Shown piece by piece: positions 1-64,000 of a DNA stretch of 64,000 nt (positions within the stretch are counted from its first letter, which is position 1; the number at the start of each line of letters is the position of its first letter). Origin of the DNA: Alcaligenaceae bacterium CGII-47 (GTDB lineage: Bacteria > Pseudomonadota > Gammaproteobacteria > Burkholderiales > Burkholderiaceae_B); NCBI GenBank assembly GCA_019166125.1, contig JAHTBO010000006.1, positions 62,001-126,000 on the forward strand, read 5' to 3'. The notes below the pieces were generated by a model. That model had not been told where the DNA came from. It saw nothing but the letters and a program-made list of their open reading frames with translations, and searched no databases. The translations under genes were made by a program, and so were the position numbers.

Positions 1-1
1 C

Positions 2-562
2 GATACACGCACCGGGGTCACTATCATGCAGATGGATGCGGGGTTGGATACCGGTGATATGCTGGGCGTGCGCGAGGTGCCGATTGGCCCGGACGATACG
101 GCCGCGACGCTGCATGATGCACTGGCTCGTGTGGGTGGCGAAGCGATCGTGGCCGTGGTGGCGCATCTGATAAAGGGGGAACTGCACCCTCAGCCGCAGC
201 CTTTAGCGGGTGTGACCTACGCCGTAAAGCTTCAGAAATCCGAGGCAGCGCTGGATTTCACCCAAAGTGCGGCTGTGCTAGAGCGACGGATCCGTGCGTT
301 TGATCCCTTTCCTGGTACCACGATGCAACTGCCGGGCATGGCGTCGGTACTCAAAGTCTGGCGCGCTCAGGTGCTTGCCAATGAGCCGGCCACTGAGGCG
401 GTGGGCGCTGTTCATCCTGCTGTCGGGACGATTTTGCGTGCGGATGGGCAGGGAATCGATGTCGTGACCGCTGACGGCGTATTACGGATTCTGGTGGTGC
501 AAAAAGCCGGAAGCAAACGTCAGACTGTCGCGCAATTCATGCAGAACTGGACCTTGCCCTAG
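2..562 (+). CDS. fmt: Methionyl-tRNA formyltransferase, C-terminal part (5' end outside window)
   Basis: Formylates the amino group of initiator Met-tRNA using 10-formyltetrahydrofolate. The frame is open from base 2, and the first codons read DTRTGVTIMQMDAGLDTGDM, the end of the catalytic Rossmann domain with its conserved TGVTIMQMD segment. The remaining residues form the C-terminal OB-like tRNA-binding domain (FDPFPGT segment near residue 100 of the visible part). About 186 of the usual 310 or so residues are visible, so the gene begins upstream of the window. The internal ATG codons near base 26 are not the start. Fmt usually follows def. The ntrX-like gene converges on it 17 bases downstream, with no clear hairpin terminator between. 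Confidence 0.97.
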   Translation, partial: DTRTGVTIMQMDAGLDTGDMLGVREVPIGPDDTAATLHDALARVGGEAIVAVVAHLIKGELHPQPQPLAGVTYAVKLQKSEAALDFTQSAAVLERRIRAFDPFPGTTMQLPGMASVLKVWRAQVLANEPATEAVGAVHPAVGTILRADGQGIDVVTADGVLRILVVQKAGSKRQTVAQFMQNWTLP

Positions 563-579
563 GTTCAGTCGGTCGAGAC

Positions 580-1272
580 TTAGCCCGTATTTTTCTTGCG
601 TGAAGTATCAATACCGAGTTGCTTGAGCTTGCGGTATAGATGGGTACGTTCGAGGCCGGTGCGCTCGGATACACGCGTCATGCTGTGGTTTTCCCGTCCT
701 AAATGATATTCAAAATAGAGGCGTTCAAATTCGTCGCGCGCCTCACGCAATGGCTGCTCTAGCGAGATGCTGCCAAGTCGTGAGTGGTCGATGGGAGGCG
801 GGGTCGGTGCCGGTGCGGCAGTCTGTGCAGACGATGAGAGCACCGGCTGTTGGGTGAATACGGGATCAATAGGCCGTTCGGTGCGGCTACGCATGGATGC
901 AGGGATGACCGGATGCGCCAAGCCTGAGGCAACCGACTTGAGCAGCCTTTGGAGCGTGATGGGCTTTTCGAGAAAATCAACTGCCCCGATGCGTGTTGCC
1001 TCGACTGCCGTGTCGACAGTAGCGTGGCCGCTCATCATGATGACTGGCATATTGAGCAGGCCCTGACTGCTCCATTCCTTAAGTAGCGTGACGCCGTCCA
1101 GATCGGGCATCCAGATATCCAGTAGGACGAGGTCGGGGCGACTGCGTAGACGCGATTCACGAGCCTGGGCTGCGTTCTCGGCAAGTTCGACCGTATGGCC
1201 TTCGTCGTAGAGAATTTCTGAAAGTAATTCGCGGATGCCTATTTCATCATCGACAACCAGGACTCTGGCCAT
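580..1272 (-). CDS. NtrX-like response regulator without AAA+ domain
   Basis: Two-component response regulator paired with the NtrY-like kinase gene that precedes it by 18 bases. Residues 1-120 are a receiver domain: acidic pocket VVDDE at the N-terminus, phospho-acceptor Asp in LVLLDIWMPD near residue 52, conserved Ser/Thr and Lys in MMSGHA and LEKPI. A Pro/Ala/Ser-rich linker follows (about 125-165). The C-terminus is a Fis-type helix-turn-helix (SERTGLERTHLYRKLKQLGI). Family knowledge: classical NtrX has about 450 residues with a sigma-54-interacting AAA+ domain between receiver and HTH. Here that domain is absent, with no frameshift or remnant visible, so a different mode of transcriptional control is inferred. 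Symbol left empty because the architecture differs from true NtrX. Confidence 0.9.
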   Translation of the reverse strand: MARVLVVDDEIGIRELLSEILYDEGHTVELAENAAQARESRLRSRPDLVLLDIWMPDLDGVTLLKEWSSQGLLNMPVIMMSGHATVDTAVEATRIGAVDFLEKPITLQRLLKSVASGLAHPVIPASMRSRTERPIDPVFTQQPVLSSSAQTAAPAPTPPPIDHSRLGSISLEQPLREARDEFERLYFEYHLGRENHSMTRVSERTGLERTHLYRKLKQLGIDTSRKKNTG

Positions 1273-1290
1273 AAAACCTCACTGTATATT

Positions 1291-3630
1291 TTACGTATTA
1301 TCGTGTGCTTGATCCGTTGCGTCCAGTGAACGCACGGGATTGTTCAGCCGGGTAAATAAAATCGAGATACGAGCACCCCCTTCAGTCTGGTTTGAAATGT
1401 CTACGCGTCCGCCGTGCTCTTCGATGATCTTTTTGACAATCGCCAAGCCCAGTCCTGTGCCTGTTGCCTTGGTGGTGACGTAGGGCTCGAATACGCGGGC
1501 CAGGACTTGTGCTGCAAACCCAGGGCCATTGTCAGAGACGCTTAGACATACATTGTGATCAGCGTTCTTAGTCTGCACCGTGATGCGCGCCTGTGCAAGT
1601 GACTGGTGTTGACACGCCGCATCCCGGGCGTTGGCCAACAGGTTATGGATGACCTGGCGCAGTTGATCGGGGTCTCCCTCTATATAGGGCAAATTCGACG
1701 CAAACTCAACGTCAATATGTACCGAGCGCCCGTCGTCGCGGCTCATGCCGTCTGCGGGATCCCAGCCGTAGAGTACAAGGACTTCGGTGACGAGTTCGTT
1801 GAGGTCAATGGATTGGATCTGTGCAGGTGGCGTGCGAGCATATTCACGAAAGTCATCAACCATCTGCTTGAGTGCCGCGACCTGCTTGACGATGGTGTTG
1901 GTGGAACGTATCAACATGGCTGCATCCGTCTCGTTTAAGCGGTCGGCGAGTTTCATTGCCAGACGTTCGGCGGATAACTGGATGGGGGTGAGTGGGTTTT
2001 TTATTTCGTGAGCCAAGCGGCGCGCGACTTCGCCCCAGGCGACCGTGCGGCTGGCAGAGATGACCTCGCTGATATCGTCAAAAACCACCAGATAGCCATT
2101 GCTATGGTTGTTTATGTGCAAACGGGTGCCCCGTGCGAGCAAGGTGATGATGTGCTTTTTACGCTCGTTATCCGTAGCGTCCTCGAGCTCGATCTCGAAT
2201 TGTTGCTGCCAGTAGGGGCGTGATGAACCCACGGCCTCATGCGAGGAAAAAGCCTGTCGAATGTATTGCGCCAGGGGTAGGGCACCTTCGATAACTTCCA
2301 AGGGGCGTCCGATCGCGGTGCGTAGATCCAGATGCAGAATGTTTTGTGCGCCTTGGTTTAGTTGAGTAACCCGAAAGCGCTCATCAAATACAAGCACACC
2401 CGAGGAGAGGTTGCTTAGGATGGATTCGAGGTAGAGATTGCTTTGCTCGAGTTGGCGCCGGTTGCGATCAACCATCTGCCGAGCATCTTCCAACTGGCGC
2501 GTCATCGCATTGAATGAGCGCGTGAGTTGGCCGATTTCGTCCTTTGCCGGGGGCTCGGGTAAGGCTCGGTAGTCACCGACACCGACCGCCTGGGTCCCCG
2601 AGGCCAGCGTCAGCAGGGGGCGTACCAGTCGTTTGGAGACCGCCAGCGCCGCGACGATGGCGGCAAACACCGCCAGGATCAGGGCGAGCGTCAGGGTGAT
2701 GCCATAGAGCTTACGTAGGCCCAGGCGCGAGAGCGCGAGTTCCTGGTAGTCGCGAAAGCCCTGTTGGACTTGATTGGCATTATGCGCAATGCGCTCTGGC
2801 ACAGGTTGCACGACCTGGAGCCAACGCGAATCAGTGCTCACCCCCAGTGTCGAGCTGAAGCGATCAGTGGTGTTGATGGGGGTGACGATTCGTATATGCA
2901 GATCATTGGCCAGGTCAGCAGCGCCTGTCGGGGTATCCGCTTCGGCGGCAGCATAGCCTTGCGAGATACGTAGCTGATTCATCACATTGGTGGGGGGCAT
3001 ATCGGGCAGGAGCTGTCCGTACGCAGAGGAGGAAAAAGCGATGAGCCGCCCAGTGCCGGTAAACACCATGGCTTCAGCGATATTGTTGTTCTCTCGTAAG
3101 GGGGTAATGAGTAATGTGATCTCGGCTTCGTTCAGGTTGCCTAGCCGGGCTGCGATGAGGTGTGCCCGGGCTTCGAGCTCGGCCTGCTGGGTATCGAGCG
3201 CTGCGCGTCCTAAATTCAGGCCTGCCTCCAGCGCACTGTCAACCCGGACGTTGAACCAGGATTCGATTGAGCGCGACATGAACTGGACAGACAGTACGTA
3301 GATCAAAGCGCCAGGGAGGATGCCGATCAAGGTAAAAAACAGGGCGAAACGTGCAGTAAGGCGGGCGCCAAACGTGTGTCGCCGGATTTGGCGCAGCAGC
3401 CGAACCGTCAGGATCAGTACCCATGACACCAGTGCAACAGCCAGAATGCCGTTGAGCAGGAGCAGTACGTCGTATTGCTGGGCGTAGCGTGAGGCATTGC
3501 CCGTAGACCATACCAATAGCCCGAGCAAGGCCAACGCGCTGGTGGCTGCGATGGCAAGTGTGGCGCGCAGCCCCCAGCGGATCAAGGCTGGGAGTCGACG
3601 TCGGAGATTGAAAACGTGAAGTTTTTCCAT
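1291..3630 (-). CDS. NtrY-like membrane sensor histidine kinase
   Basis: Membrane sensor kinase of 779 residues, probably phosphorylating the regulator encoded just downstream. Visible order: hydrophobic segments near residues 20-45, 55-80 and 95-115; an extracytoplasmic region; another membrane segment near 310-330; HAMP (about 333-385); PAS-like region (400-510); HisKA domain with the phospho-His in LAHEIKNPLTP near residue 555; HATPase domain with DNGPGF and TGLGLAIVKKI. This is the NtrY layout. The signal is unknown; in relatives the pair is linked to nitrogen, redox or envelope control. The ATG start lies 49 bases inside the upstream DUF4390 gene. No good later start is available before the first membrane segment, so the overlap is probably real. 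Confidence 0.92.
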   Translation of the reverse strand: MEKLHVFNLRRRLPALIRWGLRATLAIAATSALALLGLLVWSTGNASRYAQQYDVLLLLNGILAVALVSWVLILTVRLLRQIRRHTFGARLTARFALFFTLIGILPGALIYVLSVQFMSRSIESWFNVRVDSALEAGLNLGRAALDTQQAELEARAHLIAARLGNLNEAEITLLITPLRENNNIAEAMVFTGTGRLIAFSSSAYGQLLPDMPPTNVMNQLRISQGYAAAEADTPTGAADLANDLHIRIVTPINTTDRFSSTLGVSTDSRWLQVVQPVPERIAHNANQVQQGFRDYQELALSRLGLRKLYGITLTLALILAVFAAIVAALAVSKRLVRPLLTLASGTQAVGVGDYRALPEPPAKDEIGQLTRSFNAMTRQLEDARQMVDRNRRQLEQSNLYLESILSNLSSGVLVFDERFRVTQLNQGAQNILHLDLRTAIGRPLEVIEGALPLAQYIRQAFSSHEAVGSSRPYWQQQFEIELEDATDNERKKHIITLLARGTRLHINNHSNGYLVVFDDISEVISASRTVAWGEVARRLAHEIKNPLTPIQLSAERLAMKLADRLNETDAAMLIRSTNTIVKQVAALKQMVDDFREYARTPPAQIQSIDLNELVTEVLVLYGWDPADGMSRDDGRSVHIDVEFASNLPYIEGDPDQLRQVIHNLLANARDAACQHQSLAQARITVQTKNADHNVCLSVSDNGPGFAAQVLARVFEPYVTTKATGTGLGLAIVKKIIEEHGGRVDISNQTEGGARISILFTRLNNPVRSLDATDQAHDNT

Positions 3631-4184
3631 GGTGTCGTCAAGGACCAGGCGGCGCTATTGAGGGCATCGACCTGAAAGGGCCGGGCGAGTCGTGACGTAT
3701 CCAGTCGCATGCGCATGCGCCCCGAGTATTGCGTATCAGCAGCCAGATCGCTGGCTGCTGCGACATCCCAGCCACGTACGTGGCGCACCAGTGCCAGCGC
3801 CTCGTCCAACGTCGAAGCAGGCAAGGATAGCGTACCGGTACCCACGCGCCACTGCCGCGTGAGTGCATTGTATTGGATGCGCCAGGTCAGCTCGGTGCTG
3901 GCGATGGTTTTATCGAACCACCACCAACGGCTGTGCGATATATTGAGGTCGACAGTGAGGTACAGGGGCAGTCCTTTTTGAGCGGCGTCGCGTAACTCTG
4001 GGCTCAGTTCGAACTCGATATCTGCGTCGATGTAGAGCTGGCCGTTATTTAGGACTGGGTCAACTCGCTCGATATAGTCGGCAGCCATGGCGGGCACACC
4101 CTGCATCAGGGTAAACAGGCACAAGGCAATCGAGAGCAGGGTGCGTAGCATGCGCTGCCTATGGTTGCGAACAGAAATGCTCAA
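3582..4184 (-). CDS. DUF4390 domain protein, exported
   Basis: A 200-residue protein of unknown function recognised as the DUF4390 family, which in betaproteobacteria lies between rsmB and the ntrY-like kinase, as here. A signal peptide is visible (MLRTLLSIALCLFTLMQGVPAMAA, within residues 13-35), so the product should be periplasmic. The mature part begins with DYIERVDPVLNNGQLYIDADIEF and is rich in alternating hydrophobic residues and tryptophans, suggesting a beta structure. It sits 18 bases after rsmB and overlaps the kinase start by 49 bases, implying co-transcription and coupled translation. A role with the kinase in sensing the periplasm is only a guess from position. Confidence 0.85.
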   Translation of the reverse strand: MSISVRNHRQRMLRTLLSIALCLFTLMQGVPAMAADYIERVDPVLNNGQLYIDADIEFELSPELRDAAQKGLPLYLTVDLNISHSRWWWFDKTIASTELTWRIQYNALTRQWRVGTGTLSLPASTLDEALALVRHVRGWDVAAASDLAADTQYSGRMRMRLDTSRLARPFQVDALNSAAWSLTTPWKNFTFSISDVDSQP

Positions 4185-4202
4185 TGCCCTATTGTTAATG
4201 AC

Positions 4203-5549
4203 TCACCCCCGCTTGGCAATCAAGGCATAGAAAAACCCATCAGTCTGGTCCGCGGCTGAAGACTCAGCGTGGGGCAAGATATAACCGGGTGCGGCTAGAC
4301 GCAGCGCATCGGCGTGGCGGGCGAGAAAGGCCAGGATCTGTTGCTCACCTTCTATGGGAAAAATCGAGCAGGTGACATAGAGCAGATGGCCGCCTGGGCG
4401 CAGCACGCGCCACAGGGCGTCGATAATGCGTTGCTGCAACGCGGCAGTTCGGGGTAGATCCTCGGCGCGGCGCAGCCAGCGGATATCAGGGTGGCGGCGC
4501 ACGACTCCCGATGCCGTGCAGGGGACATCGGCGAGAATGGCGTCGAAGGGCTCGCCATCCCACCATGATGCGGTATGTGCTGCGTCGCCCGCACACAGGC
4601 GGATGCTGGGGCTGGTTAGGCGCAGCCGATCCAGATTCTGCGCGACACGCTCCAGGCGCTGTGGGTCGCTATCCAGAGCGGTCAATGCCAGGCTATGGCG
4701 TTCGAGTAGATGAGCGGTTTTGCCGCCTGGCGCAGCGCATGCATCCAGCACCCGCATCCCATCGGCCACAGGCAGCAGTCTGCCAGCAAGCTGTGCGGCC
4801 AAATCCTGCACTGACCAACGTCCCTGGGCAAAGCCCGGTATAGCCTGCACGGGCTGCGGCGTACTCAGGATTACGCCATCCTGGCCTGCAAGGGTGGCAT
4901 GAATACCGGCAGCGTCCAGGAAGTTTTGGAGCTGCTCAGGGGTATTCTGACGTCGATTCGCGCGCAGGGTCATCGGTCCCGGTGTATTGGCCGCCTGGAG
5001 TAAAACCTGCCAGTATTGTGGCCATGCTGTCTGTAGCGTGTCGATCCACCACTGGGGGTGGTTCCATTGCGCTACCGGATCCCCCTCCAGTGTGCGTAAT
5101 AAGGGGTCGCGTTCGCGGCCGAATCGGCGCAAAACAGCGTTGATCAGCCCCTTGTAAGCACGGCTCTTGGGATGGTGCATCGCCGCTTCTACGGCTTGGT
5201 TGACGAGCGTGTGGGGTGCGTACACGGGGATGGCGTGTGACGTATCTGCACCATCTTGAGCATGCCCTAGGCTGCTATCCATCAGGCATAGGCTGAGCAA
5301 GAGGAGCGCATCAGTAAGTGGATCCGGTGGTGTGCGCGAGACAAGCATGTCCCGCAGCCCATGTGCCAGGCCCAGATGGCGCATCGCATAAAAAGAGAGC
5401 GCTTGTGCTGCGGCGCGCAGTTCTGTCGGGGTGTGTGCCAGGCTCTCCGAGAGTGATTGGCCAGACAGGACGTCCTGGATATTGTGGGCGGCGGCCAGAA
5501 GTTGTCTAGAGAGGGCGATAGAGGGTGCCTTGGGCGGCATTGGGGCCAC
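4203..5549 (-). CDS. rsmB: 16S rRNA m5C967 methyltransferase RsmB
   Basis: SAM-dependent methyltransferase (448 aa) that methylates C967 of 16S rRNA. The N-terminal third is the NusB-like RNA-binding domain; the C-terminal two thirds is a Rossmann-fold m5C methyltransferase with the SAM motif VLDACAAPGGKTAHLLE near residue 265, the catalytic Cys motif LADVPCTASG (PC) near residue 345 and a second Cys in LYVTCSIFP (TC) near 400. Both cysteines needed by the RsmB/F family are present. The gene follows the BioC-type gene by one base and precedes the DUF4390 gene, the usual betaproteobacterial order. Confidence 0.96.
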   Translation of the reverse strand: MAPMPPKAPSIALSRQLLAAAHNIQDVLSGQSLSESLAHTPTELRAAAQALSFYAMRHLGLAHGLRDMLVSRTPPDPLTDALLLLSLCLMDSSLGHAQDGADTSHAIPVYAPHTLVNQAVEAAMHHPKSRAYKGLINAVLRRFGRERDPLLRTLEGDPVAQWNHPQWWIDTLQTAWPQYWQVLLQAANTPGPMTLRANRRQNTPEQLQNFLDAAGIHATLAGQDGVILSTPQPVQAIPGFAQGRWSVQDLAAQLAGRLLPVADGMRVLDACAAPGGKTAHLLERHSLALTALDSDPQRLERVAQNLDRLRLTSPSIRLCAGDAAHTASWWDGEPFDAILADVPCTASGVVRRHPDIRWLRRAEDLPRTAALQQRIIDALWRVLRPGGHLLYVTCSIFPIEGEQQILAFLARHADALRLAAPGYILPHAESSAADQTDGFFYALIAKRG

Positions 5550-5550
5550 C

Positions 5551-6501
5551 TTATTCCTCTGGGGTGCGTGGACGCACGCGGGGTGGCGGGGCGTTGGGGT
5601 CTAGTGCCTTGCTGCGTTTGAACGTCGTGACGGGCAGATCGCCTAAGGGGCCACGGCGCACGGTTGCGCGCCATGCGTGGCCATAGGCGACTTCAAGGCT
5701 CAAGTGGATCGTACCGTCTGCGTGACGCTGGCGCTCGAGTGCCTGGATCAGCCGTGCACGCCAGGCGCGCCCAGACAGCCCGGCCTTGCGATCACTGCGT
5801 GGGTTGCCACCTAGATCGCGCAGGTCTTCGAGCAATTTTTCGGCAGTTCGGTACGTTAGAGTGATGATCTCCTGATCCATGACCGGGTCGGAAAAGCCAG
5901 TGCGTAGCATCAGGTCGCCGAAGTCGTGCATATCCACGAATTCCATGGTGTTGGTCGTCAGGCCCGCTGCCTCGATGGCGGTGCGCAGTTCCTTGAAGGT
6001 GCCAGGCCCCAGGCTCGAGAACATCACCAATGCATCGGACTTAAGTATGCGCCGCCACTCTGATAGAACCACGTGTGGCTCTGGGTGCCAGTGCAAAGCC
6101 AGATTGGACCAAACCAGATCCATGCTCTGGTCGGGCAGGCTGCTGTCGGCCAGATCCGCCTGAATAAAATGCAGAGCAGGTGTGGGCTTGTTACGCAGCT
6201 TATGCCAAAAACCAGGCTTGGAAACATAACGTGTTTGAGCCACCTTTAGCAATGCATCGCAGGCATCCAGCCCGGTGTAATTAAGCTCTGGGTAGCGAGC
6301 GCGCAGCGGATCAAGCGCATGCCCCGCGCCACATCCCGCATCCAGAATATCCTTGGGTGCAATACGTATGTAGCTTAGGCGCTGGAGCATGCGTTGTGCG
6401 ATTTCTCCGTACAGGAACTGCGCGGCATCCAGCGGACTGCGCCGGGTGAATTGCTGGACGACATGGGCCTGATTGATGGGCAGGCGGGGAAGCTGTGACA
6501 T
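5551..6501 (-). CDS. bioC: BioC-type SAM methyltransferase (malonyl-ACP O-methyltransferase)
   Basis: Class I SAM-dependent methyltransferase of 316 residues resembling BioC, which methylates the free carboxyl of malonyl-ACP so that fatty-acid synthesis can make the pimeloyl moiety of biotin. SAM motif I is ILDAGCGAGHALDPLRARYP near residue 52; the family segment DLVWSNLALHWHPEP lies near residue 128, followed by a Ser-Leu-Gly-Pro-Gly-Thr motif (near 165). The C-terminus is longer and more basic than in E. coli BioC. It is divergent from comF, a pairing seen in other betaproteobacteria and reminiscent of bioH-gntX in gammaproteobacteria. Other bio genes are not in the window, so the exact substrate is inferred. 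Confidence 0.82.
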   Translation of the reverse strand: MSQLPRLPINQAHVVQQFTRRSPLDAAQFLYGEIAQRMLQRLSYIRIAPKDILDAGCGAGHALDPLRARYPELNYTGLDACDALLKVAQTRYVSKPGFWHKLRNKPTPALHFIQADLADSSLPDQSMDLVWSNLALHWHPEPHVVLSEWRRILKSDALVMFSSLGPGTFKELRTAIEAAGLTTNTMEFVDMHDFGDLMLRTGFSDPVMDQEIITLTYRTAEKLLEDLRDLGGNPRSDRKAGLSGRAWRARLIQALERQRHADGTIHLSLEVAYGHAWRATVRRGPLGDLPVTTFKRSKALDPNAPPPRVRPRTPEE

Positions 6502-6575
6502 ATTTGCGCAAAAGGGCTGGAAGAGAGCAGGGTCGTATGCTCAGATAAGCGGATTAAGAACCATAAGGTGACATT

Positions 6576-7343
6576 ATGCTGGATATGTCCAGGTGGTGCG
6601 AATGGAGCGCTGACACTTGGAGGGGCTTTGTTCGGCGCGTGCCTGCGGATTGCCCACGATGCATGACGCGTGCGCGAGGCGGGCGCCTTTGCCCGGGGTG
6701 TGCATCGGGCCTGATCGATTCAATGGGGACAGGGCGTTGTCTCGTGTGTCGGCATCCTCAGGTGGCTGGAAACTGCCCGGATTGTGCGGCTCAAGCGCCT
6801 GCTTTTGATCGTTTAATTGCTGTTTTCGATTATGTTGGAGTAGGCGCGGAGCTGATTCGTCTGTACAAAGTACAGCGGCGCTTGCATCTGTCTGCGATAT
6901 TGGCCGATGCGCTCGCAACGGCAGTCAAGCACTGCGATCCACCTATTTCGCCGTCTACAATCTTAGTGCCGGTTCCAGCGCGGCATGAGGGGATTATTCA
7001 GCGTGGATTCAGCCCGGCTGCTGAAGTGGCCCGAGGCTTGTCGGCACGTCTGCGTTTGCCGTGCCGACCGGATCTGCTACATCGGTCGCTAGCGGGCACC
7101 AAACAGGCTGCGCTAGGCCGTAGAGCACGTTTAGGCGCACTCGAGGGGGTGTATCGTTGTGGTCCGGTGCCACGGGGCGCGCATATCGCTGTGGTGGATG
7201 ATGTGTTGACGACAGGCAGTACGCTGCACCATATTGCACGGTTGCTTAAGGCACAGGGTGCCGCAACCGTAACGGGGATGGTGTTGGCGCGTGCACTGTC
7301 TCGGGTGGGTCAGACCGATGAACTGGCCCGACGTTTTGATTAA
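6576..7343 (+). CDS. comF: ComF/GntX-family phosphoribosyltransferase-like protein
   Basis: A 255-residue ComF-family protein, linked in other bacteria to DNA uptake or use of extracellular DNA. The N-terminus carries a zinc-ribbon-like set of cysteines (CPRCMTRARGGRLCPGC, then CLVC and CPDC, about residues 25-70). The C-terminal half is a type I phosphoribosyltransferase-like fold with the PRPP-binding motif IAVVDDVLTTGSTLH near residue 205. The first ATG is used here, but a later one (MSRWCEW, four residues in) is equally possible. It is divergent from the bioC-type gene across 74 bases. Few competence or pilus genes are seen in the window. Confidence 0.88.
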   Translation: MLDMSRWCEWSADTWRGFVRRVPADCPRCMTRARGGRLCPGCASGLIDSMGTGRCLVCRHPQVAGNCPDCAAQAPAFDRLIAVFDYVGVGAELIRLYKVQRRLHLSAILADALATAVKHCDPPISPSTILVPVPARHEGIIQRGFSPAAEVARGLSARLRLPCRPDLLHRSLAGTKQAALGRRARLGALEGVYRCGPVPRGAHIAVVDDVLTTGSTLHHIARLLKAQGAATVTGMVLARALSRVGQTDELARRFD

Positions 7344-7364
7344 CGATTAATCGTATGTGAGTTC

Positions 7365-7835
7365 ATGTTCCATATTGTGCTGGTTGAGCCCGAGATCCCC
7401 CCCAATACGGGTAATGTCATTCGTCTGGCGGCGAACACAGGTGCGTTTTTACATTTGGTGCGACCGCTGGGGTTTCCACTGGAGGATAAAAAGCTCAAGC
7501 GGGCCGGGCTGGACTATCACGAATGGGCGCGGATGCAGGTGCATGATTCCTTATCGCTGGCATTTGATGTGATAGGGGGAGACCCCGTGCGGCGTTTTGC
7601 GATCACAACGCATGGTTCATCGCTGATTGGTGGGCATACGTTTCGTGCAGGGGATATATTTGTGTTTGGCCGAGAGACGGCGGGTTTGTCTGCCGAGCAG
7701 ATGGGTTTTTTCCCTGCCGCACAGCGCATACGGTTGCCGATGCAGCGCGGTCAGCGCAGTTTGAATCTGTCAAATGCCGTGGCGGTAACGGTGTTCGAGG
7801 CTTGGCGGCAGGTGGGGTATGTAGGGGGGGTGTGA
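7365..7835 (+). CDS. trmL: tRNA (cytidine/uridine-34-2'-O)-methyltransferase TrmL
   Basis: SPOUT-family methyltransferase (156 aa) that 2'-O-methylates the wobble base of leucine tRNAs. The family signatures are clear: N-terminal [20 protein letters not shown] (motif 1), the middle FGRETAGL segment, and the C-terminal knot segment [17 protein letters not shown] (near residue 125). Length matches the family (about 155). It lies 21 bases after comF on the same strand and converges with gpsA 41 bases further on. Confidence 0.96.
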
Positions 7836-7876
7836 TCTGGCTGGGCAGAAACTGAAACGCCCCAGAGAGGACGGTG

Positions 7877-8908
7877 CTACTCTGGCCGGGGGTCGCGCGA
7901 CAGTAGATCAGCGACGGCTTGTCGGGGCGCCAGCCCATCGAACAGCACCTTGCAGACGGCCGCCGTGATTGGCAGGTCGACTTGGTGTTGCTGGCCCAGC
8001 GCCAGGGCGGCGCGGGCGCAGTGGACGCCTTCGGCGGTCATGCCGCCGGCCAGGATATGGGTGAGGGTCTGGCCCTCGCCAATGGCGATGCCGACCTGAC
8101 GATTGCGTGAGAGCCCGCCTGTGGCGGTGAGGACGAGGTCGCCCAGGCCTGCCAGGCCTGAAAAAGTATCTGCCTGGCCACCCAGGGCGACGCCCAGGCG
8201 TTGCATCTCGGCTAGGCCGCGCGTGATGAGTGCGGCCCGGGCGTTTGTGCCCAGGTGCAGGCCATCAGCAATCCCGCAGGCGATTGCTATGACGTTTTTG
8301 AGTGCGCCGCCCACCTCGACACCAATCACGTCATTCGTCGTGTAGATGCGTGCCTGATGGCCGTGGAAAACGGATTGGGTGACGTGTCCTGTGCTGGGCT
8401 GATAGCTGGCCAATGTAAGGGCGACCGGCAGACCCTGGGCGACCTCGTGTGCGAATGACGGCCCTGACAGGACCCCGATGCGCAGCCAGGACGCGTCTGG
8501 CAGGATTTGTTGGATGATCTGGTGGGGCAGGTGCTGCGTAGTCGGCTGGATGCCCTTGCAGGTCCACAGTAGGTGTAGGGGCGTGTGTCGGGTAACAGGC
8601 AGCGCGCCTGCAATGCGCTGGCAGATATCCGCCAGCCCAGCGACAGGCACGCCCAGGATGATGAGCTTGTCTGCTGGTGTGTCGTCCTGCACATGCGCCA
8701 TGGCCTGATCAAAATCAGCCGTCGCCTGCAGACTCGGGGGCAAGGTGATGTCCGAGAGATGACGTGGGTTGAGGTGCTCGTGCGAGATCGCGGCGGCAAC
8801 CTCGGGGCTGCGCGCCCAGATGAGCGTGTTGGCGCGCGCGCAGGCCAAGGCAGCCAGGGCAGTGCCCCAGCTCCCGGCCCCTAGTACACTGACCTGGACG
8901 GGACGCAT
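7877..8908 (-). CDS. gpsA: Glycerol-3-phosphate dehydrogenase [NAD(P)+] GpsA
   Basis: Reduces dihydroxyacetone phosphate to sn-glycerol 3-phosphate, the first step of phospholipid synthesis. The protein has 343 residues; the N-terminal NAD(P)-binding motif GAGSWGTALA is at residues 10-19, and the GPSFAHEVAQG and GGALKNVIAIACGIADGLHLG segments of the family lie near residues 148 and 202 (catalytic Lys in the latter). It is the last gene of the minus-strand group rhodanese-grxC-secB-gpsA, starting 6 bases after secB, an order common in beta- and gammaproteobacteria. Confidence 0.97.
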   Translation of the reverse strand: MRPVQVSVLGAGSWGTALAALACARANTLIWARSPEVAAAISHEHLNPRHLSDITLPPSLQATADFDQAMAHVQDDTPADKLIILGVPVAGLADICQRIAGALPVTRHTPLHLLWTCKGIQPTTQHLPHQIIQQILPDASWLRIGVLSGPSFAHEVAQGLPVALTLASYQPSTGHVTQSVFHGHQARIYTTNDVIGVEVGGALKNVIAIACGIADGLHLGTNARAALITRGLAEMQRLGVALGGQADTFSGLAGLGDLVLTATGGLSRNRQVGIAIGEGQTLTHILAGGMTAEGVHCARAALALGQQHQVDLPITAAVCKVLFDGLAPRQAVADLLSRDPRPE

Positions 8909-8914
8909 CCGGGC

Positions 8915-9415
8915 TTAGCGTGCGCCCGGCGGAATAATCAGGCCGGAGTCTTGCTTTTGCTCTTTGCCGTCAGCTTGCGATGTCCGCTGTTCGTACAGCG
9001 CCTGAAAATTCATTTCAGTCAAATGCAGCGGGGGCAGGGAACTGCGTGTGATCGCGTCAGCGACATTGGCGCGTAAATACGGATACAGCATGGTCGGGCA
9101 GACGATACCCAGCAACGGATCAAGCTGCTCGGCCGGAATATTGGACGCCTCAAAGATCCCGGCTTGGCTGAGCTCGACCAGGTACAGCACTTTGTCGTTG
9201 ATGCGGGTGGTCACGGTGGCAGTCACCACGGACTCAAATACGCTCTCGGCGAGTTGCTGGCCACCAACCTGGATTGAAACCTCGACGCTCGGTGCCTCTT
9301 GGTCAAGAAAAATAGCGGGTGCGTTAGGCATCTCGAGCGACATATCCTTAACATAGGTGCGCTGCAGGCCAAAGCTTGGTTCTTGGGTGTCTGGGGTCTG
9401 GTTTTGTTCGGGCAT
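8915..9415 (-). CDS. secB: Protein-export chaperone SecB
   Basis: Cytosolic tetrameric chaperone that keeps precursors unfolded and delivers them to SecA. At 166 residues it has the typical length; recognisable segments are [16 protein letters not shown] (about residue 21), the [21 protein letters not shown] strand region (near 88) and [19 protein letters not shown] (near 105). The flanking charged tails are variable, as usual. It lies 38 bases after grxC and 6 bases before gpsA, within the classical grxC-secB-gpsA group. Confidence 0.97.
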
Positions 9416-9453
9416 GGGGTCTCCTGGGTAGGGGTGAGGTGGGGCTGGGGGCG

Positions 9454-9711
9454 TCAGGCTTGGAGCAGCGGCGCCAGGCCGCCTGCGCGGTCTAATGCAG
9501 CCAGATCGTCATAGCCGCCAATATGCTGGTCGTCGATGTAGATTTGCGGTACCGTGCGCCGTCCAGTGCGTTCCATCATAATGGAGCGTAGTGCAGGGTC
9601 ACGGTCAATGTGAATCTTGGTGATCTCGGTGACGCCGCGCTGCTTGAGCAGCATTTCGGCGCGCACGCAATAGGGGCATGTTACGGTGCAATACATGGTG
9701 ATGAGTGCCAT
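9454..9711 (-). CDS. grxC: Glutaredoxin 3
   Basis: An 85-residue dithiol glutaredoxin that uses glutathione to reduce protein disulfides. The active site CPYC is at residues 9-12-14 region ([13 protein letters not shown]), with the TVPQIYID cis-Pro motif near residue 53 and the [10 protein letters not shown] glutathione-binding segment near 65. Length and motifs match GrxC of E. coli. It lies between the rhodanese gene (23 bases upstream) and secB. Confidence 0.97.
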
Positions 9712-9734
9712 TGATTCCTCGGGCTAGCTATGGG

Positions 9735-10148
9735 TCAGGATTTGCGCGATAGCGGCATACCAGCCTGGACCCAGCTATCGAGTCCGCCGCTTAGGCAGGA
9801 TACCCGATCAAAGCCGTGTTTGCGCAGGCTGGCGGCAACGCGTTGCGACTCGCGTCCGTGGGCACAGACCAGAATCAGTGGCTTGTCCTTGGGCAGGGTG
9901 CCATGCTGGGCTTCGATATCTGCGGCAGGGAGGTTACGTGATTGGGGGATGTTGCCCGCCTTGAATTGCTCGGTAGCGCGGATATCGACAAAGACACCAT
10001 GCTCTTTGTTGACTTGCCGGATGGCGTCATCCAGTTCAATACGCCCGCCCGGACGGCCTCGTGAGACACTGGGCCATAGCAGCATACCGCCGGCAGCGAC
10101 GGCAATAAGCAGGATCCAGAGGTTGTTCTGGCTAAGTAAAAAGTCCAC
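9735..10148 (-). CDS. Membrane-anchored rhodanese-like protein
   Basis: A 137-residue protein with one N-terminal membrane segment (WILLIAVAAGGMLLWPSV, about residues 9-27) and a single rhodanese domain. The active-site loop carries the persulfide-forming Cys in LILVCAHGRESQRVA (near residue 93), so a sulfurtransferase or thiol carrier role at the inner membrane is possible, with the domain probably cytoplasmic. It heads the group with grxC, secB and gpsA, as in many beta- and gammaproteobacteria (YibN-like). The physiological substrate is unknown. Confidence 0.9.
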   Translation of the reverse strand: MDFLLSQNNLWILLIAVAAGGMLLWPSVSRGRPGGRIELDDAIRQVNKEHGVFVDIRATEQFKAGNIPQSRNLPAADIEAQHGTLPKDKPLILVCAHGRESQRVAASLRKHGFDRVSCLSGGLDSWVQAGMPLSRKS

Positions 10149-10260
10149 GGTATGTCCTGTAGAAGGTTCTAAATAAGGTGTCTAGAAGGCGATTAAAAGA
10201 ATTGTATGTTGGGGGATTATAAAATGGACGGCAGTTTTCAATTTAAGGGCTTGTTTTACC

Positions 10261-11013
10261 ATGCATAAACTCGTATTGATGCGCCACGGCGAGAGTCAGT
10301 GGAATCGGGAAAATCGCTTTACAGGCTGGACAGACGTGGATCTGACCGAGACTGGGCGCGAGCAGGCGCGCCAGGCGGGCCTACTTCTTAAGGAAAATGG
10401 CTTTGAGTTCGATCTGGCGTTTACGTCGGTCCTCAAGCGTGCAATCCGCACGCTATGGATCGCACTGGATGCGATGGATGCCATGCATACGCCGATAGGT
10501 CTGAATTGGCGCTTGAACGAGCGCCACTATGGTGCGCTCCAGGGGCTGGATAAGGCCGAGACGGCAGCACGCTATGGCGAGGAACAGGTTTTGCTATGGC
10601 GCCGTGCCTATGCCATCGCGCCCGAACCACTCAGTCTGGATGATCCGCGGCACCCTCGTTTTGATCGTCGTTATCGCAACATCCCTGTAGAGCAGTTACC
10701 CGCGAGCGAGTGCCTGCAGGATACGGTGGCGCGCGTTGTTCCTTTCTGGAATGACTCGGTGGCGACTGCACTGCGCTCGGGGCGGCGTGTGATCATCTCT
10801 GCGCACGGCAATAGCCTGCGTGCACTGATTAAGCACCTGGATGGGGTGTCAGACGAGGACATCGTCAAGGTCAACGTTCCGACCGGCCAGCCGCTGGTGT
10901 ATGAACTGGATGATGATCTGCGTCCCTTGCGAAATTATTACCTCGGGGATCGTGCACAGATCCAGGCTGCCATGCAGGCTGTGGCCGACCAAGGCAAGGC
11001 ACGCAAGGACTGA
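10261..11013 (+). CDS. gpmA: 2,3-bisphosphoglycerate-dependent phosphoglycerate mutase
   Basis: Interconverts 3- and 2-phosphoglycerate in glycolysis and gluconeogenesis through a phosphohistidine intermediate. The RHGES motif near residue 8 carries the catalytic His; the GWTDVDLTE segment, the [13 protein letters not shown] segment (near residue 86) and the second catalytic His in [11 protein letters not shown] (near 180) are all present. 250 residues is the family length. It is divergent from the rhodanese gene across 112 bases that should hold both promoters. The envC-type gene begins 2 bases after its stop. Confidence 0.97.
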
Positions 11014-11014
11014 T

Positions 11015-12349
11015 ATGACGCCTCGGTGTCTGGGTCTGGGGCTGATTTTGTGCGTTGTCTTCGGCCTTGCTCAGGGCGCGCCTTCGTTGGAGGCGCGCCA
11101 GTCCGAGGCGCGTGAACAGCGCAGCGCCTTGCGCACTCAAATCGGCGAACTACAGAGCCGAATTGAGGACACAGAGTCTTCGCGTCATGACGCGAGCGTC
11201 AAGCTACGTGCCTCTGAACAGGCAATCTCGGATATCAGTCGCCGGCTCGATGAGTTAAGCCGGCAGCGCAAGGCGTTGCAGACATCGCTAAGTGAGCTGG
11301 AGGGTGCCATTAAGGACCATAGCCAGCAGATGCGGCGCCAACAAGACGCCCTGGCCCAGCAGCTACGCGCTCAGTATGCCAGTGGCTTATCGCCCTGGAC
11401 TGCATTGCTCTCGGGCGAGGACCCGCAAAGCATTGGCCGGGAATTGGCGTACCTGTCTTATATCTCGCGTGCGCGCACAGAGGCATTGCAGGCCTTGCGT
11501 GTGACGATCGATAAGCTCTCGGCCTTACAAGAGCGGGTAAGCGCCCAGCGCACAGAGCTGGAGGGCGTGCAGGCAGAAGTGCTAGCGCAAAAAAAAGATC
11601 TGGAGATTCAGCAGGATAAGCGTCGCAAGGTCCTCGATACCATCAAGGTCCAGTTGCAGGCACAGCGTGGTCAGGCTCAGCAGCTAGAGACGCGTGAACA
11701 ACGTTTGGGTAATTTGATCGATGGCTTGGCTGTCGAGATCGCTCGGGCGCAGGCGCGGGCTCGTGCCGAGGCCGAACGCCGTGCCAAGGCTGAAGCGAAA
11801 GCGCGCGCAGCGGCTAAGGCGCGCGAGGATCAGGAAGTGGCCGCGGCGCGTGCGGCCGCGGCACAGGTGGCTGCTGCCCGTAGTGCTGAAGAGGATCAGA
11901 TGTCTGGTGCGTCGCCTTCCTCAGCGCGGGTCGCTGACGAGGAGCCTGCCGGCGGGTTCAAGGGCTTGAAAAAGGGTCTGCCTCACCCCGTGGCAGGAGA
12001 GATGCTGGGCCGTTTCGGGGCTGAACGTCCGGATGGGAGTGGCCTGTGGCGAGGAATTGTGCTGCGCGCTGCACCGGGTGCACCCGTCCATGCGGTGGCG
12101 CCAGGCCGGGTGGTTTATGCGAGCTGGTTAAGTGGTTTCGGTAATATTCTGATTATTGATCATGGCGAGAAATATTTGAGCGTTTATGCGTATAACCAGA
12201 GCCTGTTACGCCAAGTGGGTGATATTGTGGCGCGTGGTGACGAGGTGGCTCGTGTGGGTGCGACGGGCGGGCAGGTCGAGCCGGGCTTGTATTTCGAGAT
12301 TCGTCATGCGGGCGCACCAGTCAATCCACAGCTATGGTTGAAGCCGTAA
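11015..12349 (+). CDS. envC: EnvC-type activator of murein amidases (degenerate LytM/M23 domain)
   Basis: Periplasmic coiled-coil protein of 444 residues. The ATG at 11015, directly after the gpmA stop, gives a good signal peptide (LGLGLILCVVFGLAQGAPS). Residues 25-240 are long heptad-rich coiled coil, 240-300 an Ala/Arg/Glu-rich helix, and the C-terminus (about 325-444) a LytM/M23 fold with VVYASWLSGFGNILIIDHG and GLYFEIRHAGAPVNPQLWL. The HxxxD and HxH zinc ligands of active M23 peptidases are replaced (LYFEIR where HLHFE would be), exactly as in E. coli EnvC, so it should activate amidases at the septum rather than cut peptidoglycan itself. The gpm-envC-ctp order is conserved in proteobacteria. 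Confidence 0.93.
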   Translation: MTPRCLGLGLILCVVFGLAQGAPSLEARQSEAREQRSALRTQIGELQSRIEDTESSRHDASVKLRASEQAISDISRRLDELSRQRKALQTSLSELEGAIKDHSQQMRRQQDALAQQLRAQYASGLSPWTALLSGEDPQSIGRELAYLSYISRARTEALQALRVTIDKLSALQERVSAQRTELEGVQAEVLAQKKDLEIQQDKRRKVLDTIKVQLQAQRGQAQQLETREQRLGNLIDGLAVEIARAQARARAEAERRAKAEAKARAAAKAREDQEVAAARAAAAQVAAARSAEEDQMSGASPSSARVADEEPAGGFKGLKKGLPHPVAGEMLGRFGAERPDGSGLWRGIVLRAAPGAPVHAVAPGRVVYASWLSGFGNILIIDHGEKYLSVYAYNQSLLRQVGDIVARGDEVARVGATGGQVEPGLYFEIRHAGAPVNPQLWLKP

Positions 12350-12416
12350 TTTCGTTACTATCTACTCTTCGTTTGACCGTTTTTCGGTGACTTTTAAAAA
12401 TATTTCAGGAATGTGC

Positions 12417-13946
12417 ATGAGCACTCGCAGATTTAGGGCTTTTGGTTGGATCCTTATTGGGTTTGCAGGCGGCATTCTGATTAGCCTGGGTATCAGTGCG
12501 ACCGCTCAGCGCAGCGAACCGCTGCCATTGAAGGACTTGCAGCAATTTGCCAATGTATATGGCGCGATTAAAAGCAGCTATGTCGAGCCGGTCTCCGATA
12601 AGGTGTTGATCAATGATGCGATCAAGGGTTTATTCAGCGACCTGGACCCGCACTCCGCCTACCTGGACGAGGAAGCCTACAAGCAGATGCAGGACATCAC
12701 GCGTGGCGGTTTCGGGGGCTTGGGGATCGAGATCGGTACCCAGGATGGCATGCCTAAGGTCATTGCGCCGATCGAGGATACGCCAGCAGCGCGTGCCGGC
12801 ATTTTGACGGGTGACCTCATTACTCATATTAATGACAAGCCGACCAAGGGCATGACCCTGAACGATGCGGTCAAAAAGATGCGTGGTGAGCCAAATACAT
12901 CTATTGATCTGACCATACAGCGCACGGGTAGCCCCAAACCCCTTAAATTTCATATCGTACGCGAGATGATCAAGACCCGCAGTGTGCGAGGGAAAATGCT
13001 TGACGATCAGATTGTCTATGTCCGCGTCAGCCAGTTTCAGGATCGTACGACCGGCGATCTGGTACGCATGCTCGATAGTCTGGCTGGCAAGACCACGCCC
13101 AAGGCCTTGATCCTTGACTTGCGCAATGATCCGGGCGGCCTGCTCGATGGCGCAATTGGCGTGTCTTCGATTTTCCTGGAGCCCGGTAAGCTGGTCGTCT
13201 CAACGAAGGGCCGTATTCCGTCTTCGAATGAGGAGTTCTACGCACGCCGCGTCGCGTCTCACTATACGTCACCGGCAAATGATGTGGCACCGCCACCGGC
13301 CTGGACGCAGACCGTGCCGATGGTGGTGCTGGTGAATGTGGGCTCGGCCTCGGCCTCCGAGATCGTGGCTGGTGCATTGCAGGATCACAAACGTGCGCAA
13401 ATCGTCGGTAATCGTACCTTCGGCAAGGGCTCGGTACAGTCTGTGTTGCAACTAAGCGCTGACACGGGCATCAAGATCACCACTGCGCGTTACTACACAC
13501 CGAGCGGGGCTTCGATTCAGGTGACAGGTGTGCTGCCCGATTACTTGGTTGATGATAGTGCGGCGGGAAACTTGTTTCACCTGCAGCGCGAGGTTGATCT
13601 GGATCACCATCTGGATAACAAGGCACAGGCTGAGCTGGCAGCACAGGCTGAGGCTGAGGATGATTTCGTCCAAGGCGAGATCAAGATGTTCGAGATGGGG
13701 GGTAGTGATGATTGGCAATTGCGTCAGGCAATCAATCTGCTCCAGGGGCGTGCTGTGCAGAAGTCTGATCCGGTGCTGGTGGCTCAGTCCAAGGCGGCTG
13801 CTGGGGCCGATTTAAAAATAGGCCCGACGGCTGTGGCGGAACCAGGCAGCACACCGGCTGAGGCTGAAAAAAAAACACTAAGTAATCCGGAATTGCAGAT
13901 TGAACGTTACCGCGTCACGCCAAATGGTCTGATTAAGGTGCCGTGA
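12417..13946 (+). CDS. ctpA: C-terminal processing peptidase, S41 family, with PDZ domain
   Basis: Periplasmic serine protease of 509 residues. The ATG at 12417 is chosen because AGGA lies six bases upstream; a GTG 30 bases earlier and an ATG at 12411 are less likely. An uncleaved or cleaved signal segment (WILIGFAGGILISLGISATA) is followed by the CtpA N-terminal region, a PDZ domain (about 90-170, FGGLGIEIGTQDGMPKVI) and the S41 catalytic core with Ser in NVGSASASEIVAGAL (near 310) and Lys in GNRTFGKGSVQ (near 335). The C-terminal tail is longer than the minimal family. The stop overlaps the next start by one base. Confidence 0.95.
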   Translation: MSTRRFRAFGWILIGFAGGILISLGISATAQRSEPLPLKDLQQFANVYGAIKSSYVEPVSDKVLINDAIKGLFSDLDPHSAYLDEEAYKQMQDITRGGFGGLGIEIGTQDGMPKVIAPIEDTPAARAGILTGDLITHINDKPTKGMTLNDAVKKMRGEPNTSIDLTIQRTGSPKPLKFHIVREMIKTRSVRGKMLDDQIVYVRVSQFQDRTTGDLVRMLDSLAGKTTPKALILDLRNDPGGLLDGAIGVSSIFLEPGKLVVSTKGRIPSSNEEFYARRVASHYTSPANDVAPPPAWTQTVPMVVLVNVGSASASEIVAGALQDHKRAQIVGNRTFGKGSVQSVLQLSADTGIKITTARYYTPSGASIQVTGVLPDYLVDDSAAGNLFHLQREVDLDHHLDNKAQAELAAQAEAEDDFVQGEIKMFEMGGSDDWQLRQAINLLQGRAVQKSDPVLVAQSKAAAGADLKIGPTAVAEPGSTPAEAEKKTLSNPELQIERYRVTPNGLIKVP

Positions 13947-14704
13947 TGGATGATGCGCAATTGATGCGCTATGCCCGCCATGTTCTGTTGGATGAATTTG
14001 GCATCGAGGGGCAGGATCGCCTGCTGGCGGCGCGGGTGTTGATTGTTGGTGTGGGCGGCTTGGGTTCACCGGCTGCTGCCTATCTGGCTGCCGCCGGTGT
14101 GGGCCACATCGTGCTGGTCGATGATGATGTCGTGGAGCTAAGCAATTTGCAGCGCCAGATTCTGCATACAAGCGCGCGAATTGGCCAGCCCAAGGCAGAT
14201 TCTGGCCGCTTCGCGCTGGCGCAGATCAATCCGGATATCCAGATCGATGCCTTGGTCGAGCGCCTTGATACGTCGCGTCTGACCGAGCTCGCCTCGGGTG
14301 TTGACCTGGTTTTGGATTGCTGTGATAACTTTGCGACACGTCATGCGATCAACCGCGCCTGCGTTGCTGCACGCAAGCCCCTGGTGTCGGGCGCGGCAAT
14401 TAAGTTCTCGGGGCAGATCAGTGTGTATGACCTGCGCTCTGATGCGGCGCCTTGCTACCATTGTCTGTTTCCAGAGGCGAATGATGTCGAAGAGCTACGG
14501 TGTGCCACGACAGGTGTGCTAGGGCCGCTGGTGGGTATCGTAGGCAGCGTTCAGGCTGCAGAGGCAATCAAGCTGCTGGCTGGGTTTGGAGAGCCCTTGG
14601 TGGGACGTTTGCTGTGCGTGGACGCGCTCACGATGCAGTGGAATACGATACGCTTTAAGCGCGATCCAGCTTGCCCCGTTTGCCAACACCGCGTGCCTGC
14701 ATGA
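13946..14704 (+). CDS. MoeB/ThiF-family adenylyltransferase (E1-like)
   Basis: Activates the C-terminal glycine of a ubiquitin-like sulfur carrier (MoaD or ThiS) by adenylation. The 252-residue protein has the ATP-binding Rossmann motif VGVGGLGSPAAAYLAAAG near residue 35, the VDDDVVELSNLQRQILH segment near 60, a catalytic Cys in the CATTGVLGPLVG segment (near 187), and two CxxC pairs (CYHC near 170; CPVC near 246) that bind zinc. The rhodanese extension found in some homologues is absent. Its carrier is not encoded in the window; a thiG gene lies 32 kb away, so it could serve thiamine or molybdopterin synthesis. ATG at 13946 overlaps the ctpA stop by one base; a GTG at 13943 is possible. Confidence 0.9.
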   Translation: MDDAQLMRYARHVLLDEFGIEGQDRLLAARVLIVGVGGLGSPAAAYLAAAGVGHIVLVDDDVVELSNLQRQILHTSARIGQPKADSGRFALAQINPDIQIDALVERLDTSRLTELASGVDLVLDCCDNFATRHAINRACVAARKPLVSGAAIKFSGQISVYDLRSDAAPCYHCLFPEANDVEELRCATTGVLGPLVGIVGSVQAAEAIKLLAGFGEPLVGRLLCVDALTMQWNTIRFKRDPACPVCQHRVPA

Positions 14705-15404
14705 GCAGCGGGCCTATGGCGTTGACACGAATATCGACATAGAGATCACGCCCCTGGCCTTGGGTAGAGAAGGGCGTGCCATGGTGGTAGATATAGGCCG
14801 TACGTAGGCCAGCCCGGCGCGCGCTTTTTAGGTTGTGCAGTGTATCTTCGACGAGGATGACTTGGCGCGCCGGCACCCGTAGATGTGCCAGCACTTGGCG
14901 CATCAGTGCTTGCGAGGGTTTGGGACGGATGCGGCCTTGCAAGTTCATGTGATCGATCGCCCACAGGCCATCAAAGTAATGCAAAATATTGAGGGCCTGG
15001 AGCACATCGCGGGCGTACTGTGCCGGTGCGTTCGTCAGCAGGACCTTATATCCGGGGAGCTGACGTATCCTGGCGGCTAAGCCCGTTTCGCCACGCACGA
15101 GCGGTGCAACCTCAAAGTCATGACTAAGTGCGAGAAACTCATCGGCCTTGACACCGTGGTGACGGACCATGCCGATGACTGTCGCACCGTAGCGCTTCCA
15201 GTAGCGGGCGCGTAGCGTATTGGCCGTGTCTTGGTCGACCCCAAGCGTGGTGGCGACGGCATTGCCCATACGTTCGTTGATGGCACAAAAAATGGCGTGC
15301 GAGGCATCGTGCAAGGTATTGTCCAGATCGAATAGCCAGACCGTCTCGTCAGTTCGGGGCCGACGAAATCGGGTCATTGCACTGGGCGCACGTAAGGGCA
15401 ACAC
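14655..15404 (-). CDS. HAD-family pyrimidine 5'-nucleotidase-like phosphatase
   Basis: Haloacid dehalogenase superfamily hydrolase of 249 residues, closest in pattern to the SDT1/YjjG-type pyrimidine 5'-nucleotidases. Motif I is WLFDLDNTLHDAS (near residue 24; nucleophile and acid Asp present), motif II LLTNAP (near 122), motif IV VILVEDTLHNLKSARRAG (near 188). Start uncertain: the ATG at 15377 (MTRFRRPR) is as plausible as 15404. Its last 50 bases run antisense to the end of the MoeB-type gene. It follows argB at 44 bases on the same strand. Confidence 0.85.
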   Translation of the reverse strand: MLPLRAPSAMTRFRRPRTDETVWLFDLDNTLHDASHAIFCAINERMGNAVATTLGVDQDTANTLRARYWKRYGATVIGMVRHHGVKADEFLALSHDFEVAPLVRGETGLAARIRQLPGYKVLLTNAPAQYARDVLQALNILHYFDGLWAIDHMNLQGRIRPKPSQALMRQVLAHLRVPARQVILVEDTLHNLKSARRAGLRTAYIYHHGTPFSTQGQGRDLYVDIRVNAIGPLLMQARGVGKRGKLDRA

Positions 15405-15448
15405 GGTTCAGTGCCCGTTTTGGCTAATCAGACCAGGAACCCTGGACA

Positions 15449-16345
15449 CTAATGCGAGCTGATCATGGTGCCGACGCCTCGATCAGTCAGAATTTCGAGT
15501 AATAGGCAGTGAGGCACACGCCCGTCGATGATATGTACGGCATTGACGCCGAACCGCGCTGCATCCAGTGCGGAGGAGATCTTGGGCAGCATGCCGCCCG
15601 AGATGGTGCCGTCCTGAAATAATTCGTCGATGGTCTGGGCCGATAGCCGACGGAGAAGCTCGCCGTTCTTGTCCAGAACGCCAGGAGTATTGGTGAGCAT
15701 GACGAGCTTTTCGGCGCCCAATACCTCGGCCATCTTGCCGGCGACGACGTCGGCATTGATGTTGTAGGCCTGGCCGTCCTCGCCATAGCCGATAGACGAG
15801 ATGACAGGAATGAATTGATCGTCTTGTAGCGCTTTGACGACAGCCGGCTCGATGCGTGTGATATCGCCAACAAAGCCGATATCCAGCCATTGCCCTGGGT
15901 GTTTGGGGTCAGCGATGAGCTTTTTGTGGGCTTCTATCATGCAACCGTCCTTGCCAGTCAGGCCAACGGCCTTGCCACCCGCTTCGTTGATCATCATGAC
16001 GATGTCTTGTTGGACCTGGCCACCAAGCACCCACTCGACGACTTCCATGGTCTCGGCGTCTGTGACACGCATGCCCTGGACAAAGGTGCCTTCTTTGCCT
16101 ACGCGCTTCAGGGCACTATTGATTTGTGGGCCGCCACCGTGGACGACCACAGGGTTCAAGCCTACGAGCTTGAGCAGGACAACGTCGTGCGCAAAGCTGC
16201 GTTGCAGGTGATCTTCGGTCATGGCGTTACCGCCGTATTTGATCACGACGGTCTTGCCATGAAAACGACGGATGTAGGGCAAGGCTTCAGAGAGAACCTC
16301 GGCCTTGACTTCAGCGGGATAATTGCTGGCGTCCTGTTGACTCAT
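15449..16345 (-). CDS. argB: N-acetylglutamate kinase
   Basis: Phosphorylates N-acetyl-L-glutamate, the second step of arginine synthesis. The 298-residue protein shows the amino-acid kinase hallmarks: [11 protein letters not shown] near residue 31, VVHGGGPQI near 66, the [11 protein letters not shown] segment near 140, and the [19 protein letters not shown] segment (near 195). An N-terminal extension of about 25 residues ([16 protein letters not shown]) is the type found in arginine-sensitive NAGKs, so feedback inhibition by arginine is likely. The start overlaps the preceding TlpA-like gene by 4 bases (ATGA). Confidence 0.97.
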
Positions 16346-16836
16346 GATGCCAGCGCCTTTTCAACTGTCGTGAGAAAGGCCTGTTCGTCGTAATTACCCA
16401 AGTAGCGTTTAATGATGTGGCCTTGTTTGTCGATAAGAAATGAGGTGGGGGTCAGTTGTACGTCTCCGAAGGCTTTGGCAAGCTTGCCTTGGGCATCGAT
16501 CACGACCGAAAAGGGAAGCTCGCGAGTCTCGGCATACGTTTTGACGTAGTTGGGTGGGTCATACTGCATCGCTACTGCGATGGTCTCGAAACCGCGTGGC
16601 GAGAGCGCCTGCTGGTGTTTGATCGTGTCAGGCATCTGTGCGATGCACGTGACGCAACTGGTGGCCCAGAACTTTACCAACACGACCTTGCCTCGCAGGT
16701 CCTGCATCGTGACGGATTTACCTTGCAGGTCGGTGAACGTGACATCCGGGGCATTTTGCGTGGATGTGGAGAACTGCCACACGCCGACCAAGGCAATGGC
16801 GATAACGGCAATCAGGCTAAGTAGCGCTTTTTTCAT
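16342..16836 (-). CDS. TlpA/ResA-like membrane-anchored thioredoxin
   Basis: A 164-residue redoxin with an N-terminal membrane anchor or signal ([18 protein letters not shown]) and a periplasmic thioredoxin fold. The active site reads [12 protein letters not shown] (CVTC near residue 60-63) after the KVVLVKFWA strand, and the cis-Pro strand is [10 protein letters not shown] (near 133). Such proteins reduce disulfides in periplasmic targets such as c-type cytochromes; the target here is unknown. It overlaps dolP upstream and argB downstream by 4 bases each, so it is part of one operon. Confidence 0.92.
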
Positions 16837-17543
16837 TTGACTGGCATGGTTTGAATATTATCGTCGGCTGGCGTAGGCGTGCTCGATGCATCCGTAACTG
16901 GGGCTGGCTCAGTCCCCGTTGTGGCGCCTGGCTCGGCCATGATGCTGGCCTCGGACACGATCTTGAATAGCTTGACGACCTTGTTGACGCCATCGATACC
17001 GGACGCCACAATTGCGGCGCGCTCACCTTCTTTGTCGGTGACCTTGCCCATCAGATAGACCACGCCCCGCTCGGTGGTGATGATGATGGTGCGTGAAGGC
17101 ACATCTTTGGTTTGCACAAGCTGGGCCTTGACCTTGGAGGTGATCCAGGTGTCGTTGGTGCGCACGCTAAGGGGGGTGAGATCACCCACTCGGATATAGT
17201 TGTCGATTATTTGGACCTTGGGGATAGTCTGGACAATCGTCTGGGCGCGCTCTCGGTCTGCTTCGGTGGGGACGTCGCCGACAAGTAGGACGCGCCCCGC
17301 ATAGGAATCGCCGTGGATACGCGCCGTATCACCGAAGGCTTTGTTCATCTCGCTGGAGATCCGCAGACTGATCGTCTGGTCGTCGACCTGTTCGCCTGCG
17401 GTGCGACGGTCTGTGGCGATGATCGCCGTCGTTGCGGCTGTGCCACCCACGAGGAGCAGGCCACAGCCTGCCAGAGAGCCCAGGCCAGCGAGCGCCAGGC
17501 TGAATTGGATGAAGCGTCGGCTAAGTCTTGAGGGAGTGTTCAT
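16833..17543 (-). CDS. dolP: DolP-like outer-membrane lipoprotein with two BON domains
   Basis: Outer-membrane lipoprotein of 236 residues that in E. coli (YraP/DolP) preserves envelope integrity. The ATG at 17543 gives a twin-arginine-free signal with lipobox LAGC (Cys near residue 25). Two BON domains follow: one around 55-110 (LRISSEMNKAFGD ... VLLVGDVPTEADRERAQTIV) and one around 125-190 (ITSKVKAQLV ... VVYLMGKVTDKEGERAAIVA). The Pro/Thr/Ala-rich tail of about 45 residues is extra. Its position after yraN and diaA matches the E. coli yraN-diaA-dolP order. ATGA overlaps on both sides. Confidence 0.92.
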   Translation of the reverse strand: MNTPSRLSRRFIQFSLALAGLGSLAGCGLLLVGGTAATTAIIATDRRTAGEQVDDQTISLRISSEMNKAFGDTARIHGDSYAGRVLLVGDVPTEADRERAQTIVQTIPKVQIIDNYIRVGDLTPLSVRTNDTWITSKVKAQLVQTKDVPSRTIIITTERGVVYLMGKVTDKEGERAAIVASGIDGVNKVVKLFKIVSEASIMAEPGATTGTEPAPVTDASSTPTPADDNIQTMPVK

Positions 17544-18133
17544 AGCGTATCTCCGAGGAGCAGGGCGTCTATTCCGTCGCATAGTGCATGCAGCAACATA
17601 ATGTGGACTTCCTGGATGCGCATCGTTCGATCGTGCGGCACGCATAGGTGAATGTCGGTCTCGTAGAGCAGCGCGTTGATCTGTCCGCCACCCTTTCCGG
17701 TGATGGCGATGATTTGCATCTCGCGCTCGTGTGCGGCCTCGATCGCCCGTACGATATTGGCTGAGTTTCCGCTGGTGGAGATCGCGACCAATACGTCCCC
17801 AGGCTGGCCTAAGGCATTGATCTGACGCTCGAATATGGTGTTGAAGCCGTAGTCGTTGCCCACGGCGGTCATGATCGAGGTGTCAGTATTCAGTGCAATG
17901 CCAGCCAGTGGCAGGCGGTCACGCTCGAAGCGACCGACGAGCTCGGCAATAAAGTGCTGTGCATCAGCGGCGGAGCCGCCATTGCCGCAGGCGAGGATGC
18001 GTGCGTTATTGGTCAGCGCCCCAAACAGCAGATCGACTGCGCTGGACAGGGTAGGCGCGAGTTCACGTGCGCTGGCCCTGAACGCATCGATTGCATCATC
18101 AAAGTGCGAGGTCATTCTGGAGGTCATATCCAT
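17540..18133 (-). CDS. diaA: SIS-domain protein DiaA/GmhA-like
   Basis: Sugar-isomerase (SIS) domain protein of about 197 residues, related to sedoheptulose-7-phosphate isomerase GmhA and to the DnaA-binding initiation factor DiaA. The phosphosugar-binding motifs are ACGNGGSAADAQHF near residue 50 and VLVAISTSGNSANIV near 110; a His-rich C-terminus (EVHIMLLHALCD) is present. Context (yraN upstream, dolP downstream) is that of DiaA in E. coli, while sequence alone does not exclude GmhA activity. Start uncertain among ATGs at 18133, 18127 and 18115; none has a strong ribosome-binding site. Confidence 0.88.
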   Translation of the reverse strand: MDMTSRMTSHFDDAIDAFRASARELAPTLSSAVDLLFGALTNNARILACGNGGSAADAQHFIAELVGRFERDRLPLAGIALNTDTSIMTAVGNDYGFNTIFERQINALGQPGDVLVAISTSGNSANIVRAIEAAHEREMQIIAITGKGGGQINALLYETDIHLCVPHDRTMRIQEVHIMLLHALCDGIDALLLGDTL

Positions 18134-18187
18134 AGCTATGATTATCGCATGAGTCTGAGCCACTGGTCGCGGATGGCTTTGACGATT

Positions 18188-18673
18188 TCAGGCAGCGAAT
18201 GCATTTTTAATCCAGGTGAGACCGTCAGCCTCAAGGCATACGACATCAAAACGACAGGCGGGCGGGTGGCCGGAAAAATGACGTTCTGTGAGTTGGGATA
18301 AAAAATACTGTGCAGCGCGGATAAGTTTTTTTTGTTTCTCACGGTTTACACTGGCGGCGGCACCCCCGAAACGCGCGTTGTGACGCGCGCGCACCTCGAC
18401 AAAGACCAAAACTGACCCATCGCGGGCGATGAGGTCAATCTCGCCTGCTTTGCAGCGCAGATTGCGTGCCAGGAGCTGCAGGCCTTGGCCCGTCAGATAG
18501 TCACCCGCTTGGGCCTCGGCAGCATAGCCTTGGCGTTGACGCGGGGAACCTACGCTAGGTGGCGGTTCGTGAGGGGGCGCTGCGGCACGATTTCGGGCGC
18601 GCAGGCGTTGGGTGCGTCGTCGCACTGCCACGCCCTGGGCACGCTGTACGGCGTCGAACGGATCGGTATTCAT
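18188..18673 (-). CDS. yraN: YraN family protein (UPF0102)
   Basis: A 161-residue member of the UPF0102 family, which has an endonuclease-like fold of unknown role. The core is visible after an unusually long basic N-terminal extension (about 45 residues rich in Arg and Ala): GYAAEAQAGDYLTGQG (near 50), then AGEIDLIARDGSVLVFVEVRAR, with the Glu-Asp...Glu-Val-Arg pattern of restriction-endonuclease-like folds (near 77-97). It is divergent from rsmI across 33 bases, the standard arrangement. Confidence 0.93.
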   Translation of the reverse strand: MNTDPFDAVQRAQGVAVRRRTQRLRARNRAAAPPHEPPPSVGSPRQRQGYAAEAQAGDYLTGQGLQLLARNLRCKAGEIDLIARDGSVLVFVEVRARHNARFGGAAASVNREKQKKLIRAAQYFLSQLTERHFSGHPPACRFDVVCLEADGLTWIKNAFAA

Positions 18674-18706
18674 TGATAATGGCTGTGATTGCAGGAGTAA
18701 TTGAGT

Positions 18707-19639
18707 ATGACCGAAGTGCCGGTGCTTGCGCAGCCCTCAGAGGCATGGAAACGTCTCGCTGATCGGGTGGCGGGACAGTCCTGGCCCCAGGCCTGTCTGT
18801 ATGTGGTGGCCACGCCGATAGGCAATCTGGGTGATCTGGGCATGCGTGCCTGGCTGACGCTGCAGCGCTGCGACGTCATTGCAGCCGAGGACACCCGGTC
18901 GAGCCGCACGCTGCTCGATGCCTGGGGGATTGACACACCCATGATGGCGGCTCATCGACATAACGAGCAAGCGGCGGCGCAGCGTATTGTCGAGCGCCTG
19001 GCGCGTGGCGAACGGGTCGCTCTGATATCGGATGCGGGGGCGCCGGCAGTGAGTGATCCAGGGGCGCGGATTGTACGGACTGTGCGTGCAGCGGGATTTC
19101 GCGTGATCCCCCTGCCTGGCGCCAGTGCCTTGATTGCTGCCCTGATGGCCAGTGGCGCGACGACCGATGAGGAGCCGGGCTTTGCCTTCGCTGGGTTTGC
19201 CCCATCTAAGACCCAGGCCCGGCGTAAGTGGCTACAACGTTGGGGGGCACTGGATATCCCGGTGCTGTTGTTTGAGTCCCCGCATCGCTTGTTGGCGTGC
19301 ATCCAGGACATGGTAGCGGTGTGTGGTGCCGAGCGTGCGATCACCATTGCGCGAGAACTGACCAAGCGCTTTGAGCAGATCCAGACGATGGCGCTATCGC
19401 AGGCGCTGGCGTGGCTGGAGGCGGATAGTCATCGTAGCCAAGGCGAATTTGTGTTGATTTTGCATGCCCCCGAGGACACTGGCGAATCGGATGAGGCCTT
19501 GGCGCCCGAGCATGTGCGCCTGCTCGACGCATTGCTTGATGAACTGTCTGTGCGGGACGCCGCACGGGTCGGGGCAAAGGTGACTGGCCTGTCGCGTGAC
19601 ACCCTGTATGCCTGGGCGCTACGCCGCGAGCGCCATTGA
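18707..19639 (+). CDS. rsmI: 16S rRNA (cytidine1402-2'-O)-methyltransferase RsmI
   Basis: Methylates C1402 of 16S rRNA in the decoding centre. 310 residues from the ATG at 18707, which has AGGAG ten bases upstream; a TTG at 18701 is rejected. The tetrapyrrole-methylase fold shows VVATPIGNLGDLGMRAW (near residue 28), EDTRSSRTLLD (near 62), SDAGAPAVSDPGARIV (near 106) and PGASALIAALMASG (near 134). The N-terminus has about 20 more residues than E. coli RsmI. Convergent with rlpA 13 bases downstream. Confidence 0.97.
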   Translation: MTEVPVLAQPSEAWKRLADRVAGQSWPQACLYVVATPIGNLGDLGMRAWLTLQRCDVIAAEDTRSSRTLLDAWGIDTPMMAAHRHNEQAAAQRIVERLARGERVALISDAGAPAVSDPGARIVRTVRAAGFRVIPLPGASALIAALMASGATTDEEPGFAFAGFAPSKTQARRKWLQRWGALDIPVLLFESPHRLLACIQDMVAVCGAERAITIARELTKRFEQIQTMALSQALAWLEADSHRSQGEFVLILHAPEDTGESDEALAPEHVRLLDALLDELSVRDAARVGAKVTGLSRDTLYAWALRRERH

Positions 19640-19652
19640 TCGGTTCCCGAAC

Positions 19653-20519
19653 TCAGTCCACAGCGATTGCGGCGGAGAGTCCTGTGGCGGCCTGCAGTGC
19701 AAACGCGGCATTGACCGCCTCAGTTCGCGAGTTGAATGGGCCGATGCGAACTTTGTAGAGATTGTCTCGGTTGTGGACGCTCGCGCTTGTCGTTATGCCG
19801 TCAGATTGTTGATTGATACGCTGAGCCAGCGCTTGTGCATTGTCTAAAGATGAAAATGCCCCAAATTGTAAAAACACACCATCGGAGTTTGGCGTAAACC
19901 GTACATTTTGTGTGGGGGGTGGCGACGTAGTTAGGGGGCTGGGCGCTGTCGCCGTACGGGGGATGCGGCCATTGCGGATATCGTCGTTAGTGATTGCCTC
20001 GACAATGACTTGACCGCTACCGGGTCCGATCAGGCCGAGCTTGGCTGCGGCAACGTAGGACAGATCGATGATGCGCGAGCTATGAAAGGGTCCCCGGTCA
20101 TTGACGCGTACGATGACTGCTTTGCCTGTGGCGGCACCGGTGACGCGCACATAGCTCGGGATCGGCAAGGTGGGGTGAGCGGCCGTCATGGCGTACATAT
20201 CGTAGGTCTCGCCGTTTGCGGTCTTTTGTCCGTGGAATTTGCGGCCGTACCACGAGGCAACACCGACCTGGCGGTAAGGCTGATTTTCCTGAACGGGCAC
20301 ATAACGCTGGCCAAATACGACATAGGGTCGGAAGTTGGCGTATGCGTGATTTTCGATTCTGGGGACTGCGTCGGGGATGGATTCGATATCTGCCGGGATA
20401 TTGCTACCTGGGCCATCATCCTTATAGTAGCCGCCACCGCTTGGGCCCGAGGCGCAGCCCGCCAAAATGGCGAACATGATGGATATCGGCAGGTATCTCA
20501 GGAGGCGGGTACAAGGCAT
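19653..20519 (-). CDS. rlpA: Septal-ring lytic transglycosylase RlpA
   Basis: Outer-membrane lipoprotein (288 aa) that cleaves naked glycan strands at the septum in some species. Lipobox LAGC lies near residue 22. The double-psi beta-barrel catalytic domain spans about 85-175, with GVASWYGRKFHGQKTANGE, the catalytic Glu and the VNDRGPFHSSRIIDLSY segment containing the catalytic Asp. A Pro/Thr linker is followed by a C-terminal SPOR domain (about 215-285), which targets denuded peptidoglycan at division sites. It lies 9 bases after rapZ on the same strand. Confidence 0.94.
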   Translation of the reverse strand: MPCTRLLRYLPISIMFAILAGCASGPSGGGYYKDDGPGSNIPADIESIPDAVPRIENHAYANFRPYVVFGQRYVPVQENQPYRQVGVASWYGRKFHGQKTANGETYDMYAMTAAHPTLPIPSYVRVTGAATGKAVIVRVNDRGPFHSSRIIDLSYVAAAKLGLIGPGSGQVIVEAITNDDIRNGRIPRTATAPSPLTTSPPPTQNVRFTPNSDGVFLQFGAFSSLDNAQALAQRINQQSDGITTSASVHNRDNLYKVRIGPFNSRTEAVNAAFALQAATGLSAAIAVD

Positions 20520-20528
20520 GGATGATCG

Positions 20529-21392
20529 TCAGGATGGCGGGAGGTTACGGTGACGGATCAACAGCGGTGAATGATCAGCAAAGCGCTGCGCCAATTGCTC
20601 GGTCACATAAACAGAACGATGCTGGCCACCCGTACACCCGATGGCCACCGTCAGGTAGTTGCGTGTATCTTGCATGTAGAGCGGTAGCCATTTGCGAATA
20701 AAGCTCGCAATATCCACGATCATTGCCTCGACGCTACCGAATTGAGTAAGCCAGTTCGCCACCGGCTCATCACGTCCCGTCAGCGGGCGAAGCAAGCGGT
20801 CGTAATGAGGGTTGGGCAGGCAGCGCACATCAAAGACGAGGTCAGCGTCGTGGGGAACGCCGCGTTTATAGGCAAAGGATTCAAAGGTCAGGATCACTGA
20901 TGCGCGATCCGCTTGGATCAGATCGCGGACCCAGGCTCGTAGTTGACCTGGGGTCAAGTCCGAGGTGTCGATCACGTGTTCCTGGTCGCGCAATGAGGCC
21001 AGCATGTCGCGTTCTGTCGTGATGCACTCGAGCAGTGACGGGTTTAGGCCCTCGCGTTGCAATCGATCGGTCAGGGGGTGGCGACGCCGAGACTCGGAAT
21101 AGCGCTGTTGCAAGGTGTGGTCATTAGCGTCCAGAAAAATGACGTGCAGGGCGGTCCCCATGGCGCGCAGACTGGTGAGTACGCCAGGCAGTTCATCCAG
21201 ATCACCGGGTGTGCGCACATCGATAGCGACCGCGACCCGTTCGAGCTGGCTCTCGCGCGTGCTGGCGATGAACTCATGCAAAAAGCGTACGGGCAGATTG
21301 TCCACGCAGGTGTAGCCAGTATCCTCGAGCAGGCGTAGTGCCACGGATTTGCCCGAGCCCGAGATGCCGGTGATCAAGACGATATTCAGCAT
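20529..21392 (-). CDS. rapZ: RNase adapter protein RapZ (YvcJ-type P-loop protein)
   Basis: P-loop protein of 287 residues; in E. coli RapZ guides RNase E to the small RNA GlmZ and so controls glucosamine-6-phosphate synthesis. The Walker A motif GISGSGKS is at residues 9-16; the second nucleotide-contact motif (FLDANDHTLQQRYSESRRRHPL) is near 90; the C-terminal RNA-binding domain ends in AIGCTGGQHRSVYVTEQLAQ (near 250-270). It follows hprK by 19 bases. The target RNA cannot be seen in the window. Confidence 0.95.
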   Translation of the reverse strand: MLNIVLITGISGSGKSVALRLLEDTGYTCVDNLPVRFLHEFIASTRESQLERVAVAIDVRTPGDLDELPGVLTSLRAMGTALHVIFLDANDHTLQQRYSESRRRHPLTDRLQREGLNPSLLECITTERDMLASLRDQEHVIDTSDLTPGQLRAWVRDLIQADRASVILTFESFAYKRGVPHDADLVFDVRCLPNPHYDRLLRPLTGRDEPVANWLTQFGSVEAMIVDIASFIRKWLPLYMQDTRNYLTVAIGCTGGQHRSVYVTEQLAQRFADHSPLLIRHRNLPPS

Positions 21393-21411
21393 GATGAATG
21401 AAATTTAAATG

Positions 21412-22350
21412 TCATGATTTGGCCTCGCGGCTGCTCTCCATGATGGCCAAGGCTTGGCGCTCGATGAAGTCCCCCATTGTGTCGATACCGCGCAAGGCCA
21501 GGATGGTGTTGCGTACGGCGGCCTCTACGAGTACGGCCAGGTTGCGGCCGGCCGCAACCTGGAGCATGACGCGACGGATCGGGATCCCAAGTACGTCCTG
21601 GTATTCATCCTTCGTAGGCAGGCGCTCGAACGAGTCCGGCGTCATGCGTAGTAAATTGACGATCAGCTTGATTTTCATTTTGCGACGTACTGAGGTCTCG
21701 CCAAAAATTGTACGGATATCCAGCAAGCCCAGTCCGCGCACCTCGAGCAGGTTTTGTAGCAGGGCGGGACATTGACCTTCGACAAAGTTTGGCGCGGTGC
21801 GCGAGAGCTCTACGGCGTCATCAGCCACGAGGCCGTGGCCTCGAGAAATAAGTTCGAGTGCGAGCTCGCTCTTGCCGAGGCCCGATTCACCCGTAATCAG
21901 CACGCCCAGTCCCAGCACGTCCATAAACACCCCGTGTACAGTTGTTTTGGGTGCCAGGCGTTTGCCCAGATAGATGCGTAACAGATCGATGAGGTGGGAT
22001 GCGTCAATGGGTGTGGCCAGGAGCGGGATGTCGTGGGTCACACAGAACTCACGCAGGTCCTCAGGCGCCTGGGTGCCAGCCGCCAGGACAATAGCAGGGA
22101 CACCCCCAGCCACCAGCTCGTCGAGGTGATGCCGACGCCGCTTGGCCTCGAAGCGGCAATAGTAGGAGAGCTCTTCGTTGCCGAATACCTGAATACGCGA
22201 CGGGTGGATAAGGTTCAGGTGACCGATCAGGTCGGCGGCTGAACTGGCTGTGTTGGGCACCAGATGGTCGGCCGCTGCGTCCTGACCTGCGATCCAGGTG
22301 AAGGCGATCTTGTCGGCGTTATCACGAATCAGATCTTGAATGGTCAGCAT
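21412..22350 (-). CDS. hprK: HPr kinase/phosphorylase
   Basis: Bifunctional enzyme that phosphorylates and dephosphorylates a Ser of HPr or its homologue, in betaproteobacteria usually regulating rather than transporting. From the ATG at 22350 (MLTIQDLIRDN) it has 312 residues; an ATG 18 bases earlier is less typical. Walker A is GESGLGKSELALEL near residue 150, followed by DDAVELSR; the HprK signature RTIFGETSVRRKMKIKLIV lies near 215. The start lies inside the end of ptsN (29-base overlap), indicating translational coupling. Confidence 0.95.
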   Translation of the reverse strand: MLTIQDLIRDNADKIAFTWIAGQDAAADHLVPNTASSAADLIGHLNLIHPSRIQVFGNEELSYYCRFEAKRRRHHLDELVAGGVPAIVLAAGTQAPEDLREFCVTHDIPLLATPIDASHLIDLLRIYLGKRLAPKTTVHGVFMDVLGLGVLITGESGLGKSELALELISRGHGLVADDAVELSRTAPNFVEGQCPALLQNLLEVRGLGLLDIRTIFGETSVRRKMKIKLIVNLLRMTPDSFERLPTKDEYQDVLGIPIRRVMLQVAAGRNLAVLVEAAVRNTILALRGIDTMGDFIERQALAIMESSREAKS

Positions 22351-22819
22351 GTTCGGCGGCTTGGGCAATCTGCCCGGTCAGGAGCAGATGGTGGACGGTC
22401 TCGACGTCCTGGGACTGAGAAAGTGCCAGGCGTAAAGCGGGGTCTGACATAAGCCGTGCGATCTCAGCGAGTAGGTCCAGATGCAATTGGGTGGCGGTCT
22501 CGGGGATAAGCAGGAAGAACAGCAGGCTTGCGGTGCGCCCGTCGCTTGTGTCAAACCGTACGGCCTCGCTTAGGCGGATAAAAGCGGCGTGTGGCTCACG
22601 CAGATCCTTCAGGCGCCCATGCGGGATCGCGACGTCATGGCCCAGGGCGGTGGAGCCCAGGCGCTCGCGTGCAATCAGACTGTGGAACACCGCAGTGCGG
22701 GCGACACCGTGATTGTTCTCAAATAGCAAGCCAGCTTGCTCGAAGGCCCGCTTTTTGCTGGTTGCCGCGAGATCCAGGATGATATTCGATTGAGGCAGAA
22801 TGCGTGACGTCAGGTTCAT
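22322..22819 (-). CDS. ptsN: PTS IIA-Ntr-like protein PtsN
   Basis: Regulatory EIIA of the nitrogen phosphotransferase system, 165 residues from the ATG at 22819 (upstream in-frame codons are not family-like). The phosphorylated His is in GHDVAIPHGRL near residue 71; the SLLFFLLIPE strand lies near 110. In proteobacteria it receives phosphate from NPr and regulates K+ uptake, sigma-54 functions and kinases. A neighbouring rpoN is missing here, yet ptsN-hprK-rapZ is retained. Confidence 0.94.
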   Translation of the reverse strand: MNLTSRILPQSNIILDLAATSKKRAFEQAGLLFENNHGVARTAVFHSLIARERLGSTALGHDVAIPHGRLKDLREPHAAFIRLSEAVRFDTSDGRTASLLFFLLIPETATQLHLDLLAEIARLMSDPALRLALSQSQDVETVHHLLLTGQIAQAAEHADHSRSDS

Positions 22820-22941
22820 GGCGACATTATAGGAGGCATCGTTTGAAGTGTGTATGGAAGGAGTCCATTCATAATTATGGCCCCAATACGAATGATTGAG
22901 GCCACGATTGTGCAAGCCGGAAATATCGGCTGCGAGGTGAA

Positions 22942-23268
22942 CTACTCTACCGTAATTTCCTGACGCTTAGGCGGCTCGTGGGTGTAAGTTTGCGCCTTGG
23001 TCTTGTATTTGATCACCTGACGATCGATTTTGTCAGCCAGTAGATCAATGGCAGCGTATAGGTTTTCGTCGTCCGCAGTGCAGTGAATATCTTTACCGCG
23101 CAGTCGTACGGTAACTTCTGCAGTGTGCTTGAGACGTTCTATGGAGAGAGTGACCTGGGTGTCGATGACGCTATCGAAATGCCTTGTTGTCCTGGATAGC
23201 TTGGTCAGGACGTACTCACGAATGGCAGGGGTAACTTCCAGATGACGACCGGTGATGCTCAGGTTCAT
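22942..23268 (-). CDS. hpf: Short ribosome hibernation promoting factor
   Basis: Ribosome-binding hibernation factor of 108 residues (ATG at 23268, MNLSITGRHLEVTPAIREYV). The S30AE domain is complete: KLSRTTRHFDSVIDTQVTLS, HTAEVTVRLRGKDIHCTADD and the C-terminal DLLADKIDRQVIKYK. It has the short form's length, without the dimerising C-terminal domain of long HPF. In related bacteria this gene directly follows rpoN; here the 150 bases upstream contain no rpoN and lead to lptB. Confidence 0.95.
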   Translation of the reverse strand: MNLSITGRHLEVTPAIREYVLTKLSRTTRHFDSVIDTQVTLSIERLKHTAEVTVRLRGKDIHCTADDENLYAAIDLLADKIDRQVIKYKTKAQTYTHEPPKRQEITVE

Positions 23269-23418
23269 ATTCGAGACTCCTTGCAAGGAAAAGATTGCGC
23301 GCAAGGCGCATGAGGAACTTGGCTGATATTCTCCTGGTTAAAGTGGTTCGCAGTGAGTCCAGTGTACCGCTTGTAATAGGTAAATCAAGTGCGCTGGATC
23401 AAGCTTTCATCCGAGTCA

Positions 23419-24237
23419 TTACATCTTGAAGTTTTTGCCCAGATAGACCTGTCTGACGGCTTCATTATCAATGATCTCGTTGGGGTGGCCATTAGTGAGG
23501 ACCTTGCCTTCGCTGATGATATAGGCTCGATCACAGATGCCCAGCGTCTCGCGCACGTTGTGATCGGTAATCAGTACGCCGATATTGCGGCCTTTTAGAA
23601 ACTGCACGATGCGCTGAATTTCGATGACGGCAATAGGGTCGACCCCTGCGAAGGGTTCATCGAGCAGGATGAACCGTGGGTTTGTCGCCAGGGCGCGGGC
23701 GATCTCGACCCGGCGGCGCTCGCCTCCCGACAATGAGATCGCCATGCTGCGGCGAATGTGATCGATCTGCAACTCATCAATGAGGGATTCCAGGCGGGTA
23801 TTGATGGCCGAGTTTGAGAGCCCGTGTCCGGCGTCATCGAGCTGTAGCTCGAGCACTGCGCGGATGTTCTCCTCGACGGTCAATCGACGAAATACCGAAG
23901 CATCCTGTGGCAGGTACGACAGCCCGAGGCGCGCGCGCTTATGCATCGGAATGCCGGTGATGTCGTGGCCATCGATTTCGATGCGCCCAGTATCTGTGGG
24001 AATCAGGCCTACAATCATGTAGAAGCTTGTGGTTTTGCCTGCGCCATTGGGGCCTAGCAGGCCCACGACCTCGCCGCTCTCGACGTATAAAGAAACATCC
24101 TGGACGACAGCGCGTTTGCCATAGGTCTTGCCTAGGCCTGTGGCGCGCAGACTGCCTGGCCGTGCGCGCGTATCGGTTTTCTCGGTCAGGCGTTCCGTGG
24201 CGGGCATGGCAGGACTGCTTTTCTGAAGAACAGGCAT
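23419..24237 (-). CDS. lptB: LPS export ABC transporter ATPase LptB
   Basis: Cytoplasmic ATPase of the LptB2FGC machine that extracts lipopolysaccharide from the inner membrane. 272 residues from the ATG at 24237, which overlaps the lptA stop by one base (TGATG). Walker A is GPNGAGKTT near residue 67, the Q-loop [12 protein letters not shown] near 115, signature [15 protein letters not shown] near 170, Walker [14 protein letters not shown] near 190 and switch His in [12 protein letters not shown] near 225. A 30-residue N-terminal extension precedes the usual start of homology. Confidence 0.97.
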
Positions 24238-24836
24238 CAGGGACGTGCCGCCTTGCATTCGGCGCTTGCCTGATCCGCCTTGGATCGGGGCTGTGCGAGC
24301 GAGCGTACACGCCCGTCTGGTGCGGCAGAGCCCGCGCCACCAAATGCTTCATAGGTGCTGGATTTTTCGTGGTAGATGACCCGTTGACCGCGAATATTAT
24401 CCAGGGCCTTGCCGCAGATTGTGCGGGTGATAATCGCCTGGCCGATAACCTCAACATCGCCGGTTTGGCCGTTGTACTTGGCGAGTAAGCCGCTGGCTGT
24501 GATCACCTCGAATTTTTCTGGATTATCCTGGCGGATGTGGACCAGTTTGCCCGCGTCAGCGGTGGCCGTGCCATATTGAAATCCCTGGGCGTCCTCGTTG
24601 GTGACAAGCGTGTCGGCGCGTAAGGTCATGGCGCCACGCGTGAGGATGACATTACCCGTGAAGGTGCTTTCTTTTTTAATGTCATCGTAGTGCAGCGTGT
24701 CCGACAGGATCAAGGTGTCGGGTTCGGCTGTGGCCGTACTGGGGGGGGGCGTAACTGCTGCAGATGTTTGCGCCCATGTGGGCGCGATGAGCAGGCTCGT
24801 CAGAACAGCCAGGATAGCAAGGGTGATTTTTGTCAT
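24237..24836 (-). CDS. lptA: LPS transport periplasmic protein LptA
   Basis: Forms the periplasmic bridge that carries LPS from LptC to LptD. 199 residues with a signal peptide ([19 protein letters not shown]), then the OstA-type beta-jellyroll: [28 protein letters not shown] strands near residues 48-75 and [17 protein letters not shown] near 120-135. It overlaps lptC by 4 bases and lptB by 1 base, so the three are translationally coupled. Confidence 0.95.
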
Positions 24837-25450
24837 GGTTTAGCCTTGGGTGCGGAGCCTGGCGAAGCTGTGCCCTGATCCTCGCCGGATATTTTGACAT
24901 CACTGGCAGAGTAGACCGTGAGTTGTCGTGTGTGGTTATCGTAGCGCATACCGGTGCCTCGCATGGTCGACTGGCCATTGATAACCAGAGCAGGCTGGTC
25001 AGTGTAGACCAGGTCTTCGTTGGGTTTGAGGGTGAGGACTTCGCTGCGAACATCAAGCGCCTTGCGCTCGGCATCGGCCAAGCGGTGCAGGTGTGCGTGA
25101 CCTGTCATGACAATACGCTCACCATTCTGATCCAGGACGGCTTTGTCCGATGTCCCGATCGTGATTGGGTTGCCTGGCTGCTGGCCAATTGCTCGCGCGT
25201 GCGTGACTTCGTATGCGTCCGTATCCGGGTAGTGCTCCATATAGTTGCCCTCGAGGCGGTTGATTGCAATCCCGGTGGGGTCCGTACGGATCATGACAAA
25301 GTGCTCGGACCAGGAGTCACGTTCGTGCGTGATCCTGCGGGGTGGGTCGATGGTGACCGAACGCAGGGTGTAATCAGCCGCCCACCAAGTCCCAATGACC
25401 AAAAGGGCCAGCAGAAAAACGGCAACCAGACTGGGGATGCGATCTTTCAT
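24833..25450 (-). CDS. lptC: LPS export protein LptC
   Basis: Bitopic inner-membrane protein that receives LPS from LptFG and passes it to LptA. 205 residues: one N-terminal membrane helix (SLVAVFLLALLVIGTWWAADY, about residues 6-26) and a periplasmic LptC/OstA-like jellyroll with the LEGNYMEHYPDTDAYEVTHARAI region (near 68) and a Ser/Lys-rich tail. It follows kdsC by 7 bases and overlaps lptA. Confidence 0.94.
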   Translation of the reverse strand: MKDRIPSLVAVFLLALLVIGTWWAADYTLRSVTIDPPRRITHERDSWSEHFVMIRTDPTGIAINRLEGNYMEHYPDTDAYEVTHARAIGQQPGNPITIGTSDKAVLDQNGERIVMTGHAHLHRLADAERKALDVRSEVLTLKPNEDLVYTDQPALVINGQSTMRGTGMRYDNHTRQLTVYSASDVKISGEDQGTASPGSAPKAKP

Positions 25451-25457
25451 GGATGAT

Positions 25458-26060
25458 CTACTGTAGAGCGCCGTCCAGGCCCGATGGGCTGGTGTTAAAG
25501 CATGCGGCCAAGCGTCCCTGCGCGGCCAGGATCAGGTCGCAACACTCGCGTACGGCACCAGCGCCGCCTTCACGTGTAGAGACCCAATGGGCGACCTGGC
25601 TGATATAGAACGGTGCATTGGGAACGCTTGCGGCAAAGGCGACGCGCTGCAAGGCCGCCAGATCAATATTGTCGTCGCCCATATAGCCCAGCTCGCTAAG
25701 TGTGAGGCCAGCGCCCTGAGCGAGGGTCTCGAGCGCCTGGGCCTTGTCGCGGACCCCTTGCATGATGGGGGCAACGCCTAGTTCGGCGGCGCGGCGCGCC
25801 GTAATTGTGCTCTCGCGGCCGGTCACCCATGCCACCCGGATACCCTGCTCGCGCATCAACCTTAAGCCATGACCATCCAGCGCATTAAAACGCTTCAGGG
25901 ATTCGCCGTGCTCACCATACCAAAGGCTGCCGTCGGTCAGGACACCGTCTACATCAAATACCATCATCTTCACCGCACGAGCACGCTCTTGGATAGCTGG
26001 TGCGATACGAGCCAGAATTTGTGCTTCGGCGGGATGCGAAAAGCCGGGGTGTTCATTCAT
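25458..26060 (-). CDS. kdsC: KDO-8-phosphate phosphatase
   Basis: HAD-family phosphatase that makes KDO from KDO-8-P for the LPS inner core. 200 residues; motif I is VDGVLTDGSLWYG preceded by MMVFD (near residue 34), motif II VAWVTGRES (near 77), and the MGDDNIDLAALQ motif (near 125) is a KdsC hallmark, as is the absence of a cap domain. It overlaps kdsD by one base (stop/start) and continues into lptC. Confidence 0.96.
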   Translation of the reverse strand: MNEHPGFSHPAEAQILARIAPAIQERARAVKMMVFDVDGVLTDGSLWYGEHGESLKRFNALDGHGLRLMREQGIRVAWVTGRESTITARRAAELGVAPIMQGVRDKAQALETLAQGAGLTLSELGYMGDDNIDLAALQRVAFAASVPNAPFYISQVAHWVSTREGGAGAVRECCDLILAAQGRLAACFNTSPSGLDGALQ

Positions 26061-27049
26061 CAGATTACCTTTGCGGCAAGGAGGTCGTGCATGTGCAGGG
26101 CACCCAATAGTAGTCCGTCTGCGTCGAGCACCAGCATTTGGTTGAGCTTATGTGCATCCATGAGCGTTGCCGCCTCAATGGCAGAGGCGTCCGGGTGAAT
26201 GGATTTTGGATGATGGCTCATGCCTTGGGCAACATGCAGGGTGCGGATGTCGCCGTAGCGGGCGATGACGCGGCGTAAGTCACCGTCGGTAAAAATTCCG
26301 GTGGGACGACGCTGGGCATCGAGAACAATGGTCATGCCCATGCCTTTGGAGGTCATTTCAGTGAGTGCATCGGGGATCAGGGACTGTTCAGTCACCACGG
26401 GCAGCGCCACACCCTGGCGCATAATGTCACGCACGGTGGTGAGCAGGCGGCGGCCCAGTGCACCGCCCGGGTGAGAGCGCGCGAAGTCCTCCTGGCTGAA
26501 ACCGCGCGCCTCCAGACAGGCGACAGCAATGGCGTCGCCCAGGACCAAGGCAGCGGTTGTGCTGGTGGTGGGGGCGAGGTTTAACGGGCAGGCTTCCTGT
26601 GCCACCGCCGCGTCCAGCGCCAGATCAGCGTTGCGCGCCAGTTCTGAGTCTGCATTGCCCGTCATGGCAATAATACGTGTGCCCATGCGTTTGGCCACCG
26701 AGAGGATGGTGATGAGCTCTTGGGCGGAGCCCGAGTAGGACACCGCCAGCAGGATATCCTCGCCCGTGAGCATGCCCAGATCGCCGTGTATGGCTTCAGC
26801 GGCATGCATAAAAAACGCAGGGGTGCCTGTCGAGGCAAACGTGGCAGCGATCTTGCGCGCGATATGACCGGATTTGCCCAGTCCGGTGACAACGACTCGG
26901 CCCTGGCAGCTTAGGACGAGCTGCACAGCCTGAACGAATGTGTCATCCAGGCGGCCTTGCAGCGCCTGCAGCGCGGCGATTTCGATATCAAAGCTGCGTT
27001 GGGCCGAGGCGCGTATGCTTTCAGGGGTAGCGTGGGGTGTAGGTGTCAT
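26060..27049 (-). CDS. kdsD: D-arabinose 5-phosphate isomerase
   Basis: Converts ribulose 5-phosphate to arabinose 5-phosphate, the entry to KDO synthesis. 329 residues: an N-terminal SIS domain (about 40-180; VVVTGLGKSGHIARKIAATFASTG, LLAVSYSGSAQELI) and two C-terminal CBS domains (about 205-265 and 275-329). It begins the kdsD-kdsC-lptC-lptA-lptB operon, which couples KDO supply with LPS export. The 175 bases to apt upstream should contain its promoter. Confidence 0.96.
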   Translation of the reverse strand: MTPTPHATPESIRASAQRSFDIEIAALQALQGRLDDTFVQAVQLVLSCQGRVVVTGLGKSGHIARKIAATFASTGTPAFFMHAAEAIHGDLGMLTGEDILLAVSYSGSAQELITILSVAKRMGTRIIAMTGNADSELARNADLALDAAVAQEACPLNLAPTTSTTAALVLGDAIAVACLEARGFSQEDFARSHPGGALGRRLLTTVRDIMRQGVALPVVTEQSLIPDALTEMTSKGMGMTIVLDAQRRPTGIFTDGDLRRVIARYGDIRTLHVAQGMSHHPKSIHPDASAIEAATLMDAHKLNQMLVLDADGLLLGALHMHDLLAAKVI

Positions 27050-27224
27050 GCCTTGATTTTAAGCGTATATGTGCAGAGGCTGTCGGCTTGAATATCGCTT
27101 GCCCTTATGCATTAGGAATCGACGCCTGAGGCCTCAGTTTAGTAAATAACGCAAACAGGCGCGCGCGCCGACATGGGGCTTGTTAAACTCAGTGCTGCCC
27201 TTTTTCGTCTTGTGGACAATTTTC

Positions 27225-27806
27225 ATGCATACCGATCCGGCTCAGTATATTCGCGACACGATTCGTACCGTGCCCGATTGGCCAAAACCTGGCGTGATGT
27301 TTCGCGATATTACGCCCGTCTTGCAGGACCCGCGCTCGTTTCGGGTGCTGATTGATTTATTTGTCTACCGCTATATGCGTCAGCGCCTGGACCTAGTGGC
27401 AGGCGTGGATGCGCGGGGCTTTATTGTGGGCTCGGTGCTGGCTTATGAACTGAACCTGGGCTTTGTGCCGGTACGCAAAAAAGGCAAGCTGCCATTTCGC
27501 ACGGTAGCCGAGGAATATTCCCTGGAATATGGCAACGCCACGGTGGAAATGCATACCGATTCGGTACGCCCGGGCCAGCGCGTCCTATTGATCGATGATC
27601 TGATTGCAACAGGCGGTACGATGATGGCGGCAGCACGCTTATTGCAGCGCCTGGGTGCCAATGTCGCCGAGGCCGCCGCGATTATCGACCTGCCGGACCT
27701 GGGTGGATCCAAGGCAGTGAGCGCTACGGGCTTGCCTGTCTATACGGTCTGTACGTTTGCCGAGGGCGACCGGCCTGACTTACCGGACATCATAGGCGAC
27801 GCTTAG
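27225..27806 (+). CDS. apt: Adenine phosphoribosyltransferase
   Basis: Salvages adenine to AMP using PRPP. 193 residues from the ATG at 27225 ([11 protein letters not shown]), preferred because the 15 upstream residues are hydrophobic and not family-like. Conserved segments are [19 protein letters not shown] near residue 11-30, the [11 protein letters not shown] loop near 62, and the PRPP motif [17 protein letters not shown] near 125. Convergent with the giant oxidoreductase, 11 bases apart. Confidence 0.96.
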
Positions 27807-27817
27807 CGTTCATCTAC

Positions 27818-30800
27818 TTATACCAACACGCGCTCGATTCCCCCGGCGTTTGCATCGCGTACATAGTCGGGCATCCAGCTCTCACCCAGTAGGTGGCGCG
27901 CCATCTCAATCACAATGTAGTCGGCCTGCATGCCCGTGTCAGCCTCGTAGCGTACGAGCCCTTGGAGGCAGGATGGGCACGAGGTGAGCAGTTTGACCTC
28001 GCCGTTAAAGCCATCAGCGCGGATGGCTGCGGTATTGCGTGCCAATTCCTCTTGCTTGCGAAAGCGCACCTGGGTTGATATATCTGGGCGCGAGACAGCA
28101 AGCGTGCCGGATTCACCACAGCAATGATCGGTTTTGATGGCCTTGTCCTCGCCCAGTAGCGACTTGACGGTTTTCATTGGGTCTTGCAGCTTCATGGGTG
28201 TATGGCAGGGGTCATGATAGATATAGCGCACGCCCTCGACGCCCTGTATATCCAGGCCCTTTTCCAGCAGGAACTCATGGATGTCGATGAGTCGAGAGCC
28301 GGGGAAAATTTTGTCGAATTCATAGCTCTGGAGCTGGTCATAGCAGGTGCCACAACTTACCACCACGGTTTTGATATCAAGGTAATTCAGCGTGGTCGCC
28401 ATACGGTGAAACAGCACGCGGTTGTCGGTGATGATCTTGTCTGCTTTTTCGGTCAAGCCATTGCCACGTTGCGGATAGCCGCAACATAGATAGCCTGGGG
28501 GAAGCACGGTCTGTACCCCGACATGCCAGAGCATGGCCTGAGTTGCCAGCCCGACTTGGGAAAACAGGCGCTCGGAGCCGCAGCCTGGGAAGTAGAACAC
28601 CGCTTCGGTATGGGACGAGGTGGTGACTGGATTGCGGATAATCGGCACATAATTGGCATCCTCAATGTCCAGCAGCTTGCGCGCTGTTTGCTTGGGCAGA
28701 TTACCAGGCATTTTTTTGTTGACGAAGTGGATAATTTGCTCGCGTACGGGCGCCTTGCCCAGCGTGGCGGGCGGATGTGCCGTCTGTTTTTTGACGATCG
28801 GGGCAAATAAATCATGGGCGATGCGCTGGGCCTTATAGCCCATGCCAATCATGGCCGTGCGTGTGGCCTTGATGACGCGAGGATCCTTGGCATTGAGGAA
28901 AAACATCGACGCTGTCGTGCCGGGATTAAATGACTTTTTCCCCATTCGTCGCAGCAATGCGCGCATTTCCATGGATACGTCGCCAAAGTCAATGTCCACC
29001 GGACAAGGGTTGTAGCACTTGTGGCACAGCGTACAGTGGTCGCCCACATCCTCGAATTCCTCCCAGTGGCGCAGGCTCACTCCTCGGCGGGTCTGTTCCT
29101 CGTAGAGGAAGGCCTCGATCAGGAGTGAGGTGGCGAGGATCTTGTTGCGTGGCGAGTAAAGGAGGTTCGCGCGGGGCACATGCGTGGCGCACACAGGTTT
29201 GCACTTGCCGCATCGCAGGCAGTCCTTGATGGCATGTGCAATCGAGCCGATTTCGCTGCGCTGCATGATAAGCGATTCATAGCCCAACAGGTTAAAGCTC
29301 GGCGTCCAGGCATTGCGTAGATCGGCTCCCGGCATAAGCTTGCCTGCGTTAAAGTGATCTTGCGGGTCGATACGCTGCTTGTAGGCCTGAAAGGGGGCCA
29401 GTTCCTCTGCGCTCAGGTATTCGTACTTGGTCAGGCCAATGCCGTGTTCGCCCGAGATCACGCCATCCAGGCTGCGGGCGATTCCCATGATGCGGGCGAC
29501 GGTGGCATTGGCCTCATGCAGCATCTCGTAATCGTCCGAGTTGACGGGAATATTGGTATGGACATTACCGTCGCCCGCATGCATGTGCAGGGCGACAAAA
29601 ACACGCCGCTTGAGGACACGATCATGGATGGCTTGTAGTTCGGCCAGCACAGCGGCGCAGTCAGCACCGGCAAAATAGCGCTCCATCGCGCTGCGGATGT
29701 CGTTTTTCCAAGAGATACGCAGGGTGTGGTCCTGGACCACATCGAAAACCCGGATATCGGGCTGTGTCAGCAGGCGCATGTGCAGGGCAGGCACATGCTC
29801 GTCCAGGCCATGCCCAGCGATGATATCCAGGTTCGCAGCCAGTGGAGCATCCAGATTGTTCAATAGCCAGGACCAGCGCTCGCGCACGGACTGTAAGGTT
29901 GCGATCGCGTCGTGCGTGCGCCCGGCCAGGATTTCCTCGCGGGTGTGCTCGGCTTCGTCGTGATCTTCGGTCTTGCCTATTGGTAGTTCACCCCCCAGAA
30001 AACCTTCCAAAGCGTCGATGAGACGCAGCTTATTGCGTGTGGATAGTTCGATATTGATACGCTCGATGGCATCGGTATACTCGCCCATGCGATCAAGGGG
30101 AATCACCACGTCTTCGTTGATTTTGAAGGCGTTGGTGTGGCGGGCAATCGCGGCGGTACGGGCACGATCCAGCCAGAATTTCTTACGGGCCTCGGCACTG
30201 ACCGCGATAAAGCCCTCGCCATGCCGAGAGTTGGCGATGCGCACGACTTCGCTTGCGGCACGCGCGACGGCTGCATCATCGTCACCCACGATGTCGCCGA
30301 TCAACACCATCTTGGGCAGGGCGCCACGCTTGCTTTTTGTTGCATAGCCCACCGCGCGCAGATAGCGCTCGTCCAGGTGTTCAAGTCCCGCCAGGAGGGC
30401 GCCGCTCGCACGACCTGCCGTATCCAGATAGTGCTTGACCTCGACGATCGAGGGTACGGCGTCGCGCGCCTGGCCGAAAAACTCCATACAAACCGTACGC
30501 GTATGGCTGGGCATCCGGTGCAAAATCCAGCGTGCTGCGGTGATCAGGCCGTCGCAGCCTTCCTTTTGCACGCCTGGCAGGCCGGAGAGGAACTTGTCGG
30601 TGACATCCTTGCCCAGACCCGCTTTGCGAAAGCACGGCCCTGCAATGGTGAGGACCTCTGTGCGCAACAATACCTTACCGGGTGGTTGTGCGCCATCGAA
30701 CCACTTCAGCTCGAAGCGCGCCTGCTCAGTCTCATGGATTTTGCCTAGATTGTGCGCCAGCCGTGTGATTTCCAGCCAGTTGCCGTCGGGATCCACCATA

Positions 30801-31750
30801 CGCCACCAGGCCAGATTATCAAGTGCGGTGCCCCAGAGCACCGCTTTTTTACCCCCCGCGTTCATTGACACATTACCGCCTACACAGGATGCATCGGCAG
30901 AGGTTGGGTCGACAGCGAATACCTGTCCCGCCGCCTCGGCAGCCTCGGCAACGCGACGCGTGACGACGCCTGCGCCCGTGAGGATGGTGCTTACCGGCTC
31001 GGGGATGCCGGGCAGTTCAACGCGTTCAACTGGGCCGATGGCATCGAGTTTTTCAGTATTGATTACTGCCGAGCGCCAGGTCAACGGGATGGCGCCGCCC
31101 GTGTACCCTGTGCCGCCCCCGCGCGGGATGATGGTGAGGTTAAGCTCGATACACGCACGGACCAACGCTGCTATTTCGTTTTCGTTATCGGGCGTAAGGA
31201 CTAAAAACGGATACTCTACGCGCCAGTCTGTCGCGTCGGTGACATGTGAGACACGCGACAGGCCATCAAATCGGATATTGTCCCTCGCGGTAAGGCGTGA
31301 GAGCTTGCGTAGCGCCGTGCGGCGCAGCACGGCAGTCTGGATGAACGAACCCTCGAATGTTGCAACAGCCTGACGGGCTGCTGCCAATAGGCGCTGTACC
31401 TGATTGTCTCGCTCTTGGTGATCGCCATCGCGGCGCTGGTCGATCTCGTTCAGACGGTGGTTCAACGCCTCGATCAATTGGTGGCGGCGTTTGGGATTGT
31501 CCTGCAAGTCATCCTGTAGATAGGGATTGCGCTGTACGACCCAGATGTCACCCAGCACCTCGAACAGCATGCGCGCTGAACGGCCCGTGCGTCGTTGTGT
31601 GCGTAGTGCACAGAGCAGTGTCCAGGCTTGCTCGCCCAGCAGACGCAAGACAATCTCACGATCCGAGTAGGAAGTATAGTTGTAAGGGATTTCACGCAGA
31701 CGAGGCGTGAGTGTCGTGGTGAGCAACGGGCCGGCAGCAAGGACGTTCAT
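27818..31750 (-). CDS. Giant FAD/Fe-S oxidoreductase (DUF3683 + FAD-binding + 4Fe-4S + CCG domains)
   Basis: A 1310-residue fusion. Residues 1-150 match the DUF3683 N-terminal region ([19 protein letters not shown]). About 170-360 is a PCMH-type FAD-binding domain ([15 protein letters not shown]), and about 370-820 the FAD-linked oxidase C-terminal part ([29 protein letters not shown]). About 860-960 is a ferredoxin-like Fe-S region with [11 protein letters not shown] and [18 protein letters not shown], and the C-terminus has two GlpC/HdrB-type CCG motifs ([11 protein letters not shown] ... [15 protein letters not shown] ... HCCGESGT). This resembles a glycolate or D-lactate dehydrogenase complex (GlcD+GlcF) in one chain. 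The substrate is unknown. A strong inverted repeat lies just upstream of its start. Confidence 0.9.
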
Positions 31751-31768
31751 GACATGGCCTAGGATAAA

Positions 31769-31785
31769 CCCTATATATTATAGGG
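31769..31785. promoter_or_regulatory. 7-3-7 inverted repeat over probable -10 box of the oxidoreductase gene
   Basis: The sequence CCCTATA-TAT-TATAGGG is a perfect inverted repeat with a 3-base centre, 18 bases upstream of the start of the giant oxidoreductase. On the minus strand it contains TATAAT, a possible -10 box. The position and symmetry suggest a repressor operator; the protein that would bind it is not known. A GGTATACC palindrome adjoins it. Confidence 0.5.
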
Positions 31786-31840
31786 GTATACCTAGTGTAA
31801 CGGGAAATAGCGTCGTATCAGCTGAGTAGGTTTGGGCGCC

Positions 31841-32362
31841 TTAGCCCAGCGTCGGAAAGGCATAAAGCAAAAAAGAGGTCATCAGGGCATAGCGGATGAA
31901 TTTGCCAATCGCCATATAAGCCACGCTGGGCCAGAAGGCCAAACGTAGCCAGCCTGCAACAGCACACAGCGGATCACCGATCACGGGTAACCAGGATAGT
32001 AGCAAGGCGGGTGGTCCAAGTCGGTGAATCCAGCGCGTTGTGGAGGCGTGCCAGCGGCCGCCTGCTTTTTTTCCAGATTTACCGGGGTGTTCCAGGCGCC
32101 ATTTTTCGTAGGCGCGTTCGGCACCGCGTCCCATGGCATAGCTGATGGTGCCGCCGATCGTATTGCCGAGGGTGGCGACCAGGACGGCAGGCCAAAACAT
32201 CTCGGGTGCGAGCTTGACGTAGCCAAAAACAGCGGGCTCAGAGCCCAGCGGCAGGAGGGTTGCCGAGACAAGGCTAATGATAAAGATGGCGCTTAGGCCG
32301 ACACGTGGCAGGGCCAAGGTCAGCAGCAGTGCATGTATAGTGGTTTGTAGCCAGGCTTCCAT
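31841..32362 (-). CDS. YqaA-family membrane protein (VTT/DedA-like)
   Basis: A 173-residue inner-membrane protein of the YqaA branch of the VTT (SNARE-associated/DedA-like) superfamily. Hydrophobic segments lie near residues 20-42, 48-70, 120-140 and 150-170; the family segments LGSEPAVFGYVKL and LGNTIGGTISYAMGRGA (near 37-80) and the amphipathic SWLPVIGDPLCAVAGWLRL region (near 122) are visible. DedA-type proteins move or flip lipids; the role of YqaA is unproven. It starts 44 bases after the GGDEF-EAL gene on the same strand and may be read through from it. Confidence 0.85.
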   Translation of the reverse strand: MEAWLQTTIHALLLTLALPRVGLSAIFIISLVSATLLPLGSEPAVFGYVKLAPEMFWPAVLVATLGNTIGGTISYAMGRGAERAYEKWRLEHPGKSGKKAGGRWHASTTRWIHRLGPPALLLSWLPVIGDPLCAVAGWLRLAFWPSVAYMAIGKFIRYALMTSFLLYAFPTLG

Positions 32363-32406
32363 GAGAGACCGGTTATGCGGTGATAGGTCACCCTATTGTG
32401 TCCATT

Positions 32407-34041
32407 CTACTGGAGTCTGGTGTCGCGAGTTTCCGACGGGTTTTCTGCCGTAGTGTGCAGTCTAGTGCGCAGCAATGCTGAGAATTCATCCGCAACCAAT
32501 GGCTTACTCAGATAATTTCCCTGTCCTTCAAGGCATAGATGATCGACTAAAAATTTTAGTTGTTCCGGCGTTTCTATGCCTTCTGCAATCACGCGATGGC
32601 CCAGACTGTGGCCGAGGCCGACGACTGAATTAATCAAAATATTGTCGTCAGCGCCATCGGCCAGGATGCCTGCGACAAATGATTGGTCGATCTTCAAGGT
32701 ATCAACCGGGAAACGCTGTAAATAACTGAGGCTGGAGTAGCCAGTACCAAAATCATCAATTGCAATTTTGATGCCCATTCGTTTGAGTTCCTGCAGTACG
32801 TTCATGGTGGCTTGGGCGTTCTTCATCAGTACTGACTCAGTGACCTCGAACGCTAAATGCTGTGGCTCCAATCCGGTATCCAGCAGAATGGCACGAACAT
32901 TTTCCATGAAATTAGACCGCATAAACTCGATCGCGGAAATATTCACGGCGATGACGGGTACCGCCAAGCCGGCGTTTAGCCAGGTGATGGTTTGTTGACA
33001 CGCCTGGCGCAACACCCAGCGCCCGATCGGCACGATTGCACCGCAGTCCTCGGCGATCGAGATAAACGCATCGGGCAGCAAGAACCCAAGCTCTGGGTGG
33101 TGCCAGCGGATCAATGCCTCTACGCCGACGATACGGCCAGTCAGCAACTCGACTTGGGCTTGGTAATGCAACTCGAATTCCTGGTGTGCCAGCGCGCGGT
33201 ATAACTCTGCTTCTATCCGCTGTCGCTCTATCGCACGCAAGGTCATTTCGGGTTCAAAAAACGAGTAATTGGAGCCGGTGGTTTTCTTGCCGTGGTACAT
33301 CGCGACATCGGCATTGCGGATGAGTGCTTCAGCATCGATACCGTCCTCTGGGTACATGCTGATACCGATCGTGGCGCCGATGCGAAGTTCCTGACCAGCC
33401 AGCAGGTAGTTGGCGCTGACTGTCTTGCATATTTTGTCGGCCAGCAACGCGACGGCGTTTTCATCGGCGACTTCGGGTAGCAGTGCCACGAACTCGTCGC
33501 CGCCCTGGCGGCTGATTGTGTCGCTCTCGCGGACGGATCCTAGCAGGCGTTGCGCGACGGACTGCAGTAATGCGTCACCGGTCGCGTGTCCCAATGAATC
33601 GTTGATGATTTTAAAGCGATCGAGGTCAATGAATAGCACCGCCAGCCGGGTGTTGTGACGCTTGGCGTGTGCAATCGCCTGCGTTAGGCGTTCTTCGAGG
33701 AGTTTTCGATTTGGTAGGCCAGTCAAAAAGTCATGATGGGCCATATGGCTCATCTGGTCACGGACTTCCTTTACCTGGTCAGCCATGGTCTGGGTATTGA
33801 GCGTGGCAATTACCAGATTTTCATTTGCCTGGCGTAACTTGCTAATATGGGATTCGAGCGACGCCTGCATCTTTTGGGTGGCAAGAATGATGTCCTCACG
33901 CGAGGCGATGTCGTTCTCGCGCAACTGTAGTAGTTGCTCTCGCATCTTCACAAGATTATCACGCAGATCGGCCTCGTGCTCGCGCTGCGCGGCGCCTCGC
34001 AGATCGTTGTCCTTGGCGCCTGGTCGGCTATGGCTCGGCAT
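32407..34041 (-). CDS. GGDEF-EAL protein (c-di-GMP synthase/phosphodiesterase), KaiC cassette
   Basis: Cytoplasmic protein of 544 residues without membrane segments. Residues 1-95 are predicted coiled coil (charged, heptad-like). The GGDEF domain (about 100-265) has an intact active site RQGGDEF and an RESD inhibitory site five residues before it. The EAL domain (about 275-530) keeps the catalytic set: GVEALIRWHHP, NISAIEFMR, FEVTESVLM, IDDFGTGYSSLSYLQRFPVD, LKIDQSF and EGIETPEQL. Both activities are therefore possible. The start overlaps the KaiC-like stop by one base (TAATG), so translation is coupled. Inference: the ATPase senses or times something and passes it to c-di-GMP through this protein. 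Confidence 0.93.
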   Translation of the reverse strand: MPSHSRPGAKDNDLRGAAQREHEADLRDNLVKMREQLLQLRENDIASREDIILATQKMQASLESHISKLRQANENLVIATLNTQTMADQVKEVRDQMSHMAHHDFLTGLPNRKLLEERLTQAIAHAKRHNTRLAVLFIDLDRFKIINDSLGHATGDALLQSVAQRLLGSVRESDTISRQGGDEFVALLPEVADENAVALLADKICKTVSANYLLAGQELRIGATIGISMYPEDGIDAEALIRNADVAMYHGKKTTGSNYSFFEPEMTLRAIERQRIEAELYRALAHQEFELHYQAQVELLTGRIVGVEALIRWHHPELGFLLPDAFISIAEDCGAIVPIGRWVLRQACQQTITWLNAGLAVPVIAVNISAIEFMRSNFMENVRAILLDTGLEPQHLAFEVTESVLMKNAQATMNVLQELKRMGIKIAIDDFGTGYSSLSYLQRFPVDTLKIDQSFVAGILADGADDNILINSVVGLGHSLGHRVIAEGIETPEQLKFLVDHLCLEGQGNYLSKPLVADEFSALLRTRLHTTAENPSETRDTRLQ

Positions 34042-35468
34042 TATCTCAGCCCGTCAAGTTGCGTCAATACTTCACCGATCTTGAAACTATCATGTCCGAT
34101 TTCGTAGGACCGGATTTCTTTGCTATGCTGACTGCTGCGGATCTTTACCACTGAAATTACGCGCTGAAAGCAACCTTTTATGATGACGTAGCGTTGCATG
34201 ATGATGGCGTCCACCAAAAACGCACTGCCGTACGAGCTAAAGCGCAAATCAGTATACCGGTCTTCCAGCTCGGCTGTCATTAGCACCGTCACGCCCATTG
34301 AGGTCAGGATCGCCACCATCCGATACAGCGCGTCGCGAAAGTTTTCCCGGAAAGCGGGCGCCAATGCCAGCTCGAAGCCGGATAGAGAGTCGATCACTAC
34401 CCGTTTTGCCTGCCTCTGGTTGATGGCCTGGATCAGGTTGTGCACGGTTTCGTCTATCGACATATCCAGGCTTCGGGTGTTGATCAGCCCGATTTCGCCA
34501 GCCTTGATCATTTTGTTAAGTTTGTGGCTTAGCAACTGGTTTGGACTCTTTTCAAACGCTGCAATCACGCCCGGCTCACCAACCCGCACGCCCTCTGCTA
34601 GAAACTCGGTGGCGAGAACGGTCTTGCCCGACCCGGACGGGCCAACCACCAGCATTGAATACGCAATCGGTAGGCCGCCGCCCAGCATTCGGTCCAACTC
34701 GGGAATGCCCATCGACAGGCGTCGGTCACCAGCGGGGATGACTTGGTCGGTGCTGCGGTGGGGCCGGATCGTGCGCGGAAATATTTCAACGCCATCGTCG
34801 GTGATGCGAAACGTATGCAAACCAGCGTGTGTTGCCTGCCCACGCATTTTCACCACCTGAATTTTGCGCACCATCGAGTCGCGATACATTGATTGCGAGA
34901 GCCATAGAATGCCGTCGGCAACGGTGCAAATCGGACTGGATTCCGTGTCTGGGCTTGGGTATCCGCCGATCAGGAAGGTTGTTGCCTGCCAACTGGCCAT
35001 CCGTACGCCTAGGCGCTGGATAAAGTGTTGTAGGTGCAGGTCTTCGTTCTGGGCGCCGCTGCCTGAGCGCACCACCGAGCGAAATGAATCAACGAAAACC
35101 AGACTAGGGGAAAAACCCTCGACTTCCTTTGTGATGCGCGCCAGAATCAGGTCAAAATTACCTGCCAATAAATCCGCAGATAAATTGACGAACCGAATGG
35201 AGTTATTGATTTTTCTAAAATCAAAAAAGGAAAATTGCTGTTGATAACGCAGCATTTTCAGGGGTGGTTCACCCAGTACTGTGAAAAATAGCGCGCGGCG
35301 CTCTGGATTTGCCAGCGAAAACATGATTGCATGCGCCAGCGTGGTCTTACCACTGCCGGGCGCCCCGGCCACCAGGTTAAAGGAAAACTCTGGCAGACCG
35401 CCACCGAGCAATGCATCCAATCCGGGTACCCCGGTGTGCAGCCGTCGTATGGTTACTTTGCGTGTCAT
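34041..35468 (-). CDS. Two-domain KaiC-like RecA-type ATPase
   Basis: A 475-residue homologue of the cyanobacterial clock ATPase KaiC, with two tandem RecA/KaiC domains. Domain 1 has Walker A GAPGSGKT at residues 35-42 and Walker B LVFVDSF; domain 2 has GPSGSGKT near residue 270 and Walker B RVVIDSLSGFE near 355. Compared from memory with Synechococcus KaiC, the catalytic Glu pair is GE in domain 1 and EK in domain 2, and the Ser431/Thr432 phosphorylation pair aligns with Ala-Phe (GSAFLVDAI). ATP binding is likely; clock-type autophosphorylation is doubtful. No kaiA or kaiB is nearby. The ATG at 35468 is used (a TTG six bases earlier is rejected); it lies 2 bases after the 138-residue ORF. 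Confidence 0.9.
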   Translation of the reverse strand: MTRKVTIRRLHTGVPGLDALLGGGLPEFSFNLVAGAPGSGKTTLAHAIMFSLANPERRALFFTVLGEPPLKMLRYQQQFSFFDFRKINNSIRFVNLSADLLAGNFDLILARITKEVEGFSPSLVFVDSFRSVVRSGSGAQNEDLHLQHFIQRLGVRMASWQATTFLIGGYPSPDTESSPICTVADGILWLSQSMYRDSMVRKIQVVKMRGQATHAGLHTFRITDDGVEIFPRTIRPHRSTDQVIPAGDRRLSMGIPELDRMLGGGLPIAYSMLVVGPSGSGKTVLATEFLAEGVRVGEPGVIAAFEKSPNQLLSHKLNKMIKAGEIGLINTRSLDMSIDETVHNLIQAINQRQAKRVVIDSLSGFELALAPAFRENFRDALYRMVAILTSMGVTVLMTAELEDRYTDLRFSSYGSAFLVDAIIMQRYVIIKGCFQRVISVVKIRSSQHSKEIRSYEIGHDSFKIGEVLTQLDGLR

Positions 35469-35470
35469 GT

Positions 35471-35887
35471 TCAAGTTTCCTGTTTACTGTCCAGAGCAGT
35501 GTCGTTCCAGACCGAGCTGATGATGGCGTCGGTCATCGCCTCGCCGATGAGTGTTGCGAGTATGCTGAGGAATGTGGTTAGCAGGCAGATACTCGCCTCA
35601 CTGGCCTCAGCGGCACTTTGTTGTTCCAAATGCGTTGATAAATGGATAAACAAGAGATCGGCGGTTGGTGGCGGTTGCTCGTTCGGTAGCCATGGAAAAT
35701 CGTTGCGGGTCAGGTGAATGGTTCTGGCGTAGAGCGAGTTAAAGCCACCGCTACCAATAATCGGAACCAACTCAAGTGCCAGCTGCCCCCACAGTTTGAC
35801 CGTGATTGTCAACATCGCTTCGGGTTGCTTTGTCAGCGTCGTTCTAATTTTTGTGTGCCACTGGGGGCCGGGCGCAGTCATGATCAA
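35471..35887 (-). CDS. Uncharacterised 138-aa protein, first gene of KaiC cassette
   Basis: I do not recognise this family. The protein has 138 residues, no signal peptide and no cysteine-rich motif. Residues 20-60 and 85-125 look helical and amphipathic; the middle has aromatic and Pro-rich NDFPWLPNEQPPP (around 73-85). The last third reads LLTTFLSILATLIGEAMTDAI, hydrophobic but with polar faces, more like a helical bundle than a membrane span. Its stop is 2 bases before the KaiC-like start, so it is very probably a real, co-translated partner. It is not KaiB-like (no KaiB-type YVAG motif or thioredoxin pattern). A sensor or regulator of the ATPase is a guess from position. Confidence 0.75.
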   Translation of the reverse strand: MIMTAPGPQWHTKIRTTLTKQPEAMLTITVKLWGQLALELVPIIGSGGFNSLYARTIHLTRNDFPWLPNEQPPPTADLLFIHLSTHLEQQSAAEASEASICLLTTFLSILATLIGEAMTDAIISSVWNDTALDSKQET

Positions 35888-36148
35888 GACTTAAGGGGAA
35901 CGCATCGTGACAGCTGGGTTTTCTCGTTACTGACCAACGTAATCATATGGCAGTCCCCTATAGCCAGAAACTCAAAGAATAGAGCCCCAAGCGAATGATG
36001 CTGCTACACCGGGCAGGATGGAAACAGCTCAGGCTTGCTGACACGCTCAGAGAGCAGGATGAAGCATGCATGCTCAGTATAAGATGTTGCTTGCGTGCTG
36101 GGCGATTGACATTACTGCCAAAAGGGTTAAATGGGATTTAAGGGATAC
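35888..36148. other. 261-base intergenic stretch upstream of KaiC cassette, possible mobile remnant
   Basis: No intact gene is visible. It should contain the promoter of the cassette (read leftward). On the plus strand a short frame starts at 35947 (MAVPYSQKLKE) and stops at 35980, after which the same frame continues with KRMMLLHRAGW. This loosely resembles the beginning of a transposase orfA, so it could be a decayed insertion-sequence end; no terminal inverted repeats or target duplication could be identified. The evidence is weak. Confidence 0.3.
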
Positions 36149-36532
36149 TCAACTCTTTCCTCGTACCAGATCGATTAGCCGTCGATCTCGCTTGGTTGGG
36201 CGCCCCACGATGTCATGAGACGGTTCGGGTGCGAGGCGGCGCATCTCTGCCGCATGTTCACGTGCCGCGATGCTCTCGGGGGTTTCCTCATAAAGTAGGC
36301 GCGCAACCGGCGCGGGGCCACGCACATTGCTGACCGCGCGTACGCGGACGTGAATGGCCGGGTCTTCCTTACGTATACTGATGAGGTCGTCGAGCGCGAT
36401 CTCACGCGCAGGCTTGACGGGTTGGCCATTGACGAGCACTCGTCCTTTGCCGATCTCCTGCACCGCCAGGCTGCGGGTTTTATAAAAACGAGCGGCCCAG
36501 AGCCATTTGTCCAGCCGGATCTTATCTGCCAT
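36149..36532 (-). CDS. hslR: Heat-shock protein 15-like S4 RNA-binding protein
   Basis: S4-domain RNA-binding protein (127 aa) of the Hsp15 family, which in E. coli recycles 50S subunits carrying a nascent chain. The S4 domain occupies residues 4-65 (IRLDKWLWAARFYKTRSLAV ... VLVNGQPVKPAREIALDD), followed by a basic tail. Divergent from ilvA across 64 bases. Confidence 0.93.
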   Translation of the reverse strand: MADKIRLDKWLWAARFYKTRSLAVQEIGKGRVLVNGQPVKPAREIALDDLISIRKEDPAIHVRVRAVSNVRGPAPVARLLYEETPESIAAREHAAEMRRLAPEPSHDIVGRPTKRDRRLIDLVRGKS

Positions 36533-36596
36533 GCGAACCTCTCCTGTGCTGTGATATTCTTTTCAGTTTGTTGCCATCACTATTTTCGGACCTTTA

Positions 36597-38105
36597 ATGT
36601 CTATCGACTATCTCAAGCGCATCCTGACGTCCAAGGTTTATGACGTCGCTCACGAAACATCTCTTGATATTGCGCCCCGAATTTCAGCACGAATTGGCAA
36701 TACTGTCCTGCTTAAGCGCGAAGACACCCAGCCCGTGTTCAGCTTCAAGTTGCGCGGCGCCTATAACAAGATGGCGCACCTGACTGCGGCAGAGCTCAAG
36801 CGTGGCGTGATCGCTGCCTCCGCAGGTAACCATGCCCAGGGCGTGGCGCTGTCTGCCCAGCGACTGGGCTGCCGAGCGGTCATCGTCATGCCAGTGACGA
36901 CGCCTGACGTCAAAATCGATGCCGTGCGCGCGTTGGGTGCTGAAGTCGTGCTGTTTGGCGATAGTTTTACGGATGCCGCCGAGCACGCGGCAGAGCTACA
37001 AGATCGTGACAAACTCACCTTTGTCCACCCCTTTGATGACCCCGAAGTGATTGCCGGGCAGGGAACAGTGGGGATGGAGATTCTGCGCCAGCATCCCGGG
37101 CCGATCGACGCGATTTTTGTGGCAATCGGCGGGGGGGGCTTGATCTCGGGGATTGCAGCCTACGTTAAGCAATTGCGCCCGGAAATCAAGATCATTGGTG
37201 TGCAGACAGAGGATTCGGACGCGATGATTCGCAGCGTCAAGGCGGGGCGTCGCCTCAAATTGACGGATGTGGGTCTGTTCTCGGACGGTACGGCGGTCAA
37301 GCAGGTGGGTGTCGAGACCTTCAGGCTGGTACGCGAGTATGTCGATGACTTTGTTCAGGTGGATACGGATGCGATCTGCGCCGGGATTAAAGATGTTTTT
37401 CAGGATACGCGCAGCGTGCTCGAGCCTGCGGGGGCGCTCGCCCTGGCGGGTGCCAAGCGCTATGTCGCACTGAATAAGTGGAAGAACAAAACCATCGTCG
37501 TCGTGACGTGTGGCGCAAATATGAATTTCGATCGACTGCGGTTTGTCGCGGAACGCGCGGATGTGGGCGAGGCGCGTGAGGCCTTGTTGGCGATTACGCT
37601 GCCCGAGAAGCGCGGCAGTTTTATGCGCTTGTGCGAGGCGGTGGGCAATCGCGCCGTGACCGAGTTCAATTATCGGATATCAGACGCAGAGACCGCGCAT
37701 GTTTATGTGGGCTTGCAGATTCACTCCGAACCAGAGATTGAAAAGCTCATCGCGCATTTCCGCAAAAAGGACTTCCCTACGCTCGACCTCACGAGCAACG
37801 AGATGGCTAAAACGCACCTGCGTTATATGGTGGGGGGGCGCTCTGCGCTGGCCGAGCACGAAGTCTTGTACCGATTTGAGTTTCCCGAGCGACCAGGTGC
37901 ACTGATGAAGTTTCTTGGCGCCATGAACCCGAACTGGAACATCAGCTTGTTTCATTATCGAAACCAGGGCGATGATTATGCGCGAGTACTGGTGGGCCTG
38001 CAGGTGCCACCGGTCGATAAAAAGGCGTTTAAGGAATTCCTGGCGGCTTTGGGCTACCCATACTGGAATGAGACCGAAAACCCGGCATTCCGCTTGTTTC
38101 TATAA
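36597..38105 (+). CDS. ilvA: Threonine ammonia-lyase, biosynthetic
   Basis: PLP enzyme converting threonine to 2-oxobutanoate, the first step of isoleucine synthesis. 502 residues: the catalytic domain has the PLP-lysine in FSFKLRGAYNKM (near residue 51), SAGNHAQGVALSA (near 75) and the GGGGLISGIA phosphate-binding loop (near 180). The C-terminus (about 330-502) contains two ACT-like regulatory subdomains for isoleucine/valine control, so this is the long allosteric form. The first ATG is used, which gives the usual N-terminus. Confidence 0.96.
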   Translation: MSIDYLKRILTSKVYDVAHETSLDIAPRISARIGNTVLLKREDTQPVFSFKLRGAYNKMAHLTAAELKRGVIAASAGNHAQGVALSAQRLGCRAVIVMPVTTPDVKIDAVRALGAEVVLFGDSFTDAAEHAAELQDRDKLTFVHPFDDPEVIAGQGTVGMEILRQHPGPIDAIFVAIGGGGLISGIAAYVKQLRPEIKIIGVQTEDSDAMIRSVKAGRRLKLTDVGLFSDGTAVKQVGVETFRLVREYVDDFVQVDTDAICAGIKDVFQDTRSVLEPAGALALAGAKRYVALNKWKNKTIVVVTCGANMNFDRLRFVAERADVGEAREALLAITLPEKRGSFMRLCEAVGNRAVTEFNYRISDAETAHVYVGLQIHSEPEIEKLIAHFRKKDFPTLDLTSNEMAKTHLRYMVGGRSALAEHEVLYRFEFPERPGALMKFLGAMNPNWNISLFHYRNQGDDYARVLVGLQVPPVDKKAFKEFLAALGYPYWNETENPAFRLFL

Positions 38106-38132
38106 CAGGGCTGGCGGGCTCAGGATGCCCGA

Positions 38133-39446
38133 CTAGGCCGCGTGCTGTTGCGCGCTGGCCTCGCACAGGCGATTTTTGGGGAATACGATCGTGAACGTAC
38201 TGCCTCGCCCTGGCTCACTGGTGATCTCTAGCTCGGCCTGGTGGCGCATGGCGACATGTTTGGCGATCGCCAGGCCCAGCCCCGTGCCGCCTGTCTGGCG
38301 TGAGCGACCCCGGTCCACTCGAAAGAACCGTTCGGTCAGTCTGGGGATGTTTTGTTTGGCGATGCCAATTCCGGTGTCCTGCACCCAGTAACGCGGGCGA
38401 CCGTCAGCATGACGTTGCCAGTTAACGGTGATGGTGCCGCCCGGCGCCGTGTAGCGCACTGCGTTGCTGAGGAGGTTGCTGATTGCCGAGGCCAGTTCCG
38501 TGGCACAACCCGAGATGTTGAGCTTGGCATCAATGTGCGCGACAAAGCGATGCTGCCCGGCCGAGAGCGCTTGGCTTTGGGTGAGTGCGGTTTGGATGAG
38601 TTCATTCATGGGCACTGGCTGGCTATCCAGGCTTGGTGAGGATTCCAGCGCCGAGAGCGTGAGCAGATCTGCAACCAGTGCCTGCATGTTATCCGCTTGT
38701 TCCATCATCAATGTGAGGTAGTGCTGACGCTGCTCGGTGTTCAGCGCTGTCTCGGGCATATCGTGCAGCGTCTCTAGAAATCCCGTCAGCACGGTAAGTG
38801 GGGTGCGCAGTTCGTGTGAAACGTTGGCAACGAAGTCCTTACGCGTGTTCTCGAGGCGCTCTATTAGTGTGACATCACGTGTCACCATCAGATATTGACC
38901 CGCGCCATACGGAGCCAGATGCAGCTGGAGCAGCCGCTCGCGGCCCAGATGCTTCAGGTGCAGCAGCAGTGGTTTGTCCCAGGATGTCTGCTGCGTGTAG
39001 TGAGCGAATTCGGGTGCCCGTACGATATGCAAAATACTATGGCCGCGATCCATTTCCAGATTCAGACTGAGATGCTCGGCTGCGACCTGATTGCACCACT
39101 GCAAGGTCATGTCTTGGTCGAGTGTCATCGCACCATCCGGGAGGGCCTCGGCGGCGAGGATGGCGCGGTGCAGGCTGCGTTGACGCTCTTGGAGATCAAT
39201 GCGGTTTTGCTTAAGCTTGCGATAGATCGGTGCGAGTATTTCGTCCCAGGGACCGACCGAAGGCGGGGGCGGTTTATCGATATCCTGTGTCCAGCGGACA
39301 ATGCGCGAGAGTTGTCGGCCACTGACCAACACCATGATCAGCAAGCCCATGGCGAACACGGCCCAGCCGGTAGCGGCACCCAGCCATGTGCCTAGCAACC
39401 AGCCTGAGAACGCCCATAAGGCGACGGAAACGAAAGTTTTACTCAT
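38133..39446 (-). CDS. phoR: Phosphate-regulon sensor histidine kinase PhoR
   Basis: Membrane histidine kinase that phosphorylates PhoB under phosphate limitation. 437 residues from the ATG at 39446 (MSKTFVSVAL), 4 bases after the phoB stop; upstream in-frame codons lie inside phoB. Two membrane helices (residues 5-45) without a large periplasmic loop, a PAS region (about 85-190), HisKA with VANVSHELRTPLTVL (phospho-His near 215) and HATPase with DTGIGIAKQNIPRLTERFFRVDRGRSR. This is the PhoR layout. pst genes are not in the window. Confidence 0.93.
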   Translation of the reverse strand: MSKTFVSVALWAFSGWLLGTWLGAATGWAVFAMGLLIMVLVSGRQLSRIVRWTQDIDKPPPPSVGPWDEILAPIYRKLKQNRIDLQERQRSLHRAILAAEALPDGAMTLDQDMTLQWCNQVAAEHLSLNLEMDRGHSILHIVRAPEFAHYTQQTSWDKPLLLHLKHLGRERLLQLHLAPYGAGQYLMVTRDVTLIERLENTRKDFVANVSHELRTPLTVLTGFLETLHDMPETALNTEQRQHYLTLMMEQADNMQALVADLLTLSALESSPSLDSQPVPMNELIQTALTQSQALSAGQHRFVAHIDAKLNISGCATELASAISNLLSNAVRYTAPGGTITVNWQRHADGRPRYWVQDTGIGIAKQNIPRLTERFFRVDRGRSRQTGGTGLGLAIAKHVAMRHQAELEITSEPGRGSTFTIVFPKNRLCEASAQQHAA

Positions 39447-39450
39447 GTTG

Positions 39451-40140
39451 TCAGGAAGGGGCGAATCGATATCCTGACCCGCGTACTGTATGGATATAGC
39501 CATCTAGTCCCGCAGGTTCAAGCGCTTTTCGCAGGCGTCGGATATGGACGTCCACAGTGCGTTCCTCGATGAACACGTGATCGCCCCAAACCCGATCCAA
39601 AACCTGGCTGCGCGAGAACACGCGTTCGGCGTGCGTCATAAAGAAGTGTAGCAGGCGAAACTCGGTGGGTCCTAAAGTCAGGATCTGATCGCTGCCGATA
39701 ACTTGGTGAGTTTCGGGATTCAGACATAGGGCACCCACCTCGATCGCGTCTTGGGTGAGCTGGGGCGCGCGCCGTCGCAGTACCGCCTTGATCCGTGCGA
39801 GTAGCTCGCGGGGTGAAAATGGCTTGGTGATGTAATCGTCTGCGCCCGCTTCGAGGCCATCGACCTTGTCTTGTTCTGCGCCTTTTGCGGTCAGCATGAT
39901 GAGCGGGATCGAGCGTGTGCGTGCGTCGCTGCGTAGCGCGCGAGCGAGTTTCAGGCCCGAGGTGCTGCCAGGTAGCATCCAGTCGAGCAGGATCAGGTCG
40001 GGCAGGACGGCGCGCAACTGGTCGTTGGCTTGTGCCGCATCGCTCGCACGCAAAACCACGTACCCAGCATGGGTTAGATTGATGGCGATTAGTTCCTGGA
40101 TAGCGGGTTCGTCTTCGATGATCAGCACAGTGGGTGACAT
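39451..40140 (-). CDS. phoB: Phosphate-regulon response regulator PhoB
   Basis: OmpR-family response regulator of 229 residues. Receiver domain 1-120 with [10 protein letters not shown], phospho-Asp in [14 protein letters not shown] (near residue 53), Thr in MLTAKG and Lys in [10 protein letters not shown]; winged-helix DNA-binding domain 130-229 with [24 protein letters not shown] and [14 protein letters not shown]. It binds Pho boxes. No convincing Pho box (two CTGTCAT repeats) was found in the short 48-base gap to ubiE. Confidence 0.96.
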
Positions 40141-40188
40141 GGCAGCTCCAGACTAGAATTCAGTGGAATGCGGTACGATACACACATC

Positions 40189-40965
40189 ATGCAAAACGAT
40201 CCTCACGATACTCCGACACGCGCCGATCAGGGCGCGCAAACGCATTTTGGTTTCCAGACGGTACCCGAGTCGGATAAGGCAGGGCGTGTGGCCGAGGTTT
40301 TTCATTCTGTGGCCGCGCGCTACGACGTGATGAATGATCTGATGTCCATGGGGCTGCATCGGGCCTGGAAGGCATTTACCATCGGCCGCGCCCAGATTCG
40401 TCCTGGTATGCGGGTGCTGGATATTGCGGGCGGGACGGGCGATTTGGCCGGTGCGTTTGCACGTAAGGCTGGTCCGACAGGTGAGGTCTGGCTGACTGAT
40501 ATTAACGATTCCATGCTGCGTGTGGGACGTGACCGTTTGATGGATCGTGGCATTGTAACGCCCTTGGCTGTGTGCGATGCCGAGCACCTCCCCTTTCCTG
40601 ATGCCTATTTTGATCGGGTGTCGGTCGCTTTTGGTCTGCGTAATATGACGCATAAGGATCAGGCGCTCGCTCAGATGCGACGGGTCCTTAAGCCTGGCGG
40701 TAAGCTTCTGGTGCTCGAGTTTTCGCAGGTTGCGCCCGCCCTGAGCCGCGTTTATGACTGGTATTCGTTCAATATCCTGCCTCGCCTGGGCAAGTTGATT
40801 GCCCATGATGAGGACAGCTATCGTTACCTGGCTGAATCCATACGGATGCACCCCGACCAGGCCACCCTTGTGGGCATGATGCAGGCGGCTGGGCTATCTC
40901 GTGTGCAGTATTTCAATCTCGCCGCCGGGGTGGTTGCGCTGCATGAGGGCGTGCGGCTGGATTAA
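40189..40965 (+). CDS. ubiE: Demethylmenaquinone/ubiquinone C-methyltransferase UbiE
   Basis: SAM-dependent C-methyltransferase of ubiquinone (and menaquinone) synthesis. About 258 residues from the ATG at 40189; an ATG at 40168 is also open but would overlap the likely phoB promoter region. Motifs: [21 protein letters not shown] near residue 20, [18 protein letters not shown] near 45, SAM motif [15 protein letters not shown] near 80, and the C-terminal [14 protein letters not shown] (near 217). Followed by a strong terminator. Confidence 0.95.
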
Positions 40966-40985
40966 GTCACATCGTATTTCGATTC

Positions 40986-41020
40986 AAGGCGGCGCGCCAT
41001 ATCAGCATGCCGCCTTTTTT
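40986..41020 (+). terminator. Rho-independent terminator after ubiE
   Basis: Stem AAGGCGGC / GCCGCCTT (8 bp, 15-base loop) followed by a T-run, 20 bases after the ubiE stop. It separates ubiE from the Tim44-domain gene. Confidence 0.85.
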
Positions 41021-41110
41021 GGGTTCTTTTGTGGTAATGTTCAGCTTATAGTCAGGTTGGCACTCGACCGATGCGGGGCGGGCTGCTGGACCACACAACA
41101 GGAGCACTAA

Positions 41111-42058
41111 ATGAATTTACGACTTTCCCGATGGATGGGTTCCGTCCTGCTCATCTTGTCTGCGATGGCGATGTTTGCCGTCGCAAGCGACGCTGAGGCG
41201 CGCCGATTTGGCGGGGGGATGCGTTTTGGTAAGCAGTCCTCTAATGTCACGCAGCAGCGCCAGGCGGTCAAACCGCCAACTACTGCTCAGAATGCTCAGC
41301 GCACAGCAACGGCCGGGGCCGCGGGCACGGCTGCGGCAGCGAAATCAGGCATGTCACGCTGGATGGGTCCCTTAGTCGGGATTGCAGCTGGCCTGGGTAT
41401 TGCCGCCTTGCTCTCCAGCCTGGGCTTATCCGGCGCCTTCCTGGAACTGATGTCCAGTCTGGCCTTGATTGCCTTAGTGGCGTTTGCCGTGCTGTATTTG
41501 GTAAGACGACTGCGGGGCGCCTCACGCCCGATGGCGCCAGCCGGGCATAGTTATCGCCAGGGCGAGCCGCCTGTCGCATCCTGGCCTCAATCCGGGGCGA
41601 CGCCGACACCCTCCGTATCGGCCGCCTCCGCATCGAGCCCAGTGATCGAAGCCGCAGCATCACCCGTGCAGGATCCGTCCTGGTTCATTCCGGCCGATTT
41701 TGATGTGCCAGGCTTCATCGAGCAGGCCAAGCAACGCTTCACGCAGATTCAGGCGCTCTGGGATGCGGGTAATCGCGAAACACTGCGCGACTATCTGACC
41801 GATGATCTGCTGACCGAGATCACGCCTCAACTTCCTCAGTTGGACGAAGGCAATCGTACCGAGGTGGTATTGCTGAACGCCGAAATGCTGGGAATCGAGA
41901 CCGTAGCGGGCGGACATCTGGCCAGCGTGCGTTACTCGGGCATGCTGCGCGAGGCGGTCGGTGCTGAGGCCTTCCGTTTTGAGGAAGTATGGAACCTCTA
42001 CAAGCCCGATGGCGAGGGTTGGCTTTTGGCGGGTATCCAGCAGATCAACGACAATTAA
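41111..42058 (+). CDS. Tim44-like domain membrane protein
   Basis: A 315-residue inner-membrane protein. Signal-like segment MGSVLLILSAMAMFAVASDA, then a Gly/Phe-rich FGGGMRFGKQSS stretch typical of bacterial Tim44-like proteins, an Ala/Thr-rich linker, one or two membrane segments (about 85-130, LVGIAAGLGIAALLSSLG and LALIALVAFAVLYLV) and the C-terminal Tim44-like domain (about 195-312; FIEQAKQRFTQIQALWDAGN). Its function is unknown; in Betaproteobacteria it lies next to the ubi genes. AGGAG precedes the ATG by 5 bases. Confidence 0.9.
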   Translation: MNLRLSRWMGSVLLILSAMAMFAVASDAEARRFGGGMRFGKQSSNVTQQRQAVKPPTTAQNAQRTATAGAAGTAAAAKSGMSRWMGPLVGIAAGLGIAALLSSLGLSGAFLELMSSLALIALVAFAVLYLVRRLRGASRPMAPAGHSYRQGEPPVASWPQSGATPTPSVSAASASSPVIEAAASPVQDPSWFIPADFDVPGFIEQAKQRFTQIQALWDAGNRETLRDYLTDDLLTEITPQLPQLDEGNRTEVVLLNAEMLGIETVAGGHLASVRYSGMLREAVGAEAFRFEEVWNLYKPDGEGWLLAGIQQINDN

Positions 42059-42072
42059 TCCACTGCAGTCTA

Positions 42073-42122
42073 CGCCGGGCGCAAAACCGTTAAACTTAAC
42101 AGGTTTCTTGCCCGGCGTTTTT
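42073..42122 (+). terminator. Rho-independent terminator after Tim44-domain gene
   Basis: Stem CGCCGGGC / GCCCGGCG, extended inside by AACC/GGTT, then TTTTT, starting 14 bases after the stop codon. It lies upstream of ubiJ. Confidence 0.85.
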
Positions 42123-42154
42123 GCGTCGGGCGGCTTTTGCGTTTGTGGTTGACC

Positions 42155-42781
42155 ATGCCTCCCATCCCTTCTTTTTTGCACCCTGCCACGCTGGCTCTGC
42201 GCGCTTTCAATGCGCTCCTGAGCCGTGAGGACTGGGCGCGCGATCGTTTGAGTCCCCACGCGGGCAAATCCCTGTGTTTTTCCCTGGGTGCCTGGTCGTT
42301 CAGCGTAACAATTGGGTCACAGGGTGAGCTGGACCGAACGGATGCAGCCATTGTGCCGGATGTAACGATTCAGCTGCCCGCCGAGCGACGCGCGCAGCTT
42401 TGGACCTTATGGCGTGAAGGGCGCTTGTCGGATATCGGCTCGATGATGCATCTACAAGGTGATGCGGGCCTCGCACAACTGGTGTCGGATCTGGCGCGGG
42501 ATCTACGCTGGGATATTGAAGACGATCTGTCACGTATCGTGGGCGATATGGCCACGTTGCGTCTGTTGGGGGGGCTACGCACCTTGGGCAATGGCGCCCG
42601 CACGGCAGCGCAGAGAGCTCAGGAGAACATGGCAGAGTATCTGGGCGAAGAGAGTGGCCTGCTGGTGCAGCGCCAAGAGTTCGATGCATGGTGCAAAGAC
42701 GTTGAGGCCCTATCGCGGCGGCTGGATGCGCTTGGTCGACAGCTCGACACGCAGGCGATCGGGGCAGCTAAGCCATGCTGA
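42155..42781 (+). CDS. ubiJ: Ubiquinone biosynthesis accessory factor UbiJ (SCP2 domain)
   Basis: Lipid-binding SCP2-domain protein (208 aa) that scaffolds the ubiquinone synthesis complex with UbiK. The ATG at 42155 ([19 protein letters not shown]) is the family-like start. The SCP2 fold spans about residues 10-115 ([31 protein letters not shown]), and the C-terminus is helical. The stop overlaps the ubiB start by 7 bases. Confidence 0.9.
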
Positions 42782-44331
42782 TATTTTTTCGCTTGATCTA
42801 TATTATTTTTATCGCCCTGCGCTATCGGCTGGACGAACTGATTCTATCGGGTATTCGGCACCCGGTCGCTCATGGCTTGCTGGTGGTGGTGCGTCTGGGT
42901 AGGCGCCCACGCGGGGCACGTGGCGAGCGTTTGCGTCTGGCGCTCGAATCGCTAGGCCCGATATTCGTCAAATTCGGCCAGGTACTCTCGACACGGCGCG
43001 ATCTGGTCCCGCTGGATATTGCCGAGGAGCTCGCCCGCTTGCAGGATCGCGTGCCTCCCTTCCCGTCGGCGCAGGCGGCCGCCATCATAGAGACCGCGCT
43101 CGGATCCTCCCCGCACACGCTGTTCAAGCATTTTGAGACGGATCCCGTCGCCTCTGCCTCGATTGCCCAGGTGCATTTTGCGGTATTGCACGATGGCAGA
43201 GACGTGGCCGTCAAGGTCCTGCGCCCCGGTATGCGTGAGGCGATCGAGAAGGACCTGACGCTGATGCGGGCGATCGCCGGCTTGGTAGAGCGCGTCGCGC
43301 ATGATGGCCGTCGGCTCAAGCCCCGTGAGGTGGTCGCCGAGTTCGATAAATATCTGCATGATGAGCTCGATCTGATCCGCGAGGCATCCAACTGCAGCCA
43401 GCTACGTCGTAATTTTGGGCCTGGCACGGGGCGTGAGGATCTATTGCAGGTGCCCGAAGTCGTCTGGGAATATTGCGCGAGTTCAGTATTTACGATGGAG
43501 CGCATGTATGGCATACCGGTCAGCCAGGTCGAGCGCCTGCGCGCGGCTGGCGTAGATATTCGGCAATTGGCACGTACGGGCGTCGAAATCTTCTTTATGC
43601 AAGTGTTCACAGACGGCTTCTTTCACGCCGATATGCACCCGGGCAATATCTATGTCTCAGAGGCGCCAGCAACGCTGGGGCGCTATATTGCCCTGGATTT
43701 CGGCATTGTTGGCTCCTTGTCGGAGTTTGACAAAAACTATCTTGCACAGAATTTTTTGGCGTTTTTCCAACGAGATTATCGCCGCGTGGCGCAACTGCAT
43801 ATTGAGTCGGGCTGGGTGCCACCGAACACGCGCGAGGAAGAGCTGGAAGGCGCCGTGCGAGCGGTCTGCGAACCGTACTTTGATCGGCCCTTATCCGAGA
43901 TATCCTTGGGCCAGGTGTTGCTGCGTCTGTTCCAGACCTCGCGCCGCTTTAATGTCGAGATACAGCCGCAGTTGGTGCTTCTGCAAAAGACATTGTTGAA
44001 TGTAGAGGGGATGGGACGAGACCTTGATCCTGCCCTGGATCTATGGCAGACGGCTAAGCCCTATCTTGAAAAATGGATGCATCAGCGTGTGGGTTTCAGA
44101 GGCTTGCGCCAGCGTCTGGATCAGGAGGCTGGCCAGTGGGCTCAGATCCTGCCGCAATTGCCCAGACTCGTCTATACGCAATTGAGCCGTCCGGATTCGG
44201 GGCCTGTGATGCGCCACGAGCTCGAACGCCTTAGACGCGCCCAAGAGCAGAGTAATCGTTTGCTAGCCGTTGTATGCGGTGTGCTGGCGGTGGCGCTGGG
44301 CGTGGCAATCTGGGCGCTTACGCGGGCCTAA
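42775..44331 (+). CDS. ubiB: Ubiquinone biosynthesis kinase-like protein UbiB
   Basis: Atypical ABC1/ADCK-type kinase-like ATPase (518 aa) needed for ubiquinone synthesis. Conserved: the KxGQ motif in [16 protein letters not shown] (near residue 65), the Ala-rich nucleotide loop SASIAQVH (near 125), VAVKVLRPG (near 145), the catalytic [11 protein letters not shown] (near 285) and the metal-binding DFG in ALDFGIVG (near 310). A C-terminal membrane segment ([18 protein letters not shown]) anchors it. An N-terminal hydrophobic stretch is also present. Confidence 0.96.
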
Positions 44332-44343
44332 GAGGAACAGAAC

Positions 44344-44823
44344 ATGAGCACACCGCGCTTTGAAGCGAAGATCCTCACGCGTGAGGCCTGTATTCAAGCG
44401 GTGCGTGTCCTGCCCAGGCCCGTGGTGTTTACGAACGGGGTGTTCGATATCCTGCATCGTGGGCATGTGACCTATCTGGACCAAGCTGCTCAGTTGGGTA
44501 AAAGCCTGATTGTGGGTGTGAACACTGATGCGTCGGTGCGTCGTCTGGGCAAGGGGGCAGATCGTCCCTTAAACAGCCAGGATGATCGTGCCGCCTTATT
44601 GGCCGCGTTGGCGTGTGTCACGCTCGTGACTGTATTCGATGAGGATACGCCACAGGCCTTGATCGAGGCCCTGCGTCCCGATGTGATCGTCAAGGGTGGC
44701 GATTACGATATGCGCAGCTTGCCTGAGACGGCGAGCGTCCAGAGCTGGGGCGGGCGGGCCGTGGCTATTCCATTCGAATATCAGCGTTCAACCACGGCCT
44801 TATTAAATAAAATCAGAACTTGA
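44344..44823 (+). CDS. rfaE2: D-glycero-beta-D-manno-heptose 1-phosphate adenylyltransferase
   Basis: Makes ADP-heptose for the LPS core. A stand-alone nucleotidyltransferase (159 aa) corresponding to the C-terminal domain of E. coli HldE. Motifs: VVFTNGVFDILHRGHVTYL (HxGH near residue 40), GVNTDASVRRLGKG (near 57) and the VVKGGDYD-type segment VIVKGGDYDMRSLPE (near 117). The kinase half must be encoded elsewhere. Its last 11 bases are antisense to the end of pcm. Confidence 0.95.
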   Translation: MSTPRFEAKILTREACIQAVRVLPRPVVFTNGVFDILHRGHVTYLDQAAQLGKSLIVGVNTDASVRRLGKGADRPLNSQDDRAALLAALACVTLVTVFDEDTPQALIEALRPDVIVKGGDYDMRSLPETASVQSWGGRAVAIPFEYQRSTTALLNKIRT

Positions 44824-45493
44824 AGCGTGACTTGGCGGTGCCGCGCAAGGGCTTGATGTAGGTGTCGAACAAGCCGACGGTATCAAATCCGGCTGCGCTG
44901 GTACGGGTAATCCGGTAAGCCGTCATGATGGGGCTGTGCCCCACGACCACCACCAAACGTCCACCGATGGCGAGTTGGTATTTTAGTGCGTCAGGGACCA
45001 CCGGCACTGAGCCCGTAATCAGGATGGCGTCATATTCGGTGGTGCCCCAGCCCGCATGGGCATCACCGGTCTCTACCTGGACGTTGGCGATCTGGTTGGA
45101 CTGTAGATTGTGCTGGGCAAATGCAGCCAAGCGGCTCTCGATCTCGATGCTGACGACCTGCTGGGCGAGCTGGGCGAGCAATGCCGCCTGGTATCCCGAG
45201 CCGGTGCCGATCTCGAGGATGCAGTCGCTGGGTTGTAGCAGGAGTTCCTGGGCGAGCTTGGCTTCGATCTTTGGCGTGAGCATATGTTCGCGCGTATCGA
45301 CGCCGTCGATCACCAATGGTAGCTCGACATCTGCGAAGGCGAGTGCACGCAGGTGAGGCGGTACGAAGCGTTCCCGGGGGACATGGTATAGCGCAGCCAG
45401 AACCGGTTTGTCGGACACGCCCCAGGGACGAGCTTGTTGCTCGACCATGTTGAAGCGAGCACGTTCTGTCTCTGGAATGTCGTTTATATTCAT
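44813..45493 (-). CDS. pcm: Protein-L-isoaspartate O-methyltransferase family protein
   Basis: SAM methyltransferase of the PCMT family (226 aa from the ATG at 45493, MNINDIPETERARFNMVEQQ). SAM motif CILEIGTGSGYQAALLAQLA lies near residue 82, and the RERFVPPHLRALAFADVELPL segment near 45 is PCMT-like. The isoaspartyl-binding GQTISQP motif of canonical enzymes is replaced by VDTREHMLTPKIEAKLA, so the substrate may differ from damaged protein. In many Betaproteobacteria this variant precedes a rhodanese gene and tolC; here it follows thiD. Confidence 0.82.
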   Translation of the reverse strand: MNINDIPETERARFNMVEQQARPWGVSDKPVLAALYHVPRERFVPPHLRALAFADVELPLVIDGVDTREHMLTPKIEAKLAQELLLQPSDCILEIGTGSGYQAALLAQLAQQVVSIEIESRLAAFAQHNLQSNQIANVQVETGDAHAGWGTTEYDAILITGSVPVVPDALKYQLAIGGRLVVVVGHSPIMTAYRITRTSAAGFDTVGLFDTYIKPLRGTAKSRFKF

Positions 45494-45543
45494 GGCTCTG
45501 GGAAAACTAAGGGTTTTCGATAACTTGATTATAGGCCAGTTCG

Positions 45544-46380
45544 CTACGATGCGGACCCCGTGTCTGGGCTGGGCCACCAAGCGTGAAAATGTTGTACCGG
45601 GCCGTGGCCGTGGCCGACGTCCAGCTCATCGGCGCGCGCGATGGCACGCACCAGATAGTCCTTGGCGCGCTGGGCCGCCTCGGGCACGTCAGGGTGGCGT
45701 GGCAGTAGGGCAGCCAGCGCGGCGGACAGGGTGCAGCCTGTGCCATGTGTATTGGGGGTTTGGATCCGCCGCCCGGGCAATTCGATCAGGCGATCACCAT
45801 TGTGCAGCACATCGACGGTTTCCTGACCAGGTAGATGCCCCCCCTTTAAAAATACCCAGCAGTCCTCGTGATCATTAAGCAAACGGCGCAGGCGCTCTGC
45901 CATCCGGCGCATTTCCTTTAGCGTATCGGGTGCTGTCTGCCCGAGCAGCATGCCCGCCTCAGGTAGGTTGGGTGTGATCATTGTTGCGATGGGCAGCAGG
46001 GTTTCGCGCAGGGCATAAATGGCTTTTTTTTCCAATAGATGATCCCCGCTCTTGGCTACCATCACAGGGTCCAGAATAATGTGTGCGGGGTGCCAATGCG
46101 CCAGGCGCTCGGCCACCACGCGCGTGACGCCCTCTTGGCCGAGCATGCCGATTTTGACCGCATCCACGCGTACGTCGGCAAAGAGCGTATCGATCTGCGC
46201 TGCGACAAATTCAGGATGCACGGGCGATATCTGCGTGACCGCCTGGGTGTTTTGCGCGGTGAGGGCGGCAATGACTGCCATACCATAAGCACCCAGTGCG
46301 CTCATGGTTTTGATGTCGGCGAGAACCCCTGCGCCACCCGAAGGGTCAACGCCGGCAATCGTCAGGGTATTTGGGATCAT
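45544..46380 (-). CDS. thiD: Hydroxymethylpyrimidine/phosphomethylpyrimidine kinase
   Basis: Phosphorylates HMP and HMP-P to HMP-PP for thiamine synthesis. 278 residues of ribokinase fold: TIAGVDPSGGAGVLADIKTM near residue 7, ALTAQNTQAV near 40, KIGMLG near 76, PVMVAKSGDHLL near 105 and the catalytic TPNTHGTGCTLSAALAA near 210. The start follows thiG by 15 bases. No ThiE domain is fused. Confidence 0.95.
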   Translation of the reverse strand: MIPNTLTIAGVDPSGGAGVLADIKTMSALGAYGMAVIAALTAQNTQAVTQISPVHPEFVAAQIDTLFADVRVDAVKIGMLGQEGVTRVVAERLAHWHPAHIILDPVMVAKSGDHLLEKKAIYALRETLLPIATMITPNLPEAGMLLGQTAPDTLKEMRRMAERLRRLLNDHEDCWVFLKGGHLPGQETVDVLHNGDRLIELPGRRIQTPNTHGTGCTLSAALAALLPRHPDVPEAAQRAKDYLVRAIARADELDVGHGHGPVQHFHAWWPSPDTGSAS

Positions 46381-46395
46381 GTCAATCAGAGAAGA

Positions 46396-47196
46396 TTAGG
46401 AATGGGTCGAAGGGAGCAGCCCTTCGGTGGGGGAGCTTGGGTCGGCGTCATAGTATTTGCGTGCAATGCGGCCAGCCAGATAGGCTTCGCGTCCAGCCTG
46501 TACGGCGAGCCGCATGGCGCGCGCCATGCGTATCGGATCGCGTGCGCCAGCGATGGCCGTATTCATCAGAATGGCGTCGCAGCCCAGCTCTAGCGCGATT
46601 GCTGCATCTGAGGCAGTGCCCACACCCGCATCCACCAGAACCGGAATATGAGACTGATCGATGATCAAACGCAGATTCCAGGGGTTGATGATTCCCATGC
46701 CCGAGCCGATCAAAGAGGCCAGCGGCATCACGGCAACCACACCAATATCCTCGAGCATGCGGCATTGGATCGGATCATCGCTGCAATAGACCATGACATC
46801 AAAGCCGTCCTTGACCAGTGTGCGTGCGGCGGCCAGGGTTTCGGGCATATTGGGAAACAGGTTGCCCGCATCGCCCAGAACCTCGAGCTTGACCAGGTTG
46901 TGGCCGTCCAGTAGCTCACGACCCAGGCGCAGTGTGCGCACGGCATCCTCGGCGGTATAGCAGCCCGCCGTATTGGGTAAAATCGTGAACCGATCCGCAG
47001 GGAGGTAGTCCAGCAGGTTGGGCTCGCCGGCGTTCTGTCCAATATTGGTCCGCCGGATAGCGACCGTGACGATCTCAGTGCCGCTGGTATCAATCGCCTG
47101 ACGGGTTTGCTCGAAGTCCTTGTATTTTCCGGTGCCCACCAACAGGCGGGAAGTAAAAGTGCGGTTAGCAATAATGAGAGGATCTGCGGTGGTCAT
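46396..47196 (-). CDS. thiG: Thiazole synthase
   Basis: Forms the thiazole phosphate of thiamine from 1-deoxyxylulose 5-phosphate, dehydroglycine and ThiS thiocarboxylate. 266 residues from the ATG at 47196; upstream residues are not homologous. Conserved: [21 protein letters not shown] near residue 12, the Schiff-base Lys in [10 protein letters not shown] near 103, [12 protein letters not shown] near 132, [12 protein letters not shown] near 163 and [14 protein letters not shown] near 190. The usual thiS neighbour is not between it and btuF. Confidence 0.95.
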
Positions 47197-47267
47197 GGTA
47201 TTTGGAAGTGGACGGTAAGGTAAAAGAATAGTCCATTTATCCCTAGACGTGGGCGGGCTGTCATGTA

Positions 47268-48191
47268 TTAAGGATGTGTCGCGCGCGCCTGAGCAAGGTC
47301 TGCGCATAGGGCCTCAGCGGCATCGACCATACGCGGCCCCGGACGGTGCAGCCAGTCCGGATCGATGGCATAGATGTGGCCAGCTTGCGCCGCGGGCAAG
47401 CGAAGCGAGGACCAGAATTTTTGGCGACTGCCGAGCGTCTCTCGCCCAAAGGGCGAGACGATCAGGGCGTCAGGATGACGATGCAGGACACTCTCGATGC
47501 TGACTTGGGGGGCGGCGATGGGGCTTTGAGCGTATACGTTGACGCCGCCGCAGTGTGCCAACAGGTCGTTGATGAGTGGGTCATTGCCCAGGGTATAGAG
47601 CGGCTCGGTGCTGATTTCCAGAAAGACTGTCAGCGCCTTGGTGCCGGGATTCAGCGCGTCGATTCTGCTTTGTAATGCAGTAGCCGTCTGATTAGCGATG
47701 GCCGCTGTGCCCAGGCGCGTACCAAGCTGCTGCACGGCATGGGGGATATCCGCAAGAGACTGCGGATCAACGTAGATCAGCGGGATGTTCAGGGATGCCA
47801 GAACGGTGGCCAGCGCTTGTGCTGCGCCTGAGGCTTGCCAGCCTACGACAATATCCGGGTTTAGCGTGAGGATGGTTTCCGTGTCCAGCTGTATGCCGTC
47901 GCCCACGCGAGGGATCGCGCGTGCGACGGGCGGGTAGTCGCTGGCGAGGACCGTGCCGACAATCTGCTGGCCGGCACCCGCGGCAAACACCAGCTCGGTC
48001 GTGCTGGGGGCAAGGGTAATGATGCGTAGCGGGTGCGTGGCGGCCCCCATTGCCGTGGCAGCGCTTGGCATGTCGGGGACCGGTGTGGCTGCGGGTGCAA
48101 GCGTGCTCGTCAATGCCAGGACGGCGGCGCCTAGCCTGGCGGCCAGAGGCGTGCGCCAGGGATAGCGGTTCGCCGTAATCTTGCCATGCAC
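47268..48191 (-). CDS. btuF: Vitamin B12 ABC transporter substrate-binding protein BtuF-like
   Basis: Periplasmic binding protein (307 aa) of the class III (cobalamin/siderophore) type. A signal segment ([19 protein letters not shown]) is followed by [19 protein letters not shown] (near residue 57), [16 protein letters not shown] (near 107) and the C-terminal lobe ([18 protein letters not shown]). It starts 3 bases after btuB, behind a cobalamin riboswitch, so B12 or corrinoids are the likely cargo. No permease or ATPase genes (btuC, btuD) follow. Confidence 0.9.
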
Positions 48192-48194
48192 GGT

Positions 48195-50114
48195 TTACAT
48201 TTTCCAGGACAGGTTAACGAAGACGTTTGATCCAGGCGTGTTGTAGGCTGAAATACTGTTATCTATCAATACGTAGTCCTTGTCCAGCACGTTGTTCCAG
48301 CGCACTTGTACGCCCAGATTCTTATTGATGTCGTAGGCGGCGGTAAGGTTAAACAAAGAGAAACCACCGAGGGTGACGTCATTTTTTAGTGAGGTATAGC
48401 GTTGGCCGGTGTACTGGTACTCGGCGCCCAGCTTGACTGCCTGGATGCGGTGCTCGGCGCTCAGTTGAAATACCTGGCGAGCGCGTAGTGGAAGCTGGGA
48501 TCCGGTCTCGCCTGCGACGGGCCGATCATTGCGTGGATCTAGAAAGTCCGCGCTGGCGCGTAGCTTTGTGTCGCCGAAATCATGCTCTGCGCTCAGGGTC
48601 AGGCCGCGGATAGTGGCTTGGTTGATGTTCTCGGAGGTGCAGTCGTATGTCGGGCCGCATACATAGCCGTCGATCAGATCTTCGATCCTGTTTTGATAAG
48701 CGGTGAGGCTTAGCTGCGTTGTGGAAGTCTGATAGCGGATATGGGCTTCAATATTGCGGGATCGTTCAGGCTTCAGGTTTGGGTTGCCTTGATATGATCC
48801 GCTCGGCAGGCCGTTCCAATAGTATTGCTCGAATGGGTAGTACATATCATTGAACGTTGGTGCGTGAAAACCGGTGCTGCTGGCGATGCCGATCTGCCAG
48901 TCGTCATTGAGGTCGATATCGAACCCCAGGCTTCCGGTCGCCTGGTTACCGTAGCCGGAAATATTGTCATTGCGAACGCTGGCCTGGGTATGCAGCCGAT
49001 CGAGGTGCCCGTTATAGATGAGGGCAGCTGCATTCGTGTTCCTGGCCGTCTGATCATAGGGTGTCGACGCCTGCAAGCGTTCTTCCAGACGCTCGAATAA
49101 AACGGATACCCGGTGGTCGGGGTGCAGCTGTAGGTTATTTTGCCAACTGAAGTCACGCTTTAGCGAATTTGTAATGGATTGATAGGATCGATCCTCGTAG
49201 CTGTCCTTGCTCAGCCCAAAGCGCAGCACGCTCTCCCATCGCTTGGTGATCTGATTGGTACTGCTTAGGCTGTACGACTGCTGGCGCGTTAGGTTATAGG
49301 CATTGGGCAGGGTCGTGCCGGTGTCTTGGTCCCCATGGGTGTAGCCGTTATAAGCGGTCAAGCCGATATGTTGGCCAGTGGCCCACTGATAGCCCAGCGT
49401 GCCCGATAGTGTATGTTGACGATATCCATCGCGATCTGGGTAGTGTGTCGAGTTGGGCTGGTTGGCTGCGGTGAGGCGGCGTGACGCGTCGAACCCTTTG
49501 CTGCTTGCGGCACTGGTCGATAAGCTGTAATCCCAGCCATTATTTGCCCCCGATAGGCCCATGCTGGATTTTGCGGTCTCGTAGGTGCCGTAGCCGAAAT
49601 TGGCCCACGCGGACAGTGGCTGATCCTGTTCGCCTTTTTTGGTGATGATATTGATGACCCCGCCAATTGCGTCCGAACCGTACAGGCTGCTGGCGGCTCC
49701 GCGCAGAATTTCTATGCGTTCGACGGCGGCCGGATCAATGGCTGGAAAATGTACGCCACCGTTGGTGGAACCGTTCACACGTATCCCGTCTATCAGCACC
49801 AAAGTATGCTGGGAGTTGGTGCCGCGTAGAAAAATAGTGGTAACTGTTTGCGGCCCGCCTGTCGAAGCGAACTGTACGCCGGGCTGGCGCGACAAGATCT
49901 CTGCCAGACTGTCCTTGCCAGCCGCTTGTAGTGTCTGTTGGTCGATGACGGTGACGTCCCCCACCACATCGCGTAGTGTTTCTGGTGTGCGGCTGGCGGT
50001 GACAACGATGTCGTCGAGTTTTTGAATGGTGTTGGCGGGGGGCTGGGCCGTAGCGGCCAGGGGGGAAATAAAGAGGGCAACGACGAGCACACGTCGCGTG
50101 AGGATAGGAAGCAT
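48195..50114 (-). CDS. btuB: TonB-dependent vitamin B12 receptor BtuB
   Basis: Outer-membrane TonB-dependent transporter of 639 residues from the ATG at 50114 (MLPILTRRVLVVALF); further upstream codons fall inside the riboswitch. Signal peptide to about residue 23, TonB box DDIVVTASR (near 32), plug domain (about 40-150; GVQFASTGGPQ, LIDGIRVNG, ERIEILRGAASSLYGSDAIGGVINI) and a 22-strand barrel ending in VFVNLSWKM with the terminal aromatic strand. A cobalamin riboswitch precedes it, which supports the substrate. Confidence 0.95.
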   Translation of the reverse strand: MLPILTRRVLVVALFISPLAATAQPPANTIQKLDDIVVTASRTPETLRDVVGDVTVIDQQTLQAAGKDSLAEILSRQPGVQFASTGGPQTVTTIFLRGTNSQHTLVLIDGIRVNGSTNGGVHFPAIDPAAVERIEILRGAASSLYGSDAIGGVINIITKKGEQDQPLSAWANFGYGTYETAKSSMGLSGANNGWDYSLSTSAASSKGFDASRRLTAANQPNSTHYPDRDGYRQHTLSGTLGYQWATGQHIGLTAYNGYTHGDQDTGTTLPNAYNLTRQQSYSLSSTNQITKRWESVLRFGLSKDSYEDRSYQSITNSLKRDFSWQNNLQLHPDHRVSVLFERLEERLQASTPYDQTARNTNAAALIYNGHLDRLHTQASVRNDNISGYGNQATGSLGFDIDLNDDWQIGIASSTGFHAPTFNDMYYPFEQYYWNGLPSGSYQGNPNLKPERSRNIEAHIRYQTSTTQLSLTAYQNRIEDLIDGYVCGPTYDCTSENINQATIRGLTLSAEHDFGDTKLRASADFLDPRNDRPVAGETGSQLPLRARQVFQLSAEHRIQAVKLGAEYQYTGQRYTSLKNDVTLGGFSLFNLTAAYDINKNLGVQVRWNNVLDKDYVLIDNSISAYNTPGSNVFVNLSWKM

Positions 50115-50174
50115 GAATGAACCCTGTGAGGCATGCGTCCCCGCACACCGTGAGCAATAAGCCATTTTGATAAT

Positions 50175-50355
50175 GGACCGGGTGTGAAGCAGGCTGGTGT
50201 CGGGCTGGCATGCGCGGCATGCGTACCGTTGCGGGGGCAGCACAGTTTGGCCATATCACGACTGCAACGATGCAGACGTGTGGCCGCTGTTTCCCATTTG
50301 TCTTGTGCATCCGAGGTGCGCGAACGCACCTCGGTCAAAAGCACCTGTTTCGTTG
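50175..50355 (-). ncRNA. Cobalamin (AdoCbl) riboswitch upstream of btuB
   Basis: Read on the minus strand, the aptamer elements appear in order: ACAGGTGC at the 5' end (50341-50348), an AAATGGGAAACAG core (around 50287-50299), and the B12 box GCTGCCCCCGCAACGGTA (50224-50241), followed by GCCAGCCCGACACCAGCCTG. A 10-bp stem with a TTCG loop (50311-50334) forms one arm. Downstream, a hairpin CCATT/AATGG (50162-50176) and a GC stem near 50127-50145 sit before the btuB ribosome-binding site and could be the expression platform. Family knowledge: B12 binding represses btuB. The region also carries the metH promoter on the other side. Confidence 0.93.
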
Positions 50356-50438
50356 GAAAATATATCACAGGCGGGGTGTGAGGGCTCGATCCCCTATGGG
50401 CGATACAATACGGAGTCATCTTTCCCGAGGTCATCTTT

Positions 50439-53400
50439 GTGTCTTATCCTGCTCTGCCGTATCCCATCGAGTCATACACCCATGGTGCTGAGTTCGTACG
50501 TCTGCTGACTCAACGGATCGTCGTGCTCGATGGCGCCATGGGCACCATGATCCAGCAGCATAAGCTGACCGAGGCGGATTTCCGCGGCACACGCTTTGCC
50601 GATCATCCCAAAGACCTGCGCGGTAATAACGAAATTCTCTCGCTGGTTCGTCCGGATGTTATCCGTCAGACCCATCGTGAATATCTGGAGGCGGGCGCCG
50701 ATGTGATCGAGACAAACACCTTCGGCGCGACGCGTATTGCCCAGGGTGACTATGGTCTGCATGATCTCGGTTACGAGCTCAATGTCACCTCGGCGCGCCT
50801 GGCGCGTGAGGCTTGTGAGGCGTTTAGTACACCGGATCACCCGCGTTTTGTCGCGGGTGCGCTGGGCCCTCAGCCCAAGACCGCATCGCTCTCGCCTGAC
50901 GTGAATGATCCGGGCGCGCGCAATGTGACCTTTGAGGAGCTGCGTGTCGCCTACACCGAACAATTGAATGGCTTGCTCGATGGTGGCATTGATATTGTGC
51001 TGATCGAGACGGTGTTTGACACGCTGAACGCCAAGGCCGCCATTTTTGCAGTCGAGACAGTATTTGATGAGCGCGGTATCCGCCTGCCGGTCATGATTTC
51101 AGGCACAGTGACCGATGCCTCGGGACGAATCCTCTCGGGCCAGACGGTCGAGGCTTTTTGGAACTCGATGCGCCACGCGCGCCCCGTGACGATCGGGCTG
51201 AACTGCGCGCTGGGTGCGGCGCTCATGCGCCCGTATGTCGCGGAGCTGTCCAAAATTTGTGACACGTACATCAGTGTGTATCCCAATGCGGGCCTGCCGA
51301 ACCCCATGGCCGAGACCGGCTTTGACGAGACGCCTGCGGATACATCGGGCATGCTCGAGGAGTTCGCGCGCTCGGGCCTGGTGAATGTGGTGGGTGGCTG
51401 TTGTGGCACGACACCTGAGCATATCCGTGCCATCGTACAAAAGGTTCAGGGCCTGCCCATGCGCCAGCCCCCGGTCATCCCGATCAAAACACGTCTGTCG
51501 GGACTCGAAGCGCTGAACTTCGATCACGATACCTTGTTTATCAATGTGGGTGAGCGCACCAATGTGACAGGCAGCAAGATGTTCCTGCGCCTGGTGAGAG
51601 AGGAAAAATTTGATGAGGCCTTGACCGTTGCCCGTCAACAGGTCGAGAACGGTGCACAGATTATCGATATCAATATGGACGAGGGTATGCTCGACGCCTT
51701 GTCCTTGATGCCGCGTTTCTTGAACCTGCTTGCCTCAGAGCCCGATATCTCGCGCGTGCCGGTCATGATCGATAGTTCCAAATGGCCGGTCATCGAGGCC
51801 GGACTGCGCTGTGTGCAGGGCAAGGCGGTGGTGAACTCAATTTCGATGAAGGAGGGCGAAGGCCCCTTTATCGAGCAGGCCAGACTGTGTCGCAAATACG
51901 GCGCGGCGGTGGTGGTGATGGCCTTTGACACAGAAGGCCAGGCCGATACGCTGGAGCGGCGCAAAACGATCTGCGCGCGCGCCTATGACATCTTGGTCAA
52001 TCAGGTGGGCTTTCCTCCCGAGGATATTATTTTCGATCCCAATGTCTTTGCGATTGCCACGGGCATTGACGAGCATAACCACTACGCCATGGATTTTATC
52101 GATTCATGTCGCTGGATTAGAGACACGTTGCCCCATGCGCGTATCTCGGGCGGGATATCCAACGTCAGCTTCTCTTTCCGTGGCAATGAAGCCATGCGTG
52201 AGGCCATCCACGCCGTGTTCCTGTATTACGCAGTACAAAACGGCCTGACGATGGGCATTGTGAATGCGGGCCAGCTTGGGGTGTACTCCGATCTGTCCAA
52301 GTCAGTGCGCGATATGGTTGAAGATGTCGTGCTCGATCGCCCCGAGCCACTCGCCAGCTCGGGGCCGGATGACGAGCGCACATCGACCGAACGCTTGGTC
52401 GAGCTCGCCGATACGTTCCGGGGGTCGGGGGCTAAAAAAGTAGAGGACCTCACCTGGCGTGAGGGGACAGTGCGCGAGCGTCTGACGCATTCTCTGGTAC
52501 ATGGCATTACGACCTTTATCATCGAGGATACCGAGGAGGTCCGTCAGGAGATCTTTGCTGCAGGCGGGCGCCCGATCGAGGTGATCGAAGGCCCCCTGAT
52601 GGACGGCATGAATGTTGTCGGCGACCTATTTGGTGCGGGCAAAATGTTCTTGCCGCAGGTGGTGAAGTCCGCGCGCGTCATGAAGCAGGCTGTCGGCCAT
52701 CTCCTCCCTTTTATCGAAGAGGAAAAACGGTTGATCGCGGACGCGGGCGGGGATGTGCGCTCTAAGGGGCGCATCGTGATCGCTACGGTCAAGGGGGATG
52801 TCCACGACATCGGCAAGAACATTGTTACGGTCGTTTTGCAATGTAATAACTTCGAGGTCATGAATATGGGCGTGATGGTGCCCTGTTCGCAGATCCTCGA
52901 TAAGGCCAAAGAGATGAATGCCGATATGGTGGGCCTGTCGGGGCTGATCACGCCAAGCCTGGAAGAGATGGCCTATGTCGCCTCAGAGATGCAACGCGAT
53001 GAGTATTTCCTGAGCCGTAAGCTGCCCCTATTGGTGGGGGGGGCCACGACCAGCCGTGTCCATACGGCCGTCAAGATTGCGCCCAATTATGATGGCCCCG
53101 TGATCTATGTGCCCGATGCCAGCCGTTCGGTGGGCGTGGCGACCAGTCTGATGTCCGAGCGCGCGGATGAATACCTCCAGGAGGTAGCCGCCGAGTACGA
53201 ATTGGTGCGCACGCGCCATGCCAATCGCAAATCCACACCTATTTTGCCGCTGGCTGAGGCCCGCGCAGCGCGTCCGGTCATAGACTGGAGCCAATACACG
53301 CCACCGCGTCCAAAGTTCATCGGTCGGCGTACCTTTAAAAACTATGATCTGAATGAAATTCTGACCTTTCTCGATTGGACGCCATTTTTCCAGACTTGGA

Positions 53401-54212
53401 GTTTGTTTGGACAGTACCCGGCTATTTTGAACGATAAGGTGGTGGGCGAGCAGGCGCGAGAGCTCTTTAAGGAAGGTCAGGCGATGATGAAGCGCGTGAT
53501 CGATGGGCGCTGGCTCACCGCCAACGGCGTGGTGGCGTTTTACCCGGCAAACTCGGTCAACGACGACGATATCGAGATCTATCGCGACGAGACACGTAGC
53601 GAGATCCTGTTGACCTGGCGCAACGTCCGCCAGCAAACGGCGAAGCGTGAGGGCGTCGATAATAAGTGCCTGGCTGATTACATCGCACCTAAATCCAGCG
53701 GGGTGATGGACTATATCGGCATGTTTGCCGTGACGGGCGGTATTGGGATCGAGAAATACGAAAAAATGTTCCAGGACGACGGCGATGATTATTCGGTGAT
53801 CATGTTGAAGGCGGTGGCAGACCGCCTGGCTGAGGGCTTTGCCGAGACGCTGCATGCACGGGTGCGGCGCGATATATGGGGCTATGTGCCCGACGAGGCA
53901 CTAAGTAATGAGGACATCATCGCCGAGAAGTATCAGGGTATCCGGCCGGCCCCGGGCTACCCGGCCTGTCCAGAGCATACGGTCAAGCGCGAAATGTTCA
54001 GAATATTGGAGGCCGAGGATATCAATATGCAGCTCACTGACGGCTTTGCCATGTATCCGGCCTCAAGCGTGAGCGGTTTTTATATCAGCCACCCCATGTC
54101 CCAGTACTTTAATGTGGGAAGCATCGGCGCCGATCAGGTTGCTGACTATGTGCAGCGCAGTGGGCGCGACGAGGATGATGTGCGTCGTGCGCTGGCGAGC
54201 ACCCTGCGCTAG
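50439..54212 (+). CDS. metH: Cobalamin-dependent methionine synthase
   Basis: Transfers a methyl group from methyltetrahydrofolate to homocysteine via methylcobalamin. 1257 residues starting at GTG 50439 (GAGG eight bases upstream). Domains in order: homocysteine domain ([11 protein letters not shown] near residue 31; zinc Cys in [11 protein letters not shown] near 325), pterin-binding domain (about 355-620; [15 protein letters not shown]), cap, cobalamin domain with [12 protein letters not shown] (His ligand near 788), and the C-terminal AdoMet reactivation domain (about 920-1240; [12 protein letters not shown]). Full length and complete. Divergent from btuB across the riboswitch region, a sensible pairing of B12 uptake and use. 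Confidence 0.97.
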
Positions 54213-54220
54213 GGGGCGTA

Positions 54221-55045
54221 ATGGCAGACGCCATTGGTCACGACCCAAGTGCCAGGCGTCGGGCGCTGGGGGCGTTTCTGCGTAGTGCCCGTGCGCGCAC
54301 CCAGCCCGCCGACCATGGTCTGCCAGCAGGGGTGCGGCGACGTACACCGGGTCTGCGCCGGGAGGAGCTCGCGCAGCTCTGTGGCATTAGCGCGACCTGG
54401 TATACCTGGATTGAGCAGGGACGCGAAGTCTCGGTGTCTGTTGCCGTCTGGCAACGCTTGGCTGATGTGCTGGGGCTTGCGCGTGCCGAGCGGCATTATC
54501 TGTTTGACCTGGCTGAATGCGCGGATCCGCAGGGCAGGCGCAATGATTGCGTGGCGCTGCCTGAAGGCTTGGCTGGGTGTGTGGATAGCATCCGCTGCCC
54601 GGCTTATATTCTGGATCGCTGCTGGAATGTGCTCGCGTGGAATGAGGCGTTATTGCATCTGTTTGATGGCTGGCCCGGCCGCGCTGAGCATCCAAATCTG
54701 CTCGCGTACATTTTTCTTGATCCGGCCGCCCGCGAGCTGGTGGTTGATTGGGAGCGTCGGGCGAGCCGTGTTGTAGCAGAGTTCCGTGCGGATGTGGGCG
54801 TCCATGCTGATGCCGCAGATATTCAAATGTTATTGGGGGATTTGCTACCGGCCAGTCCCCTTTTTGCGCACTGGTGGACGCGCCAGGCGGTGGTGGATCG
54901 TGAAGGCGGGGTGCGCGAGTTTCAGCATCCTCACGAAGGTATTTTGCGGTTTCGTCAGTTCACATTCAGACTGGCGACCCGCGAGGACTGTAAGCTTGTG
55001 ATGCTGCTGGATGAAAATGCTGCGCCGATTGGCGGGTTGGATTAA
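54221..55045 (+). CDS. XRE-family regulator with MmyB-type ligand-binding domain
   Basis: Transcription regulator of 274 residues. The N-terminal helix-turn-helix (about 12-90) has LGAFLRSARARTQP and RTPGLRREELAQLCGISATWYTWIEQGR, a signature of this family. The C-terminal domain (about 105-265) is the MmyB-like PAS-related ligand-binding domain (CPAYILDRCWNVLAWNEALLHLF; fatty acids bind in known structures). Target genes unknown. It starts 8 bases after metH and may be cotranscribed, though it has no obvious link to methionine. Confidence 0.88.
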   Translation: MADAIGHDPSARRRALGAFLRSARARTQPADHGLPAGVRRRTPGLRREELAQLCGISATWYTWIEQGREVSVSVAVWQRLADVLGLARAERHYLFDLAECADPQGRRNDCVALPEGLAGCVDSIRCPAYILDRCWNVLAWNEALLHLFDGWPGRAEHPNLLAYIFLDPAARELVVDWERRASRVVAEFRADVGVHADAADIQMLLGDLLPASPLFAHWWTRQAVVDREGGVREFQHPHEGILRFRQFTFRLATREDCKLVMLLDENAAPIGGLD

Positions 55046-55120
55046 GTGGATTACATAAGATATCGGTATGGGTGAAGTAAACTGGGTGCATTCTTTAAAT
55101 TGACCCGGTATAGCGATATC

Positions 55121-55312
55121 ATGGCAAATAACTACGAATCCGAACTGACGCAGTTCCTCAAGCAGTACAAAACCGATCGCCCCGACACCGAGGCGCGCCA
55201 GCGCGCAGGCCGGGGTCGTCTGTGGGACAAGACCATTGATGCCGAGCTCCATGAAGGCTTTAAGGCAGCACGCGTCCCGCAAGACCCTTACGTGTATTAC
55301 CAAAACGACTAA
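55121..55312 (+). CDS. DUF3460 family protein
   Basis: Small protein of 63 residues from the ATG at 55121 (MANNYESELTQFLKQYK), preferred over one 21 bases upstream. The family pattern ESELTQFL ... LWDKTIDAELHEGFKAARVPQDPYVYYQ is clear. The function is unknown. In Betaproteobacteria it precedes scpA and panC, as here; scpA starts 7 bases after its stop. Confidence 0.85.
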   Translation: MANNYESELTQFLKQYKTDRPDTEARQRAGRGRLWDKTIDAELHEGFKAARVPQDPYVYYQND

Positions 55313-55319
55313 CCCTTCA

Positions 55320-56183
55320 ATGAAGGGGGGGGCTGTCCTGAGTGCGCTGGTCGATCCCTTGATCGACAGCACGCCTGACGTCATTGATAGCGTGGCTTTG
55401 GCACGTCTGTACGGCGAGCCGCTTTTTGCCATGCCCCAGGATCTGTATATCCCGCCCGATGCGTTAGAGATCTTTCTAGAGGCTTTCGAAGGGCCGTTGG
55501 ACCTGCTGCTCTATCTGATCCGCAAGCAGAACTTCAATGTGCTGGATATCCCGATGGCAGAGGTCACCGCCCAGTATCTGTCCTATGTCGAGCAGGTGCG
55601 TGAGGGTAATCTAGAACTGGCTGGCGAGTATCTGCTTATGGCGGCGATGCTCATCGAGATCAAGTCCCGCATGCTGCTGCCTGTACGCAAATCTGATACA
55701 GGCGAGGAAGCGGAGGATCCGCGCGCCGAGTTGGTGCGCCGCCTGCTTGAATACGAGCGTATGAAGCTTGCCGCCCAAAAACTCGACGCCTTGCCCCAGT
55801 TAGGGCGGGATTTCTACACGAGCCATCCCTTCGCTGATCTGATTACCGAGCGCGCGCTGCCTGACGTGCATGCCGATGATCTGCGCCGCGCCTGGTCAGA
55901 GATCATGCGGCGTGCCCGATTGAACGCCAATCATCGCATTACCCGTGAGCAGCTCTCGGTGCGCGACCATATGAGTCGTATACTACGTCGCCTGAGTGAT
56001 GTGCGCTTTATAGAGTTCACAGAGCTTTTCATCGAACGTGTCCACGAGGGCGATACGGCAGCGATTATTGTTGTGTATTTTCTGGCCTTGCTGGAATTGT
56101 CACGAGAGTCATTGCTCGACATTACCCAGGTTGAGCCCTACGCCCCCATTTATATCCGCCTGTCTTACACGCCTTCGGCGTGA
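55320..56183 (+). CDS. scpA: Segregation and condensation protein A
   Basis: Kleisin subunit that links Smc heads in chromosome condensation. About 287 residues from the ATG at 55320; the exact start is uncertain because homology begins only around residue 45. Conserved: FEGPLDLLLYLIRKQNFNVLDIPMAEVTAQYL near residue 55, EYLLMAAMLIEIKSRMLLP near 100, and the C-terminal winged helix (VRFIEFTELF ... VVYFLALLELSRESLLDI). The partner scpB is not in the window. panC follows by 27 bases. Confidence 0.93.
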   Translation: MKGGAVLSALVDPLIDSTPDVIDSVALARLYGEPLFAMPQDLYIPPDALEIFLEAFEGPLDLLLYLIRKQNFNVLDIPMAEVTAQYLSYVEQVREGNLELAGEYLLMAAMLIEIKSRMLLPVRKSDTGEEAEDPRAELVRRLLEYERMKLAAQKLDALPQLGRDFYTSHPFADLITERALPDVHADDLRRAWSEIMRRARLNANHRITREQLSVRDHMSRILRRLSDVRFIEFTELFIERVHEGDTAAIIVVYFLALLELSRESLLDITQVEPYAPIYIRLSYTPSA

Positions 56184-57065
<882 letters not shown>

Positions 57066-57088
57066 GGTGTAGCGGGTGGTTTTATCGC

Positions 57089-57104
57089 CTGCTAGTTCTA
57101 GCAG
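57089..57104. repeat. Perfect 6-bp hairpin between panC and LuxR-type gene
   Basis: CTGCTA-GTTC-TAGCAG, 23 bases after the panC stop. There is no T-run, so it is not a convincing terminator; it could still attenuate or protect the panC transcript. Confidence 0.4.
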
Positions 57105-57168
57105 CAGACGGGGTAGATCCCCCATGACAGAATCCTCTCCATAAATATTAGATAGAGGGGAGAAAATC

Positions 57169-57432
57169 ATGACGCTTGTATTTGAAATTCACGATTGCGC
57201 GCGTTCACCTTTTAATGTCCTGACACGCCGCGAACGCGATGTGCTCGCCCATGTCGTCATGGGTAAGCAAAATAAGGTGATCGCCGCCGAGCTGGATGTG
57301 ACCCAGCGCACAGTCGAGGCGCATCGGGCGCGCATCTTTGAAAAAATGAAGGTGCGTAATGCGGTAGAGCTGACACACAGGTATCTAGGGTGGCAGCAGA
57401 ACGCCTCTCGGGACGAGGCCGCCGCCCAGTAA
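57169..57432 (+). CDS. Stand-alone LuxR/FixJ-type helix-turn-helix protein
   Basis: An 87-residue protein that is almost entirely a GerE/LuxR-type DNA-binding domain: LTRRERDVLAHVVMGKQNKVI, ELDVTQRTVEAHRARIFEKM, VRNAVELTHRY (residues 17-70). The pattern matches the HTH of FixJ-type response regulators, but no receiver domain is present or visible upstream. AGGGGAG precedes the ATG by 8-9 bases, so it looks expressed. It may act as a constitutive regulator or compete with a full-length relative. Targets are unknown. Confidence 0.85.
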   Translation: MTLVFEIHDCARSPFNVLTRRERDVLAHVVMGKQNKVIAAELDVTQRTVEAHRARIFEKMKVRNAVELTHRYLGWQQNASRDEAAAQ

Positions 57433-57466
57433 TTCCCGATCCCGATCAGCGGCGCAGGCCCTGCTT

Positions 57467-58126
57467 TTAGCCTTCAATCCCCGTGCACGGCTGGGCAGGA
57501 TGCGAGGCCAGCTCATTGATGGGATCAGTATCGGGCTGGCGCGTCAGACGGTAATCGAGGCTGGCGCGCTGCCCGTCCAGGGTATGGATGCGCAGCACGT
57601 TATCCCCCACAAATTCAAGCAAAGCCTTGGTTTGTTGATCTGTCGTGCGTAGCGCAATGCGCAGGGGCTGTTCGCCGACCCTGACCCAACACCCAAGCTG
57701 GGTCAGGGTGGTTTGCGCGTCGTTGAGCAGGGTGCTGCGCGCGCGCCACTGACCGTCGGGGGCAAGTGTCAGGGTAATGCGGGTGGCGGCACAGGGCTGG
57801 GTGCTCAGGCACGGGACGGTTCCCAAAAAGGTATGAGGCTGAGCGAGTTGACGCGGTAGTGCATCCGCCTGTGTGGCTGGGTTGGCAGAGGCCTGTGCTG
57901 TTGGCTTTTGGGTGTCCTCGCCAAAGCCGAGCTGGATTTGTGAAGGGGCGGTCGGGGCAGCATTGCCTTGCGCGCGGTGTAATGCGTCGGACTGGGTGGA
58001 CTCGCGCGGGGTGTCGTAGTAGCCAGCCTGTCGCTGCTGGGCGCAGGCGCCCAACAGCATCACAAGGAGCACGGGGGCTACACCAGTGGTGAGCAGGCGG
58101 CGAAGGGGTGAGGCAGGGAGGCGCAT
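57467..58126 (-). CDS. Outer-membrane lipoprotein with NlpE-like domain
   Basis: A 219-residue lipoprotein: signal with lipobox LLGAC (Cys near residue 28), a low-complexity Gln/Ala/Thr/Pro linker (30-95) and a C-terminal NlpE/CopR-like small barrel (FLGTVPCLSTQPCAATRITLTLAPDGQW near 98, FVGDNVLRIHTLDGQ near 170). NlpE-type proteins sense surface contact or lipoprotein trafficking, or bind copper; here two Cys spaced PCxxxxPC replace the CxxC. Function is inferred from pattern only. It converges with the LuxR-type gene and is divergent from the prepilin peptidase gene with starts 2 bases apart or overlapping. Confidence 0.75.
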   Translation of the reverse strand: MRLPASPLRRLLTTGVAPVLLVMLLGACAQQRQAGYYDTPRESTQSDALHRAQGNAAPTAPSQIQLGFGEDTQKPTAQASANPATQADALPRQLAQPHTFLGTVPCLSTQPCAATRITLTLAPDGQWRARSTLLNDAQTTLTQLGCWVRVGEQPLRIALRTTDQQTKALLEFVGDNVLRIHTLDGQRASLDYRLTRQPDTDPINELASHPAQPCTGIEG

Positions 58127-58874
58127 GGCGGAATTCCATCAGTTTGTGCAGTCAGCATTCTACGCATTTACACAGGGCTTGGCGAAGGCTTCAGTGTATA
58201 TCTGGCTTGCCTGGCTTGTCGCGTTGTGTGTGGGCATGCTCAGCGGTGCCTTGGCGCGCCAGATCGCACTGAACTACGAGGCGGCACTGCGCGCGCATGC
58301 CCCAATAAATACATTCACGTGTCTGAGGGTTCTGTTGCGCAGCGCATCAGGGATGCGGTGGGGATGGCGCGATGCGCTGGGTGCCGGTTTGATGTTTGGC
58401 GTCACAGTGCTGTGTCTGCATATTCAAGGCGGCGTCGCTGGTTTGGCTGCCAGCTTGGCTTGCGCGGTGTTGTTTTGCCTGGCTTATATCGATATTCGTA
58501 CCGGGCTGTTGCCTGATGCCTTGACGCTGCCATTGCTGGGTCTAGGGGTGTGGATCGGTCCCCTCAACGGTTTGGCTGCGCTATCGGCGGCGATGCTCAC
58601 GTATTTAAGTGCCCGGCTGCTGGATGCTGCGTATCGCCGTGTGCGTGGGCAAGCAGGCATGGGCGGTGGAGACATTAAACTCATGGCCGCACTGGCGGCC
58701 TGGACGGGCGGCTACACGCTGATCTGGATCGTGTTGGGTGCATGCCTGGGTGGTCTGCTGTATGCGATGGGTGCGCAGCGCCGCCTTATGCCATACGGTG
58801 CCTACCCTTTTGGGCCATTCCTTGCGCTGTCGGCTGCTCCGGTGCTTGTGGCTGGGGTACAGTCATGGTTTTAG
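58125..58874 (+). CDS. A24-family prepilin peptidase, lacking the Cys-rich methylase part
   Basis: Membrane aspartic protease of type IV prepilins, 249 residues from the ATG at 58125 (MAEFHQFVQSA). The two catalytic Asp motifs are present: AYIDIRTGLLPDALTLPLL (near residue 125) and GMGGGDIKLMAAL (near 190). About seven membrane segments follow the family pattern. The N-terminal third lacks the two CxxC pairs of the N-methylase domain found in PilD, and is shorter. In Betaproteobacteria this gene normally follows pilB and pilC and precedes coaE; here pilB and pilC are absent while coaE follows. Confidence 0.87.
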   Translation: MAEFHQFVQSAFYAFTQGLAKASVYIWLAWLVALCVGMLSGALARQIALNYEAALRAHAPINTFTCLRVLLRSASGMRWGWRDALGAGLMFGVTVLCLHIQGGVAGLAASLACAVLFCLAYIDIRTGLLPDALTLPLLGLGVWIGPLNGLAALSAAMLTYLSARLLDAAYRRVRGQAGMGGGDIKLMAALAAWTGGYTLIWIVLGACLGGLLYAMGAQRRLMPYGAYPFGPFLALSAAPVLVAGVQSWF

Positions 58875-58895
58875 CCATGCATGAGGGTGTCGCGG

Positions 58896-59525
58896 ATGTT
58901 TTCAGTGGGTTTGACCGGGGGCATCGGCTCGGGCAAAACGCAGGTTGCGGATTTACTCGCGGCTTGGGGGGCAAGTGTTATTGATACGGATAAGATTGCT
59001 CATGCACTCACCGCTGCGCGCGGTGCGGCACTTCCTGCAATCTGCGCCGAGTTTGGTGCGCAATCGATCGCCCAGGATGGCGCGATGGATCGCGAAGTCA
59101 TGCGCCGTCTTGTGTTCGAACAACCTAAGCGCCGCGCCGCGTTAGAGGCGATCCTTCATCCGCTGATCGATGACCAGGTGCGTGCGCAGGCACAGCGTGC
59201 CCGGGGCACCTATCTGGTCTATGTGGTGCCGCTTTTGGTCGAGTCGGGGCGCTGGCGATCACGCGTGGATCGTATCTGCGTGGTGGACTGTGATCCTGTA
59301 ACACAGATTGCCCGCGTGCAGGCGCGTAGTGGGCTGACGTCAGACGCCATTACGCGTATCATGTCAGCACAAGCCTCACGAGCGGTACGGCTGGCCGCAG
59401 CGGATGACGTTGTGCTCAATGATGGCGGCACTGATAGGGACGAGTTGACGCGCCGCACGCGCCTTGTCCATGACCGATGGTGTGCTATGGCTGCGGGGGC
59501 GAGGCTCGATTCCAGTCAGGAATAG
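58896..59525 (+). CDS. coaE: Dephospho-CoA kinase
   Basis: Last enzyme of coenzyme A synthesis. 209 residues from the ATG at 58896 (MFSVGLTGGIGSGKTQVADLL), which has GAGGGTG upstream at good spacing; an ATG at 58881 is also in frame. Walker A GGIGSGKT near residue 8; DTDKIAHAL near 33; the LEAILHPLI and VVPLLVESGRW segments near 85 and 115. Lies 21 bases after the prepilin peptidase gene. Confidence 0.95.
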   Translation: MFSVGLTGGIGSGKTQVADLLAAWGASVIDTDKIAHALTAARGAALPAICAEFGAQSIAQDGAMDREVMRRLVFEQPKRRAALEAILHPLIDDQVRAQAQRARGTYLVYVVPLLVESGRWRSRVDRICVVDCDPVTQIARVQARSGLTSDAITRIMSAQASRAVRLAAADDVVLNDGGTDRDELTRRTRLVHDRWCAMAAGARLDSSQE

Positions 59526-59538
59526 GATTAAATATCGC

Positions 59539-60291
59539 GTGATTCTGTACGAATATCCCTGTAACGAACGTATCCGATCCTTTCTCAGGGTCGAGCATCT
59601 CTTTGACCGATTGTTTTTCTTTGCGCGCGGCGAGGATGCGCACTGCCATCAGATCGCTATGGCGACGCTGTTCGATCTGCTGGATATCTGTGACCGTGCC
59701 GATCTGCGCACCTCGGTTTTGCAGGATATGGATCGTCATCGTGCGGCGATGGCGGGACTGCGTGAGCATCCCGGCGTCGATAGCGCGATGGTCGATCAGC
59801 TCCTGGCCGAGATCAAGGTGGCAGCCGCAAACCTGGCCGGCCAAGGCCGAATTGGCCAGGGCTTGCGTGACAACGAATGGCTGGCAAGCCTGCGTGGCCG
59901 GGTGTCTGTGCCGGGGGGCTCATCCCAGGTGGATATGCCTTCCTACTATTCATGGCAGATCAAGCCCGCCGCGGTACGCAACCATGATTTACAGCAGTGG
60001 ATCGAACCCTTTATGCCGCTGTGCCAGGGCTTAGCCCTGAATTTGCGCTTGCTGCGCGAGTCGGGTGACGTGGTGGATCAGATGGCCACTCAGGGTGCCT
60101 ACCAGGAAATGCTGGGTGGCAAGACCTTTCAGCTGCTGCGTGTCTGGGTAGACGATGCGCTGCGGGTATTTCCCGAGGTCAGCGCTAATAAATACGTGAT
60201 CTGGGTGCGTTTTGCCACTCAGGATAACGAGCTCAAGCCCCAGCCGGTGACCCGCGATGTCGGATTTCGACTGGCGCGCTGTAATATCTAG
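59539..60291 (+). CDS. zapD: Cell division protein ZapD
   Basis: FtsZ-binding protein that cross-links FtsZ filaments. 250 residues from a GTG at 59539 (VILYEYPCNERIRSFLRVE), with AGGA eleven bases upstream; the longer ORF frame overlapping coaE gives residues unlike the family. The family pattern FARGEDAHCHQIAMATLFDLLDICDRADL (near 30) and YSWQIKPAAVRNHDLQQW (near 135) is clear. The usual downstream yacG is missing; an efflux adaptor gene follows. Confidence 0.93.
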   Translation: MILYEYPCNERIRSFLRVEHLFDRLFFFARGEDAHCHQIAMATLFDLLDICDRADLRTSVLQDMDRHRAAMAGLREHPGVDSAMVDQLLAEIKVAAANLAGQGRIGQGLRDNEWLASLRGRVSVPGGSSQVDMPSYYSWQIKPAAVRNHDLQQWIEPFMPLCQGLALNLRLLRESGDVVDQMATQGAYQEMLGGKTFQLLRVWVDDALRVFPEVSANKYVIWVRFATQDNELKPQPVTRDVGFRLARCNI

Positions 60292-60307
60292 GCTATTTAG
60301 CGGGCAC

Positions 60308-60328
60308 CCGGTATTTTCGCCGTACCGG
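60308..60328. repeat. Inverted repeat CCGGTA-N9-TACCGG before mdtA
   Basis: A 6-bp inverted repeat with a 9-base spacer between zapD and the efflux adaptor gene, without a T-run. It could be a regulator site of the efflux operon or a weak terminator of zapD. Confidence 0.35.
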
Positions 60329-60356
60329 TGGCGGCTTGCTGGTCGGAGACTCATTC

Positions 60357-61520
60357 ATGGAAGGTTCTAAAGATCAGGCCACGCGCCGGCGGTGGGTGCG
60401 CTGGCTGTGGTTTGCGTTGCTGCTTGCGGTGTTGCTGGCCATGTATATGATGCTTGGGCGGCAGACGGCCCCCGTTCGTGGCGGCTTGGGTGGCTACGAG
60501 GCCAAGGTGCCCGTGAATGTCGTTACGGTGCAGCCTGGTGAGGTAAGCAAATCACTCAAGGCAATCGGCACGGTGACCGCGACGGGGACCGTCGTCGTGC
60601 AGGCCCGTGTGGATGGCGAGCTGAAATCCATTGACTTTGTGGACGGCCAGACCGTGCAGGCAGGCGATGTACTCGCACAGATCGATCCACGCTCTTACCA
60701 GATCGCGCTGGATCAGGCGCTGGGCCAACAGATGCAAAATGCGGCCCAACTTGCCAATGCCTTGCGCGACCTTAAGCGCTATGAAACATTGTTCAAACAA
60801 GACTCTATTGCGCAGCAGCAGGTGGCTGCACAGCGCGCACAGGTCGCCCAATTGCAAGGCCAGGCCAAGACCGATCAGGCTGCCGTTGACAATGCGCGAT
60901 TGCAACTGAGTTACACACGCATCACTGCACCGATAGATGGTCGACTGGGTCTGCGCAAAGTCGATGTGGGCAATATCGTGCATGCCTCGGATACGGCGGG
61001 TCTGATCACCATTACGCGCAGTCATCCCATTGATGTGGTATTTGCCATCCCGCAGGCCGCCTTGTTGGCGGTTCTGACGCGGCAAAAAGACACTCCATCC
61101 TTACCCGTGAAGGTGAGCGGGCGCGATGGCGTGCAGCCGCTGGCCTTGGGAACCTTGATTGCCGTGGACAATCAGATTGATGTGGCAACCGGCACCGTAC
61201 AGCTAAAGGCGCGGTTCGAAAATCTGGATGATGCCTTGTTCCCCAACCAGTTTGTAAATGTTGAGCTTGGTCTGGGTAAGGCGCAAGGCCTGCTCGCGCC
61301 CGTGCGCGCATTACAGCGTGGTTCGGTCGGCGAGTTCGTTTATCGTGTCGATGAACAACAGCGCGTGCACATTGTAACGGTGAGCACCGGTGACTCGGAT
61401 GGTGAGCAGACGGTGGTGTTGAGTGGCCTGGAGGCGGGTCAGCGCGTGGTGACCGAAGGGACGGATCGCCTGCGCGAAGGCAGTCAGGTCGAGGTGATGA
61501 ACCAGGAATCGCCTTCGTGA
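60357..61520 (+). CDS. mdtA: RND efflux periplasmic adaptor MdtA-like
   Basis: Membrane-fusion protein of 387 residues from the ATG at 60357 (GGAG upstream). One N-terminal membrane helix (WLWFALLLAVLLAMYMMLG), then the lipoyl/barrel-sandwich region (VVVQARVDGELKSIDFVDGQTVQAGDVLAQIDPRSY), an alpha-hairpin (about 115-175) and beta-barrel domains (LQLSYTRITAPIDGRLGLRKVDVGN). It links the inner-membrane pump to an outer-membrane channel. Substrate unknown; MdtABC of E. coli exports bile salts, novobiocin and zinc/copper-related compounds. Its stop overlaps the permease start by 4 bases. Confidence 0.93.
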   Translation: MEGSKDQATRRRWVRWLWFALLLAVLLAMYMMLGRQTAPVRGGLGGYEAKVPVNVVTVQPGEVSKSLKAIGTVTATGTVVVQARVDGELKSIDFVDGQTVQAGDVLAQIDPRSYQIALDQALGQQMQNAAQLANALRDLKRYETLFKQDSIAQQQVAAQRAQVAQLQGQAKTDQAAVDNARLQLSYTRITAPIDGRLGLRKVDVGNIVHASDTAGLITITRSHPIDVVFAIPQAALLAVLTRQKDTPSLPVKVSGRDGVQPLALGTLIAVDNQIDVATGTVQLKARFENLDDALFPNQFVNVELGLGKAQGLLAPVRALQRGSVGEFVYRVDEQQRVHIVTVSTGDSDGEQTVVLSGLEAGQRVVTEGTDRLREGSQVEVMNQESPS

Positions 61521-64000
61521 ATCTGTCGCGTCCGTTTATCCTGCGGCCCGTGGCGACGACGCTGGCCATGGTGGCGCTGCTTATTGCCGGCTTGTTGAGC
61601 TATCGGATGTTGCCGGTCTCTGCTCTGCCGCAGGTGGATTTTCCAACCATACAGGTAACGACGCTCTATCCGGGTGCAGGGCCCGATGTCATGGCGGCCT
61701 TGGTCACCTCGCCGCTGGAGCGACAGTTCGGCCAGATGCCGGGCCTCTCGCAGATGCTTTCCACGAGTTCGGGGGGCTCGTCGCTTATTACCTTGCGTTT
61801 TGATTTGGATTTGCCGCTGGATGTTGCCGAGCAGCAGGTCCAGGCGGCCATCAACGCGGCATCCAACCTCTTGCCCTTGGACATGCCCTCGCCACCGATC
61901 TACAACAAGGTCAATCCTGCTGATACGCCCGTGATCACGCTGGCGGTGACTTCACCCGCCTTGCCCTTGCATGAGGTGCGTGATCTGATCGATGTGCGGG
62001 TGGCCCAAAAGCTCTCGCAGATTACCGGTGTCGGTCTGGTGAGCGTGACAGGTGGGCAGCGGCCTGCCGTGCGGATACAGGCCAATCCCCAGGCGCTGGC
62101 GGCGCATGGACTGACGCTTGCGAGCTTGCGCAGCGCTGTGGTCCAGGCCAATGTGAATCAGCCCAAGGGCAATCTGGACGGCCCGCAGCGCTCGATTACC
62201 ATCAGCATGAACGATCAACTGCGTACGACACAAGGCTATGAGCAGTTGATTCTGGCCTACGAGCAGGGGGCGCCGCTACGCCTGAAGGACGTGGCCAGTG
62301 TGCAGCGTGATGCTGAAAACATTCATCAGGCGGCGTGGTTTGGGCAGACGCCAGCGATTCTGCTCAATATTCGGCGCCAGCCTGGTGCTAATGTGATCGA
62401 GGTGGTCAACCGCGTCCAGGCCTTGTTGCCCGCGTTGCGCCAGAGCTTGCCGATGGGCGTGGATGTGGTGGTTGCGGCGGATCGTACGCATACGATTCGT
62501 GACTCGGTCACGCATGTTGAAATCGAGATGCTGCTGGCAATCCTCTTGGTGGTTGCGGTGACATTCGCCTTTTTGCGGACCTGGAAGGCGACCTTTATTC
62601 CCAGTGTGGTGGTGCCACTGTCTTTGGTGGGGACGTTTAGCCTGATGCTGCTGATGGGCTTTAGCATCAATAATCTGACGCTTATGGCGCTGACGATTGC
62701 AACGGGGTTTGTGGTCGATGATGCGATTGTGATGATCGAGAACATCGCCCGGCATATCGAGCAAGGGGAGGGGGCGATGTCCGCAGCGCTTAAAGGGGCC
62801 AAGCAAATCGGCTTTACCCTGGTGTCGCTGACGTTGTCGCTGATTGCAGTGCTGATACCGCTGCTATTTATGAGCGATGTGGCGGGGCGCCTGTTCCGTG
62901 AGTTTGCCGTGACGCTGGCGGTGGCGATTTTACTTTCCTTGCTGATCTCGCTTACCCTCACCCCGATGATGTGTGCGCGTCTGCTGCGTCCGGTTCGCGA
63001 GGAACGTCTGGGTCGATTCCAGCAGTGGCTGGGTCGCCAGCTCGATCGTTTGATTGCCTGGTACGACCGAGGATTGGGTTGGGTGCTGGCGCACCAGGTA
63101 TTGACACTGTGGGTGGCGTTGGCCACGTTTTTTGTGACGGCAGGTTTATACCTGGCCATCCCTAAGGGCTTTTTCCCGCAGCAGGACACAGGGATGATCC
63201 AGGCGGTCAGCGAGGGGCCGCAGTCGGCGTCCTTTGCCGCGATGTCGGCCTTGCAGCAGCAGGCTGTCGGGCAGATTTTGAAGGATCCTGATGTTCAGGC
63301 CGTGTCCTCCTTTATCGGGATTGACGGGGATAACGCAACCCTTAATACGGGACGGATGCAAATTGCCTTGAAGCCGCTGGGGGTGCGCTCGGCGCGCGCA
63401 CCGCAGATTATGGCGCGGCTTGACGAGCAGTTGAGCTCTGTGGCTGGCCTGCGCGTCTATATGCAGCCTGTACAAGAGCTCTCTGTCGAGGGCCAAGTAA
63501 GTCGTACGCAATTCCAAATGACGGTCTCCAACCCCGATCAGGCAGTGCTTGATGACTGGACGCCCAGGCTCGTGGCGGCCATGCAGATGCTGCCTGAGTT
63601 GCGGGATGTGGTGGATGATTTGCAGAATCGCGGCCTACAGATTGCCGTGCAGGTCGATCGGGATGCCGCCTCGCGCCTGGGGGTGACGCAGGCGTCGATT
63701 GACGATGCGCTGTACGACGCGTTTGGCCAGCGCCTGATCTCGACGATCTATACGCAATCCGCACAATATCGTGTTGTCCTGGAAGCGGGCGGGCCTTATC
63801 GGCTGGGCCCAGAGGCTTTGGCGCACATTTATGTGGCGACGGGTTCGGGCGGCGTGACGCCGCTCTCGGGCATCGCACGGTTTGAGCCGCGCACAGCACT
63901 GCTGTCTGTGCAGCGCCTGGGGCAGTTTCCTGCAGTGACCTTGTCCTTCAATTTGGCACCTGGCGTGGCCTTGTCTGATGCGGTGTCAGCGATTCAAGGT
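61517..64000 (+). CDS. mdtB: RND efflux permease MdtB/MdtC-like, 3' end outside window
   Basis: Proton-driven inner-membrane pump subunit. The GTG at 61517 (overlapping the adaptor stop: GTGA) gives MNLSRPFILRPVATTLAMVA, the standard N-terminus with the first membrane helix. 828 of about 1040 residues are visible. Features: LPQVDFPTIQVTTLYPGAGPD (porter domain), the membrane block around 335-400, proton-relay pair in VVDDAIVMIENI (near 395-400), and the SLTLTPMMCARLL segment (near 480). Frame open to the window end, no internal stop. A third MdtC-like gene may follow. Confidence 0.94.
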   Translation, partial: MNLSRPFILRPVATTLAMVALLIAGLLSYRMLPVSALPQVDFPTIQVTTLYPGAGPDVMAALVTSPLERQFGQMPGLSQMLSTSSGGSSLITLRFDLDLPLDVAEQQVQAAINAASNLLPLDMPSPPIYNKVNPADTPVITLAVTSPALPLHEVRDLIDVRVAQKLSQITGVGLVSVTGGQRPAVRIQANPQALAAHGLTLASLRSAVVQANVNQPKGNLDGPQRSITISMNDQLRTTQGYEQLILAYEQGAPLRLKDVASVQRDAENIHQAAWFGQTPAILLNIRRQPGANVIEVVNRVQALLPALRQSLPMGVDVVVAADRTHTIRDSVTHVEIEMLLAILLVVAVTFAFLRTWKATFIPSVVVPLSLVGTFSLMLLMGFSINNLTLMALTIATGFVVDDAIVMIENIARHIEQGEGAMSAALKGAKQIGFTLVSLTLSLIAVLIPLLFMSDVAGRLFREFAVTLAVAILLSLLISLTLTPMMCARLLRPVREERLGRFQQWLGRQLDRLIAWYDRGLGWVLAHQVLTLWVALATFFVTAGLYLAIPKGFFPQQDTGMIQAVSEGPQSASFAAMSALQQQAVGQILKDPDVQAVSSFIGIDGDNATLNTGRMQIALKPLGVRSARAPQIMARLDEQLSSVAGLRVYMQPVQELSVEGQVSRTQFQMTVSNPDQAVLDDWTPRLVAAMQMLPELRDVVDDLQNRGLQIAVQVDRDAASRLGVTQASIDDALYDAFGQRLISTIYTQSAQYRVVLEAGGPYRLGPEALAHIYVATGSGGVTPLSGIARFEPRTALLSVQRLGQFPAVTLSFNLAPGVALSDAVSAIQG

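Follow-up and report, generated by a model that had tools for sequence, protein, structure and literature searches.

A KaiC-like ATPase gene, its small upstream partner gene, and an exchangeable coil-bearing output in proteobacteria

The role of KaiC proteins without KaiA and KaiB is a question raised by a 64,000-nucleotide stretch of DNA from Alcaligenaceae bacterium CGII-47, referred to here as the window, in which a KaiC-like ATPase gene lies between a small gene and a gene for a GGDEF-EAL protein. What does this ATPase control, and what is the small protein to it? An earlier note had read the locus as a three-gene unit. The three open reading frames were indeed found on the minus strand, in the order small protein, KaiC-like double ATPase, and GGDEF-EAL protein:

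35471..35881, minus strand: small partner protein, predicted to be all-helical; ORF of 136 aa from ATG 35881
35471-35887, minus strand: longer reading of the small ORF; a start at TTG 35887 gives 138 aa
34041..35468, minus strand: KaiC-like double RecA-type ATPase; 475 aa from ATG 35468; PF06745, E 1.4e-65
32407..34041, minus strand: GGDEF-EAL output protein; 544 aa; PF00990, E 3e-48, and PF00563, E 1.4e-70
36149..36532, minus strand: neighboring S4-domain (hslR-like) gene; located apart from the VTT gene in all seven congeners that yielded it
31841..32362, minus strand: neighboring VTT-domain gene; in G003, G005, and G007 it borders a variable spot by ilvA

The junctions were as previously described. 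The KaiC-like start at ATG 35468 leaves a 2-bp gap to the TGA of the small gene (the alternative TTG 35474 would overlap the small gene), and the GGDEF-EAL ORF begins within the KaiC-like stop codon, a 1-bp overlap reading TAATG. ATG 35881 is the likelier start of the small gene, compared with TTG 35887, because the relative at locus L016 likewise reads M-T-... at this position.

The S4-domain gene and ilvA flank the trio on one side, and the VTT-domain gene and an FAD-linked oxidase gene on the other. The suggestion that the cassette was acquired gained support: the trio was likely inserted at its present spot, judging from a comparison with congeners. Three of them (G003, G005, and G007) carry other genes between ilvA and the VTT gene, neither the small gene nor KaiC being among them, and in the seven congeners in which hslR was located, a different contig from that of the VTT gene carries it, except in G002, where the two lie 1.75 Mb apart. 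The GC content of the trio is somewhat low, at 53-54% versus 59.1 +/- 2.3% in 29 other ORFs, with a small difference at third codon positions. A variable chromosomal spot would also suit an anti-phage or other conflict cassette built on a KaiC-like ATPase, and the ATPase gave weak PADLOC matches (mad8 over 72 residues, E 3.6e-12, and five more over about 20 to 46 residues). However, neither the small protein nor the GGDEF-EAL protein had a PADLOC match, and the outputs are signaling enzymes with intact motifs, so that we consider a conflict system extremely improbable.

The KaiC-like protein consists of a pair of KaiC ATPase domains (PF06745) that bear Walker A and B motifs. In a PDB sequence search it was matched by a KaiC chain (E 2.1e-52). 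Its predicted model (pLDDT 76.7) adopts the KaiC double-domain fold, with Z scores of 32.6 to 26.0 against KaiC structures, the best being 8zn5 (Z 32.6 over 433 residues, rmsd 4.8). For comparison with relatives, we used 109 KaiC rows, comprising 81 from the named loci (the best 80 of 505 relatives, retrieved with KaiC proteins neighboring the small gene) and 28 from a first set, with several genes present twice (e.g., L016/L075). The ATPase motifs were retained in 109 of 109 rows:

35340..35366, minus strand: Walker A of the first ATPase domain, GAPGSGKTT; G, P, G, G, K, T, and T invariant in 109/109 rows
34617..34643, minus strand: Walker A of the second ATPase domain, GPSGSGKTV; G, P, G, G, and K invariant in 109/109 rows

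Within the first ATPase domain, glycine replaces glutamate at the first catalytic position in all 109 rows, and the ATPase activity of this domain may therefore differ. The window's protein stops at a point matching about residue 494 in the cyanobacterial chain of 519 residues, and relatives exceed it in length by some 10 to 25 residues. In KaiC, the C-terminal tail is the part that binds KaiA.

A KaiC fold in the predicted model invites the explanation that the locus is a rudimentary KaiBC-type clock, or an hourglass, that times a c-di-GMP or kinase output. The phosphorylation sites speak against it. When the positions of S431, T432, and T426 were placed by eye through alignment to the PDB KaiC chain, the first two were occupied by A and F in the window's protein, by A in 103/109 rows and by F in 104/109, respectively. 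The T426-aligned position is still serine in 107/109 rows, and some phosphorylation is therefore possible, a point in favor of the clock. The claim that kaiB is absent held. The KaiB family (PF07689) gave no match in the host genome (G000, 99.99% complete), with a positive control in S. elongatus; there was no match in 22 of 26 genomes, all 26 carrying the small-KaiC pair, and two KaiB queries gave none in the DNA flanking the 80 named loci. A kaiC-kaiB cluster just upstream, present in the two genomes G094 and G558, favors the clock.

KaiC genes beside kinase or GGDEF/EAL genes were already published in 2011 with the Ramlibacter tataouinensis genome (PMC3164672). As described in the available text of that paper, a third ("black") group of kaiC contexts comprises kaiC genes with a receiver, kinase, or GGDEF/EAL gene in their vicinity and retains one or no phosphorylation site, "AF" being among the listed profiles; with at most one site of the pair and a signaling gene nearby, the window's locus falls within this description. 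In the same text, the small upstream gene goes unmentioned, as does the shared coil described below; the paper's figures show some "HP" genes. It proposes the KaiC-kinase operon of Ramlibacter as an hourglass, and also states that a cycle is probably not sustained by KaiC proteins in which two residues cannot be phosphorylated (PMC3164672). On balance, a clock or hourglass at this locus appears improbable.

The earlier note had left the small protein unrecognized, and so it remained: no Pfam or NCBIfam family passed the cut-off. Pfam yielded TonB_2 below threshold (E 0.1), and NCBIfam gave no match. TonB_2 was rejected as noise, as it matches 1 of 79 sequences of the family and any one Pfam family matches at most three of the 79. 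An internal repeat was likewise unsupported (hhalign probability 18). A single-sequence scan of genome contigs with the small protein returned zero relatives; the family searches were performed with profiles A1, A3, and A4. Across 79 sequences, residues G43, R53, and G113 are conserved and W31 and W64 nearly so. The AlphaFold model predicts five helices (pLDDT 82, pTM 0.76). Searching the PDB with the family sequences gave nothing (best E 0.53), and Foldseek with the model gave no match at E 0.001. Further structure comparison reached Z scores of at most 5.0, which are not interpretable for a helical protein. One of these comparisons, to 2bnl, presumably the RsbR N-terminal domain with a non-haem globin fold, was within helical-protein noise (Z 3.6, rmsd 3.5, 83 residues). 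The helical domain of KaiA was not among the matches listed for the model, which excludes nothing. In the literature searched, neither this family nor the output coil was described.

Among the matches listed for 398 Burkholderiales genomes, the small gene lies directly upstream of 25/25 close KaiC homologues (>480 bits) and of 0/21 distant ones (<200 bits). The proposal that the small protein is a true partner thus gained weight, the gene being nearly constant beside its own KaiC subfamily. In the best 80 of 505 relatives' loci, 80 of 81 KaiC genes follow the small gene and the 81st follows a remnant; because these loci were retrieved through KaiC proteins neighboring the small gene, the search of 398 Burkholderiales genomes is the fairer test. 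Of the 81 small-KaiC pairs scored, 78 have a start codon within the small gene at a depth of 1 to 16 bases, in most cases 8 or 4 (the start nearest -4 was taken, the split gene of L125 was counted twice, and L123 was unscored). In part of the 80 loci, a kinase gene also abuts the small gene from upstream. A motif pattern picked up 24 of 31 upstream kinases, the remaining seven having a motif variant when inspected by eye. Within two smaller sets, the small gene of L057, L058, and L068 (3/31 loci) is overlapped by the KaiC reading frame and was present on closer look, and L165 (1/8 loci) had no recognizable small ORF.

Could the genes be mere cotranscribed neighbors, the small ORF serving as a translational leader and each protein acting singly? 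Frameshifted, truncated, or split small genes upstream of KaiC (L065, L118, L123, and L125) are what this explanation would expect. Yet the confinement of the pairing to one KaiC subfamily, the conservation of individual residues at the protein level, and a fairly confident helical model all argue against it, and we regard it as quite improbable.

The earlier note had tied its reading to conservation of the trio outside very close relatives. The order small gene, KaiC, and GGDEF-EAL recurs beyond these, in loci labeled Beta- and Gammaproteobacteria. In a phylum-wide search, the small gene was found in at least 4 of 398 genomes, including the host, with none listed outside the host's class; such distribution counts from profile searches are lower bounds. 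Two metagenome-assembled genome labels, Rhizobium (L135) and Myxococcales (L137), may be binning errors, and we therefore make no claim for Alphaproteobacteria or Myxococcota. As far as gene order can tell, a clock-type ATPase, a small helical protein, and a c-di-GMP enzyme form a conserved three-part unit in many proteobacteria.

The output protein carries its conserved element at the N-terminal end:

33730..33903, minus strand: system-specific coil of the output, LRQANENLVIATLNTQTMADQV...; alignment A5; sole match in the host genome, E 8.8e-24
33277..33741, minus strand: GGDEF domain, RQGGDEF with upstream RxxD; from Pfam and sequence
32500..33210, minus strand: EAL domain; from Pfam; motifs EAL, DDFGTGYSS, and KID

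By sequence, the protein keeps intact motifs for GGDEF, the RxxD I-site, and EAL, as had been claimed. Among 35 coil-bearing GGDEF-EAL outputs of relatives, GGDEF and the I-site are kept in all 35; all three strict EAL patterns were matched in 30, and five miss at least one. One coil consensus, LQQANxxLVxATxxAxxLxEQV, is common to kinase and GGDEF-EAL outputs. Coil-bearing ORFs in the best 80 of 505 loci comprised 35 GGDEF-EAL, 17 kinase-receiver, and 8 kinase proteins. Searched against 26 genomes, the coil profile gave 16 matches, every one within 3485 bp of a small gene, in 13/14 genomes with the small gene versus 0/12 without; it was made from proteins at small-KaiC loci, so that more diverged coils elsewhere could escape it. 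The profile had no match anywhere in the genome of G069. The absence of the coil elsewhere in the 26 genomes likewise argues against genes that are neighbors only.

Behind this coil, the third gene varies and encodes a GGDEF-EAL, GGDEF, histidine kinase, or kinase-receiver protein. A KaiC tree was built from 97 genes (81 from the 80 named loci, the window's, and 15 from other loci). Left out were L016, L049-L056, L061, L065, L068, and L162-L169, some being copies of named loci and the rest not chosen, and L008, L017, and L062 had no usable KaiC gene. Output neighbors were a histidine kinase alone at 46 of the 97 genes, GGDEF alone at 22, and both at 16. At 13 (two of them at contig ends), no recognized output was present in the same gene run, defined as genes on the same strand with gaps of at most 250 bases. 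When the 29 tips that have both outputs or none are set aside, the remaining 68 imply a minimum of 11 switches in output type. A tandem copy at L053 places similar N termini on a kinase-receiver and on a GGDEF-EAL protein; the second copy there resembles a deletion remnant. The suggestion that the ATPase controls the c-di-GMP level gained partial support, a histidine kinase alone being the commoner neighbor (46/97). Judging from these comparisons, this ATPase has no fixed link to c-di-GMP; what stays constant is the small gene, KaiC, and a coil on the output.

We slightly favor the explanation that the locus encodes a KaiB-independent KaiC hub, in which the helical partner sets the state of the ATPase and the system-specific coil couples an exchangeable output. 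The KaiC-like protein would form an ATP-driven double ring. The helical partner, made just before KaiC, would bind it and, on receiving a signal, set its state, and the ring would engage the coil at the N terminus of a dimeric output enzyme, shifting the coil register. Since the output is here a bifunctional GGDEF-EAL enzyme, the cellular c-di-GMP level would change; in relatives, the same coil plug would bear a histidine kinase or kinase-receiver. Points against this hub are the 13 KaiC genes with no recognized output in their gene run, the missing coil match in G069, the glycine in the first ATPase domain, and the five GGDEF-EAL outputs that miss an EAL pattern. In a bolder form, which we find plausible yet somewhat short of probable, the small family replaces KaiA and KaiB as a new class of KaiC regulator, and the coil is a dedicated KaiC plug in a nonoscillating, plug-and-play proteobacterial hub.

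The small protein might instead act as a sensor on the output, binding or capping the coil-bearing enzyme, with KaiC as an ATP-driven remodeler or second input. At least 29 places of the small gene were found in the 398 Burkholderiales genomes, and 4 of the 29 do not adjoin KaiC, a further point against the hub: G115 (at a contig end), G468, another copy of the gene in G462, and a fragment in G246. G468 and G115 had no KaiC match at E 1e-10, and G468 retains a coil-bearing kinase alongside the small gene, as a sensor acting on the output would allow. In one genome, at L166, the small domain is fused to a GGDEF domain with no KaiC adjoining, a natural fusion that points the same way and also counts for the hub; KaiC matches in this genome are distant only (110 and 61 bits), and, against the hub, the fusion had no coil match. 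Against a sensor of the output, it is KaiC that the small gene abuts, not the output, in the 80 of 81 cases counted above, and the small gene stays with KaiC where no output adjoins. G468 may represent KaiC loss, which, like the remnant-like copy at L053, weakens the case. We consider a sensor of the output unlikely and retain the hub.

The hub would differ from several known systems. The double-domain KaiC fold is common to it and to KaiABC/KaiBC clocks, both the cyanobacterial KaiC and KaiC-RS, whereas the window's locus has A/F at S431/T432, no KaiB found in the host, a helical partner gene, and a coil on the outputs. The Legionella kai operon likewise places KaiC beside a GGDEF-EAL protein, encoded by a PAS-GGDEF-EAL gene, but includes kaiB. 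Among cyanobacterial proteins, SasA, a KaiC-coupled histidine kinase, works as the kinase outputs would; it binds KaiC through a thioredoxin domain (title of 6x61), whereas the candidate here is the coil. Archaeal KaiC-like ATPases were proposed as signal transduction hubs by Makarova in 2017, according to the available text of a citing paper (PMC5847659); the role proposed here is similar, but not archaeal.

For one large KaiC subfamily, a partner and a docking candidate that both stay constant are now at hand, and its function can thus be tested with defined proteins, the output swaps behind one coil providing a natural series. The system offers a possible route from the cellular ATP state, or another signal, to the control of c-di-GMP and phosphorelays. 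If the bolder form of the hub explanation is true, KaiC would be a general signaling ring that drives second-messenger or phosphorelay outputs, and the circadian clock would be one specialized use of it.

The three ORFs described in the earlier note are present in the window, with their starts slightly corrected as follows:

Minus strand, start most likely at ATG 35881: gene of a small helical protein, 136 aa.
Minus strand, start most likely at ATG 35468: KaiC-like ATPase gene, 475 aa.
Minus strand, third gene: GGDEF-EAL protein.

Both the 2-bp gap between the small gene and the KaiC-like gene and the TAATG junction between the KaiC-like and GGDEF-EAL genes were confirmed. The ATPase and the GGDEF-EAL protein were recognized by Pfam and NCBIfam; the small protein was recognized by neither. 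Modeled from 79 sequences, it is predicted with fair confidence to consist entirely of helices. G43, R53, and G113 are invariant, and W31 and W64 nearly so. No solved structure matched it by sequence, and none matched convincingly by fold.

The small protein goes with KaiC, and their co-occurrence, which the earlier note had put up for examination, extends well beyond the host, a 3.45-Mb Burkholderiales genome. A profile built from eight small proteins yielded matches in 26 of 399 Burkholderiales genomes, including the host, and in 17 of 158 genera. A KaiC protein search of 398 Burkholderiales genomes returned two clearly separate classes: 25 places exceeded 480 bits, whereas 21 stayed under 200 bits. 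The small gene was located directly 5' of KaiC on the same strand in 25/25 places of the high-scoring class and in 0/21 of the low-scoring class. Conversely, 25 of the 29 small-gene places in the Burkholderiales profile search adjoined a KaiC gene of the high-scoring class, the remaining four being in genomes G115 (at a contig end), G468, G462 (a second copy), and G246 (a fragment). The 80 named loci, which rank best among at least 505 KaiC relatives, contained 81 KaiC genes of this class, 80 of which were preceded by a small gene, a few of these being truncated or split. In the exception, locus L123, one frame still matched the small protein in its C-terminal part (E = 6e-20). Since the named loci were picked by similarity to KaiC proteins neighboring the small gene, the 398-genome search represents the fairer test of pairing. 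Of the 81 pairs scored, 78 have a KaiC start codon inside the end of the small gene. At L065 5183-8110, L118 5599-5829, L125 5596-6008, and L123 5500-6010, the small gene 5' of KaiC is broken or split, which might reflect sequencing errors or true decay.

By label, 61 of the 80 named loci derive from Betaproteobacteria and 11 from Gammaproteobacteria, with 28 named genera. In wider draws, with the host counted in both, the small gene was matched in 8 of 369 genomes at the class level and in 4 of 398 at the phylum level. On two Caballeronia plasmids (L009 and L010), KaiC occurs with the small gene and a GGDEF gene, and a kinase gene that encodes the coil faces them in convergent orientation; therefore, the module can be plasmid-borne. 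The small gene is also present on the Polaromonas plasmid pH6NP1 (L008 6953-7381), where KaiC was unmatched within the 14 kb fetched.

The ATPase is a KaiC both in its sequence (E = 2.1e-52 against a PDB KaiC) and in its predicted fold (Z = 32.6; model pLDDT, 76.7). Neither the Walker A core nor the Walker B aspartates vary across 109 KaiC rows, some of which represent the same gene. Equally unchanged are K207 and R209, which follow the first domain, and K442, R444, and H448, which follow the second. In the first ATPase domain, G replaces the first catalytic glutamate of the pair and the second is kept (G-E in 109/109); in the second domain, the first glutamate is kept (E in 108/109) and is followed by K in 96. 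In a by-eye alignment via PDB KaiC, the positions matching the phosphorylation pair S431/T432 of cyanobacterial KaiC are A in 103 and F in 104 of the 109 rows, and serine is kept in 107/109 at the T426 position. Judging from these residues, ATP use is likely and a clock-type phosphorylation cycle is not, although some phosphorylation may occur. The absence of kaiB asserted in the earlier note held, as a KaiB search of the host genome returned no match. Neither was KaiB found in 22 of the 26 genomes carrying the small-KaiC pair, nor kaiB in the sequence flanking the 80 named loci. In two of the four remaining pair-carrying genomes, the mutually distant G558 (L162 8338-12543) and G094 (L018 2130-6394), a kaiC-kaiB cluster accompanied by a gene for a sensor or kinase sits just 5' of the small-KaiC operon.

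The third gene is exchangeable, whereas the N-terminal coil of its product is constant. The N-terminal segment of the window GGDEF-EAL protein was matched by 60 ORFs in the 80 loci, encoding 35 GGDEF-EAL, 17 kinase-receiver, and 8 kinase proteins, and the consensus LQQANxxLVxATxxAxxLxEQV is common to kinases and GGDEF-EAL proteins. Over 26 whole genomes, the coil profile gave 16 matches, every one within 3,485 bp of a small gene; the coil was found in 13/14 genomes with the small gene and 0/12 without it. Within the reach of the profile, the coil thus marks this system and is no general linker. All 35 coil-bearing GGDEF-EAL proteins retain GGDEF and the I-site, and 30 retain all three strict EAL patterns.

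The proposal that the ATPase controls c-di-GMP stands in part. Outputs were scored at 97 KaiC genes within runs of genes on the same strand with gaps of 250 bases or less: GGDEF or GGDEF-EAL was found at 22, but a kinase instead at 46 and both at 16. Another 11 had neither, and 2 at contig ends lacked an output. Some GGDEF outputs are matched by the kinase query as well (L009, L010, L018, and L057-L059). Among the named loci, the kinase lies 5' of the small gene in many Oxalobacteraceae and Polaromonas loci. Output type switched at least 11 times across 68 tips of a quick KaiC tree, in which support is weak for 34 of 94 inner branches. Tandem operon copies at L053 6063-12165 bear similar N-termini on a kinase-receiver and on a GGDEF-EAL protein split by a frameshift, which directly suggests an exchange of outputs; KaiC has apparently been lost from the second copy through a deletion between the small gene and the tail of KaiC.

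The nearest precedent in the literature covered is a Ramlibacter paper that sorted kaiC contexts and noted kinase and GGDEF/EAL neighbors (PMC3164672, 2011). The small family and the coil were not mentioned in the available text of further KaiC papers (PMC5520375, PMC8899612, PMC7439463, PMC5847659, and PMC6848086) or elsewhere in the KaiC-signaling literature covered; figures and most subscription papers fall outside this scope, so such silence is no proof of absence.

The acquisition suspected in the earlier note gained support, and the trio was likely inserted at the spot bounded by ilvA and the VTT gene. A single-sequence search of nine congeners (two being <90% complete) did not find the small gene, and hslR lies away from the VTT gene in all seven congeners where it was found. 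The GC content of the trio is 53 to 54%, versus 59.1 ± 2.3% for 29 other ORFs; its third-position GC (62.0 to 62.6%) is at the low end of their range, yet inside it. The spot (window 31841-38105) is variable, and its gene content differs from one to the next of three congeners. As read from the sequences, G007 has one transporter-like gene in about 850 bp, G005 has a regulator and a toxin-antitoxin-like pair along with an isochorismatase-like gene, and G003 has a membrane GGDEF gene.

Helical linkers preceding GGDEF domains and kinases are known to shift dimers between states. At L166 6546-7640, in a single genome from the host's class, the small helical domain is naturally fused to a GGDEF domain (364 aa). 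Because this fusion lacks a coil match and its genome has distant KaiC matches only, we take it as a sign that the small domain can govern a signaling enzyme alone and that the coil accompanies KaiC. G468, however, is a counter-case to the latter, with a small gene and a coil-bearing kinase but KaiC unmatched. As an alternative to the mechanism below, the small protein may contact the output directly. The pair and the coil are constant, outputs have been exchanged, and the motifs are intact. In the mechanism that we propose, the small protein would load KaiC or sense for it, and the KaiC ring would grip the coil, shifting the output dimer between states as helical linkers do. For the enzyme encoded in the window, the outcome would be a shift in the balance of c-di-GMP synthesis versus breakdown.
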